Of a DNA stretch of 64,000 nt, positions 1 through 64,000 are shown piece after piece. The stretch is from positions 14,965,501-15,029,500 of the forward strand of contig JAUKPH010000017.1 in NCBI GenBank assembly GCA_030549335.1. Direction: 5' to 3'. The position numbers were made by a program, and so were the translations under genes. Each line of letters opens with the position of its first letter. The first letter of the stretch is position 1. This DNA is from Pontederia crassipes (taxonomy: Eukaryota; Streptophyta; Magnoliopsida; Commelinales; Pontederiaceae). The notes below the pieces were generated by a model, which was given only the letters and a program-made list of their open reading frames with translations, was not told where the DNA came from and did no database searches.

Positions 1-964
1 AATATGAGAAGGAGAGAGAGAGCAAATACAAAGAACACGAGTGATTGTTGACGAGGTTCGACCACAGCTTGACCTACGTTCCTGTTCGGATTTCTCGAGA
101 TTCCACTAAACTCTTCCTTAATTGCAAATGGAACAAGGAAGAACGCCCTTTACATCAATTACATTTTCTTCGCTTTGAGAGGCAAGGAAATCTCTCCTCT
201 TACGAAACTAATCTTTTCTCTCGCTCAAAAGATAAGATTTGAAACCTCTTTCACATAGGATCTCTCATAATTTTTTTGAAAATATTTCTCTCTTTTACAA
301 TAGAATGTTTATAAGAAGAGAAGAGAGAGAAAAAAAGAGAACTTAAAATAATAACTTCAAGGAAAAAGATCTTCTTTTGATTTCTTAAAGTTTTATCTTA
401 ATGCTTGGATAGATGCTTTTGCTTTTGCTTTGACACTCTTTTTATAGGCTTAAGCATGTGAAAAATTCGTCTAGAAATTATTCCACATTTTTCTCCTTAA
501 AAATAATCTTTATTGTTCATTCCAACTGGGACCGATCGACCGCATTTATAGACCGGTCGACTGGTCTATATGACCGTTGCGCTGATCTGCTCAATTATCG
601 CAGCTGGTCACTTGACCTGACTATCGACTGGTATCATCTCAACGTCGATTGGGGAAGGCTCAGTATTGATCGGTCGACCGGCATCTCCATTCGGTCGACC
701 AGTATTGTCTCAACTGGCCTTTTTTGCTTCGACCGACTTGCACTCTTTTGAGTATAGCTTTTTAGATAATCTTGAATTCTATGGATAGCTAACACGATAC
801 TTTACAAACATGCAGAATTAATAAGACCATAGTCAATTATTTAATCAAAGTTTAGTGCATAAAGTTATCCATTTTATTTAAACTTTTCATCATTCAGCTT
901 TAATCTTTCGACGTTTGTATCATCAAAATATAATTATATAAGACATTAAAACATGGATCCAACA
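1..964 (-). mobile_element. 3' LTR of copia-type element (cut by window edge)
   Basis: Matches the LTR at 3246-4337 over most of its length: shared GAGA-rich start, the TTTGTATCATCAAAATATAA block near 915-935, and the terminal ATCCAACA. It ends in CA at 964 and is followed on the plus strand by a pyrimidine-rich stretch, which on the minus strand is a purine tract just before TGTTGG. That places it as the 3' LTR of a minus-strand element. The left end lies outside the window. It holds a cluster of GGTCGACC-like palindromes at about 530-725. Confidence 0.75.
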
Positions 965-3245
965 ATCTCACCCTGTTTGATGAAGACAAATCAAGTAATA
1001 TGAAAAATATATAAGTTGCGAAAAAATTATAAAATTTTGTAAAATCAATTTTATTTCCCCTAACACAACTTTCCTTACAATGATAGAGATTCACATAAGT
1101 ATTAATTGTAAGGAACTCTTCATATAAAGTAATATTCATATCATATTTCTCCTATATTTCTTCCCCTTTTATTTCATCAAAAAGACTAATTTGTATATGA
1201 AGCATAAGAAATCATATATAACTCCCCCTTAATCATGTTGTCTTTAAAAAATTTATTCTTCCGTTTTTGTCATATAATAAACATGTAAAATATTGTATCA
1301 TAAAGAGTTATATGTAAAAGATAGCTCCCCATAAATTTATGACTATTTTATAATGGCAAAATTGAAATAATTTGATGAAAGCCAAAATATTTATTAAGGA
1401 TCAAAATATTGCATAAAACTTTGATATAACAATGATATACATGATATGTTAACATGCTCCCCCTATCACTATTATCAATTTTCATTTATATGTTTCCTCT
1501 TTTCAAAGAAATAGTAATTTTGAATTTTTGAGTGAAATAAAAAAATAGATGATACTTTTACCATAACATTTATGTTTTCACATTTCCAATTCCACTTGTC
1601 CTTTATTTTGCATGTGAGGCACACCTACAAAAATAATTATGTAACATTTGACACCCAAAATTTTTTGGGTCCTATTTTGTTAGACATTGTTCCTTTTGGA
1701 ACTCAAATCATGCCACGTTGAAATATTTTTCCTACTTTGTATTGATAAGCATAATGACCATGAAATCTGCATGCAAAATATGTAATATGTGATTTTCTAT
1801 CATAGGAATGATTGAATTTTCAATAAGAGTTTTTATGTTCAAAATGATTCCTAAGATTATTTTTCATTGCATGAGGCATGACTTTATTTTTTATATCTTT
1901 TAAAGAGGCATTTTTCAAATAAGTATTTTCTTGTTTTACTTGTTCTAAGGAATATGTTAGTTTTAAAATTCCACCGGCATGTGTAATTTTCAAAGTATCA
2001 ATTTCATTTGTCAGGTTTTCATTTTCCATAAATCATGTATCTTTTTCTCCTTTTAATTTCATAATCTCATGCAATAAATTTTTATTTTTCTCTTTAAGTG
2101 AAAAATATCTTTTTATAAGTGAAGAAAGTTCTTTATTCACATCTAAAGAAAAATTTTCTTCAGAAGAACTCGAACAGTCGTTATTTGAAATTGAAGGACT
2201 AAAAGTTACCTCATCGTTCTGTGCCATTAAGCATAACTATACTTCATTACTAGAAGAGCTTAACGAGTCACTTGTTTCACTTGACTCTTCATATTTTTTC
2301 TTTTTACCTTTTTGGGATGTCTCTTTTTTGTGATTTTTGCATGATCTTCGAGTAGGTTTTTCATTCTTTTTTTTTCTTTTGCACCAACTTAAAATACTTA
2401 TCTAGTTTTCTTGTGTAGTGGACGAGTCTCTTTTTGTTCACTTCTTCTTCACTTGTGCCTTCTTCATTTTTGTTTGCTTTCAATGTCAGTGTCTTCTTTT
2501 TAGGAAAATTTGATTCTTTTTCTTCTTTGATTCCGATCTCATAGGTTAATACTGAACCAATTAGATCATCAAAATTTAGACTATTTAAGTCTTTTTCTTC
2601 AATCGCGATCCTCTTTGTATATCATTTGGAAGTGAGCGATCTGAGAAACTTTTTCACATTTTGGAGTTAGTTCTTGACTCGTCCATGGAAGCTAAGCCAT
2701 TTACAATAACGTTAAATCTAATAATCATATCATTTATGAATTTATTTTTATGCATCTTGAAAGAATCATATTGATGATTCAAAATATTTAGTTTAAATTC
2801 TTTAACTTTTTCCGTTCTTTCATAAGTAGTGATAAGTTTCTTCGAAATCTTATTTGCACTTTGACAACTGAAAATCCGATTAAATTACATTGAATCTAAA
2901 GCACAATAAAAAATATTTTTGACTTTTCAATCCAATTTTGAATTCTTTTTTTGTCATTCGTCATAATATGAAGGTAAGTTTTTATGTAAATAATAATATT
3001 TTTCAATAATGTCTCACATGTCAATGGAACATATGTATGCTTGAATCCTAATTTTTCAGTAGGCAAAATTTGATGTGTTAAAAAGCGAAGGACGAACAAT
3101 TGATTGACCTTCGAAAAAACTAAATTCATTTGATACCATTGCTCTTAAGATAGATAAATATTAAAACAAGACGATTAAATCTTAAAATGATTTGATCTAA
3201 AAATGATTAGATCTTAAAACATGAGCAACCCGCTCTGACACCATT
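965..3245 (-). mobile_element. Internal region of gag-only copia-type element
   Basis: Lies between two LTR copies and is only about 2.3 kb long, too short for gag plus pol. Next to the right LTR the minus strand reads TGGTGTCAGAGC, one base off the usual initiator-methionine tRNA primer site TGGTATCAGAGC. Only gag-like pieces are present; no protease, integrase, reverse transcriptase or RNase H motif is seen. The sibling at 29919-34329 has the same layout, which suggests a gag-only (TR-GAG-like) family rather than two random deletions. Confidence 0.7.
1660..3128 (-). pseudogene. Decayed gag (UBN2-like) of the 1-4337 element
   Basis: Reading the minus strand from about 3110, one frame gives EGQSIVRPSLFNTSNFAY, the typical start of copia gag (UBN2) proteins in plants. 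Further down come acidic-serine stretches (SSSSNEV, stop, LCLMAQNDEV at about 2200-2270), a lysine/glutamate coiled-coil-like part at 2033-2200, and a worn zinc knuckle reading YFACRFHGHYAYQYK near 1750 in which the second half has lost its cysteine. Stops and frame changes separate the pieces, so no full protein is made. Gag would form the virus-like particle for reverse transcription in the cytoplasm. Family assignment rests on these motifs only. Confidence 0.6.
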
Positions 3246-4337
3246 TGTAGGATCCCAAGACAGGGGGGGTGAATTGATGTTAAAACTGAAAATGTCGATT
3301 TTATGAAATACGATGCGGAAGCTTAAAATTGATTCGTTAATCCTTTTAAATCAAAGCAATTTAGATCATAAACATAATATGAGAGGGAGAGAGAAAAACA
3401 AATGGAGTAAGAAAGAATGTCCTTTACGATCTCGAGACTGTCGGAGATTCCACTAAACTCTTCCTTAATTCCAAATGGAGTAAGAAAGAATGTCCTTTAC
3501 GTCAACCACCTTTTCTCCGATTCGAAAGGCAATGCAACCTCTCCTCCTATGAAGCTAATCTTTTCTCTCGCTCAAGAGGTAAGATTTGGAACCTCTTTCA
3601 CATGGGAGCTCTCACAATCTTTCTGAAAATAATTTCTCTATTTTACGATAGAATGCTCACAAGAAGAGAAGAGAGAAAGAAAAAAGAACTTAAAATGATA
3701 ACTTTAAAAAAAAAGATCATCTTTTGATTTCTTGAAGTTTTGCTTCAATGCTTGGATGGATGTGCTTCTAATTTTGGCTCTCCTTTTATAGGTTTTAGCA
3801 TGTGGAAAATTCGTCCAAAAAATTACTTCATATTTTTCTCCTTGAAAAATAACTGTTATTATTTATTTCAACTAGGGATCGATCGACCGCATTTATGGAT
3901 CGGTCTATATGACCGTTACGTTGATTTGCTCAGTTACCGCAATCAGTCGGTCGATCGGACTATTGACTGTCACATCGATCGGTATCGTCTCGACATCGAC
4001 CGGGGCAAGCTCGGTAGTCGACCATCATCTCCATCTCGATCGACCTTCTTTGCTTCGACCGATAGGTTGACCGACCTGCACTATTTTGAGCATAACATTT
4101 TGTACAGTTATCCAAATTAAATAATCATAGATTTTGTGGATAGCTAACAGGATTGTCTACAACTTTGATATTCATTATTTATTTAGAATCTAATAAGAAC
4201 ATAGTCAATTATTTAATCAAAATTTAGTGCATAAAGTTATCTATTTTATTTAAACATTTTCAGCATTTAATTTTAATCTTTCGAAATTTGTATCATCAAA
4301 ATATAATTATATAAGGCATTTAAACTTAAATCCAACA
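3246..4337 (-). mobile_element. 5' LTR of copia-type element
   Basis: Runs from TGTAGGATCC (plus strand) to AATCCAACA, so on the minus strand it starts TGTTGGATT and ends CCTACA. About 1.09 kb. Immediately left of it is the near-match primer site for initiator tRNA. It contains a G-rich tract next to its edge (3261-3271) and the GGTCGACC-like cluster at 3880-4075, both also found in the other LTRs of this group. Confidence 0.8.
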
Positions 4338-5796
4338 ACATCGACTCGAGCAGTCTTCACCTAACTATTACCTTCGAAATCACTGGCCGTGATATTCAGC
4401 AAGGTGGGAAAAAATAACACTATAGGGGTCATGATTTTTCGTTCATGACCCATGACGCAAGAAAATAAGCTTGTTACTTTATTATCAGGGAGCATGAAAT
4501 GGTCCAGAGTAGAAGGGTTCGTGATTTGATATTCATCATTTGTTACCTCCAACAAGGGCTGTTTTATGCCCTTCATCACCCGTGACGATGAAAAATACAA
4601 CTATCACTTCCAAATTACTTGTCGACATTTTTAGTGAAGGCAACAAAAATCACAATCGTTATATAATTTTCACAACCTATTATTTCTCTCCTATAGTTGT
4701 TACACAAGCTTCACGACTAGTGACGGTAAGAAAACATAGTTTATTTAAACACAATAGCTTCAACTGACATTCAATACATACATGCCACAAAGACCATATA
4801 GCTTTTTACTTCAACTTTCACATCCATCAAGCTAGGATATCTCAGGTTGAACCATTTCTTCTTCTTTTATATTTTTGTTTATCACCTCTTTTATCAGGTT
4901 GATTTTCAACACTAGGGACAATCTTGAGTTCAGACTTGGAGGAGTTTATATGTTCATACATCTTGTTTATCTTTCCATGTCTACCTTACATGATGAGAAT
5001 GTTCTCATCATATTTCATCTTCTATTTGCATGTTTGTTATGCATCCTATATTTGAAAATTAATAAATATTTAATAATTAGTGAAATTAGTGGGTATTTTA
5101 ATATTTAATATTTAATAATGTTCCATCTTGTTAATTAGATAAATTCAAAGTTCTTTATTTTTATTGTTTATTGTCTTAATAGTGGGCATTTTGGAAAGAA
5201 AGATGTTGTCAAGTAGAATTATGAATATTCTTATGACAAATTCTTGTTCATGCTCTTATTTTTATTATATATTGCCCTTGATAATAATTATATCCCTTTT
5301 GAATGTTTAAGTGTTTGTTGAACTTATGAAAATAAAAAAAAAATGATGAAAAAAGAGAGTGTAAAAATATATTTATTAAAAAAGAGGGTTAGTTGAACCT
5401 CAAAATAAATAAAAAAAAGAGAGTAGAGGGTTTACCCCAAGAAAAAATGCGAAGAAAACAACGAAGTAAAATAAAAAGAGGGTTAGTTAAACCTGAGAAA
5501 AAAAGTATAAGCTCTATCTTACTTAGTTATTCAACATTGATATTCTTTTTTGATTGAATTATTTTCTTATTATTTTGAGCTGAACTTGAATGTGTATAAA
5601 TATATTTGATATCCATAAATTCTACGAGGCTGAGTCAATTGAAAAAAAAGAAAAGATACTTTAACCATCCATATATAAAAATAAATACTAAGAAAAGTAC
5701 TTGACTCACAGGGTGGAGCGGTGATTGGAATATTGGTTTTGAGTTTTAGCACGAACATTACTTGCGGACAGGCGAATATTGAAGCTTGAAGGGATT
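4338..5796. other. AT-rich spacer with short CGTGAC-type repeats
   Basis: No gene is supported. Around 4370-4740 there are repeated phrases such as CATGACCCATGACG and CACCCGTGACG, like those near 6130-6180 and 26820-26920, so it may be LTR-derived. Two copies of an AGAGGGTTAGTTGAACCT phrase occur near 5383 and 5478. Confidence 0.4.
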
Positions 5797-7434
5797 TGAT
5801 GTATGCATTTTATAACATATAATTAGTGTTGTATTTAATCTTATTTTGATTCATTTTCTAATAGTATGCATAATGTTATGACCATATTTGCTTTGATTTT
5901 ATAAAAATAAAAATCCATAAAAAATTTATATTATATTGTTTACAAAGTAAGAAAAATGAATTGCGAATCCACTAGATAAAAGCACACTTAAATCAAAATT
6001 AAAACGAAATCAAAAGTGAAAAATGGTGAAATTCTTAAGGATTGGAAATTGACTTTCATGAGCTCGTGATAGGGGCCATGAAATCTTTGCAACGGGCCAT
6101 AAAAGTGCATATTTTCATATTTAAAAGTTGTTCGAGGCATGGATCGTGATCAACATTTCACGACCCGTGAAATTGACTTTTTAGTTTCGATACAAACACT
6201 ATAAGGGTTTTGAAAATGATGTCGTAGGATATGAAAACTCATTTTTAATCTATTTTGGACTCTATTTATATTGTGACAATACCGTAATAGTATGTGACAA
6301 ACTCTGGATTTGAGTTTTGGACAAATTTTTGAAATAATTTTAAGTACACAAGGACTCTTACACATACTTTATGATACTAGAACAATTCAAAAATTGAAAT
6401 TTGACAATGTCAAAATGTCAGAATTAATTCTATTCCAAATTTTCTTTATTTTACATGGAAGAGATTATGTTTCTTCTCCGATCACATGGAAACTGAGAAC
6501 TTATAAATAGAACTTTTCTACAATATGGAGGGTGGATGTTAGAGTCTGCAATCGAAACTTTAAAGTCAAGAACGTGAGAAAACTCATAAGGTTCATCGAG
6601 AAGATTTTTGCACAATTGACTCTTGACGAGGATTGAACAACGATTTATCAACAACCTTTGAGGGTTGGCATGATCTCATACTTAATTGATGCATCATAAT
6701 TTGGACCCTTTAGTTTTATTTTATTTTAAGGCATTTGTAATAGCTTCAATTGATAAGCAAACTATTAGACCTTCTTCCATTATCGTTTTAAAATTTAGCT
6801 TTCTTTCAAATATGTATGCTATTTTTAATTCTTTTCTAGAAATTTATTGCCTTCTCTAGTTAACTACTATTTTTGTAAGAGTAGTTATTTTTTAGTTCAT
6901 GATTTTTGTGGAATTGTTTCTTAAGTTTTGACTCCAAGTATTATATGTCGCAATTCGTATGATCCTTAATGAAATATTAGTCGTGTGATCTATTAGTCAT
7001 TATTATGGTATGGGTGAAAATAGTTTAGATGCTATATTTTAGTGCATCTTGATTTGAAGTTTGATTAGATTATGATTCTAGATGAAGTAGTCTTAATTTA
7101 GTTTGAATTAAGATAGATTGGTCGATCCTAGACGTAAATCAATAATTTGAGTAGACTCTAATTCGTCGTTAAAAACTAATTTACATTATTTGATGAATTC
7201 GGTTTCTCTATAATCTTTCTTATCACCCTAAGACCCTGGATATCAGTAAATGATATTTGATTACTCTAGTTTAGAATTCACATTTCTGTTATTTTCCTTT
7301 CTAAAATCTTTTTAGTTAAAACATTTTTATCTCATATTAGCATATGAATTTAATTTAATCAAGTAAGTTAATTTCTCATGGGATCGACAAATCGTACTCG
7401 TTATACTTATTACTTGAGTAACCTTGCTAGTATA
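5797..7434 (+). mobile_element. LTR of a second family (probable gypsy), copy 1
   Basis: Aligns end to end with 26231-28105. Both begin near TGATGTATGCATTTTATAAC, share a central block around CACAAGGACTC, and end around a GGGTTCGACA-like phrase followed by TTATTACTTGAG and CTAGT. This layout is familiar from plant gypsy LTRs. No polymerase reading frame lies next to it and no clear target duplication is seen, so it could be solo or truncated. Ends are good to within about 10 bp. Confidence 0.6.
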
Positions 7435-7610
7435 TATTATTATAAAACATTGCATTAATAATTTAACCATTTTATCATGTTTACTTTATTTTATTGCATT
7501 CACATTTTCCTTATCTAGTATTTGTGTTTTTGCTTTATTATATCTACACCTTATGTACAACCAATACAAATTGAAAAATACCATTCATTTTTTAATTTTT
7601 TATTTGATAT

Positions 7611-8021
7611 TAGGGTGTTCACCTGACGGTCGAGTCGGGTCAGATAGGATCACAACCCATATGGGCAAAAATTCGTTCCAACCTGACCTGGTTGGATCAT
7701 TTGACCATCATTTTTTTATTTTTTATTTATTTTATTTAATATTAAATTAATATTTCCTTTAATAAAATAATATTCATACTTAAAATAATTTATTTTAGTT
7801 TTAAAAAATTAAATATAAGATCACAACTATTTAAAAATAAAAAAATTGGATATATTGGGTTAGGTCGGGTTGAAAAATTTTAACTCATACCCGACCCAAA
7901 TTGCCATCGAGTTGAGGTCGGTCGGATCCGACTCGATCTCCAACTCGGTCCCATTTGAACTAGATTGGATAAGTCAGGTCATCGAATTCACTGGGTCGAC
8001 CTGATTCAGTGAACACCTCTA
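7611..8021. mobile_element. hAT-type MITE rich in GGGTCGGGT repeats, copy 1
   Basis: Starts TAGGGTGTTCA and ends TGAACACCTCTA, an imperfect terminal inverted repeat typical of hAT elements. Between the ends are GGTCGGGT/ACCCGACC arms around an AT-rich centre. Another copy is at 19028-23832 (interrupted). The flanking 8 bp do not match convincingly, so the target duplication has decayed or my ends are slightly off. Confidence 0.65.
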
Positions 8022-8951
8022 AGCATATGTTAAATTCACTTGTGATTTTGTGTGTTAGAGTTTTTTATTGCCTCATTGCATGAGGGATGGGACCCACATA
8101 TAGGGTGAGAGGGACTTAGGTTCCCCTCAAATTTTTAATTTTTTAGATATTTATATTAAAAGATATAAATTTTATGATAAAAAGTTATTGTGTTTGGCCT
8201 TCCTTAAATAACATTTATATGCTATTTTGATAAAAAAAAGAACCCGCATGTTTAGTAAGAGGGTTTCGGGGTCAAATCTAATCCACTCATTCTTTTTGTC
8301 TGGTCCGCTGCTGATGCGAGTATAGAATTATTTGAAAAGTAGAATGATCGTTGTAGTATTTAACACATTAAGCATTTTAATTAGATTGGATTGTAGTAAT
8401 ATTTTTTTAAACACATTAAGTAAAAAAAGTGAAATTGAAACCTATATATTGCAATGCTGATAAGTTTACATGTTTAGATAAAATTACTTATATAAATAAT
8501 AATTAATTAGTTATGACATAACTATGTGACTTATTTTTTTTAAAAAAAATAAGCACCACACTGTTTATTTTTTTACTTATAAGAAAATTTTATATATCCT
8601 TAATTTTTTCAAATTGACTTATAAACTTAGCCAATTGGACCTTAATAGCGGAAGAAGAATATAAAATGTGTTTTCTGACTTCTTGGTGTTCGAGCCATTA
8701 GATCTGGAGGAGGTTGTTATCCCGAGTTGTCACTCAATTTCTCTCGTTTTTTTTTCTCCCATGATAGCCACACTTTGGCTTTGAAGTTAAATTTATGAGT
8801 TGTACATTGAGTGCCCTCTTATTATTGTACGTATTTATTTGAATAATGCTATTTATAGTGCTTCGTAAGATGAACTCAATATTTATTATTCTTACAAATT
8901 AATCAAAACAATACACTTTTGAACTAAGGAAAGTATACACGACAGTAAGCC
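8022..8951. other. AT-rich spacer downstream of DUF247 copy 1, with a 24-bp palindrome
   Basis: No coding evidence. A perfect palindrome of CTTA, T-run, A-run, TAAG sits at 8530-8553, with weaker inverted similarity of its flanks (TAAGTTTA near 8462, TAAACTTA near 8623). This could be the core of an old fold-back MITE. Confidence 0.35.
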
Positions 8952-10397
8952 CTACAAAACGAGCACCTTAACGTCGACGGTGCCGCATAGGGAGAATATC
9001 GACCACGGATTGTTGTGCTTGTGGTTCAACTTGGCGCGCCACCTCTTGATGTTGGAGCTGCAGTGCTTGTTCACGGCGGTGACGAGGTCGGTGAGGTAGG
9101 TGCCCTCGAAGTCCGCGGACACCTCGCGGCAGAGCTTGTTGAAGATCCTGGCGGCGGCATCGTCGTCACCCAGCCCGTTGACGATGACGCCGCTGCTGTG
9201 GAGCAGCGCCACGTCGGCGGCCGTCTCAATGATGCAGTCCATGAGCGCGGCGTAGGTGGTGACCGCGTTGCCGGCGCTCGGGAAGCACTGCTCGAAGGCG
9301 ATCATGTTGCGCAAGAGGTACTTGGTGACGTCGAACACGCCCATCTCCGGGATCTCAATGCGGCCGTCCCGGAACGTGACGTCCAGGAAACTCGCCGCGT
9401 TCTTCTTCCTCTTGAACTTGATTCCGGCCTCCCTCAGCTTCGTCGCGTAGCGGATGGAGTCCACGAGGAGTTCGGAGTGGCAGCGCCGGCTCCGTCGCAC
9501 GACACTCAACTTGCCGAACGACAACAAGGAAGAGCGACGCCGGAGCTGAGATAATAAGCTCTTGGTGTACGTCATCTTCTTCTTGTAAGGCGTGTGGATC
9601 CTTTGCTCGACGTCGACGCAGTCTTCGGGGGCGACAGGCAGAACAGAGGAATAGAACAGATGGAGGAGATGGTGGAACTCTGAGCCCTGGGACAAGACCT
9701 GTCTGTTCACGAGCAAGCGGTCGTCGATCTTTAATAAACAGCGGAAAGAAAGCGCCGCCAGAGATACGTTCACCGGAGCCGTGTCGTACAGCAGCTGGAG
9801 AACGAAGAAAGGGAGCTGGTTCTCGAGCATTAGCATGTCGACCAGCACCCGCCACACCGCCCACGAGGTGCCCGTGATCAGATCGTCGTACGGCCCCGGG
9901 TCTCCGTCAACGTGTCGCTTGAGGAACAGCTCCACGACGAAGCAGCCGTCGAGCAGCAGCATCTCCACGAACTGGTTGGTTTCCATCTCTGGATCCTCGG
10001 AGTAGGCCCTGCGGGCGCGTGCTTCGACCGCTTTGAGCCTCTTGAGGCACTCGTCGAGGCTCCTGTCAGGGTTCCGCGTGAGGAAGTCTCCGAGGTAGCA
10101 CAGCTTGAGCTCCTCCATAGCCTGCAGGTGCTGCTTGCCGCGGTGGTAGGGGCCGATGGAGACCATCTTCGGCCCGTAGGCTTCGGCGTCAGTCTCCCGG
10201 ATGTTTCTGGGCACCCGAAAGATGGTAACCGGCTGCTTCGTCTCGGCCTGCCGCAACCTCCGGGAAGCGCCTTGGACCCTTTGCCTCAGGGATAGGACCC
10301 AGTGCTCGTCCAACTGCTGCGACGACCACGGCGACTCGTCGAGTGCTACGACGTGGTGATCGTGTTTTTCGGTCCAGGACGCCATGTCCGTCGTCAT
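8952..10397 (-). CDS. DUF247 family protein, copy 1 (lacks C-terminal membrane segment)
   Basis: A 481-residue member of the plant-specific DUF247 family (UPF0481, PF03140). Marks seen: IFRVPRNIRE (about 59-68), MVSIGPYHRGKQHL (78-91), LLLDGCFVVELFL, DMLMLENQLPFFVLQLLYD, KLREAGIKFKRK, RNMIAFEQCF and a late NPWSIFSLCG. The biochemical role of the family is unknown; members usually end in one membrane-spanning helix, and in grasses some act in self-incompatibility. Here the reading frame stops 11 residues after NPWSIFSLC with TVDVKVLVL, so the helix seen in copy 2 is missing. I chose the ATG at 10397 (MTTDMASW); an in-frame ATG at 10523 would add 42 unrelated residues. The ATG equivalent to the start used in copy 2 lies 7 bp upstream but is out of frame because of a small insertion. 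Single exon, GC-rich against AT-rich surroundings. The short tail means it may be a decaying gene. Confidence 0.85.
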   Translation of the reverse strand: MTTDMASWTEKHDHHVVALDESPWSSQQLDEHWVLSLRQRVQGASRRLRQAETKQPVTIFRVPRNIRETDAEAYGPKMVSIGPYHRGKQHLQAMEELKLCYLGDFLTRNPDRSLDECLKRLKAVEARARRAYSEDPEMETNQFVEMLLLDGCFVVELFLKRHVDGDPGPYDDLITGTSWAVWRVLVDMLMLENQLPFFVLQLLYDTAPVNVSLAALSFRCLLKIDDRLLVNRQVLSQGSEFHHLLHLFYSSVLPVAPEDCVDVEQRIHTPYKKKMTYTKSLLSQLRRRSSLLSFGKLSVVRRSRRCHSELLVDSIRYATKLREAGIKFKRKKNAASFLDVTFRDGRIEIPEMGVFDVTKYLLRNMIAFEQCFPSAGNAVTTYAALMDCIIETAADVALLHSSGVIVNGLGDDDAAARIFNKLCREVSADFEGTYLTDLVTAVNKHCSSNIKRWRAKLNHKHNNPWSIFSLCGTVDVKVLVL

Positions 10398-10845
10398 GGT
10401 CCATCCCTCGCTCTCCGGCGTGGTAGATAATAAGAACCTGGATTCGATAAGGTCGCAAACGGGGGGCATGCGAGGGGGTTTTGTTCCGCCACGATTAATA
10501 AGAAGTACAAACAACGTCAGCATAGCCGAAATAAGTCAGCATCTGCTCCCTGAAATCTAAAGTCGCACCTGTTTCGAGACAGCGAAAGCGAAGGAGAAGA
10601 TGCCGTTCTTGTTGTTATACCTAATTAGCAATTTTTCTTTGATGGTTATCCGCTCTTATCTTTATTCAGACTGTACAAGTTCTTCCCAGGGACCAATGTA
10701 AAAGTTATTTATCTTTTATTTCCTTTTTAAAATTTATTTTATGTTAGTTCACTGACCTTACTTTTGAACCTATCATTGATGAAAGAAATATGGGCTAAGT
10801 ATTAATATGTAACAATGGAAATCCAATTGTGACGACCAGGTTTGA
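10398..10845 (-). promoter_or_regulatory. Upstream region shared by both DUF247 copies
   Basis: This 5' flank aligns with 57109-57545: shared GGCGTGGTAGAT, CTGAAATCTAAA, GACCAATGTAA, GTTAGTTCACTGACCTTAC and ATTAATATGTAACAATGG blocks in the same order. The duplication therefore carried the likely promoter and leader with the gene. Similarity ends near 10845. I see no clear TATA box. Confidence 0.55.
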
Positions 10846-13800
10846 TAATAGAGGTGTTTGCGAGTTGGGTAGCGGATCCAACCCGAGCAATTTAAATAAA
10901 TGCAACAACCCACGTTGGATAGAAATGAAGCACCCATTATGACGCTTGCAAGCCGGTCTCGGAACATGTTACATCATGGATCATGCATGTCAAAGAAATA
11001 TGACAAGATAAACTTGAAAATATAAGATCATATGACACTAAGTCCAATAATCTCAAAGTATATATGGCGGGCAATCTAAATACATAAAATGACTCGATGT
11101 CTATAAATATATCCAAATCCGACATAATCCACAATAAGGGCCAGGCTAATACATGATCATAAAATACTATGACATACTAAGGCCAATACCATTTGCCAAC
11201 TGTCGTCAGGAGCTCACCTATGAGTTCAATTTACTCTTTCATACTTGTACGAACCCGGATGCAGGGACGCCCACCTCCCATTATGTAAGGGCCATAAGAA
11301 TAAAAAATTCAATAATCCATAAAACGTTTCGATTAAAGAGATAATCAATGAACAATACATATTTTAAAATAGATTATGAAAGTTAATGCTCAATTTCATA
11401 TCTCAATTCCATATATCGATTACATTTATATCTTTTAATGCATAATTATCCATATCCATAGTGATTAAGAACATCCAATTGTATTCTTCTATTTAATGCA
11501 TAATATTTCACAATAACAATATGCTCTTGCCACTTACTCAATTATCTTGATTAGTTATCAAATAATCTTTAGTGAGCCATTCCATGCGTTGAGGTTCTTA
11601 ATTGTCCTTGCGCCATTGGCTGGCCAAGCCATGGGTTGCACTCACACCCAAATGACACCTCATGGGTATGTCATTTCCATCACCCTTTTCACGCGGGCAC
11701 ACACAATGATACATATCCATCTAGCAAGGGCCAAGAAAATCCGCAATATGCCAATTCAATACAATGATTCATTTTAATTCTACAACTTTGCATGCAAAGT
11801 CAGATTCTAAGTGAGTCAATCAATAGCATGACAATCATATCAATAAAATCATGAAACATAGCATGGCGTAGCATACTATCAACTAAGGATCAATGGATAA
11901 AAGAATCATTGAGATAAAGCTTTGAAAATATGTTTTTCGACTCGACCGGTTGACTATTCGATTGACCGGTCATATGTCCGGTCAAAGGCAAACATAGCTC
12001 GGCCGATCGATCAATACCTCGTCCAATTAAATAGTGGCATTTATACGTAATAACACTTATGGATCGGTTGACCACTCGATGCGATCGGTCGATCGATTTA
12101 TACTAAAAAATCATGAAAATGACCATTTAAATCCATTGTTCACAAACGTATTCACATTTAGGACCATTCTTAGTTTGCCTACTACATTCCACACATCTGA
12201 GGATCCATAAAACATCGACGAATCCAAGAAAACAAATCACACTTCCATTTAGAACATTCATGCTCAAACCCTTAAAACCAACGACAAAAACCATTACTAA
12301 ATTGTTCAAATCCATTTCACAGAGTTCAATCTCACTCTCGTTCTAAGAATGATTGGAATGAAAAACGTATGAGTTCACTCTATTTACATACTTATTTTTC
12401 AAGATGGATAGATTCGACACCTTGTCGGTTCAAAATTCATAACTCACTCTATACGTCATTAAATTGGCTAATTCTAATTTATCTTCACATTATACCCTTA
12501 GGGAAATAACAAAAAATTATGTAGATTTTATTCTTTTACCATTTATCCTCACAAATTCCTACAATAACTATGTGCTAACCTCATTTTGACAACTAATCAC
12601 TAGACAATTAAAATCTCCCCATAGACATCTCCTTTTGAGATGAGTCCAAGTTATGTAGAAAGAGACTTCATCATCTACCTAATTAATAAATTTCACACTC
12701 AGATTCAATAAGGTGGAATTTTGGTGCATTTTACAAGTTAGTTTCACTGTTGTCCGACATAGAGGATCATTTTTTTTATCTATAACATTCCGTACACAAA
12801 TCCAATTAGACTAAAATAGAAAATATGAAAACTAGACTTCAAGGCCTTTCCAACCATATATTATACATGATTTGTGGACAATAAAAACCTATTCAAACGT
12901 GGGAACATAGTGCATGATTATGGACAGATCAGGGGTAAACATATTTCTAATCTTTGAACACATAACTATCATCATACATCAAATTAACATTAAGGGGCCA
13001 AATGCTCAATGACATTTTAGGGCAAAAACGTTCATGATTACTATGAATCTAATAAACACCATAAAAAATATAATGTTTCCCATAGATTTAGCTCCTGCTT
13101 CATGATGGATGGGCAGCAGATATTCATGCTCACGTTGTATGGACTTTCAAATACGTAGTCATCAAGGTCACAATGATTCATGCTGGTGAGGCGTATCTCA
13201 TTAGAAATCATACCATGGGACTAGGAAAATTCATAAGCCGCTGGAATATCCTTATCTATCCTGAGAAGGGGGTTTCCGATTTGAACAACAAGAAAAATTA
13301 AGGACAGTGGCTATAAAGCACATACTCGACAAGAAACCATTACAATGTAGAAGAACCAAAGACAAGGTCTTACAATTACTCCCTTGATTTTGAACATGAA
13401 ACCAGTAGAGTGTTGATTGTAATTCAGAAGAACTATGGACAATTGTGGTATGTAATGCCATGCAAAGATTCAAGAAAATAGACGAAAAGACCTTGAAGGT
13501 TAACTAATGAAGGTAGAGACTACCTACATAGCTTTCTCCAGTAAGGAATAAGTCCATGGATTTGAAGACAAGAAGCTTTTCATAGCAACCCAACAAGAAT
13601 TTAAACATGTCATTAGCTTATAAAATAAAAAGAAACATGACCGGTTAGGAACGAACATAAAGCTATATATAACTTTTATCAATGAATCATGTAAACTAGA
13701 AAAATTTCATTACTTTATATGATTGATATATTTGGAAGGAATGCACACAAATCCTAAATATAAATTTATTACATGGGAAAACAAGTATTGTAAATAAGTT

Positions 13801-14185
13801 ACCAGTTGATTCATCTCCACTTGTACAAAGTCCTATTTGAATACTACCATCCAACTCAAAGTGAAGAAGTCACTTAAGTTGGAGTTATGACACTATAAAA
13901 AAATAAGAGTTATATATAGTAGAATAACTGCTAATATTATATAAAACATATGGAGATTCAAAACTTTAGTGTCATATGAAACCTTTGTTCCATGATTTCT
14001 TGTCTAACCGAAGTCCTCGTTCGTTAGCTCTTGGGAAAAATGGACCTAGTTTGGTGAGAGCTCCCCCACGAATTGAAGAGCAAGCTTCCATGTACATATA
14101 AATTAAAATGTGTATATGATGGTTGAATTTCATCCAATACTTGAAAAGTTTGGCATGAATAATTATCACCAAGGATCCATGTGAG
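10846..14185. other. Non-coding AT-rich region, probably decayed LTR sequence
   Basis: A fragment resembling the hAT MITE end (TAGAGGTGTTTGCGAGTTGG) lies at about 10851. From about 10938 the text (GACGCTTGCAAGCCGG, AGGAGCTCACCTATGAG, CAAGCCATGGGTTGCAC) reads like old gypsy LTR, but I found no terminal pair. A GGTCGACC-like cluster occurs at 11935-12100. Nothing coding is supported. Confidence 0.35.
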
Positions 14186-14193
14186 GAGGAACC

Positions 14194-15089
14194 GAGGTAA
14201 ATCATACGGATTGTTCCCCAATTTTAGGTGTGGTAACTACTTGGTCTCTCAACTTCAATTTGTAATTGAAATGTTCTCAAACTTTGATTTTCTTGCATGC
14301 ACATCCTCTTGACTGGTAATAGAAAGTTCCCAGATCACCTTGCTGATGTAACATATTAAAATATAATAAAATAATATAAAAAACATAATAAATATTACAA
14401 GAACTTAAAAAAAGGCACCGAAGGGGAGAAGGGGGTGGCACCCCCTCCCCCTTTCCTCTCCGGCGAGGGAGAGGAGGGAAGGTGCGCCAGCCCCGTCGCA
14501 CAAGGGGCAGCGCTCCCTAGCGACGAAGAAAAAAGGGGTGCGCTGAACTTCCTTGCGAGCTCACACAAGGGGGTCTTCGCCCCCCTTTCTCCCTCATTGT
14601 CGCCGTGCGCGAGAAAGAAAAGGGGGCGTAGGATCCGTTTGTTCTTCTTCATAGCCAGTGACAAAGACAAAGGGGGGCGCGGCCCCCCTTGTGAGCTCGC
14701 CTGCCCCTTCTCCCTCACCAGCGTCGCACGCAAGGAAGACGGGGGTGTCGGGCCCCCTTTTCTCCTTTGCGGTTGGCGAGGGAGAAGAGGTTGGCGCTGG
14801 CCCCCATGTGCGATGGAGAGGAGGGGAAGGGACGCCGCCCCCTTGCTCCCCTACAGTAGGCTGCCACCTCTTTTGTTATATTTTATATTAATTTTATTAT
14901 GTTTTTATATTATTTTATTATATTTTGTTATGCCACGTCAACAAGGTAATCGGGGAACTGACTCTTACCGGTCAAGAGGACGAAGCGTGCAAGAAAATCA
15001 AAGTTTGAAGATGATCTAGTTACAGATTGAAGTTGGAGGACAATTAAGATATTGACCTAAAGTTGAGGACGATCTACATAATTTACCTA
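14194..15089. mobile_element. Mutator-like element with long inverted repeats and GC-rich core
   Basis: The first and last roughly 210 bp are inverted copies: AGGTAAATCATACGG at the left and CATAATTTACCT at the right, then CAAACTTTGATTTTCTTGCA matched by its complement, then AAAATATAATAAAATAATAT on both inner edges. The element is flanked by GAGGAACC at 14186-14193 and 15091-15098; counting one mismatched base this is a 9-bp target duplication, as expected for Mutator. The core at about 14410-14870 is very GC-rich, unlike the AT-rich arms, as in elements that have captured gene fragments. No transposase is encoded, so it depends on one made elsewhere. Confidence 0.8.
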
Positions 15090-15193
15090 GAGGAACCATA
15101 AAGAATTACATAAGCATCATGTACTTATTCTCTAACTAGGCAAGATAAAGAAAGCAAAGAAATTTCATTCCTCTTGAATAGTCAAGTAGACAA

Positions 15194-15337
15194 TATCAAC
15201 CTTATTTTATTCCTAAAAAAGATCTTCCTCAATCTATATCAGACTACCACCCGATTTCATTATGTAACATTATCTGCATGTTAGGCCCAAAGATTCTAGT
15301 TAATCATATCAGGTTGATTTACCCATCCCAAACTGGA
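15194..15337 (+). pseudogene. LINE reverse transcriptase, left part
   Basis: In one frame this reads FIPKKDLPQSISDYHPIS, then LCNIICMLGPKILVNHIR and YPSQTG, the well-known run of a plant LINE reverse transcriptase before its GRSIHENI motif. The frame is open until the GGA codon ending at 15337 and then stops making sense. The protein resumes, in frame with the family pattern, at 24082. A 116-bp offset repeat of ATCAGACTACCACC is present at 15238 and 15354. Confidence 0.75.
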
Positions 15338-15383
15338 ACTACAAAAAAATAAGACATCAGACTACCACCTGTTTTCATTATAC

Positions 15384-15810
15384 TCCTTTGTGATAGACTT
15401 GTGACAATCTGCATTTGTCAATGAGTTTTGACCCACAAAATTGTGTTGTGTGGATTGGTTTCATCACAAAGTTATTTGTGACAGCTAAGACCGTCACATG
15501 ATTAAAAATTTTATGTCACAAAAGTTTGATAAAGTAATTAATAAACCATGTGTTCCATCACAAATGTGACGATTTTATGGTAGATTATTGATTAATAATT
15601 TTTGACGAATATATGTTGTGATGATTTTATGATAATTTTGTGATTTGTGATCATTTTGTGATGATTATGATTGTGATAGATTTGTGACAGTTTACGTGAA
15701 TATTTTGACAAAGTTGTGATGAGTCATTATCAATTATATTGATGAAATTGTGATGAAACTTTATGACAATGTTTTATGAATTATTGTGACAATTGTGTGT
15801 GTGACAATTT
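15384..15810. repeat. Dense TTGTGAC/GTCACAA subterminal repeats
   Basis: Many short direct and inverted copies of TTGTGAC, TGTGATGA and TCACAAA within about 430 bp. A similar patch is at 17090-17420 and another at 23935-24080. Such clusters near the edges of plant DNA transposons normally bind the transposase. Confidence 0.5.
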
Positions 15811-17864
15811 ATTTTCTAAATATGCTACTTCACATAAATAATTATAAAATAAACATCATATAGTGCAAGATATTAAAATTTCCACTACTAAACATGCCAA
15901 AGATCATATAGTTCAAACATTTCTAGCTAAAATATTCAAAATATCAAATCCATTACAAGAGTTAGATTATCCAAATTTGATAATGAAACTTTCAACAAAA
16001 TTGTAATCACATAACAAAAACTCTTCACATGACATATATGCTTTTTCAATAAAAATTTGTGTTCACCTCTCCATATAAAAAAGTTGAAACCTATAATCAA
16101 ACACATATACAAAATATTGAAATCTAGTGATTTAAATAAAAAAATATTAAAAAAATGAAGCATCATAAGAAAGTGATATATAAATAAGATAAATTACCTT
16201 ACTAACATGGAACGAAACCTCTAAAAAGTGATTGACCGCACGGACACATTCTTTCATTTCAACATTCACTTTTTGAATACGATTATCTAATTCTTGTTGC
16301 AATTATTGCCGCACTTCTTCATGCAGTTCTTCTCTTACATTGCAAATCATCATCCTAAGTAGCAGCATTTGAAGAAGAGTCACTCATGTGCTTTGATGTA
16401 CCATAACTTACATTATGTACAATGATTTAGCATAGTTCCAGCACCATATTCATATACTCTTCTTTTCGTTGAAACTCCTACTGCATCGATCCACATAACG
16501 ACATAAAATCTTGATTGAGAGCTAATATATAAATCATAGTTGGTATTAAGAGATGCATTATAATCTTCCTGGATTTAACACAAACATAATATGTTAGAAA
16601 GAGAAAATAAATATATAAGATGGATAAAAATATATTCTTTTTAATAAAAACTTTTCGTCAACATATTCACCAACTTTTTCTTTGTTTTGATGCTTATTAT
16701 AATGCTAAAAAATTTCATAGTAAGTCGGTTGCCTGCCTAACTTTTGTGCCTATAGAAAGAAAATAAAACATATGACTAAAAAATAGTGCACAATTTGAGA
16801 AAATTAAATATTCAAATAGTGTACTGAATATACAAGTCTTATGTGATATTCTATCATAGGTATAGAATTGAAGGCATGCTTTGTAATTCCACAATCTTTT
16901 TCGGTGTTGCCGCTCGTCTTTCTTTCACAAATCAACCATGTCATTCCAAACATCTCGTCTCATCCATGATAGTCCAAAACCTTTGGTTTCACTTATATGC
17001 GTCTTTTTATGTCTCTTCATCACATGACATCTTGTATGATATAATGTGGGAGACTAGAGATCATCACACTTTTTAATAAATGCTTTCTTAATGAGAATGT
17101 CTATCACAAAAAAGTTTGGTTTCTGTGACAAGTTATTTGTGTCAATAAAATTATGTCACAACGTAAGGTGGATTTATGATTGAGTTGTGACAATAAGATT
17201 ATTTGATACCTTATTGACCGACTTGTGATGAACATAATCATCACAATATTATTCGTCACAAGTCCGTCATAATTTTGTGACGAATTGTGATAGCATATTT
17301 AATTGATACGATTAGTGATCTAAAAGTGATGGATTATGAATTATCATAATTAATTTCATCACATTTTTATCACAAATAATTAATTTTTCCTCGACAATCA
17401 CAAATTTTGTCATAATTTTATTTTCCCTCTATCTTTATAGTTTGTGGCACCAAAATAAAAGTAACCCTAAAAAGATTTAGGTAAACAATTATTTTTATTT
17501 CATATTTGAAAGAAAAAAGATTTAGGTAAACAAGTTTTTATCTTTCTCCTTCTCTCATATACATCCAAAATAACTAAACAAATCCACCCCTCTGTAATGA
17601 TAATAATACAAACTTTTGGTTGAATAGTTAAACTTCTCTCAAGATATTTTTCTGCTCACATCCTCTACTTTTTTTTCTTTGGTTTCATTCCGCATATCGC
17701 ACAATTCGATCTTTGTCCTTTTGTTCTCCATGTTACACGACATTTTCTTCTTCTTTGGTACTCCATGTTATGCGACGTTTTCTTCTCCACGGCGTGTTGT
17801 TCTGCATGTTAAGGCGGTGCCGGTGTCAAGCCGATGCATATTACACGACAACGATGATAGCTCC

Positions 17865-18230
17865 CTACGCGCATGCAAGGTGTTTTGGCAGGGCCCCTGT
17901 GCGCAAGACACCATACATGCACGCGCAGGGCGCCGCCGGAGAACTGTACGATCGCTGGCGGCGCCCTGAGCGCACGCAAGGATTAGTTAGGCCCCTGTGC
18001 ACGCTGCGTGCACTGCCAACGACCGTTGCGATCATTGGCAGCGCCCTGTGCGCACGCAGGGGTCGTCTCAGGCCTCGGCCGCCGGACCCGCCGGCCTCCC
18101 TTGTGGTCTCTGGCGGTGTCCCGCACATGCGCAGGTGCTAACACTACCCCTATTTATGCGCAGGGCACCGCCAGCGACCACAAGGTCGTCGGCAGCACAC
18201 GCATCGCATAGGGGATCCCTGTGTTGGTCC
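17865..18230. repeat. GC-rich patch built of inverted CAGGGCGCCGCC repeats
   Basis: The motif CAGGGCGCCGCC at 17926-17937 is followed 19 bp later by its exact complement GGCGGCGCCCTG at 17957-17968, a strong hairpin. Variants follow near 18037-18048 (GGCAGCGCCCTG) and 18163-18175 (CAGGGCACCGCC). Reading frames are open here on several frames only because the sequence is GC-rich; none has a recognisable protein. Confidence 0.6.
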
Positions 18231-18339
18231 AAAGACCATATTCTAAGTATTTTGATGATAGCAAACAAGAAAGATGATGTACTAATTGTGCTTGAAGTGT
18301 TAGTGTGAACGTGTTAAATATTTTTCAAGAAAAAAGGTT

Positions 18340-19027
18340 GTCAAATGTTTTCAACAGCACAAACGGATGATCGAAACCCTATCGTATGCCCATTTTTGAC
18401 ATATAATGGATGATCAAAATTGAGTTGGAATGACCACTAATTATAGAGAGAAATGACTTCTTAAATTGGATGACCGAATCAGTTTTGATCGACCGTTATG
18501 AATAAAGCGAAGATGGAAGTACAAAATGGGAAGAAAACCACATGAACGATCGCTAATTATAGAGAACATGGACGTTTCTAAATCGGACGATTGAAACTAT
18601 TACGGTCGACCGTTCAGGGTGAAGAAGAATGAAGTTTAAGAAATGGATGACCGAAGTTGTTGTCGGAATGATTGCTAATTACAGAGAGGGTTTCTAAATC
18701 GGATGACCGAAACTATTTTAGTCGACCGTTCTGGGTAAAGAAGAATGAAGTTTAAGAAATGACGACTGAAGTTGCTATCAGAATGACCGCTAATTACAGA
18801 GAGCGCGAACGTTTCTAAATCGGATGACCGAAACTATTTCAGTCCACCGTTCTAGGTGAAGAAGAATGAAGTTTAAGAAACGACGATCGAAGTTGCTATC
18901 GGAATGGCCGCTAATTATAGAGACCATGAACTTTTCTAAATCGGATGACCGAAACTATTTTGGTCGACCGTTCTGGATGAAGAAGAAGGAAGTTTAAGAA
19001 ATGGACGACCGAAGTAACTACCAGAAT
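18340..19027 (+). repeat. Tandem array of about 120-bp units, left part
   Basis: Units carry TTCTAAATCGGATGACCGAA, then ACTATTT, GGTCGACCGTTC, GAAGAATGAAGTTTAAGAAA and GGAATGACCGCTAATTACAG. The TAAATCGG landmark falls at 18579, 18695, 18816 and 18937, spacings of 116, 121 and 121 bp; a worn unit precedes these. The array continues at 23833 after the inserted MITE. Confidence 0.85.
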
Positions 19028-19039
19028 TAGGGGTGTTCA

Positions 19040-19686
19040 TGTCACGGGGTCATTCTCGGACACTAGACCACGTGCGGCGACTAGGCGGATAAGCACCTAG
19101 CCAAGCCTGTTTTGAATTTGCAGCGGAAGTTTTATGTTCGAGACGACTATGCCGAGAATCGCTCTTATATGCATTCAATCACGGACGTGACTAGAGTGTT
19201 GGACTACTCATCATGGGACCGTGGCATTGGCACATTGCGGCACCAATGCAGGCGCTTGGGCGCTTAAAGTCTGAAGGGGCGATGAAGGGACCACGGGACG
19301 TCACGAAGGGACACCGATGTGGGTTGTCACCCCACGCTCAAGGCCATGACACTAGAATTAAAGGAAAGCTTACTTGTATTAAATATGATGAAACATAACA
19401 TACAATTGGGCCTCGGAAGGCACTAGTGAACTCCTCCCAGTGTACCATAGGTATAGGAGTCTTATTACATATTGAAGATGCAAAAGACGTACCCTACGGG
19501 AACGTCACCTACTTGGCCATTCATAAGGACGGCCTTATAAGATAAATTCCCTAAAGGCGGATAACTTGGTACACCACAATATTACGCAGTGCGGGGCGGC
19601 GGCATGTGTTCCAAGATTTCCGACACTGAGCGGCACTGGTGCCGCGATGCTTCACGCTTCGTGTCACAGGAAAACACCCCATGACA
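19040..19686 (-). mobile_element. 3' LTR of the 19040-23359 element
   Basis: About 647 bp, aligned along its length with 22691-23359, for example TCATTCTCGGACACTAGACC and GAGTGTTGGACTACTCATCA in both. TG...CA ends are intact. Confidence 0.8.
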
Positions 19687-20139
19687 TTCTCCCCCACCAA
19701 AGTCGACGACGCCTCCGACGTCGTTGTCCGGGCTTCCTCGGAGTCTTCGTCTTCAGTCTTGACTTCGCTTGTCTCGTTCAATTCTGCCTTCTTTGCCTTG
19801 ACTTCTACTTCACCAGTTTTGCGCAACGCCAGGAATGCCTGCTCCTTGGGGTCTCGCTGAGGACTCCTCCCTCAGGCCTGCTTCGCTTGCTGATCCTTCG
19901 TCCAATCTGGGGTCATCACTTGTGCAGCGTTAGTGGAGTCCGCCATGTGCGGTCTGACTTCATCAAGCAACTATCCGTCCATCAAGTCTTTATTGGATTC
20001 ACTTCTCTTCGACTTATGCAGTGTCAACTTGTTTGGTTTGGCTCCTTTGGGGGTGAAACAACTCTTGTATGCCTTCAGGGATAGTTCGGAGAAGAGTTGT
20101 CTCAAGGTCGTGCAGAACACGATGAAGAGTCTCGCCATT

Positions 20140-20850
20140 CGACCTGTATGACTTGACTCGATGCCTTCATGTTGCGGGTGGCCGCAACACAAGGTCTCCC
20201 TTCCATCGAATGCGAAGTACGGGACCATCTCACCCTCGATGATCGTTCTTGAATTTCGATGGCTTGAAATAGCACAAGCTCTTCGATGTCAACATTTGCA
20301 ACTTGTCTGCTTCGGATGCTTTGGGTCGCTATAGTGAGCGACAGGAGTTTCCCCACGGATGCTTCGGGACGCCTCAGGTCTCTTTGTGGGCTTGACTCAA
20401 TGTCTCTGTGTTGCAATTGGTTGCAACGTAGAGTCTTCCATTCCTCCGCCGAGCGAAGAGCGCAGGACCACCTCTTCCTTGGTGATCACTTGATGTTTCA
20501 GCGGTCTTGAGGTGGGACAAGGTTCTTTGATATAGCAATCCATGCATTGTCCATTTCGAGTCGCCATAGTGGGCGACGAGAGTCTCCCCACGTTTCCTTG
20601 TGGTTCAACTCACTGTCTCCAAGTTGTAGATGGCTGCAACGTGGAGTCCTTCATCCGTCGAGTGTTGAGTGCGGGACCACCTTATCCTTGGCGGTCGTCT
20701 GATGTCTCGACGGTTTGAAGTAGAGCAAGGTTCTCGGATATGACATTCTCTACCTTTTCCACTTCAAGTCGCTATAGTGAGCGACGAGAGTCTCCCCACA
20801 TTCTTGCGGTTCAACTCGATCCTCTTGCTTCGATGGACTGTCTTTGTCTA
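20140..20850. repeat. Degenerate 210-235 bp tandem repeats inside the LTR element
   Basis: GTCGCTATAGTGAGCGAC or a close variant recurs at 20325, 20560 and 20768, each time followed by GAGAGTCTCCCCAC or a variant. Between them come ordered variants of CTTGACTCAATGTCT, GGTTGCAACGTAGAGTC, GGACCACCTC, TGATGTTTCAGCGGT and CAAGGTTCT. The landmark itself is a small hairpin (GTCGC...GCGAC). About 3.3 units are visible. Confidence 0.7.
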
Positions 20851-22690
20851 TGGCATGATAGCTTCCTCTATGCGACTTGCATTTCTTTCCCCCACCATTG
20901 CCCATGCCCAAGGGCTTTGGTGGTATGACAGTTGTCTTGGCATGAACGCCTTGGCAACGGCGACTAGCGAGCGGAGGTTGGACGATCCTGTCGTTCCAAC
21001 TCCGTCCTAGTCCAAAGCTTCAACCCCTCTGCTTGAAGAACACCAACGCTGGGCCTTCATCCTCCTGGGAACACTGTAGGCGGAGCTCAGTGATATCTTT
21101 TACGTCCTCCTTCAACATGCCCATCTAGCCGATGCTGAACAAAGCGATCTTGACCCCCAGTCCCAACTTGTCAGGGCTTTGTATAATTGATGAGCTACCA
21201 CTTCCTCTGTCTCATGTCCCAATGGGATTCATGTTTGCCACATTCCACATCGTCGCGATGGCAACGCGATCCTGAGTTTGCCACATCTTGCAAGATTCTT
21301 GGGATATGCCTTCTTCCGATCCTGGGACCTCCTTTGAAGCTTAGGCAACCCCTTTGGGGTATGGACGGGGTGAGATCATTGTGCTCGTTCATGAAGAGGA
21401 TGCACCTTAGATGCTCGTCCGTCCGCAACTTGGACGAAGTAATGCCATTGCCCTTGTCGGCATGGATAATATGCCATTGACATACTTGTCCACCGGGCGG
21501 CTGACCCTTGTGAAATAATAGCCATTTCGGGTCTTCAACGAACCACGGGTGTTCATGAAGATGCTCTGTTTGGGTAAGCGGATTGCGGTTGGTGAACTCA
21601 TGGCATGAGCTCCCAACATCACCTCCATCTCCATTTGAAGGGACGACATTGCCAGTGTGTCCTTCGAAACATTTGGATTGCGTTTCCTGGAGGCCGCTTC
21701 AATTACTCGAGGCGCTGTCCGAGAGGAAATGGCACTCCTTCCTTCGGTTGGCGGCGGAATGCTTGACAGCAGCATGCCAAGATTCGTTGATGCTCAATGC
21801 TCAGACCATTTACCAAATTGGTCGTTGAATTGAGACGTCAATTTGCGTTGGCATGTAGCAGGTTCGTCCCAACCCTTGATGGATGACAACACGCCGCTTG
21901 TGGGGCGACACTTGATGAGGTAGGCAAATCTGACAGCTCGTCCGCGAGTGTTTGCAAGTAATCAACGCTTTGCTCTATCCTTAAAAGTCATCATGGCATG
22001 GCAGACGATGCTGCGGCACGACAAGATGCTTGTGATTGATGCTCCTTAGCCGATAGGATGATATTCCTTCGCCGGAAGGGACCATGAACCTTGATGCTTA
22101 AACTTGAGTCAACTTCTCCCGTGAAGCGGTTGTGCACTTCACGTTGCATGACTGAGCATGCGATGTGACGTCACAAAATACCGAGCAACGCCAGGTCGTC
22201 ACGATAATGCATGAACAACAGTCCCTGAATGTGACACGGGTCCTCCGAGTTACACAATGCTTGTGTAAGCGATCTCATGTTATGAGTAATACAAGACCAT
22301 CATGCGGAGCATATGGCCCCTCTTGACGCAGCGCGACACTTCAAGATTTCCGACTGTATACCTGGGGTGGTTGATCTACTCGAGTGAGCGACGCATGACC
22401 GTCCCGGTTAGGCGGGGCGATCAGTCCGCCATCATGATGCATGACGGACGTTCCTTGACACGACACGGGTGTATGAGGACATACTGCGGGGCATGACTAG
22501 GCGTGCGGCGAGAAAACTTGCCATGCATTCCTCATTGGCATCCATGATCGAAGACCATGGTACCAGTGCGCCTGGGCATGATGGAGTTTTTGAGCGGAAG
22601 CACATTTCTTACGCCAGGGCACATTGCGACGACACAAGCGAGTCATCATCGCTGAGTAATCAGAGCAGGAAGAATGACTCTCATATCACT

Positions 22691-23359
22691 TATTACGGAG
22701 TCATTCTCGGACACTAGACCACGTGCGGCGACTAGGTTGATAGGCACCTAACCAAACCTGTTTTGAGTTTGCAGCGAAAGTTTTATGTTCGAGACGACTA
22801 TGCCGAGAGTCGCTTTTATAGGCATTCAATCACGAACATGACTAGAGTGTTGGACTACTCATCATAGGACCGTGGCATTGGCACGTTGCGGCACCAATGC
22901 AGGCGCTTGGGCGCTTAAAGTTTGAAGGGGCGATGAAGGGACCACGGGACGCCATGAAGGGACACCGATGTGGGTTGCCACCCCACGTTCAAGGCCATGA
23001 CACTAGAATTAAAGGAAAGCTTACTTGTATTAAATATGATGAAACATAATATACAATTAGGCCTCGGAAGGCACTAGTGAACTCCTCCCAGTGTACCGTA
23101 GGTATAGAAGTCTTATTACATATTGAAGATGCAAAAGACGTACCCTACGGGAACGTCACCTACTTGGCCATTCATAAGGATGGCCTTACAAGATAAATGC
23201 TCTAAGGGTAGATAACTTGATACTCCGTAATATTACGCAGTGCGGGGCGGCTGCATGTGTTCCAAGGTTTTCGGCACTGAGCGGCCGAGAGCTATAAGTT
23301 GAGCGGCACTGGTGCCGCGAGGCTTCACGCTTCATGTCACAGAAAAACGTCCCGTGACA
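22691..23359 (-). mobile_element. 5' LTR of the 19040-23359 element
   Basis: About 669 bp; its first two bases are mutated (TA rather than TG) and it contains about 22 extra bases near 23282-23303 relative to its partner. Ends GTGACA at 23359. Confidence 0.8.
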
Positions 23360-23832
23360 TTCACGGGTCGGGTTGGACTCGATCCATGAACAAACCGGAC
23401 CCAACCTGACCAAATTTGGTTGGGTCGGACCCAACCCGACCCAGTTCGGGTCGGGTTGGGTGGTCGGGTTATCTGACCACCCAATTTTATTTTTTTAAAA
23501 TTTTTTCTTACTATTTTTATTTTTATATAATATTAAAAATATTATTTTATATTTATTTTAAATCATAAAAGAAAGTTTTAAACTATTTAATATTATTTCT
23601 GTACTTAAAATATTTTATTTTAATTTTATTTTAAAATTTTAAATCAAATACAAGCTTGAGTTTAAATAAAAAATAAAAAAAATAAAAAAGTAAAAAAGTA
23701 AAAAAATAAAAGAATTGGATCATTCGGGTCGGGTCGGGTCACCTCAGGTTAGAAAAATCCAACTCATACCCTAGTTTGGGTCGGGTCGGGTCGTCGGGTT
23801 CGCGGGTCGACCCGACTCGCTGAACACCCCTA

Positions 23833-23925
23833 ATCGGAATGACCGCTAATTACAAAGAGCGCGAACGTTTCTAAATCGGACGACCGAAACTATTTCGGTC
23901 GACCATTCTAAGTGACGAAGAATGA
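23833..23925 (+). repeat. Tandem array of about 120-bp units, right part
   Basis: Picks up in mid-unit with ATCGGAATGACCGCTAATTA and runs through TAAATCGG (23872) and GGTCGACCATTC before changing at about 23925. It continues the array at 18340-19027. Confidence 0.8.
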
Positions 23926-24081
23926 ACATGAAGGTCACACAATCATCACAAAAATGTGACGATTTTCTTATGAATGATCCTATGACGAATATTATCATCA
24001 CATCGGTTACAAATTTCTTACAAATCTATCGTAAATTATGACAAATTTATTTCATCACAAAAGATCCATCACATGAGCTAT

Positions 24082-25080
24082 TTCTTTATTGGTCGATCCA
24101 TACACGAAAATATCCTTACTGCGCAATAGCTTGCTTGCTCTCTTCGAACTGGAAGGAATCACCATATCCTCATAAAGGCAGACATTGCGAAGGCTTTTGA
24201 CAATGTGTCCTGACAAGCTGTCATTCAAACCTTAACTCTCATGAACTTTCCTTCCACATTCATAAGTTTCCATCCTTCATATGTTATATTAATGCCAGGC
24301 CTTCAATACCTTTAGAATCCATCAGGGACTCCGCAAGGAGACCCCTATCCCCTTATCTTTTTGTCATCGTTTTCGGACCTTCTCATCCATGATTATTGAA
24401 CGAGTCACCATTGGTTGCATTATTCCTTTCAAGCTTGGATATTTTTCACTCAGTCACCTATTATACATTGATGACCTCCTTATCACTATTACGAAGTTAA
24501 ACTTCAAAAGACATAGAGGTTCTCAAAGTCTTTAAACTACTCACAAACTTGCAGATAAACACCAAGAAATCTGAATTCTATTATGCCCTCAATCTCTAGC
24601 CCAGACGAAAATAATGTATTTCCCATATCCTGGCCATTTGCCAAGGAGGTTTTCCTTTTGATTATCTTGTGGTCCCCGTCTCTAACAAATATATATACCC
24701 ATTGCCTCTCAAAAATTCCTTCTTAATCGGCCTCTCGAGAAATTGCAGGCTTATTGGAATTCATGTTATTCGCTATAATCTACATCTCTCTTTATTAAAA
24801 TCAACAAGTTTCAAACTAACATATGTGTTGGGATTATTCTCACATTGTTTGCTAATAGCAGTGATTTTTTTTTTTTTTTGCTTTTGAACAAGGCCCTTCT
24901 TTGGATTTCTCTCAAAATTCTTGATATGCTTTAGCAGATTCAAAGTTCCATGGTTAGCAGCATTGGAAGGTTTTTTGACAATAGTTATAAAAAGCTCTAT
25001 TTTTTCCCTTTTAAAATGAGCCCAAGGATTACAAGGAGGTCAAGATTTGGTTTTCATTTTTTAGTATCTCTTGTTCATTT
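24082..25080 (+). pseudogene. LINE reverse transcriptase, right part
   Basis: Continues the protein broken at 15337. In frame from 24082: FFIGRSIHENILTAQ, a stop, then KADIAKAFDNVS. In shifted frames follow GTPQGDP (near 24330), a YIDDLL-type catalytic motif in the ATTGATGACCTCC region at about 24460, and ICQGGFPFDYL near 24640, the conserved stretch after the polymerase. Several frameshifts and stops make it dead. In life the protein would copy the element's RNA at a nicked chromosomal target. The RNase H or tail and poly(A) end are not clearly seen. Confidence 0.75.
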
Positions 25081-26230
25081 TTGAAGTAATTTCTTATGGT
25101 GGTGGTTGTGGACCTATTGATTGCTGGAATGAAGTCCCTTATAAGCTTGCAGGAGTGAATGCATTTTCAATTTGAGTTTCACTTGTGTTTTGGGTCTGAT
25201 AGTAACTATGAGCCTACAAAAATGATTCCAATCTGACTCCCTTGTAAACTTGTGTTTTATAGGTGGACATCTCATAAATATTCATCATTCTAGCATGGAT
25301 CATAGCAATGATCACATTGACAATGTACAAATCCAAAAATAAACCTCTTAAGAGAATGCTTAGTCACATAATCTTGATAATCAAAGATAAAACATTTAAA
25401 GCATATTCATGTTCAACAATACATTTCGAATTCAAAATACACTGGAGTGACATAACTATAAGAGCAACATCACATGGGACTTGATTAAGATCTTAATGGC
25501 CCAATGACAATTTCTTATTTAACATACAAGAAGGATAAACTAATTAAAATTTATCTCTAAATTATGTTCTATTGCAGATTTCTTACCCAATGATTAGTAT
25601 AAATATATGGATGATACGATTTATATTAAAGCTAGTAGAATTTGTTGTTGTTGAGTCCAAATAGCTCTTTAGGCATTTCAACAAACACTTGGACCCAATC
25701 ACAAGGATAAAAAACATGCAATCAGAACTGTCGTTGATCTAGTATGTCCTTACTCATCGAAGTACGTTCATTGAGCATCAGAACAAGACAAACAATAGTA
25801 CATCAAATGAGTTCATGTACAAGGCAAGATTTAACAGTGCCTACAATGCGACTACTGATGAGGATTATGGTTATACGGATTGATCCTAGTGTACAATCAC
25901 AATATTTGTAGGAATGACATTGGACAGTGACGATTGAATCTCGATTTGATGAGGTTTGAGACATATCATGAAAATCTATAATGATTTCAATTAATCCAAG
26001 GTGATCCAGGAATCCTCCTACCTTATTATTGTTGGAAAGTCCTATTATTGTTTTTGTATTCTCCATTTTCAGATCCTCCTTTCCCTCTCCTCTTCTCTGG
26101 TGGTCTCGGATGGTCCAACGACGTAGGGATCAGTTCATGCTGCTATTGGCATGATGAAAATGAGGAGAAAACAACCGATAAGAACATTGATAAGAAAAGA
26201 AAAATTAAGAATAAGAGATCTGATGATAGC
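25081..26230. other. AT-rich spacer, nothing recognised
   Basis: Possible 3' remains of the LINE in the first part; otherwise no repeat pair, RNA gene or coding signal that I can support. Confidence 0.3.
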
Positions 26231-28105
26231 TGCGATGCATGCATTTTACAACATATAATTAGACTTGCATTTATGCTTGTTTTAAGTAATTTACTCATGG
26301 CATGCATCTATTTTTCATTTATTTTTTAAAATTATTGGAAGTAGCAATCTACCTCTAGTTGGTATCTTTTATGGGAATTATCAATGAAAAATGACTAACA
26401 AAGAAGAATAACCCAAAATGAAGTCAAATCAGCTTTCAAAAATACAAATTTCACTCTCACAGCTCTGGCAGTACCGCTCGGCGAAGAGACTATGATTAAA
26501 CGGGTCGTTAAGTACTTATCACGGCCGTGAAGATTGTGCCAACTACTGTAGTTCATGGATCAAGCATCACATATTTCCACAGAAGAGAACTTACGGATTG
26601 TGACATATTTCTCATGGCCATTAAAGTAGAAATTCATGGACCACGCAAGTTTCACGACTCCTCCAGTGATTTGAAAAAGGGAAAATCATCACAAGCCATG
26701 AAACAATAATAATAGAGCTCACATGAAGGTTACATATGCATAAATCGAGTTTCACAGGCTGTTAATATAATACTATGGCCGTGAAGTTTCCAGAAGTCGT
26801 GCATTTGAACCAGAAAAGCTCGATTCACGGTCGTGAAATACTTGTCACGTCCCGTGACGAATGTAGAGAACTCCGACTTCCACTCTATTTGAGCTGTGAA
26901 GACCTATTAAGGGGCGTGACAAATACAGAGTTTGACCTACAATGTATTTTCGGAAGAATTATCAATGCACAAGGACTCCAACTCTTACCATATTTTCGAG
27001 GGATTAAATGGAAATCAATTGCGCCAGAAATTTTAGAGTTTTACAAGGCAGAATATTCAGAATCAATAGAACTCCAAATTTACCTTATTTTACAATGAAA
27101 AAAAAATTGTTTCTTCTAAAACTGCATGAAGACCTTAGCCTCTATAAAAAGGGACGTCTATCAGCTAGAAACAATTATACTAGGGCCTGCAATCAAAGTT
27201 TTCAAGCCAAAAAATGAAGGAGCATTTCTGTAGAACAAAGGAGAAGGCTTCTGCGCATCGTACTAGAGAGAGGATTGTGCGATGGTTCATCGTTGTTTAT
27301 GAAGTGTACTCCTTATTCTACATATTGTTAGGCCAATATTTTATATTTTCATGTTTTATCTATCTATCTTAGTACTATGGATTATTAGTTTTAATTTTAC
27401 CTTTCTATTTTAGTTGCAAAAGTTTTAGTGTAAGAACAATTTCTAAATTCTTGAATTCCTGTTAATTGAATAATAGTTAGTTTAGTCTTTATGAACATGG
27501 TTGTATGCTTAATGCTTTTATTCAGATTTTAATGATTTTTGGGTTGATTATCAACTGGGTAGTGTAATCAATTCCTAATTCCAATTTTTCTATTGAAATT
27601 GATTAAACTTTTATGTGGAAACAATGCATGTCATAGTCTAATAGAACTAAGTGGAATATTAGATTGTGTGATCTGTTTGATTGACCTAGGCAGACGATTA
27701 AGAAGTTTAGAAATTACAACACATAGCATCTTAATTTCAATGTAATTGGGAGTATATCCGGGCGAAATATTTTTAGATTATTATTGTCTTAAGATAATTG
27801 ATTTACTCGGTTAGGGAGATCATATCTTCGATGTTCCTAATCCATCTAAAGACTGAATTCAGATTTATTTTTACAATCAATTTTACAAAAGTTATAGATT
27901 GTTCTAATCATTATAGATCATCTAAGGACCTATGCATCATAGTTTCAGACTTTTATCTTTCTGTAATTTTATTTTTTGTAACTCTTTTTTACCCAAATCT
28001 ATGTTGTCTTCTATTAGCCTCTGAAATTAGTTTAGCTAAGTAAGTTAATTACTTGTGGGTTCGACACTCTACTCATTGCACTTTATTACTTGAGCGACTA
28101 GTGCA
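26231..28105 (+). mobile_element. LTR of the second family (probable gypsy), copy 2
   Basis: Homologous along its length to 5797-7434. It starts around TGCGATGCATGCATTTTACA and ends GGGTTCGACACTC...GACTAGTGCA. Internally it carries CACGTCCCGTGACG-type phrases and a TATAAAAAGG box near 27144, a plausible LTR promoter. No matching partner or polymerase lies beside it in the window. Confidence 0.6.
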
Positions 28106-29918
28106 TAAGGTCGACTAGTGCACTTTTTTACTTTATTACTAAGTAAGTTAAATTATCAATTCTTGCATAAGGTCATCGTCGATCCCAACCTTCATGGTTC
28201 CTTCCTCCACTTGCATGCCTTAGTCCCTGATCATAACCAACAGTGTCATTTTTGTGCTCAAGTGGAAAGGGGAGAGCCAAGTTGCGAAGAAGCATATGTG
28301 CACAAGTTGCAAAGCATCATTTGGGATTTTCTCCTAATACTAGGGCTAATGACGAAGAGGCCACCCGAGTAGGAGAAAGGTTGTTTCGAAAGGTGAGGAT
28401 TGAGGAGAGGAGAGGTCACCGATGGGTGATGGATGAGTTGGCGAGGATTGAGACAATGGAGATGTCGTCGAAGATCGTAAAATTGTGGGACAAAAATTAA
28501 GATATTATTAAGATCTTACACGTAAGATCAAGATTGGTAAGAGATAGTAGGATTGTAAAAACATAAGATCTACATTGAGATCTTGACAACCTTGATCATG
28601 ATTAGTGCTATGTTTATCATTTTAATTTTATTGATCTAAGAAAGAAAATGACACATGCAACTAACTTTGAACAATATTTTATCTTCAATCATTTATGCGT
28701 TAATAAGTTAGATGCAAAACATTTAATTGAAAAAAATAAAATTTGTACAATGCTTACTTAATTTATTATACAAAATGATATGATAGAATTTCACATTCTA
28801 GCTAAGTGCGCTTATAGACATATTTACTTCATTTCTTAGAATAATATTCTCATAGTATGTGTACATATGATTACCATGTTCAAATGATAATATTAAATGG
28901 GTCCATGAATTATTGTTTCACACTTGACTTACAATCACAATATGATTTTATGTAACTTGTGGCATTTGAAATGGGTACTATATTTGTGTAATCTTGTGAA
29001 GTATGTATGAATAGATTTAAAAATGAAATGTTTATGTCATACTGTGCAATGTGTCAAATTTTTAGTATAATATACATGAATTTTGTATGTTAGTTGCAAT
29101 CTTAATATTTGAAATTCACTATATGATGCCTATGGTTTTAAACATGGAAAAAAGCATACTTTTTTTAATCTTAGTGAATGATAAATGAGCTTACGTGGTT
29201 GAAGATCATTTATCACATTCTTACTTTCATGGCATAAGTTTTGAAAATTCTTGGAATGTTAGAAGCAAGAACTTTGAAATTTTGTATCCTATAAATCCTT
29301 GTCATTTTAAGATATCACGTCTTGTCCTTATATTTGGCTTCATGTTTGTGATTATCATTTTGATTTGGAAAAGCAAATTGCATATGAAAATATGTGCGCA
29401 AAGTTTGTTACACGTGAATTATGATTGCTCGTCTACAAGAGAATTATTATATTTATGACATGCACCTTTGAAAATTTTTTTAATATAATCTAATTTGGTA
29501 TAAATGCATCTTCAGATTCTTGATAAATCATTTTGATATATAAGGATGATCTTTAAAAAATATTTCATAAGTCATTTAATTGTCAAACTCTATACTTATG
29601 CACATATTTGAAAAGAACCCTAATGTTAAAGAAGTCATTTTCAACTTGCTATATATATATATATTATATAAAATTAATTTTGAAACTTATCTTTGTGAAT
29701 TATTGACATGACTCTTACCTTTTGAAGTTTAAAGTTATCATGTAATTAATGAAAATTCTTGGTCATCATTCATAACTTTAAAAACTTATCTTTTGGCCTT
29801 AAAAATATCACATCAAAAGAAACTTGACTAATTTTTAGTGGTTTTTAATGTAAATTGACCACAATATAGAGAAACAAAAATCAGACATGGATGAAGATTA
29901 ATGGATATAAATAGTAGG
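28106..29918. other. AT-rich spacer with one unrecognised short frame
   Basis: A plus-strand frame at 28243-28500 would give 85 basic residues ending in VKLWDKN; it lies just after the LTR and could be a scrap of an element's leader or gag. No homology is recognised. The rest is AT-rich with a short TA run near 29651. Confidence 0.3.
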
Positions 29919-31080
29919 CGTAGGATCCCAAAGGGCACCAAAAAGGGGGTGAATTGGTGTTTTTTTTTAAAAATATTGATTTCACAATAACACGTTGTGG
30001 AAGCTTAAATCCAATTCAACAATCAGCACAAATCAGATCATGTCAAACAATATGAGAGGGAGAGAGAGAAAATTCAATCACAATGCACGCGATGGTTATT
30101 GACAAAATTCGGCCACATCTTGATCTACGTCCCCGCTCCGACTTCTCGACCCCGAGACCGTCGAAGATTCCACTAGAATCTTTTTTTTTGTTTCAAATGG
30201 GGCAAGGAAGAAAAACCCTTTACATCACCGCCTTTTCTCTGTTTCAAGAAACACCTCTGCTCCAATGAAGCTAATATATTTCTCTCGCTCAAGAGATAAG
30301 ATTTTGAACTTTTTTTACACAGGAACTCTCTCAGTATTTTTTTAAATAAAATGTTTCTCTCTTTTATAATGCTAAGCTCACAAGAGGAGAAGAGAGAAAG
30401 AAGAGAAAAATTAAAATGAAAACTTTAAGGAATGATCTCTTTTGATAACTTGAAGTTTTTTTTCAAAGTTTGGATGGATGTCTTTGCTTTTGACTTTGGC
30501 ACTCCTTTTATAGGTTTCAGCAAATGAGAAATTCATCCAAAAATTATTCCATAAATTTCTCTTTCAAAATTGATTGTTACTGTTCATTTGACTCGAAGGC
30601 CATTTGACCACACATATGGATCGGTCGACCGGTACACTTTCTTTTATGAAAAAAATATGACCGTTGGTGAATTCTGCACTGTCCGGTCGACCTAGTCTCA
30701 ACATAATATTTGTCAAAATTGGACATTTTCTGCAATGATCGGTCAACCTGTGTTTTGGACCGATCGATCGGTGTTTCGGACTAGTCGACCTGTGTTCCAA
30801 CCGGTAGGTCAACCGCCCTGCACTATTTTAAGTATAACATTTTGTACAATTATCTAAATGAGATGATTTTTTATTCTATGGAAAGCTAATAGGATTCTCT
30901 ACAACTTTAATATTTATGATTCATCTAAAGTCTAATAGGATCATAGTTAATTGTTTAATCAAAGTGTAGTGCATAAAGTTGTCTATTTTTTTCAAACTTT
31001 TTCAGCATTTTAACTTTAATCTTTCGAGATTTGTATCATCAAAATATAATTTTATATGTCATTAAAACTTAGATCCAACA
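29919..31080 (-). mobile_element. 3' LTR of the 29919-34329 element
   Basis: Aligns with 33120-34329, including ACACGTTGTGGAAGCTTAA, the GAGA tract near 30055, and the ATCCAACA end. GGTCGACC-like palindromes lie at 30600-30815. Confidence 0.8.
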
Positions 31081-31699
31081 ATCTCCCCTTTTTTTATGAA
31101 AACAAATCGAAAAATATGAAAAATGTATAAGTTACAAAAAAGTTGTAAAATAGGTTGTAAAATCAATTTTACTCCCCTAACATTTAACTTTCATATAACG
31201 TGATATTCAGATCATATTTCTCTTCCTTTTGTTTCATCAAAAAGAATAATTTGTATATGAGGAAATAACTCCCTCTAAATTTATGATTATTTTATAATGA
31301 CGAAATGAAAACAATTTGATGAAGGCCAAAAAGAATATATTAATAATCAAAATATGACAGAAAACTTTAATACAACAATAATATTCATGATATGTCAAAA
31401 TAAAGTTTTGTATGCTCCCCCTATCACTATTATCAATTTTATATGTTCTTTTTTTTCAAAGAAATAGTAATTTTAAATTTGTGAGTGAAATCAAAGATAG
31501 ATGATACTTTTACTATAACCTTTGTGCCTTTACATTTCCAATTCCTCCTTTGCTTTACATGTGAGGCACACTTGAAAAAAAATCACCCAAACTTCTTTGG
31601 ATCCAATTTCGTTAGTCAAAGTTTCTTTTGGAACTCATATTATCCAATGTTGTAAAGATTTTCTTAATTTGCATTGATAAGCATAATGGTCATAAAATC

Positions 31700-33030
31700 C
31701 GCGTGCAAAACATGTAATATGTGATTTTCTATCATAGGAATGATTAAATTTCTAATAAGAGTATTTATGTCCAAAGTGATTCATAAGATTATTTTTCGTT
31801 ATTTGAGAAATAGTCTTATTTTGTGTATTTTTCAAAAAAGTATTTCTTTGCTTTACCTTCTCTACAGAACATGCTAGTTTTACTAATTCACAAGCATGTG
31901 TTATTTTGAAAGTATCAATTTTATTTTTCAGGTTTCATTTTCCACAGAATATGCATCATTTTCTTCTTTTAATTATGTATTAATTTTTCATTTTTCTCTT
32001 TAATTGAAAAACATCTTTTTATAAGAGAGGAAAGTTCTTTATTCACATCTAAAGAAATATTTTCTTCGAAAAAACTCGATGAGTCATCATTTGAGTTTGA
32101 GGGACTAGAACTTACCTCATCGTTGTGTGTCATTAGGCATAGATATGCTTCGTCATTAGAAAAACTTGATGAGTCACTTACTCTTCATATTTTTTCTTTT
32201 TCTTTTTTCGGGATGTCTTTTCTTTGTATGATCTTCTTGTTGGCTTCTCATTCTTCTCTTTCTTCTTTACCAACTTGAGATACTTGCCTAATTTTCTTGT
32301 GTAGCGGACGAGTTTCTTTTCGTCCACTTCGTTTTCACTTGAGTCTTCTTCTTTTGGATTTTTTATCAATGCCAATGTTTTCTTCTTGAGGTTTTTTTTC
32401 TTCTTGATCTTCTTAAATTGAGATCTCATACGTTAGAAATGAACCAATTAGATCATCGAAATCCAATTTGTTAAAATGTTTTTCTTCAATCACGGTCCTC
32501 TTCGTATGCCATTTTGAGGAGAGAGATCTGAGAATCTTTTTCACTTTTTCGGATTTAGTTCTTGATCGCCCAAGGAAGGTAAGCCATTTAAAATATCATT
32601 AAACTGAGCAACCATATCATTTATGGATTCATTATCATGCATTTTGAAAGAATCATATTGATGGTTTAAAATATTCAATCTAGATTATTTAACTTTGTCG
32701 GTTCTTTTATAAGTAGTGATGAGCTTTTCTCAAATCTCGGTTGCAGATTCACAACTTGAATTCTGATTAAACTCCATTGAATCCAAAGTATAATAAAAAA
32801 AATATTTTTGACTTTCTAATCAAGTTTTGAAAAAATCTTTTCTCTTTCTTTAGAATCTATAGTTAACTTTTTATGAAGATAATAACATTTTTCAACTATG
32901 TCTCACATATCGATATCAATAGAACAAATATATACTTGGATTCTAATTTTTCAAAAAGCAAAATTTGATGCATTTAAAAGGGGAGGACGACTAATTGATT
33001 GTCCTTCGACAAAATTAAACTGCTTGATAC
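31700..33030 (-). pseudogene. Decayed gag (UBN2-like) of the 29919-34329 element
   Basis: Same order as in the first element. From about 33010 a minus frame reads through an EGQSI-like start. A lysine-rich stretch at 32178-32429 (LVRYTRKLGKYLKLVKKK) precedes an acidic-serine part, and a cysteine/histidine knuckle remnant lies near 31700. Breaks and frame changes prevent a full product. No polymerase follows. Confidence 0.55.
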
Positions 33031-33119
33031 CATAGCTCTTAAAGATTGTTAAATCTTAAAACGAGTAAATCTTAAAACGATTTGACCTTAAAACGAGAGC
33101 AACCCGCTCTGATAGCAAT

Positions 33120-34329
33120 TGTAGGATTCCAAAGAGCACTAAGAGAGGGGGGGGGGTGAATTGGTGTTTTTTAAAAAAAATATCGATTTCATAATAACAT
33201 GTTGCGGAAGCTTAAAATCAATTCAACAATCAACACAAATTAGATCACATTAAACAATATGAGAGGGAGAGAGAGAGAGAAAATTCAATCACAATGCACG
33301 CGGTGGTTGTTGAAGAGGTTCGGCTACACCTTGGCCTTACGTCTCCGCTCCGACTTCTCGATCTCGAGACCGTCGGAGATTCCACTAGAATCTCTTCCTT
33401 CGTTCCAAATGAGGTAAGAAAGAAAAGCCCTTTACACCACCGCTTTTTCTTCGCTTCGAGAGGTAAAACACACTTCTCCTCCAATGAAGCTAATCTATTT
33501 CTCTCGCTCAAGAGGTAAGATTTTGAACCTCTTCTACACATGAGCTCTCTTAGTATTTTTCTAAATAAAATGATTCTCTTTTATAATGCTAAGCTCACAA
33601 GAGGAGAAGAGAGAAATAAGAGAAAAATGAAAATGAAAACTTCAAGGAATGATCTCTTTTGATAACTTGAAGTTTTTTTTCAAAGTTTGGATGGATGTTC
33701 TTTTGGCTTTAACACTCCTTTTTTAGGTTTTAGCAAGTGAGAAAGTCATCCAAAAATCGTTACACAATTTTCTCCTTCAAAATTGACTGTTATCGTTCAT
33801 TTGACTCGGAGGCCGATCGACCGCACATATGGACCGGTCGACCAGTACACTTTCTTTTATGAAAAAATATGACAGTTGACGAATTCTGCACTATCCGATC
33901 AACCTACGCTCCGGACCGGTCGACCGTTATCTCGACCGATATAGTCTCGACATTCTATTTGTTAAAATTAGACATTTTATGCACTGATCAGTCGACCTGT
34001 GTTTCAGACCAGTCGACCGATGTTCCGGACTGGTTGACCTGTGTTCCAGCCAGCAGATCGACTGCCCTACACTATTTTGAGCATAATGTTTGGCGTAGTT
34101 ATCCAAATGAGATGATTTTTTGTTCTATGAAAACTAACAGAATTCTCTACAACTTTGATATTTATGATTCATCCAAAATATAATAGAATTATAGTTAATT
34201 ATTTAATCAAATTGTAGTGCATAAAATTATTCCTTTTTCTTTAAACATTTTCAACATTTTAACTTTAATCTTTCGAGGTTTGTATCATTAAAATATAATT
34301 TTATATGTCATTAAAACTTAGATCCAACA
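33120..34329 (-). mobile_element. 5' LTR of the 29919-34329 element
   Basis: About 1.21 kb. Plus strand starts TGTAGGATTCC and ends ATCCAACA. A G-run of about ten lies at 33146-33157. GGTCGACC-like palindromes lie at 33810-34065. Confidence 0.8.
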
Positions 34330-36748
34330 CTAGGGACTTAGGGGGTTAGTTTCATGACTTTTATTTCTTTTACTAGTGAAAAACAAATAGAGTAGCAACA
34401 AATTCCCCTGCTCATGTACATTCCCACTCTCGTTATGAACGTCATCCAATAACATGGGTCACTCTCATGCTTATTAGCTACTGGGCTTATACATATGGAA
34501 TCATCTAGAACATATTTGTCAAGTTCTCACGATATTCAGACATTTTAAACGTCGAGTACCTATATGGGTGCATCTCTGGGATGTCCCTACTTTTGGCTTG
34601 AAGGAATTTCAGTCATCTAACCTCTCGGCCTGTATTGAGTCTCAACACTGTGACACTCTCTCTTGGGTGAAAATTACCTAAGTCCGATTCGAGCAAAGAT
34701 AGAGAGTGACTTAAAAATACTCCAAGAAAACCTCTGGGGTCTACTTAGCACTAGTCGTAAGTGACCTTTTTCGACACAACTCAACTACCTCCCAGCCTTT
34801 CGGCTTGCATGTGGCAGTTGGAGAATAAAACGCCCTCTCGGGAAAAGGTCACCTGACACTTGAAAACCATCCTCATTTGAACGTAAGAAATACCAATCTA
34901 AAAGTATGGAGAATGCTCTGAGGCTGCCTCTTGGACTCATTCGACACTTACCATCAGCAGCTCTTGGTCATAACTAAGCGGCCACCTAATCTCTCGGCTC
35001 GCATGCGGCCATTTAGGAGTAATGTACCTCTTGAACAAGATATGCTAACATCTAAAACATGCTTGTTGCTTGAATAAAAAAAATGCATCGTAGAACAAGG
35101 AAACAAAGAACATTACGGGGTTTTGTCTCTCGGTTGAACCCAAGGCCATCAATGATTCTTTAGACATATCCTAACTTCAACACAACCTATTGGTTTGCAT
35201 GTCTCGCTAGGGAATAGATTACCCTATTGTACAATAATCACTGATGACTAAAAAACACAAGCTATCTTAATGAGGGGGAATGTCACTTGAAAAATAGAGA
35301 GAATTAAAAATGAGTTTTAATCTGAATGCATCTTTATGATTAAGCTCAGCACACATCCGCCTCTCAGCCTAGGGATTTGCACATAGGAAGCGATTATCCT
35401 CTCGAGTTAAGATGCATAAGCCTAGTAGATGAAATAAATATTGACATTTAGGAAACATGCACACAAATAGAGATAAGGAAATAAAATAGTAACATAGCTA
35501 ACGAGAGACAATCGACTGCTACATAACATAGATTCAAAAAATAGAATCGTCTAGAAATAGAAAATCCATCAGTTGGCCCCCCGGCCTTAGTTGGCTGTTC
35601 AACTACACATAATAAGGGGGACGACACAACATCAATGTTTTTCATGACACTAAAATAAGAAAAGAAGAAAAGAAAAAGAAAAGGTGTGTTGTTGTCGAAC
35701 CCTCCTACTCAACCTCCTTCTCCAAGCTGCAAAATGGAATGGGTTGGGATCCGTTCTTTCAAAGCCTCCATGACCTTTTATAGATTAGGGTTCTGCGCCA
35801 CATGTCCACCAACTATTTTGTCCTCCACAGCCTTTTCTATAGGTCTGACAATGCAAGGTTTTTGTCCTCTTCGGTTGCACTCTTCTAAGGAAGGAAGTGG
35901 TGCCATATGCTCACATGCTCCCACCTGCTGCCTTCACTCCAAACATAGCCCTCATTTCAGGTTCATTCTCCACTTCCATGGTTAGCTATGATGCCTACAT
36001 GAAAGTAGAGAAATCTAGTAGTGTGCCATCTCAGTAATAACAAAATATTATATTTATGAAAATAAATGTGAAGAAATCGTAAGAACTTAAAATCGATCAT
36101 AAACCATGTGTTCATGCATTGAAATATGACAAATGTAGAAGAAATGGATGCTGAAATAAAGAAAAAAGAACATAAAATTTATCCATATCATGCTATTTAT
36201 CACCTATAGGTCAAATTTGATTTTATATTTTGTTCTAATGAACCGGTCATTGGATATAGGGAAGAGTTATAATTTTTTTATCACATATTTATACTTACAT
36301 TATTCTTTATGATATGACAAAATAATGAAAATAATTTTATCTTCTTTATGTTATTTTACATCTTGTTTCTTATATGATTAAAGTGAAAAAAAGAATATTA
36401 CAGAAAAAGTGATATATGATTAAGGGGAGTAAACATTTGTCTTTTCCTTATGCTAAATCTGAAAATTACTTTTTGATGGGATAAAATGAGAAGAAATATA
36501 ATAAGAATATGGGAGAACTTTATATAGGAGAAATATAATCCTAAAATTATGTAACCCTAGTTAATTATGTAAACATCATAAATACAACTCTAAATGAAAA
36601 TACCCTAAATTGAGACTTATGTGTATATATATATGAATATCATTGTAAAAAAGTTTAGAATTAGTGGATGAATTTTCGACTTTCATATATTATTCTACCA
36701 ACTTATAAATTTTCATATCTTTGAGTTTGTCTTAAAAAAGGAGGAGAT
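34330..36748. other. Spacer holding a worn repeat of about 190 bp
   Basis: Between about 34600 and 35450 a phrase like CCTTTCGGCTTGCATGTGGC followed by GAGAATAA and CCCTCTCG recurs at roughly 34621, 34791, 34985, 35187 and 35360. It reads like an LTR or leader of an unidentified element. The rest, to 36748, is AT-rich and ends in a purine tract that belongs to the LTR at 36749. No gene is supported. Confidence 0.45.
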
Positions 36749-37922
36749 TGTTGAAACAAAGTTTTTATACATTGATTAATTATATTTTGATGATACAAAT
36801 CATGATTAACTAGAGTTATATTCAAAGTGGCAAAAAAGTTTAAATAGGAATGCATTATTTTATATATTGAACTTGATGTTAATATTTTAATATTTTTTAT
36901 TCAAATTTAGACAAACATGTGAATACAAAATTTACAAAAAGTCATATGCATATTAATGCAAGTGCAATGATGAATCGATTGACCAGTTAGCATGAAAAAT
37001 GCACTTTTCGATCAATATTGAAGGACTAATTGGTCGGTGGAAGTCATCTGTCGATGGGTGACTGCAGAACTGACATCGAATCAAGTGTAAATAATGAGTA
37101 GTTGACTAGTGATTCAATTGACAACATCACTGCTTATGCTGATCGAAGGACCAATCTGTCAATTAGTGAAAATGGTTGGCCGTTGACCATTCAACAATCA
37201 TATTTTTCAAATGGTCTTAAGGTTCAATTGACTAGTGGACAGAGCGGTTAGTGGCAAAAAATGTACAATTACGTTCAGATTTCAATCCAAAAAGTTGGAA
37301 CACAAGCCCCCATGGTCAAATGAAATTTATAAGCCTATAAAGAGAAAAAAACAAGAAATTATAGAGGAAGCTAAAAAAGAACATTTGTGAAGTCCACTTG
37401 AATTTCAAGGTATAAATCTTTCATTTCTTTTTTGCTTACTCCTATGTGATGTTCTAATTTGTAAAAGAGATTGAGGAAGTGTGATAGTGCTTTTGTATTG
37501 GTGATTAATCTCTTGAGTGATATGAGATTGTACCTTGTCTTTTGAGCGAAGAAAAGATGGGTGAAATCTTTCGAGTAGAAAAGGTGAGCCTTATATCTCA
37601 AAGCGGAGAAAAAAATAAGGGTTGTAAAGGGTTATTTCTTTGCCCCATTTGAAATTAAGGAAGAGTGTTAGTAAATATCTGATGGTCTCGAGATCGATAA
37701 GTCAGTGTGAGTTATTATGTTTTGTATTTTTTTCTCCCTCTCTTTCTCACTTTAATGTGCTTGTGATTTGTGTGTTATTGCACTTGTTTTTAAAGTTTGT
37801 CATATAAATTTTAATTTTTGCAATAATTTTTATAAAATCAATATTTTCGATAAAATATCAATTCACCACCCCCTCCCTCCCTCCCTCCCCCCCCAACCCC
37901 CCTACTCCTTAGTGATCCAACA
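36749..37922 (+). mobile_element. 3' LTR of a plus-oriented copia-type element, 5' part lost
   Basis: Begins TGTTGAAACAAAG just after the purine tract AAAAAAGGAGGAGA (36735-36748), which marks it as a 3' LTR with a bit of interior. It shares ATTATATTTTGATGATACAA with the minus-strand LTRs and ends in a C-rich run then GATCCAACA at 37922. About 1.17 kb. No partner LTR is seen in this window. Confidence 0.7.
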
Positions 37923-39442
37923 TTCTTCTCATAGATTTAAAAAAGAAAAAATAGAGGCACTAGTAGAACTTTGTTGATGTCAATGTTGAGAAATTGAAGC
38001 AGGGTATAGACCAAGTGCTATAGACCAAGTGCGACTGAACCTCGTCGACAAAATTTTGTGTTTGTCCTCTTTTTGTCTAATTCTCTCTTCCTTATTTTCC
38101 ATATCATATTAATGCTTTATTTATTTTTTTTACAACAACTTTAGCTTCTAGAGTTTGACATAATTTTTACAAAAGGGTCAATAATTTTTTTTGACTTTCA
38201 ACAGGTTTATTTTTGTATGAAAAATTCGAATGGAAGCTTATATTTGTTCAATTGATTTTCAAATTTGGAATCTGACTCAAAATAATATTAAAAATTCTAA
38301 AAATAATACTAGTGATGTTTATACTCATATTTGGTTATTTAGTTATAGTTATTATATATCAAATGGCTTTATTAAAAGTTGATTATATATTAATGATTAT
38401 TTTCTTTAGGCTTTTTGCACTTTTTGTGGACTATAGTCTTTTGGCAGATATTCAATAGACATTTTAAACAATTTCTGAACTAATATTAATCTTCCATTAC
38501 CGATGAGAGCTCATAAAGTATTAATTCTGAATTGAATCTTTCATGCTTATATTTAAGGTTATCAAGATCTATTTTTTACATGAGATCATAGGAGGGTTTA
38601 AGATAAAAAAAATCATAAGATTGGATAAAAACTCGTAAGATCATATCATTAATAAAGAAATATATCTTAAAAGATAAAACATATTAATAAAATTGTCATA
38701 GTCAAACCTTAAATTACATCTCATTAAATAATAATTCTATTAAATTTAAGCCAAATTATATTAAAATATAATAAGAATGAGAAAATAAATTAAATTTTAT
38801 CTGAATTAATTACTATTATCATGAATATTTTTATTAATTATAAATAATTATATTAATCATATGATATTGTGTATGATCGAATAAAATTGTACGATCAAAA
38901 TTAACCCATTAAAATTTTACACAAAATATTATCAAAATAAGATTGAACTTCACTAAAAGGTAATATGATCGTAAAATCATAAAATGCTGAGATCGTGATT
39001 GGGATGTTAACAATCTAGATAAATTATCTTAATCTCAACTCCACCCAAAGTCTTTATTTATTATAACTTATATCCAATTATCCTTTTATTTTCAAAAGAA
39101 TTAATAATATAATGTTATTTCATCACAATTTCTATATTAAAATAACAAAATATTATTATTTTAACTTTTGAAATATTTTTAAACTCAAAGGCATTAACTT
39201 TATTCCAATTGAGAGTCCTTTATAAGATAAACTTATAATTGAAATAATTTCTCAAATTAAATATTTAATTTTGACCTAATAAAGATTCTTATTCCTAATG
39301 AAAACCTAATTTTTTCAATTAAAATTTATCTTTTATTTTTTGTTATTTTTTTAGTCTAACTATATTTTCCATTTTTTAAATTCTTCTTTAATTCATTAAG
39401 ATTCAGACTAAATTAATAGATTACTTTGTTATCATTTCTTGT
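37923..39442. other. Very AT-rich spacer, nothing recognised
   Basis: No coding or repeat structure is supported. It runs up to the target duplication of the MITE at 39451. Confidence 0.4.
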
Positions 39443-39450
39443 ATATTTAG

Positions 39451-39980
39451 TAGGAGTGTAAGAAAATTTTGACCGAACTGAAAAACCCATCCGATAAAAA
39501 AAAATTAAAAATTAGGGACTGAATATGATTTAAGGTGATTTTTAAATAGAGCAAAACTGATCCACTTAAACTAGTTAGGGCCCTACCCGAAAAAATCGTA
39601 GGAACTGTGGAGCCCATTTTTATTTATTAATTGTTAGTTATATAATTAATTTAGATGTAATCAATTATTTTATTACTAGTATAATATTTTTTATATATAG
39701 TTTAATATATTCCTATCACATTGTGAAATTCTAATTTAATAATTCTAATACTATATCCTATATTTAGTTACAAAATGAAATAAGTTAATATTAATTTTAG
39801 TTTATTATACATTATTTAAAAATATTATTTATTAAAATATAGTCCAAAAAATTGGCCCTCTAGAGAGTGATTTTTTTCCCTAAATTATTTTAGGTTAATT
39901 TTTGTGATTTAAAAATTTGATCCAAAAAATAACGAGTGATTTTTTTAAATCGACTTGACCCGAAACCACTTTCACCCCTG
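39451..39980. mobile_element. hAT-type MITE, distinct from the GGGTCGGGT family
   Basis: Left end TAGGAGTGTAAG and right end CTTTCACCCCTG are inverted copies with a few changes, of the CAGGGGTG type found in hAT elements. Flanks are ATATTTAG (39443-39450) and GTATTTGG (39981-39988), six of eight bases alike. About 530 bp with an AT-rich, non-coding interior. Confidence 0.65.
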
Positions 39981-40509
39981 GTATTTGGGCTTCAAATCAA
40001 ATCTCAATGGTAGAACACAAATTATTTAATGTTGACTCTTTTTCTAATTTTGGACATTGTTCTGAGTCAAACTTGGAATTTGAACTCATACATAGTTGTA
40101 TGGTCAAAGCTAGATTATGTAAAAAGCATACTAAATTTTTCATTTATTTTTCTTATTTTGAATTTAAGGAAGGGAATCTAGGGGTTGTTTGGTTGTAGAA
40201 TATAGCGATGAGAATAAGTACATTTAATTTGATGGATTAATCTTTTTTTAATTTTGAATAATTTTTATGATTTTGAAATAATACGTTATCTCTAAAAAAG
40301 CATTATTTACAAGATTACAAATTTTCAAAATGGTAAGATTGTCCTTTGTATTTTTTATGAAACAAAATGTGGTGTTTGTGTATATTCTTTATTCTGTCGT
40401 TTAACCCCAACCAAATGGCAATCTACCATAATATACTGATAATCCAAATTTGTGAAATGTGTACAGTATTGCTAAAAAGGTTGTGAAACGTGTGCATGAT
40501 TACTACGAA

Positions 40510-42568
40510 TGTAACGCCTCCAAATCGACCCCCGTCATGTGGCGAACAACCTGGAGACGCTACGACATGCTATGATTTTGACCATAATATTGACCACATC
40601 TCAGTCAATAATCGAGACACGTCAGCGGAAGAAAAGACTAATAGAGAAAAATGATAACTTAAATATGCGGAAGTCTAAAAGTGGCTATATCATTATAAGA
40701 AATAAAATAAGGTTCTACATCATGAATTTAAAATGCGGAAGGTAAATGAAAACTAAATAACACTCTAAAAGTCCTATGATTCATGTGTTGTCCTATCGCC
40801 AGAGCTTCATCACCACACGCCTATTCCACACATCACTAATCTGGTCCTGTGGAAATCAGACACAGGGGAGGAGTTCCTCCCGTAAGCTTTACAGCCAGAA
40901 CCACATGATATACAATGTATGACATGAATATAATAATCAGTGGTAAATAATCATGCTTAACTTGAACATGAAAGAATACATGTATAGATCATAATAAGAA
41001 TAATAATGATCAGAATAGAAGGATATCATAAATCATGAGAATCAATAATGCTTAGTAAAATTTGTAATCATGGTATACTTGACTTGACTTGAACATGCTT
41101 CTTGATCTTGGATTATTATTAAAATCAGGGTGACTTTAGGTGCCTTTAGTTCTTGGGGTATGCCGAGCAAACAATACGGCCTTGTGCGGGTCAATAGGTG
41201 ATCAAACCATGACCAAGGGAGCGACCCTTATCTTGATGCACTTGGCTTGGACTGGCAATCCATCATTAATCTTTCATTTGAACTTATTAATCACTTTTAG
41301 TAACTTGTCATTCTTTGTATCATATGATGAAGGCGATAAGATCGGTATGAGGTAAATTAGGAAAAAGAGTTCATGTTGGAATCATAAGACAATCAATAAG
41401 GTTCATATCAAAATAAGGGGAGACTAATGGGTGGAAAATCAAGGGTTTTTCTTTTGTGACCTTCTTTTAATAATATTCATGTTAGAACTTCTCTCTCTAC
41501 GTTGGCTTGTAGAATTAAGTGGCAAAATTTCCCAGCAACCATTTTTTTTTCTTTTGATTTTACTTCTCTGCATGACGTCGCACGAACATTGGCGCAATAT
41601 CCATTATCTTCTACGATTTGCGCCTCTATCGTAATCCCCTTTTTTTTCTTCTTGGCTTACTTTATTCTCTCTCCCTTATTATTGAACGTCACGTTTTTTT
41701 TCTTCTCAATTTTTTTTCTTCCTCCTTTGGCGCCGTAATATTGTTGGACGAATCTTTTTTTTTTTCGAGCAATCTTTTCTTTACTTCGGCCGATGAGTAC
41801 TCTATTTTTTTTCTAAACTATCACGTAGCAGTGGCAATCCCAATAAAAATAATCAAAGAACCTAGAATCCCCCTACGTACTTTCGTCCTACTCTAAATCC
41901 TACATCCTAGCAATCAATAATACAAAAATAGAACAAACAAGAATAACTATGCATGCAAACAATCAACCAATCAAAGAATTCAAGAAATCAAATAATTAAA
42001 AATGATAACTTGAACCATATTCATATTATTTTCTTTTCATAACGATTAGGGCATGAATTGAGATAATTCAGAGGTCATGCAAGGTGATTTCGATTCACCC
42101 ACCTCTGTTCGCGATTAATTCCTCTTTTCGTTCGTCGAAAAATCGTTAACAGCGCCCCTGTTCTTCCTTTCGTTCCTCTCTTCGAACTCCCTGCGCCCTT
42201 TCCTCCCTGGAAGATCAGCGCCTGAAATTCATCCAGATTGTGAGGATGTGAGGAGGTGCAGGGATTAGAGAATGCAATGGGGAGAAAAGAGATTTTGAGG
42301 CCAGTTGCAATTGAGAACGTCAGGAAGAATTATTTCTTCCTTCTCTGATCACGCACAGATCAGCAACCTTGGAAGAGGGGAGAGAGAGGTCGTGAGGTTG
42401 AGGGAAGAAACATGCTTGATTTGTTTCCCTCGTATAAGACTCTTCTCGTGATTAATATGATATCATTAATCTGACAAGATTTATCCCTACTCCTATTCGA
42501 CTTTTATCTCTTAATTCTGTTGACCGATTCTTTTTTTTTTTTATCTTCTGGGTGCGTCGGTTGTTACA
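40510..42568 (+). mobile_element. Solo LTR, gypsy-like, with perfect target duplication
   Basis: Starts TGTAACGCCTCC and ends GGTTGTTACA, the TGTAAC...GTTACA pattern common in plant gypsy (Del/Tekay-type) LTRs. ACGAA flanks it on both sides (40505-40509 and 42569-42573). There is no interior and no second LTR, so recombination between the two LTRs of a full element has left one copy. About 2.06 kb. Strand is inferred from the family's usual start. Confidence 0.85.
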
Positions 42569-42573
42569 ACGAA

Positions 42574-42852
42574 TCTTGGAGCGTGGACTTTGGTGGTCAT
42601 AAAAAAAACACACACACACCAGAAGAAAAAGTTTAACAATAACTGGAGAATGATGACCAATTCAATAGCCGTAACGTATCAACCAAATAACACACAAAGG
42701 ATAAAATAAAACAAATTAAGCAGAATGAGACAACGCAAACTACACAAGTGTCCCATAATTAATCCCCCATTTGCGCCGACTTTATTGTCTGAATCTTACT
42801 TGTCGTCGCAGTTGGATGCAGCCTCAAGAATCTTTCATTTTTCAGGTCCGAT
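42574..42852. other. 3' flank of the four-exon gene
   Basis: Short spacer between the solo LTR duplication and the stop codon of the 42853-43791 gene; it would hold the 3' untranslated region and poly(A) site. No motif is certain. Confidence 0.3.
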
Positions 42853-43791
42853 TTATTTAGTTGAGGAGTCTCTGGATGGATCTCCTGGAAAAAGAGTTTG
42901 CATTGATCAACACATATAAATCATGTTCTACATAAACGAAGAGATTAAGATCGTGATCAGAGAACAATATATGACCAAGTGCATACCATCCGCAACAGAG
43001 AATGCCTTCCTGGGATTTCGTTGCAGTGTTAATCCGGAGAGAGATTCAACTGAAAATTTGCAAACTGGATGAGTGCGTATATACATATGCTATCAAGCAA
43101 AAGGAAGAACAAGAAGAAAAATTAAGAACTTTTAGAATGAAAAAGAAAAAAAAAGATGTTTTGGAAGCGTATTTCTGATCATACCACCCCTGGATGTGAT
43201 GACAGGCTCACTGTTGGATGTTTGCTTCTTATCGCCGTCGGGGCCTTGCTTCTTATCAAGATGTGCCGCTTCAAGAACACGCGACTTCACGTTCGCCATC
43301 TGGTGCCGGAGATCAGTAACGAAATGATGAAACGTTGCGCTTAATCCTTCCTCTCCATGGGCGGTGTTGTCTGAATCTGCCGGTGGAGCGCCGTCTCCGG
43401 CGACGTTGCCTTGCCTTCCTTCTTCCGGCCCTTCTTGATCCGACGATCGATAAAATAGTTAATATATATACTGAAGAAAGTTTTATTGCCAAAAAGCTAA
43501 TTAACTGTTAAGATTCTTTTATAACCTGATTTCAGGCAAGAACTCACTTTAAAGATGAATTTTCCCATGGGAATTTGATGTCACTCATGATCGTTCTTAT
43601 GATGTCTTAAAGCAGTGAAATCAAACATATGCAAGTATATAATATCCCTTGTAGTTTGTTTTAACAATAATCTGAATGAAATCATATGTTCTCATACCAC
43701 TCCTGGATGTCGAAGATTCAAGCGATTCATCTCCGCCGGCGGCATGGTGGGCGTTGTGTTCCTCGCCCTCGACTCCTTCCTGCCCAGCCAT
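42853..43791 (-). CDS. Small four-exon gene, 145-residue protein of unknown function
   Basis: Exons on the minus strand: 43698-43791, 43185-43433, 42987-43049, 42853-42884; total 438 bp including TAA, divisible by three. Each intron starts GTATG; introns 2 and 3 end in TTTTCAG and TTTTTCCAG after pyrimidine runs, while intron 1 must end at a weak ATCAAG site to keep the frame. All three introns are in phase 1. The protein starts MAGQEGVEGEEHNAHHAAGG, is acidic, has no Cys, Trp or Tyr, no signal peptide and no membrane helix. One amphipathic helix is likely (FHHFVTDLRHQMANVKSRVL), the rest looks disordered. I do not recognise the family. Exons 1 and 2 end with near-identical sequence at the splice site. 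A TATA-like box lies upstream. Each exon is short, so single-frame scans miss it. Confidence 0.6.
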
Positions 43792-43896
43792 GTCCAACGA
43801 TGTTTGATGAACAACCAAGTATCACTGAAAGGCTAGTGGTAGAACTGGAGCTTCAAGTTTTATTTGAGCAGGCATGGAGATCGAGGCTTAGGTGCT

Positions 43897-43905
43897 CTAT
43901 ATATC
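43897..43905 (-). promoter_or_regulatory. TATA-like box of the four-exon gene
   Basis: The minus strand reads GATATATAG here, about 105 bp upstream of the ATG at 43791, a normal distance for a plant promoter with a leader of roughly 75 bp. Confidence 0.45.
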
Positions 43906-44059
43906 TGGGGATAAATGAATCTGGCTGCCTAACATAAAAACTTTAATAGCATCACTTCTAAATTAAGTCTTACATTTACTTGTCAATTTTATTATCATTC
44001 GAACATTGACCATTGAATTTTAATTATATATATATATATATGTATCTTTGAACTTGGAA

Positions 44060-45304
44060 TTTTGCAGTCACTACCGTCTGTAATTTCTCGAAAATTGTAG
44101 AAAATGATAATTTTCGACGGAACCGATCCATTGGAAAAATGATCGTCGCAAAGCGATTTTCGATGGTTGGAAGAAAATCGTTGAAAGTTTCGACGGAGGT
44201 CTGACAGTCGCAACCGTCGAAACTTTCGACAGTCGCGACCATTGCTACTTTCGACGATCATCGAAACCGTCGATACTTTCGGCGGTCGCGACCGTCGAAA
44301 CTTATCCGCCAAAATTTTCGGCGGTTGCAATCGTTGCAAATAATTTTTATAATATAAAAAAATTAGTCGGATCCGGCCGCCCGTGACCAAATACGGCCGC
44401 CCGCAACCGGAGGGAAAGAGAGAGCGAGAGAGTCACCAGCGGGAGAGAGTTGTCCGGAAGGGAGAGGGTCGCCAATGGGAGAGGATCGTGGTCCGGAGGA
44501 GGAGAGGGCGCCAGCAAAATAGGAGAGAGAGAGAGAGAGAGAGGAGAGAGAGGGAAAGAAATAGAAAGTGGAGATACACACATATATATATATATATATG
44601 TTGAAAGATGGGGAAGTGGGAAAACAAAAAAAAAGTAGCGGGAGAGTAATTTTTTAATTACCGACGGTTATGACCGTCGAAAACTAAGTAAATTTAATGA
44701 TATATATATATGAATATGATATTTAATTATTTTTAAAGTTACCGACGGTGAAGACCGTCAAAAACTATTTAATTATAATAATAAAATACTACTTACATAT
44801 ATATAATATTTATTTTTTAGTTTACCGACAGTCCAGACCGTTGAAAATTTCGACGATTTGGATTAATAAAAAACTTTTTATATTATATTATTTTTCACTT
44901 ACCGACGGCTAGAACCGTCGAAAATTACGACGGTTTGAATTATAGCTAATTATATTAATAAAATACTCCTTATATTATATTAATTTTCATTTACCGACTA
45001 TCAAAATCGTCAAAAATTATGACGGTTTAAATTGTCGCTATTTATATTAATAAAATACTCCTTAAATTATATTTTTTCATTTACCGACAGGCAGGATCAT
45101 CGAAAATTGCGACGGATGGATATTCGTCAAAACTTTCGACGTTCCTAATCATCAAAAAATAAAATAATAATACAATAAATTGCATAATTTATTATTTTTA
45201 TTTCCGACGGTTGTGATCGTCGAAAATTTCGATGAATCTTTATCCGTCGCAAATTGCGACGAATCTCTATTCGTCGGAAAATCTCAATTTTCTTGTAATA
45301 AGTG
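44060..45304 (-). mobile_element. CACTA-type element, partial, same family as 51346-53341
   Basis: Dense CCGACGG/CCGTCGG-type motifs. Its left part matches the reverse complement of the right end of 51346-53341 in order (ACCGTCTGTAATTTCTC, TTTTCGACGGAA, GATCGTCGCAAA, GGTTGGAAG). The outermost bases CACTACAAGAAAA are missing on the left. The right end reads TTTTCTTGTAATAAGTG, a CACTA end with four extra bases. A GGATCCGGCCGCC patch (44366-44400) also corresponds to the other copy. It sits about 150 bp upstream of the four-exon gene's TATA box. No transposase. Confidence 0.7.
44520..44600. repeat. GA and TA microsatellites
   Basis: A GA run at about 44523-44552 and a TA run at about 44583-44599 inside the CACTA element. 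Confidence 0.7.
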
Positions 45305-45891
45305 ATGTTCTAGTTAATATTAAAATAAAAAGTAAAGTAGATATAATATGATAATTCTATTCAAAAGAAAACTTTGTTTTTACTATTAAAATTTATATTT
45401 ATAATATTAACACTACCTTTTTACTTGTGACAAATTTGAACTAAGAAACTTTTACTTTAGTATTATATTAAATTAAATGTGCTAATCATCAATATTTTTC
45501 TATTGATAATATTAATAAGACTGAAGTTTATCTCCACAATTATTATAATAGTTTTAATTAAAAATGTTTCTCCATTCTACACATATATATCATATTATAA
45601 ATATACATATATTTCAATCAAATTGATGAGAAGGCGATATGTGATGGTCGCAAATGGCCAAGAAAACAGCCTGTGCAAATGTCTGCATGACGTTCCATAT
45701 TGATTGTTGATAAGTTTTGTCGACGTCTAGATCAAGGGGTCGGAGCTAAAGAGAGCACTTGATAGTAGAAATAATTAAATGAGATCGCTTACTAATTAGG
45801 TAATATCAAACACGTACTTTCCATGGGCTCCATATAATATATCATCGACGACTTTTCAATTATATGTGCAGCGTTACATTCCATAATTGTC
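45305..45891. other. AT-rich spacer, nothing recognised
   Basis: Lies between two CACTA-type elements; no coding or repeat signal beyond base bias. Confidence 0.4.
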
Positions 45892-46775
45892 CACTACAAG
45901 AAAAAAATTGTTGAATAGTGATGATAATTAGCGCCTCCTAACTCGCAACGCTAAATCTACACCATCGCAGCGTCACCGCAGCATCAAAAGAAGAGCGTAG
46001 CAGAAAGCTTCTCTTTTGCCTCGGCTTACCGTTGTCTTCACATTACAATAATGTGACGCCATCTTGGGGCCTTCTCGATGCTACGACGACACCATTAGTG
46101 CACGCGTGCGCGAACAACCAAACATGTGGTAAATGTCAGCGCTATGTTAGCATCGAAATATTGTGACGTTGCACTATCTACTTTAGCTAGCGCTGCAAGC
46201 AAGCCGGCGCCAACACCAGGCTAACTTGAGAGCTTATTCTCAGCATGATAGTGGTGTCGGTCCATTGTGGCGCTAAAACTATTGCATCATAGATTGTTGT
46301 GACACTAATGTGATGCTGATATTGGTGAAATTTAGCATCGCATTTTGGCTGATGCCAATGTGACATTGATGTGCGTTAATGTTCAGTGTCGTGGAGGCGT
46401 CGGCTTGTGTGGCGCTAAAAGTGTCACGCGGCAGGCTTGGTGATGCCCATGTGACGTTAATGTGGCGCTGCATTCGAGGCGTGACTAATGTGACGCTAAG
46501 GCGATGCCAATGATAATACATATACATTTCATATACTAAACTTTAATTAATAAATTAATTATTATTGTATTCATAGAAGTGTACTAATACAAATATGTAT
46601 GTATATAAGTATAAGAATAAAAGAGACTATTTTCAATGCGTCGCTATTTCATCACAAACTTGTTAATAAATTCATTGAATGCACATAAATAGAAGTATAT
46701 ATATATATATTGATTTGTATTTAAGTTTATATATGTTACCTATACTATATTTTAACATATATATGTATATCGATA

Positions 46776-47133
46776 GGGTTATTTCCTTAGACTTCCTCTA
46801 AATTATTGTGATTATTCATATCTAACCCTAATTATGAACTTAATTTTTCGTATCCTTAAACTATCACGAATTTTTCACTTTAATCCTTCAGTTTACTTCT
46901 GTTAAGTTTTCAATTATCTTTGCTTTTTCATTGATGTGTTTTAGAGGGAGGGTAATTTAATCTTTTCATACATGAGAAAAAGGAAAAAAATAGAACACTT
47001 AATTACAAAAGTAGACGAAAATGATCAAAGTGAAAAATTCGCGATAGTTTAGGGATATAGAAAATTAAGTTCTTACTTTGGGGTTAGATGCGAAAAATCA
47101 TGATAGTTTAGGGGAGGTCTAAGAAAATAACTC
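46776..47133. mobile_element. Mutator-like MITE with 9-bp target duplication
   Basis: ATATCGATA occurs directly at both sides (46767-46775 and 47134-47142). Between them the ends are inverted copies for over 100 bp: GGGTTATTTCCTTAGAC at left against GTCTAAGAAAATAACTC at right, then CACGAATTTTTCACTTT against AAAGTGAAAAATTCGCG. About 358 bp, non-coding. Confidence 0.8.
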
Positions 47134-47149
47134 ATATCGATATACATAT

Positions 47150-47301
47150 ATGTTGATATATGTGTATATATGCATATGTTGATATAACTAGGTAATATAA
47201 AGTTATAAACTTTTGTTGATATAAACTTACAATTAGGTATACATATATGTTGATATAATTAGATATGCATATATGTTGATATAATTAGGTAATATAAACA
47301 T

Positions 47302-47339
<38 letters not shown>
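47150..47339. repeat. ATATGTTGATATAATTAGGTA minisatellite and TA run
   Basis: Worn copies of a phrase around CATATATGTTGATATAATTA occur between 47150 and 47300, followed by a pure TA run at about 47306-47338. Confidence 0.6.
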
Positions 47340-47341
<2 letters not shown>

Positions 47342-47733
47342 CATCTAATCTGAATACCTGTAAATACATATATATATACGTATTTCAATATATAATTTAT
47401 ATACACAACACATATCATGTCATATCTCAATTATCTATAAATTGATCCAATTATTTTCAAATTATTTATCTATAAATTATATTTTTAGCTTCTTAATTAT
47501 AAAATTATGAGAATTGAATAAAGTTATATAACTTTCTCCGGAGTTTAATTAGGAAATTAGGAAATTAAGAGCGGCGTCAAGGTAGCCTCGAATTAGCGTC
47601 ACAATTCCTTTAATTATTTTTTGGTGCCACTTTAACATCGAAGTAGCGTCATACGTTTGAGGCGCTACATTGTATTTAATCTTTGCGCCAATGCAGCATC
47701 TAATTAGCATCACATTTTCTTGCGACACTAAAA

Positions 47734-50190
47734 AAACCCTAAATCCCTAAACCCTTAGCCCTTCTTTTCATGTTACCATTTTACTGCTTGATCGACTTCG
47801 CCGTCCGCCTTGTCCGCCGATGTTGACCCTGACCCGCCATCGCCCTCTGTCTTGTCCTTGATGTTCTGATGTTGGCCTTATCCAGGAAGTCGTCACCGAT
47901 CGAGACTGCCTCTATCATTCACGAACATCGATCTCTGCTACCTCCATGGGTGTTCCGTGTTATATTTCTCTCAATTCTCTGCTCTAGTTCTTTTCAACTT
48001 TCTTGCCTCCTCATTTTACCTTGATCTAGGTCGAAAGGGTCATGCATTTGATGCGATCCAAGGCTACAATAAATGACCAATGCATTACATTTAATGAAAT
48101 AATAGAAATGTAAGAACATTATCAATTTGATGTCTTGCTTCTTAGAAGTGGTATTAGATGGCTAAACATCACTGATTTTGAATTCAGTGACATTGATATC
48201 GTTTATATTGCAAGCAATGCATGAAACAAATATATGTACAACAATGTAGCCAAGAACATATTGAGCCTATAACTCAAGTAATTTCGTTGTAGATTTCTAT
48301 GTCTTTTATTTCTTTTGTCTGCTATGAACATTTTTTTATATGAAACTCAGCAGGATTCAGTAGGATAATTAGCATGAGGATAGGAAATGAAGGCACAATG
48401 TATCTTCATTAATAGCTATGTACAAATCTACATATTTAATTGCTATATGTCTTCTTTATCGTTTATGAATCACAAGGATTTAATTGCTATGTAATTGCCT
48501 ATAGGTTTTTGGACACTTGAACAATTCGGTTAAATACTTGGACAGTTAAAGACACTGTTTGATATTTGTACTTTCTAAGTACTTTTGTTTGTGGAATGTA
48601 TGTGCTAATGTTTGTGCTTTTAAGCCCTTTTTCTTTTGTTAAAGTTTGGACAATTAGAAGACATTGTCTGATGTTTGTTAAAGATTTGGACAGGTTCTAA
48701 GCACTTTCTCTTTCATTATTGTGTTCGTTAATGTATGTTAATGTGTTAATGTACAGGTTGTATTGAGAATTGTTGTGTACACATATATCATATGCAAATG
48801 AATGCTATATGACATTGAAACAAGATATATCAAAGACAGCCCAAGCATTTTTTATAAGAATGCCATGGCATTCCCCTCCTTTAACTAAAACATGCAATGT
48901 AATTCATGCCAAGTCTAGTCAATCCTCATGTACGTGCAAACATCTTTTGTCTCTAGTTTATCTTGTAGATTATATAGGGAGGGAGTTAATTTTTATGGTT
49001 TGAAGTAAATCATCATGTGCGCTATAACAAAATGCACGATAACAAAATAAAATATGCGCTGTAACAAAAGATAATGGCTCACTATTCCAAATAATTCTAA
49101 AAAAAGATGGGAACAAACACATAGCAAATAGACAACTGCATTCAGAGATAGGTGCCATCAGAAATGAAATGTTTTATTTCTTCATTCATAGAAAAAACCC
49201 CACAAATCACACATCAAATAGACATCTGCGAATAGACCAAAGTAAAGTTCCATTGGACCAAAGCAACTAAAATAAGATCAATGTCTACAAATTAGTTCCA
49301 GAAGAGAACTAAAATAGATAAAATGTATTCCATCATGCATTTAGACAATTAATACGTGAAGAGTTACATATTTGATCATGTGAATATACCAAATATATAA
49401 CATAGTATGGCTCCTACTATTAAACATCTTCTCTCGCTCAAGCCTTCGAATGAAATCTTCACATGCCAAAACCTTATTAAGCAATCCTAATTGGATGACT
49501 TGATGCTTGTCCACATTGTCTTGTTGGTTTTCATGCATTTCCTTATTAGTAAGCAATTCTATTAGAATAACCTTGTGTCAATCTTTCATGGAAGGATCAA
49601 TCCATTAGAAAAAGCCATGGTCTAGATATTGAACCTGCAACATAAACATTTTTATATAAATAGATGGTAGATGAATTAACATAAAGTGAGAATTTATTTG
49701 CCTATGTACCGGAAAATGAGGACAACACCAAAACATCTTATTGGGTTATTGACTGTCCATGATGTGATTAATCTCGCCTTATTTCTGCTCTACAAAATGG
49801 AGTGTCAAACACATATGAAGGATATGGAAAACAAATCGAAGATGACATCTATTTATAAAAAAACAACCTGAACAAATCGAATATGGCTTTAATGCAATAA
49901 TTTACACATGTAGACCATGGCATGATTGCAATAACTTACACAATTTCGAACATGGCATGAAGGCAAGAAATTACACAAGTCAAACATGGCTTGAATGCAA
50001 TAAATTACACAAGTAGATAAAATATAATAATTATCCAACCTAGATAAAATAATTTCGATAAAATAATCATGAACCTTTTAAGGTTTGAATGCATAATTTT
50101 CCAACTTAGTCTAGTATGTGATGTTTTTAACTTGATGAAAGAAACATCTTCTCTAAAAGCGCAAGCCATCTTCGATATGTATATCTTAGT
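47734..50190. other. AT-rich spacer, no gene recognised
   Basis: The stretch opens with CCCTAAATCCCTAAACCC (47739-47756) and a moderately GC patch to about 47970. A minus-strand frame at 49341-49556 (coiled-coil-like QLGLLNKVLACEDFIRRLER) resembles nothing I know. No mobile-element ends are seen. Confidence 0.35.
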
Positions 50191-51456
50191 TGTTGGAACA
50201 ACATATTTATATCCTATATAATTATATTTTGATGATAAAAACCCTTGAAAGATTTATAGTTATATTTAAATTGCTAAAAAAGTCTAAATAAGAATGAGTT
50301 GCTTCATGCACTAACGTTTCAGTTGATATTTGTATATGTTCCCATAATATTTACATTACAAGGTGAATATAAAAGTTATAGATAATTCTCTTATTTTTCT
50401 AGAGCATCAAGAATCATCTCATTTGGACAACCACATAAAAAAGTTATGTTTAAACAAGTGAAGCTTGAAAAGTTCAATTTGATGTTGATATTTTTATATG
50501 CTAAATTTGCACTTAATATGTGATACATTATCATGAGATTTGGATTAAAAGATTAATATAAAAGTTATAGATAATATTGTTATTTTTTCATAGAATCAAA
50601 TGTCATCTCATTTTAGATACTCATATGAAAAGTTATGTATAAAAGAGTAAAGATCTAAAAAATTTAATTTGAAATGGACAAATTTATGTACTGAACTTTG
50701 AATTAATATGTGACTATGATATTATTATATTTTGGAGAAATGATGAGCATCAAAATTGTAGAAAATTATGTTCCAAATCCATAGAATAAAAAAATTATCT
50801 CATTTAAAGAACTGTGTAAAAAGTTATGTTCAAAATAGTACAAAATGGTCTAGTGAACAAGGTCGATCGATCAGCATGAAAAATGCATAAATCGGCCAAT
50901 ATTTGAAATTCGGTCGACCGGATAGTCTCAACGGACAACTAGGTGACATTAGTAGTCTTGCTGATCGAACATCGACCGAATGATGTTAGTGTTGATGTGG
51001 GATGAAGTGATGGTCGACAGGTCAACATAAAAGTTCAATTGGTCATTTAACTAGTCAATGTGCAGAGCTCACAAATGGTCATATGTTTCGAACGACTATG
51101 TGGAGCGGTCGACTAGTGGGCCGAGTGGTCGACCGATCAATGCATAGAATGCTATTACGAACATATTTCGGTCCAAAAAATGAGAAACGAGTCACAACGG
51201 CTAAATGGAGTTAAGAAGGATAAAAAAGACGTCCCAAATTTGAAGGAACAAAAGAGAAGTCCATTTGAACTTCAAATCGCAAATCTTTCATTTCTTTCTC
51301 TCTTACTCTTGTGGGAGGCTCAAAATTGTAAAGAGAGATTAGAGACACTACAAGAAAATTGCCATTTTCCGACGGGCAATTTTTGACGGTTTGAAATCCG
51401 TCGTAATTTACGACGGATTTTGCGACGGTTCCATTTCCGATAAATTTTTCGATGGT

Positions 51457-52170
51457 TACGACCGTCGGAAAGGAAAATAATAAATTTTATAATTTGTTAT
51501 ATTATTATTTTATTTTTTGATGGTTAGGAATGTCGATATTTCTGACGGATACCCATCCGTCGTAATTTGCGATGGATTTTCCGACGGTTACGACCGTCGA
51601 AAAGGAAAATAATAAATTTTATAATTTGTTATATTATTATTTTATTTTTTGACGGTTAGGAATGTCGATATTTCCGACGGATACCCATCCGTTCGCAATT
51701 TGCGACGGATTTTCCGACGATTACGACCGTCGAAAAGGAAAATAATAAATTTTATAATTTGTTATATTATTATTTTTTTCGACAGTTAGGAACGTCGATA
51801 TTTCCGACGGATATCCATCCGTCGCAATTTGCGACGGATTTTTCGACGGTTACGACCGTCGGAAAGGAAAATAATAAATTTTATAATTTATTATATTATT
51901 ATTTTAACTCCGCCTATGTTTTATAGCCGGTCCCAAGCCCGGATAAAGGAGGAGGGTTGTGTTAGGTCCCGACAGCCAGCGTAAAACCCTGTCGAATCTC
52001 ATGAACATGGATCAATGAATGGCGTCGTATGATCCATGTAGGCGACCCCACCTAGTGGGATAAGGCTTTGTTGTTGTTGTTGTTATATTATTATTTTATT
52101 TTTTGACGGTTAGGAACGTCGATATTTCCGACGGATATCCATCCATCGCAAAATCCGCCCCAATTTCCGA
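51457..52170. repeat. About 131-bp tandem repeats in the CACTA subterminal zone
   Basis: TTACGACCGTCG starts at 51457, 51588, 51721 and 51850, spacings of 131, 133 and 129 bp. Each unit holds GGAAAATAATAAATTTTATA, a TTATATTATTATTTTA stretch, GACGGTTAGGAA and a run of CCGACGGATA/CCATCCGTCGCA. A last unit continues beyond the SINE at 52083. Confidence 0.85.
51907..52082 (+). mobile_element. SINE with TTG-repeat tail (Au-SINE-like)
   Basis: Flanked by an exact 16-bp duplication, TTATATTATTATTTTA, at 51891-51906 and 52083-52098. The 176-bp body has GGAGGAGGGTTGTGTTAGG, ATGATCCATGTAGGCGACCC and CACCTAGTGGGATAAGGCTT before a TTG run at the 3' end, as in the Au family of plant SINEs. A worn B-box-like GTCGAATCTC (51994-52003) is seen; the A box is uncertain, so the 5' end may be short. 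Confidence 0.85.
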
Positions 52171-53789
52171 CGGTCGTAATCGTCGAAAAATGTTTAATAA
52201 TATCATACGAAGAGTATTTTATTAATATAACTAGCAACGGCCCAAACCGTCGCAATTACCGATGGTTTCGATCGTCTGTAACGATTACCAACGGTTCAAA
52301 CCGTTGGTAAAATAAAAAATAAATATTATATATAACTAAATATATTTTCGACGGTCACAACCATCGGTAACTTTAAAAATAATTAATATTTACGTTTTTG
52401 ACGGCCGAAGCCGTCGGTAATTAAAATTTCGTTATCCCACTTTTTTTTTCCTTTTCCCGCTTTCTCTTTCCCCTTATATATAATACCCACATCCTCTCCT
52501 CCCTCTCTCCCTCCTCTCCCTCCTCTCCCTCTCCCTCCCCCTCTCCCTCTTCCGGCGAGCACCGGACATCGGCGACCCTCTCCAGCACCGGACGTCGGCG
52601 ACCCTCTCCTGCACCGACGACCCTCTCTCTCTTTCTCTCTCCGGCTGGAGGACGCTGGCGGCCGGATCCGGCCCCCAGCGGTCGGATCCGGCCTCTCACG
52701 GCTGGATCGGCCACCGGGCGACTAGATCCGACTGCCTCTAGGCTCTCACGGCCAAATTCGGCCATCGCCTCCGGCCTCTCGCGGCCGGATCCGGCCTCTA
52801 GCGGCCGGATCGGCCGCCGGGCGTTCAGATTCGGCTGCCTGGCGACGGATCCGGCCCCCAGCGGCGGGATCGGCCGCCGGGCGTTCGGATCCGGCCACCG
52901 TCGGCCGATCCGGATCCGACATCGACCGCTGGCCGCCGGCGGCGAATCTTGCCGTCAGTCGGCTATTTTTTTAAAATTATAAAAATTCTTTGCGACGGTT
53001 TTGACCCCCGAAATTATAAAACTTCGGCGATCGCCCGATGGCCGCCGAGATTTTCGGCGGTCACGACCGCCGAAGTTTTCGACGGTTTGTCGACCGTCGG
53101 AAATATCAGCGGTCGTGACCCTCCGAAGTTTCGACGATTTTGCGGCCGCCGCAAATATCGGTGGTCACGGCCGTCGGAAATCCGTCGAAATTTCCGGCGG
53201 TTCCTTCCAAATCATCGGAAATTGATTTGCGACGACCGTTTTTCGGGCGTCCCGATTTCCGTCAAAAACATCGTTTTCGACGGTTTTTGAGGAAATTACC
53301 GACGGTTTTGATCGTCGGTAATCCCCAGTTTTCTTGTAGTGAGAGTATTCTTGTGATATTATAATAATTATTTAGTTCATGAGTGAAAAGAGGTTGTGCC
53401 TTATCTCTTGAGAAAAGAAAAGGTGGATAAAAGCTTCCGAGTAGGAGATGTGTGCCTTATCTCTTTAAGCAGAGAAAAGATAAGAGTTGTAAAGTGTTTC
53501 TTCCTTACACCATTTGGAATGAAGGGAGGGTGTTAGTGAAATTTTTGATATTTTCGAGGCCGAGAAGTCAAAGCGAGAACGTAAGCCAATGGCCGAATCT
53601 TGTGAATCGTTTTGTGTTATTGTGTTTGTTTTTCTCTCTCCCTCTCATTTCTACTCTATTGTGCATGTAATTTGAATTATTGTTGTATTAATTTAAAAGG
53701 ATAACGAATCGACTTTTGTGTTTCCGTGATGATTTTCGTAAAATTGATATTTTCGATCTAACATCAATTTAATCCACCCCCTCCCCCCC

Positions 53790-55641
53790 AAGGAGAAAGA
53801 GAGGGGGCTGTCTTCACCCACACGAATGAGAACTAGCGGCGATTTGAAGAGGCATGGCGGCGACAACCGAGAAGATCTAATGAGGCGAGGTGGCAAGGGT
53901 AAGGACTCCAATGTGAGTGTTCTTCATGGTGAACAGGGCGATGCGATGAGGCATGACGGTAGCGACCAAAAAGATCCGATGATGCGCGACGGCGACAACG
54001 AGCTGGTGCAAGGGTGTCACTTTTTTTGCCGTCTCGTGCAATTCACTCAAGATCCTGATTCACTCAAGCCATCCGTTCACTCAAGACCTATAGTTTGTGA
54101 CCTGCTGAAATGAACTTATTTTTTTGTCCATCGGGATGGAGATCGAACGGTGCCCATACATGTGGAGAAGGATTTGGCTAGAAGTTCCTTATCCCCTAAT
54201 CTCTACCATTGGATCTCATGTAAAATTTTTAACGTGTATTTACATAATTATAGATGTTAATTGACTAGTTTCATATGTGCTAGGAGATGCTTGTAATATA
54301 AACAAATATTTTTATGAATACTTAATTAGGTAGGGTCTCTGGTAGTCCTTTCAAATTCAAAAGATTATATACCATTTATATATGTTTTGTTGTCCCCGTC
54401 GAATTAGATTTCTGGATTTTGTTTAATTCTTAATCTTTTTTTAAATTTTTGTTTCTTATTTTTAATTTATTTTTATATTATCCACCTCATCCCGTTGCCG
54501 TATGGCACTATAACATTTGACTTCTTCGTTCTCGTTTACTTGTGAACTACGTACTCTATACTCGAATCCTCCAATTTTTGAACTATTTTTTAGAAGCCTT
54601 GTTTTCCATGTTGTTATAATATGTCAACGGGGCGAAATCGAAAGACCAACACAAATTAGCACTTTATTAAAAGATACCATTTTGTAATTAGTGACAGGAA
54701 GGGGCACGTAACAACACGCAATCAAAGAACAAATCTGGCACGTCAAACTAATTGGACAAATTATGTATGCTTAATATGCCATATCGTTTACGCGAAATGT
54801 GAGTCAATACTTTTATATGGAAATATTAGATGTTTAATTCGATCTAACAATTTGACTAATAGATAATGATTAGCTATTAATGAATAATTGGTTCATTAGT
54901 AAATTTGGTAAACATAATTACTCGAAATTGTGAATACCATCGATGTGAGTCGTTTGTATTTTGGGTGATCTGATAATGATACGAGAGTCTCCGTGTGCAT
55001 GTCATGCATTTCGTAATTTATAAATATGCCTCCACAATATTATATATGTTATGTTTGTTATTTTACAAATTATACAATTGGTTTTTCTAAATAAGTCTTA
55101 TTTTGTCATAAAGAAAAAACGATTTTTTAACTTAAAATAGATAAAGAAAATAAGAAATCATATTTTTGTTGATAAGAAAGGACATTAATGTGAGACATCA
55201 AACATTCAAATGTGGCATGACATTTGAAAATTAACGTGTAAATATTCTAATATAAATATTTATTTAGAGAATAAAGATAAAAATAGTTAATCACTAAAGT
55301 AATTTAATGTAGCACATTTATTTTGTTTCTTTAGCTTATATTAAGTTAGCCTTTGTATTTCATTTCAGGGCAATTAATTTGATGGTCAAATTAAAATGGA
55401 AAACATATAAACTCTTATGGCGAATTTTATTTAAAAATGTAGCCGCAAATATCGTGTTCTTTTACATGAGAAACATGTATTCTTTACACAAATAAATGAC
55501 TAATTGATTACTAAGAAATAGTATTAATTAGGCACATAAAATATCGACAATATCTACTGAAAATAAATAAAGAGAATAAGGAAAAATTAAAAAAAGAAGG
55601 AACAGAGAGGCAGCATTCGAGTTCGCAAGAACACCACCATG
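53790..55641. other. Spacer; one unrecognised frame, otherwise AT-rich
   Basis: A plus-strand frame at 53826-54113 could give 95 residues with repeated arginine/aspartate/glycine phrases (MRRGGKGKD, MRHDGSDQKDPMMRDG). It lies in a slightly GC-richer patch and may be a chance or transposon-borne frame. The remainder holds nothing I can name. It should include the 3' flank of DUF247 copy 2. Confidence 0.3.
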
Positions 55642-57108
55642 TCAATTCCCAGGACGCATGTATTGCAGGACTGATAAGATGGTCTGCACCAAGGTGAAGA
55701 AAAGCAAGACGGCGGCGCCGCAGAGGGAGATGATCGACCACGGATTGTTGAAGTAGTTGTGGTTCAACTTGGCGCGCCACCTGTTGATCTTAGAGTCGCA
55801 GTGCCTGTTCACGACGACGACGAGGTCGTTGAGGTATGTGCCATTGAAGTCCACGGACACCTCGCAGCAGAGCTTGTTGAAGAGCCTGGCGGCGGCGTCG
55901 TCGTCGCCCAGCCCGCTGACGATGACGCCGCTGCTGTGGAGCAGCGCCACGTCGGCGGGCGTGTCGATGATGCAGTCCATGAGCGCGGCATAGGTGGCAA
56001 CCGCGTTGCCGGCGTCCGAGAAGCATTGCTCGAAGGCAATCAAGTTGCGGAGGAGGTACTTGGTGACGTCGAACACGCCTATCTGAGGGATTTCGATGCG
56101 GCCGTCCTGGAATGTGACGTCCAGGAAGCTTGTGGCGTCCGTCTTCCTCTTGAACTTGATTCCTGCCTCCCTCAGCTTCGTCGCGCAGAAGATGGAGTCG
56201 TCCCGGGGCTTCGCTGCAGCAGCAGCGCTCAACTTGCAGAACAACGACGCGGAAGAGCAGCGCCAGAGCTGAGATAGGAAGCTCTTTGTGTCCGTAATCT
56301 TATTCTGGTGAGGCGATTGGATCCTTTGCTCGTTGCAGTCTTTGGATGCAACTGGCAGAACAGAGGAATGCATCATATGGAGGAGATGATGGAAGTCTGA
56401 ACGCTGGTACGAGACTTGCATGTTGACGAGTAAGCAGCCGTTGATAAAGCCGAGAGAAAGCTCCGCCAGAGACTTTTTCACCGTAATCGTGTCGTACAGC
56501 AGCTGAAGGACGAAGAAAGGGAGCTGGTTCTCGAGCATGAGCATGTCGACCAGCACCAGCCACTCCGCCCACGAGGGAACCCTGATCGGATCGTCGTACG
56601 GCCGTGATTTCCTTTCCTCTTCCTTGAGCAACAGCTCCACGACGAAGCAGCCGTCGAGCAGCAGCATTTCCACAAACTCGTTGGTCTCCATCCCCGGATC
56701 CTCGGAGTAGGCGCTGCGGGCGCGAGCTTCGACCGCTTTGAGCCTCTTGAGGCACTCGTCGAGGCTGCTCTCGGGGTTCCGATCGAGGAAGTCGCTGAGG
56801 TAGCTCAACTTGAGCTCCTCCATGGACTGCAGGTGCTGCTTGCCGCGGTGGTAGGGGCCGATGGAGACCATCCTCGGCTCGTAGGCTTGGGCATCGGTCT
56901 CCCGGATGTTTCTGGGCACCCGGAAGATGGTGACCGGCAGCTTCGTCTCGGCCTGCCGTAACCTCCGGGAAGCGACATCGACCCTTTGCCTCAGTGACAG
57001 GACCCAGTGCTCGTCCAACTGCTGCGACGACCACGACGACTCGTCGTCGAGTGCTACGACGTGGTGATCGTGTTTTGCCCGGACGCCATGTCCGTGGTCA
57101 TGATCCAT
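55642..57108 (-). CDS. DUF247 family protein, copy 2 (full length)
   Basis: A 488-residue, single-exon member of the plant DUF247 family (PF03140), within the usual length range. In order: a His/Asp-rich start, IFRVPRNIRETD (61-72), MVSIGPYHRGKQHL (80-93), LLLDGCFVVELLL (149-161), DMLMLENQLPFFVLQLL (188-204), KLREAGIKFKRK (311-322), a FLDVTF..GRIEIP block (328-341), LRNLIAFEQCF (353-363), NKLCCEVSVDF (411-421), NPWSII, then one hydrophobic helix at about 459-482 and a short tail. Family members are thought to be membrane-anchored by this helix; their biochemical role is unknown, and in grasses some are male determinants of self-incompatibility. Start at 57108 gives MDHDHGHGVRAKH and follows a CT-rich leader. 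It is the likely functional partner of the truncated copy at 8952-10397. Confidence 0.9.
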   Translation of the reverse strand: MDHDHGHGVRAKHDHHVVALDDESSWSSQQLDEHWVLSLRQRVDVASRRLRQAETKLPVTIFRVPRNIRETDAQAYEPRMVSIGPYHRGKQHLQSMEELKLSYLSDFLDRNPESSLDECLKRLKAVEARARSAYSEDPGMETNEFVEMLLLDGCFVVELLLKEEERKSRPYDDPIRVPSWAEWLVLVDMLMLENQLPFFVLQLLYDTITVKKSLAELSLGFINGCLLVNMQVSYQRSDFHHLLHMMHSSVLPVASKDCNEQRIQSPHQNKITDTKSFLSQLWRCSSASLFCKLSAAAAAKPRDDSIFCATKLREAGIKFKRKTDATSFLDVTFQDGRIEIPQIGVFDVTKYLLRNLIAFEQCFSDAGNAVATYAALMDCIIDTPADVALLHSSGVIVSGLGDDDAAARLFNKLCCEVSVDFNGTYLNDLVVVVNRHCDSKINRWRAKLNHNYFNNPWSIISLCGAAVLLFFTLVQTILSVLQYMRPGN

Positions 57109-57545
57109 CTCTCTCTCTCTCTCCCCGGCGTGGTAGATGCGTGATTCAGTGTGGTCACAACCATCAGCGCATGCAGCCGCAATAAGTAAAGCGTCTGCTC
57201 TCTGAAATCTAAACTCAGACCTGTTCCGAGATGGCGAAAGGAATTAAAGTTGAAGATGTCCTCCTTGTGCTTGTACCTAATCGCCATTAATCCTTTGACG
57301 GCGATCCCGCTTTGTCTTTTTTGAGAACTTACAAGTAGAACAGAGAAGAAAGTCACAAGTCCATCCGGCGACCAATGTAAGAGATATTCATGTGTCTTTT
57401 ATTTCTCTTTTTTTTTAATTTATTTGATATTAGTTCGCTGACCTTACTTTTAATTAGCCAAGCATAGGTGGATGAAAGTCAGATAGTTGACTTGACTAAT
57501 TATTAATATGTAACAATGGGATACAATTATGACGAACAGGTTTGC
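57109..57545 (-). promoter_or_regulatory. Upstream region of DUF247 copy 2
   Basis: Homologous to 10398-10845. On the minus strand a GA run sits directly before the ATG, a frequent leader feature in plants. Similarity to the other copy ends near 57545, which marks that end of the duplicated block. Confidence 0.5.
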
Positions 57546-57633
57546 ATCATACATGTTAGAATTAGGTAAAAGATAAATGGTACATAGAGGGCTCATATTT
57601 TACAATTTGATCTCTTACAATTAGTTTTTGATA

Positions 57634-57851
57634 AAAAAGTATCAAGAGGAGGTAAATTAGTGTTTAAAATCAATAAAATTAATTTAAAATGTTAAACACG
57701 AAAGTTTAAAATTGATTAAAAAATTAAAGTCAAACACAATAGAATGAGGAGGAAGAGATATTTTTTTAATCAATTTTTAAACTTTAGTGTTTAACCTGTT
57801 AACTCAATTTTACTGATTTTAAACACTAATTTACCTCCTCTTGATACCTTT
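57634..57851. repeat. Inverted repeat of about 85-bp arms made from LTR-edge sequence
   Basis: Left arm (57634-57720) reads AGTATCAAGAGGAGGTAAAT then TAGTGTTTAAAATCAATAAA; the right arm (57766-57851) is its near-perfect complement. The loop is about 45 bp. The arms resemble the edge of the copia-type LTRs (GAGGGGGTGAATTGGTGTTT), so two LTR ends seem to have been joined head to head. Confidence 0.75.
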
Positions 57852-57854
57852 TGA

Positions 57855-58429
57855 TCCAACAGTAATCAAGTCTTTTTCCTCGAGAGATAAGGTGACAAGC
57901 TCTCTTACAATGAGCTCAAAATCTCACAGGAATGCCAATCACTTTACTTTTACAAATGGTCTACAATGAACTCGCGATCTACAATGAACACTGCAGCACA
58001 TCTTGATATGGCATGCTGGTTGTATTTGGAGCTTTATAGTACTGTTGAGCCGTTGACCCATTGCAAGGATGCAAGGATGTGAAATTCTTCTTATGTTCCT
58101 GGCCTACAATATGGCAATCATACATACATGTTTAAAGCAATTACTTCTAAGCATCCATTTGCTTAAACACATCTCAGCATCACTAGTTGGCACCAGTAAG
58201 TTTATGTCGGGAAAAAAACAAAATGTTGGGAAGAGGTTGCCTAGCTGCATCACACAATGGAATACATTGCTTTGTGAAAGCTCCCAGCACACATCATCTC
58301 TTATGAAAGTTTTCTAAAAGTTGAGGAAGACCAAAAACTCCACAACACGTCTTATGAACAACCTAAAAGCAATTAAAAGAGATACTTGATTATACCTTCT
58401 TATTCATCTTGTTTCAATTCATCATCATC
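57855..58429. other. AT-rich spacer, nothing recognised
   Basis: Follows the inverted repeat; no gene or repeat supported. Confidence 0.3.
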
Positions 58430-59226
58430 AACCTCCTTAACTGCTTGGCTCGTTCTCTTCTTTTTTTTTTCTTTTGCCTAGTAACAAGAATATTCGACCC
58501 ATAGGAACCGCTACACAATGATATGACTAACACATGAAGTAAAAAAATAAGAGAAAGTGTCATTATTTTACATTAGCTACCAGATAAATACTTGTATAAT
58601 GACCATGATTTTCAGACTCACCACATATTCTCCTCTCATGTTGTAACATAAAAAATTCAATACCCGATTTTATTCTTTGCATTTGGGGTCTTCCCTTGAA
58701 TTTTACATAAGTTAGGTCATTAATCATGTCTTATAATTTTGTTGAAATTTTTTTTAGAGTTATTGATGTCGACACATTTTCATGTGAGTCCACAATTTTA
58801 AAAGCTTCAAACTTTTTGGAGAACTTCATTCACAACTAACAATTCAAAGTCAAGAAGTTCGTATAAACGCAAACCAAAATTGTTAACCATTCAAATATTT
58901 CTTTTCCAAGCCCATTTTTAAGGGTAATAATAGATTGTCTTCCGCATGCGTGTTCTTTTCCTCTCATACAATCTAACCATGTTTGGAATAATCAAATAAA
59001 TGTTTTTTCTGTTTTATCAGCAAGCAAAGTACATCCAAAAAGAATAAGTTGCATATGGTGATTCACCATGTGAATGGAGCAAATGGCATACAAAATTTAT
59101 TACACTACAAAAAAATTACCATTTGTCAATGGACATATTTGCTAACGAATGCAAAAAGCGATGGGATTAATAAAAAAAACTATCATTACTGTATTCTTCT
59201 TTTCACCAAAAAACACAAAAATGTTA

Positions 59227-59260
<34 letters not shown>

Positions 59261-60741
59261 GCTTATGGATATATATGTCATTAGCATTGCTTCATTAAGT
59301 GTTACGATTGATAAATATGTATTAAAAACTTTTAATTATCATTAACAAAAGATTTTTATTTGAACATTTATGTTTATGATAAGTACGACATTTACTAAAA
59401 ATAATTGATTCTATCTTAAAGTTAGTTGTTTAAATAATTGTTGAAAATTTGTCATATATGTTCAATAAATAATAATATGAAGTAAATAATAATAGTATGA
59501 GAATCAATCTTTTTTTCCCTCTTTCTTCTTTTCATTGGACCTTCCATAACACCCATAAACTGAATTTGACATAAATATTATTTTTCCAAGTTATTCTATC
59601 TTTTCATAAGTAATTAGATCTCTCTTCTTTTCCACACTTAGATCACTTGTTTTCGCACCCCAATGATCATTTTTTCATTATAATATTTTTGCTATCTATC
59701 TAATGTCATTAGATAGAGGTTTTATTTGATTGATTATCATTTATGTCATGTAATTTTATTACTATTGCATATGTTTAGTATTTTCATTGTATTAATATTG
59801 TATGATCTTGTGATAAAAGAATAAAAGAGGCACAACACCAAGGCACAACGGAATGATGAATATGAATTGTGAGTGAAGGATGAAATACATGTTATTTACT
59901 GAAGATTATTTGTAGTAGGATGACACATGGTGATTCACCATGTGAATGGAGTAAATGTCATACAAAATTTATTAGCTCGATAAGTTGTATAAAAAATTAT
60001 AACGTCTCCAAATGTTGCATAATTATATCTTGATTTCTTATCTGTCCAAAATACATTTATTGTAGTATTGCTTTCATCCACAATCATTTCGAAACAAAAG
60101 CCAACATCATCATTTTTTTCTGCTTAAAATAATAAATCACCCACATGCATTCTTTTCTTACATTGTTTTATCTACTTGCACTTAAATAATTTATGGAATC
60201 TTGAGTTGTAATCGATGGAACTTATGAGAAATTAAGAACCTTGGCAATATTTGGACCCATTCCAATGCCACAAAATTGTGTGATAAGATATTTAGAAGTA
60301 TCACATAAGTTACTATGTGATCAAAATGTTATAACATTCGTCGGGGCCACTAACAGGTGATTGTATTCTTCTTGAAACCTTTTTACAATCCGCTTATTGT
60401 CATTCATCTCACCAATAAAATATATGAGCTTCACATCCAGTTCTTTGTTCTCTCCTTTGTTTCACATCATTTTCATCATTCCTTTTGAGGTCTTTATGAT
60501 CTTCTTTCTAACATGCAAAAATCATGCTACCATATTTTCCTTTTAGCTCATCTGGCTTATGTATAGAAAAACTCGTTGTTCTAGCATATAAGTTGTAATA
60601 GAGACATGCTTGGTCATCTGAATTAAAAATCATTCCAACAAAAGACTTGCCATCAACAACATGAGATTGCTCATGATTCTCATCAATTGTTTCAGTATCA
60701 TGATCACTGTACAAAAAATCAAAATAATCTATATATATCAA
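58430..60741 (-). pseudogene. Decayed FAR1-type Mutator transposase
   Basis: Minus-strand reading from 60741 gives VVDGKSFVGMIFNSDDQACL then YYNLYARTTSFSI, the FAR1 DNA-binding start, followed in broken frames by RTGCEAHIF (about 60440) and an HNFVALEWVQILP stretch. At the other end, 58600-58760 gives KFKGRPQMQRIKSGIE and RRICGESENHGHYTS, the tail and worn zinc knuckle of this family, then a lysine/arginine-rich end near 58440. Frameshifts and stops are frequent, and the middle is interrupted by the 59103-59918 insert. An intact protein would be a nuclear transposase or, in domesticated form, a light-signalling transcription factor. Decay favours a transposon relic. Confidence 0.65.
59103..59918. 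mobile_element. Small CACTA-like insert flanked by 48-bp direct repeats
   Basis: Left end CACTACAAAAAAATTACC; right end TTATTTGTAGTAG, an imperfect inverted match. A phrase starting ATGGTGATTCACCATGTG lies just left (59055-59102) and again to the right (59927-59974), with two or three differences. The insert is AT-rich and has a CA/TA microsatellite at 59228-59262. Confidence 0.45.
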
Positions 60742-60759
60742 GTATTGTGCACATTGTAC

Positions 60760-62908
60760 AAACTAATATTGAATAGAACACTTCAATTTGCAGTTGAACA
60801 AATATAAAGACAAATAGCTTGTGGCATTTCACCTTATTAGCCAAGGATTGTTGTTGAATCCCTAACTCTCAACGAAATTCTTGCATGACAATGAAGAAGC
60901 TACCATCAAGGTGAATAATTCACCATGATTCTCAGCAGGAAGCAATTCATCCGATCTCATCATAGTTCTCGACAACTTACATGAAAACAAGGATATATAA
61001 GAAAATCATGAAGAGCATATGTTGAACATAAAATTGTCTAATGCAAATGACAAATACACTATAAATGTCATATTATACATCAAGGACTAAATTTCACTCA
61101 TGGCGAATGGCAAGGATTAAAATTTACTCATGTTCATATACAAAAGGCACACAAGAACTCAACGACGAAAGGAAGAACTAACGGATGAACAAAATTTGTT
61201 CCCAACCTAGCTTCGCGAGGGGGATTCGTGCGCGGCTGAACGAAATCTGCTCTCAGCTAGCTTTGGGTTTAGAGAAGAGAAGATTTATGCAGACTCATCT
61301 TCAATTTTCATGGAGCATTAGAGAAATTGCAGAGATTCCGTCTGGCGGCTATGGAGAAGCAGAAGAGCTTTCGGATGGAGAAACAAAAGAGTTTTAGGTT
61401 GGGAGAGAGACAACAAAGCTTCAAAGAGAGGAGGATGTAGATCGCACGGTGAGAGGGGGATCTACTCTCCGACCTTGCTTCTCAAGAGAGATTCGTGCAC
61501 AACTATCGTCTCGCGATCAAATACGTACCCAGTCTCTCACGTAATATGAGCGATGTCGTCGACTGAGGATGAGGGAGTTTGATCGTGAACATCGTGCTGC
61601 CAACTAAGGATGATGGGGGTCTATGACACACAATCGCCTATCAGCCTAGAGAAATTATTAGACCCTTGATGCAACCCAATTGTGCTTCATCAAACGGAAC
61701 CGCCCATTCTTCATATTTGGACAGACGATTGCAATCATTTGTGTGCGTAGATGCTTATTGGACGGTTGATATCCCCTTGGTCGCACCCTACACCCAAGAG
61801 ATGTGGTAGCACCCTATTTTTCCTCCAAAAGAATGCACTCGTTGTAGTGATGTACAGTCACCGACCAACATGAGAGTACATGGCACTTACTTTAGCGAAA
61901 ATGTTAATCAAAATCATCTTATAAAATTTCCAATGGTTATGAAGTTGAAAGGGCAATTCTTTCTCTCTCTAGGTGAATTTCACGCATTGTCTTCCAATTT
62001 TATGGAGACACTTACACAATTTCCGAACTTCATTTTGTCAAGAACTATCTTTGAAGTTTATATTTTTTTGCACTTCTTATCCTCATAACCATCGATAGTT
62101 AAGTTTTTTATTTTTCTCTCCTCGACATCATCTAATTATCTAGCAAAATTGTTTGTGCCACCACCAATCGTCGAACCCTACTCAAATCCCATCGTGGCCG
62201 AGGATGAGTACCTCGTGGATCAAGAAGTCATTCTTCTCTTGAGTGTGATCAACATTTGCCTATTGAGGTCGTAGATGCTTCGTCTAGAGTTCTTTGTGCT
62301 AGTATTCCACAAAAATTGTGGGAAAGGGGGACAAGCTATGAGGGAATTAGTGGTGGAGTGAGTGTGGCAACAGCAGCGAGATAGAGGGTCGTAGGCCTTG
62401 GCCACGAGTTGGATTCCAAGGAGCGGGGCATCCACAAGGTAAGCGAAAGTGGGGGGAGTATGTAGCAAAAGGATGGAGCAGGGCACATGTATGGGAGACA
62501 ATGGAGACCATGTGGGTAATAACCGAGAGGGATTTGCAGCCTATGGGTAGGAGATGCCAGGAGAGGAAGAGGTGGAGCTCTTGTGGTAGGAAGAGGAGAA
62601 AGTCGATGGTGTCGAAGTCGGCGAGCAGTAGCTCAATCTAGTGGAGGTGGCATTCCAATGTCTTGATCTCACACACGATGAGCTCCACCTACTCCGAGAT
62701 CGTTGAGAGAGGGTTAATGCAATTTTTTTATTAATAATTATATGATGTGGAGGAGAGAGGATTATGGAACGTGGCAGCCACATAAGAAAATTGAGAAACT
62801 GATTATCGGTGCTCACGAAGGCAACATGTGAAAAAAACTATGAAATTTGAGTACTAGATAGGATTGGCTTAAAGTTGGAGAACAACACATATAATTTAGG
62901 ACACCACT
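60760..62908. other. Flank of the FAR1 relic; possible gene scraps
   Basis: 61180-61500 is moderately GC-rich with AGAGAG runs and may be the 5' part of the Mutator element; 61650-61820 resembles a terminal zone, but I could not find its inverted partner. On the minus strand 62540-62700 reads EIKTLECHLH, stop, IELLLADFDTIDFLLFLPQE, which looks like the remains of a coding exon that I do not recognise. Confidence 0.3.
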
Positions 62909-62918
62909 ATTGTCACTC

Positions 62919-63669
62919 CAAAACATAAAAAAATTACACCAAATGCTCTCCAACTTTGACGTGTGCTCAACGATATCCTCCAATTTCACACTTTGTAACA
63001 TGAATGCCCTCCATCTTTTAACTCGTTTCACCTGGTGCCCTCATTACATACGATCGGCCATCTTCCGATCATGGAGCTGATGTGGCGCTGACACAACGTC
63101 TTCTCTCCTCGACACGTAGACATTGCAATGACGTAATAATATTGAAAAATTTTAAAAAATAATTAAAAAATGCCACATCGCTAGAAGGGCGACCCTCCTC
63201 CAGTGCAACGGCAGTCGCGTGGGAGGCCCCCGCCTGAGGGGGGTGGGGTCCTTTTGCTTGCGTGCGTCGGGTGCACGCAGGCAGGCAAAGGAGGGGGGTC
63301 GCCCCCATGCGAGCTCCGTCGAGAGCTCGCGGGGGCGACCACCCACCCCCCCATCTCCGACGATGGACTCCAGCACGTCGGAGAAGGAGGGTCCCCTCTC
63401 CAGTGACGTGGCAATTTTTAGTTATTTTTTTTAAAAAAAATTAATATTATCATGTCATTGCTATGTTTACGTGGAGGGGAGAGAAGATGCTGTGTCAACG
63501 TCACGTCAGCTCCGTGACTGAAAGATGATCGATCACAGGTAAGAAGGCCACCGGGTGAAACGAAGTAAAAGATGAAGGACATTCATATTACAAAGTGAAG
63601 TTGGAGGGTATCGCTGAGCAAACGTTAAAGTTGGAGAGCATTTGGTGTATTTTTTCCTCGAAACATATT
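62919..63669. mobile_element. Mutator-like element with 250-bp inverted repeats and GC-rich core
   Basis: ATTGTCACTC lies at both borders (62909-62918 and 63670-63679), a perfect 10-bp target duplication within the Mutator range. The outer roughly 250 bp at each end are inverted copies: CACCAAATGCTCTCCAACTT against AAGTTGGAGAGCATTTGGTG, and so on through GGAGCTGATGTGGCGCTGAC. The core, about 63185-63405, is very GC-rich, while the inner arm edges are AT-rich. Open frames in the core overlap on both strands and show no family. Confidence 0.85.
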
Positions 63670-63679
63670 ATTGTCACTC

Positions 63680-64000
63680 AATTTGAGTGTTAAAAGTGTT
63701 GGACACTTTTATCCTTGTGAAATAAAAATGAAGTGACAATAGTATATTTTGAAATGACAATAGTCTCATAATTTATTCTTCTTTTTTAGTTTGTTTTTTT
63801 TTTCTTCTTTAATTTCTTGCAAGTATGGGGAAGGATTCATTTTTCCTCCCTTCGTCTTTGTCTTTGTCCTTTTCTTTCTATTTTGTTTCCTTCTTATTTT
63901 ATTTCTCCAACCACTGGAAAAAGAAATAGAATTAACAATGATACATAACCATATGCGCGCACCAAATTCATATGCACACACACTAATATATATACTATAT
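63680..64000. other. AT-rich end of window, nothing recognised
   Basis: Contains T-rich and A-rich runs and repeats of ACAATAGT beside the Mutator-like element. No gene supported. Confidence 0.3.

Follow-up and report, generated by a model that had tools for sequence, protein, structure and literature searches.

At the S and Z self-incompatibility loci of grasses, SDUF247/ZDUF247 pairs occur together with the stigma determinants sS/sZ (HPS10), secreted peptides of 82-122 aa with two conserved cysteines (PMC13033167). The locus analyzed here lies in a window, by which we mean the whole 64,000-nucleotide stretch of Pontederia crassipes contig C17, and resembles the grass loci in that a small gene (gene A) sits among DUF247 genes, the DUF247 copy D2 being about 12 kb away. 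In contrast to the grass loci, each contig here carries two small genes (gene A and gene B) along with three DUF247 copies. In contrast to sS/sZ, the small gene has no signal peptide as judged by hydropathy, no Cys in any of four copies, and a product of 141-184 aa; the missing signal peptide, the missing Cys and the excess length rule out membership in the sS/sZ kind. With respect to the DUF247 family (PF03140), D0, D1 and D2 belong, whereas the adjoining small gene itself gave no DUF247 match in the Pfam search. A second likeness is to plant orphan genes: gene A is short and mostly disordered, has no significant Pfam or PDB match, and only local copies of it were found within its own genome. 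Gene finders readily overlook small genes whose exons are short and whose products have no known domain; this one was found by reading the raw sequence, and comparison upholds it as a gene.

Two of the DUF247 copies lie inside the window:

55642..57108, minus strand: DUF247 D2, 488 aa, PF03140 E=7.9e-119, upstream of gene A
8952..10523, minus strand: DUF247 D1, 523 aa, PF03140 E=1.9e-111

D1 and D2 score 373.7 and 398 bits with PF03140, whose gathering cut-off is 24.8. The sequence-only reading had placed the gene between two DUF247 copies, which is correct for D1 and D2 in the window and leaves out a third copy, D0, to the left of it. D0 was assigned to DUF247 by alignment and is open on both C17 and contig C18 (533 and 534 aa). 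Along the minus strand of C17, 5' to 3', the order is D2, gene A, D1, D0, gene B, and all the DUF247 copies named fall within about 60 kb; the order on C18 is identical, and a DUF247 gene stands upstream of each small gene on both contigs (D2-A and D0-B).

Gene A as proposed comprises four minus-strand exons of 94+249+63+32 nt (438 nt, 145 codons plus TAA) separated by introns of 264, 135 and 102 nt, all of phase 1 and GT-AG, with three GTATG donors. Exons, frame, donors and intron phase were all recovered at the proposed positions. The features of the locus are as follows:

43897..43903, minus strand: TATA-like box (TATATAG) lying 106-112 nt before the gene A ATG; TATATAGAG aligned in all four copies
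43698..43791, minus strand: exon 1, 94 nt, 31 codons plus 1 nt
43434..43697, minus strand: intron 1 as proposed, 264 nt
43185..43433, minus strand: exon 2, 249 nt, with alternative starts at 43430, 43421 and 43418; contains the predicted helix
42987..43049, minus strand: exon 3, 63 nt, with the conserved motif LQRNP-[RK]-K-x-FSV
42853..42884, minus strand: exon 4 with stop, 32 nt, encoding GDPSRDSSTK and the stop
42781..42786, minus strand: possible poly(A) signal AATAAA; CAGACAATAAAGT in all four copies

The phase symmetry noted for exons 2 and 3, which in principle would let either be skipped in frame, is real and recurs in A18 and B18. The claim that the gene is invisible to single-frame scanning holds for ATG-led frames and is limited to them, since exon 2 lies within a 108-aa stop-to-stop frame at 43135-43458. 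Rfam at the gathering score gave no matches here and ARAGORN no tRNA genes. We note that exons 1 and 2, where they end and including their donors, share a 19-bp near-repeat (18/19; 43179-43197 and 43692-43710), which may be left over from an old exon duplication or may be coincidental.

The host genome (1.132 Gb, 43 contigs) was searched with the A17 and B18 proteins and with gene A DNA. Four copies were found, forming pair A (A17, A18) and pair B (B17, B18) on C17 and the collinear C18:

this window, contig C17, minus strand: A17, the copy under study
about C18:4447.3-4448.3 kb: A18, copy of gene A
about C17:14956.4-14957.4 kb: B17, some 8 kb left of the window
about C18:4376.7-4377.7 kb: B18, copy of gene B

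Pair A and pair B are 52 kb apart on C17 and 71 kb apart on C18. A and B proteins are 60-63% identical (63% in the alignment), and A17 and A18 96%; for exon 2, amino acid identity is 96% with C18:4447640-4447891 and 59-60% with the B copies. Other weak genome matches had E-values of 1.51 and 3.04 and, in another search, nine had 0.65 or more; because scoring is confined to the best candidates, a distant relative may have escaped notice. We consider it fairly likely that gene A is restricted to its lineage or evolves fast. A weak match on contig C1 (E=1.23) was rejected because its frames looked unrelated by eye. A candidate distant paralogue on contig C14, suggested by an exon-3-like match at C14:73298567-73298626, was likewise dismissed: it belongs to a 70-bp patch (C14:73298575-73298644) matching the acceptor-2/exon-3 region of B18, and at 99% identity to B18 the patch is a recent fragment. 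This patch sits in a second DUF247 cluster, where about 12 DUF247 places fall in the interval 72.3-73.31 Mb.

The four copies allow each splice site to be followed across natural versions of the gene. The ATG context of exon 1, GGACATGGC, donor 1, GTATGAGA, and acceptor 2 preceding exon 3, GCAAATTTTCAG, are kept in all four. Donor 2 is intact in three, and donor 3 reads GTATGCA in three and GTAGGCA in B18, the GT itself being present in every copy. All four have an in-frame last exon, its length and acceptor context differing between A and B: the ending is GDPSRDSSSK in A18 and DSDSS in B18, each before the stop, and B17, read from the alignment, likewise ends in DSDSS and a stop. The one element of the model that fared badly is the proposed acceptor 1 (TCAAG, at 43434), which is present in A17 alone, the other three copies having TCATG, and is therefore probably not the site used. 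Alternative acceptors, all in frame and open, lie 3 nt downstream (in three copies) and 12 and 15 nt downstream (both in all four); among the 15 nucleotides upstream, pyrimidines number 6-8 for the +3 site, 4-6 (poor) for +12 and 2-4 for +15. Judging from these sites, the true 3' end of intron 1 may instead lie at 43431, for an intron of 267 nt, or at 43422, for one of 276 nt. Depending on the acceptor, the gene A protein would have 145, 144, 141 or 140 aa, and the conserved in-frame sites 12 or 15 nt downstream make 140-145 aa the probable range. An acceptor at TTCTTCAG, 37 nt upstream, was rejected, since A18 is the only copy in which it keeps the frame; in A17, B17 and B18 it does not.

If the model were no more than splice-like sites strung together by chance in intergenic DNA, an acceptor 1 that is not conserved is what one might see, and this is the point in favor of that reading. 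The shuffle test and the comparison of the copies stand against it. Among four-exon ATG-to-stop chains whose donors are GTATG and whose introns are all phase 1, the longest real one measures 612 nt on the minus strand (a longer variant at the same locus), and none occurs on the plus strand. Of 40 dinucleotide shuffles of the window none reached 438 nt (best 411 nt), nor did any of 300 shuffles of the local 2.8 kb; the constraints were taken over from the finding itself, the shuffles imposed no pyrimidine requirement, and shuffling evens out the local G+C contrast. Because these constraints are post hoc, the comparison between copies was used as the decisive support. We regard the chance that there is no gene here as very small.

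When a single four-exon scheme using the +12 acceptor is applied to the four copies, three of them encode complete open proteins (A17, 141 aa; A18, 154 aa; B18, 184 aa). B17 has lost donor 2 through a 12-nt deletion and has no complete frame under the common scheme, and in B18 an in-frame TAG immediately precedes the +12 acceptor common to all copies; one of the B copies may therefore be in decay. Intron 2 of B18 (about C18:4376780-4376920) is 141 nt long, stop-free and in frame, so its retention would add a hydrophobic stretch.

We quantified selection on the coding frame in comparisons within and between the pairs. Within pairs, dN/dS was 0.23 for A17/A18 and 0.43 for B17/B18 (pooled, 0.36); in the four A/B comparisons it was 0.58-0.78, so that constraint is weaker there than within pairs. 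The A pair differs by 9 synonymous and 7 nonsynonymous changes (dN 0.022, dS 0.096) and the B pair by 15.5 and 24.5. Synonymous bias, by Fisher tests on rounded counts, gave p values of 0.004 for A17/A18, 0.007 for B17/B18 and 0.03 for A18/B18, the sole A/B pair put to this test; with the within-pair comparisons pooled, p was 0.0004. Insertions and deletions point the same way: 13 of 19 in exons 1-3 were multiples of three against 17 of 65 in introns (p=0.00014), the counts coming from three pairwise comparisons that share sequences and are not independent, and for the B pair alone the figures are 3 of 7 in exons against 4 of 16 in introns. Under random substitution the frame stayed free of stops in 3090 of 5000 runs at the A-pair distance, 1339 of 5000 at the B-pair distance and 334 of 5000 at the A18/B18 distance; since within-pair runs often stay open, an open frame is informative only at the A/B distance. 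By raw identity, exons (95-97% in the A pair, 93-97% in the B pair) are hardly better kept than introns (93-96% and 94-99%), so constraint is modest.

These data bear on two further readings. A spliced non-coding transcript, its open frame incidental, would account for the conserved TATA-like box, splice sites and AATAAA, which fit any transcript; the synonymous bias and the excess of in-frame exon indels argue against it, and we give it hardly any weight, slightly less than a chance chain. A young or decaying gene, one that formerly coded, has since come under relaxed selection and keeps its frame open chiefly for want of time, deserves more attention: the donor-2 loss in B17, the TAG in B18, the weak contrast between exons and introns, and the state of the neighboring DUF247 genes on C18, with D1 split and D2 ending early, are all consistent with it. 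It is set against synonymous bias in both within-pair comparisons and complete frames in A17, A18 and B18, and we judge it improbable, though a serious minority reading. The splice sites shared by the four copies, the exon indels that mostly keep the frame, the synonymous bias and the three open frames indicate instead that gene A, as had been claimed, is very probably a real spliced coding gene. The explanation we prefer, and hold to be probable overall, is a genuine and likely functional small gene that belongs to the DUF247 cluster and was duplicated there. From these sequence features we infer its expression and splicing. The natural variation among the four copies, including the loss of a splice site in one of them, provides a direct handle for expression and selection tests.

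The relationship between the two contigs affects how the A17/A18 divergence is read. Half a megabase from the locus, C17 and C18 remain collinear, with 91-92% identity. Contigs C1-C16 resemble eight size pairs, the even-numbered one being longer in all eight, and from C17 onward sizes descend (18 of 27 contigs sampled); matches to the primase large subunit fall on C11/C12 and C13/C14, those on C11/C12 containing stops. For this species a tetraploid genome with eight pseudochromosome pairs is described (PMC10938897). The contig pairing, primase pairs and collinearity suggest that C17 and C18 represent homoeologous subgenomes. High allelic polymorphism is a trait of the grass stigma determinants; since the contigs are probably homoeologues and not alleles, the divergence of A17 from A18 is no evidence of balancing selection.

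The predicted protein is acidic and lacks Cys, Trp and Tyr, as the sequence-only reading had it: A17 has a pI of 5.2 (145 aa) or 5.4 (141 aa) and none of the three residues. The other copies have pI values of 4.05-5.15, and across all four copies Cys and Trp are absent and Tyr occurs at most once. The highest 19-residue hydropathy is 0.66, without a membrane segment, and by hydropathy alone no signal peptide was seen, the best 8-residue mean within the first 30 residues being -0.42 to 0.39 in the four copies. Single-sequence AlphaFold2 prediction on the 82-residue exon-2 piece returned one helix, residues 27-58, with pLDDT of 95 and 96 in the blocks at its center, 51-68 in the blocks outside it and 69.8 on average. 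In the four-copy alignment, invariant columns cluster in this predicted helix and in the tail motif QRNP-K-FSV. The assertion that the product matches no known family holds as far as Pfam and PDB searches go: for A17 (145 and 141 aa) Pfam gave no family above the gathering score, the other copies gave non-significant matches at E 0.16 (VBS) and 4.9 (VIR_N), one member each, and the PDB gave no match for the A17 protein, the profile giving two at E 1.3 and 1.5, not significant.

These properties lead us to a tentative picture of the product, possible but less likely than not, as an intracellular disordered adaptor or regulator. A minus-strand transcript of four exons with phase-1 introns would yield an acidic, largely disordered protein of 140-145 residues with neither signal peptide nor membrane segment, which would act inside the cell. 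Its disordered arms would bind partners and its predicted helix would serve pairing, and we infer that the conserved basic C-terminal motif LQRNP-[RK]-K-[AS]-FSV, with its serine, may be a docking or phosphorylation site.

Whether gene A works with its neighbors is a separate matter. That its product acts together with the neighboring DUF247 proteins seems doubtful, position being the one line of evidence. A narrower version, by analogy with sS/sZ at the grass loci, would make it a small determinant working with those proteins. The shared cluster and strand and the D2-A and D0-B pairing on both C17 and C18 would fit; the lack of a signal peptide by hydropathy, the absence of Cys and the length of 141-184 aa would not. 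DUF247 genes are also many in this genome, with matches on many contigs (at least 116 pieces; best 88 of 228 candidates), and beside a close DUF247 copy at C17:14.254 Mb the same searches found no small gene, so pairing is not obligatory. We consider such a determinant quite improbable. A DUF247 cluster outside the grasses might also have recruited an unrelated small intracellular partner gene that was duplicated with it, which we rate as a very long shot; if true, the cluster could have a part in recognition between pollen and pistil or in controlling floral morph, along some other route than that of the secreted sS/sZ peptides. The Pontederia (water hyacinth) group is tristylous, and Pontederia cordata is named as such in a literature listing. 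Among the matches listed for DUF247 with Pontederia, Eichhornia or Commelinales, none contains DUF247, and among those listed for DUF247 with orphan gene or gene cluster, one contains DUF247 and none, judged by title and opening of the abstract, concerns gene A, which does not prove it unpublished. Its place among DUF247 genes makes gene A worth including in surveys of DUF247 clusters outside grasses.

Several other observations concern the surroundings. On C18, an insertion of about 11 kb that carries retrotransposon-like frames interrupts D1 (C18:4412446-4424770), and D2 (C18:4467260-4468522) ends early at 420 aa. In D1 of C17, a different tail replaces the C-terminal hydrophobic helix of D0 and of D2 on C17. 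The D2 copies of the two contigs (dN 0.134, dS 0.19) diverge far more than the D0 copies (dN 0.023, dS 0.06). Within the window, positions 19044-19689 and 22695-23362 are direct repeats some 650 bp long that share 90% identity and start 3.65 kb apart, the probable LTRs of a retroelement, and imperfect self-complementary stretches at 62929-63655 (73%), 46747-47161 (75%) and 57620-57866 (81%) are probably foldback or MITE-like elements.
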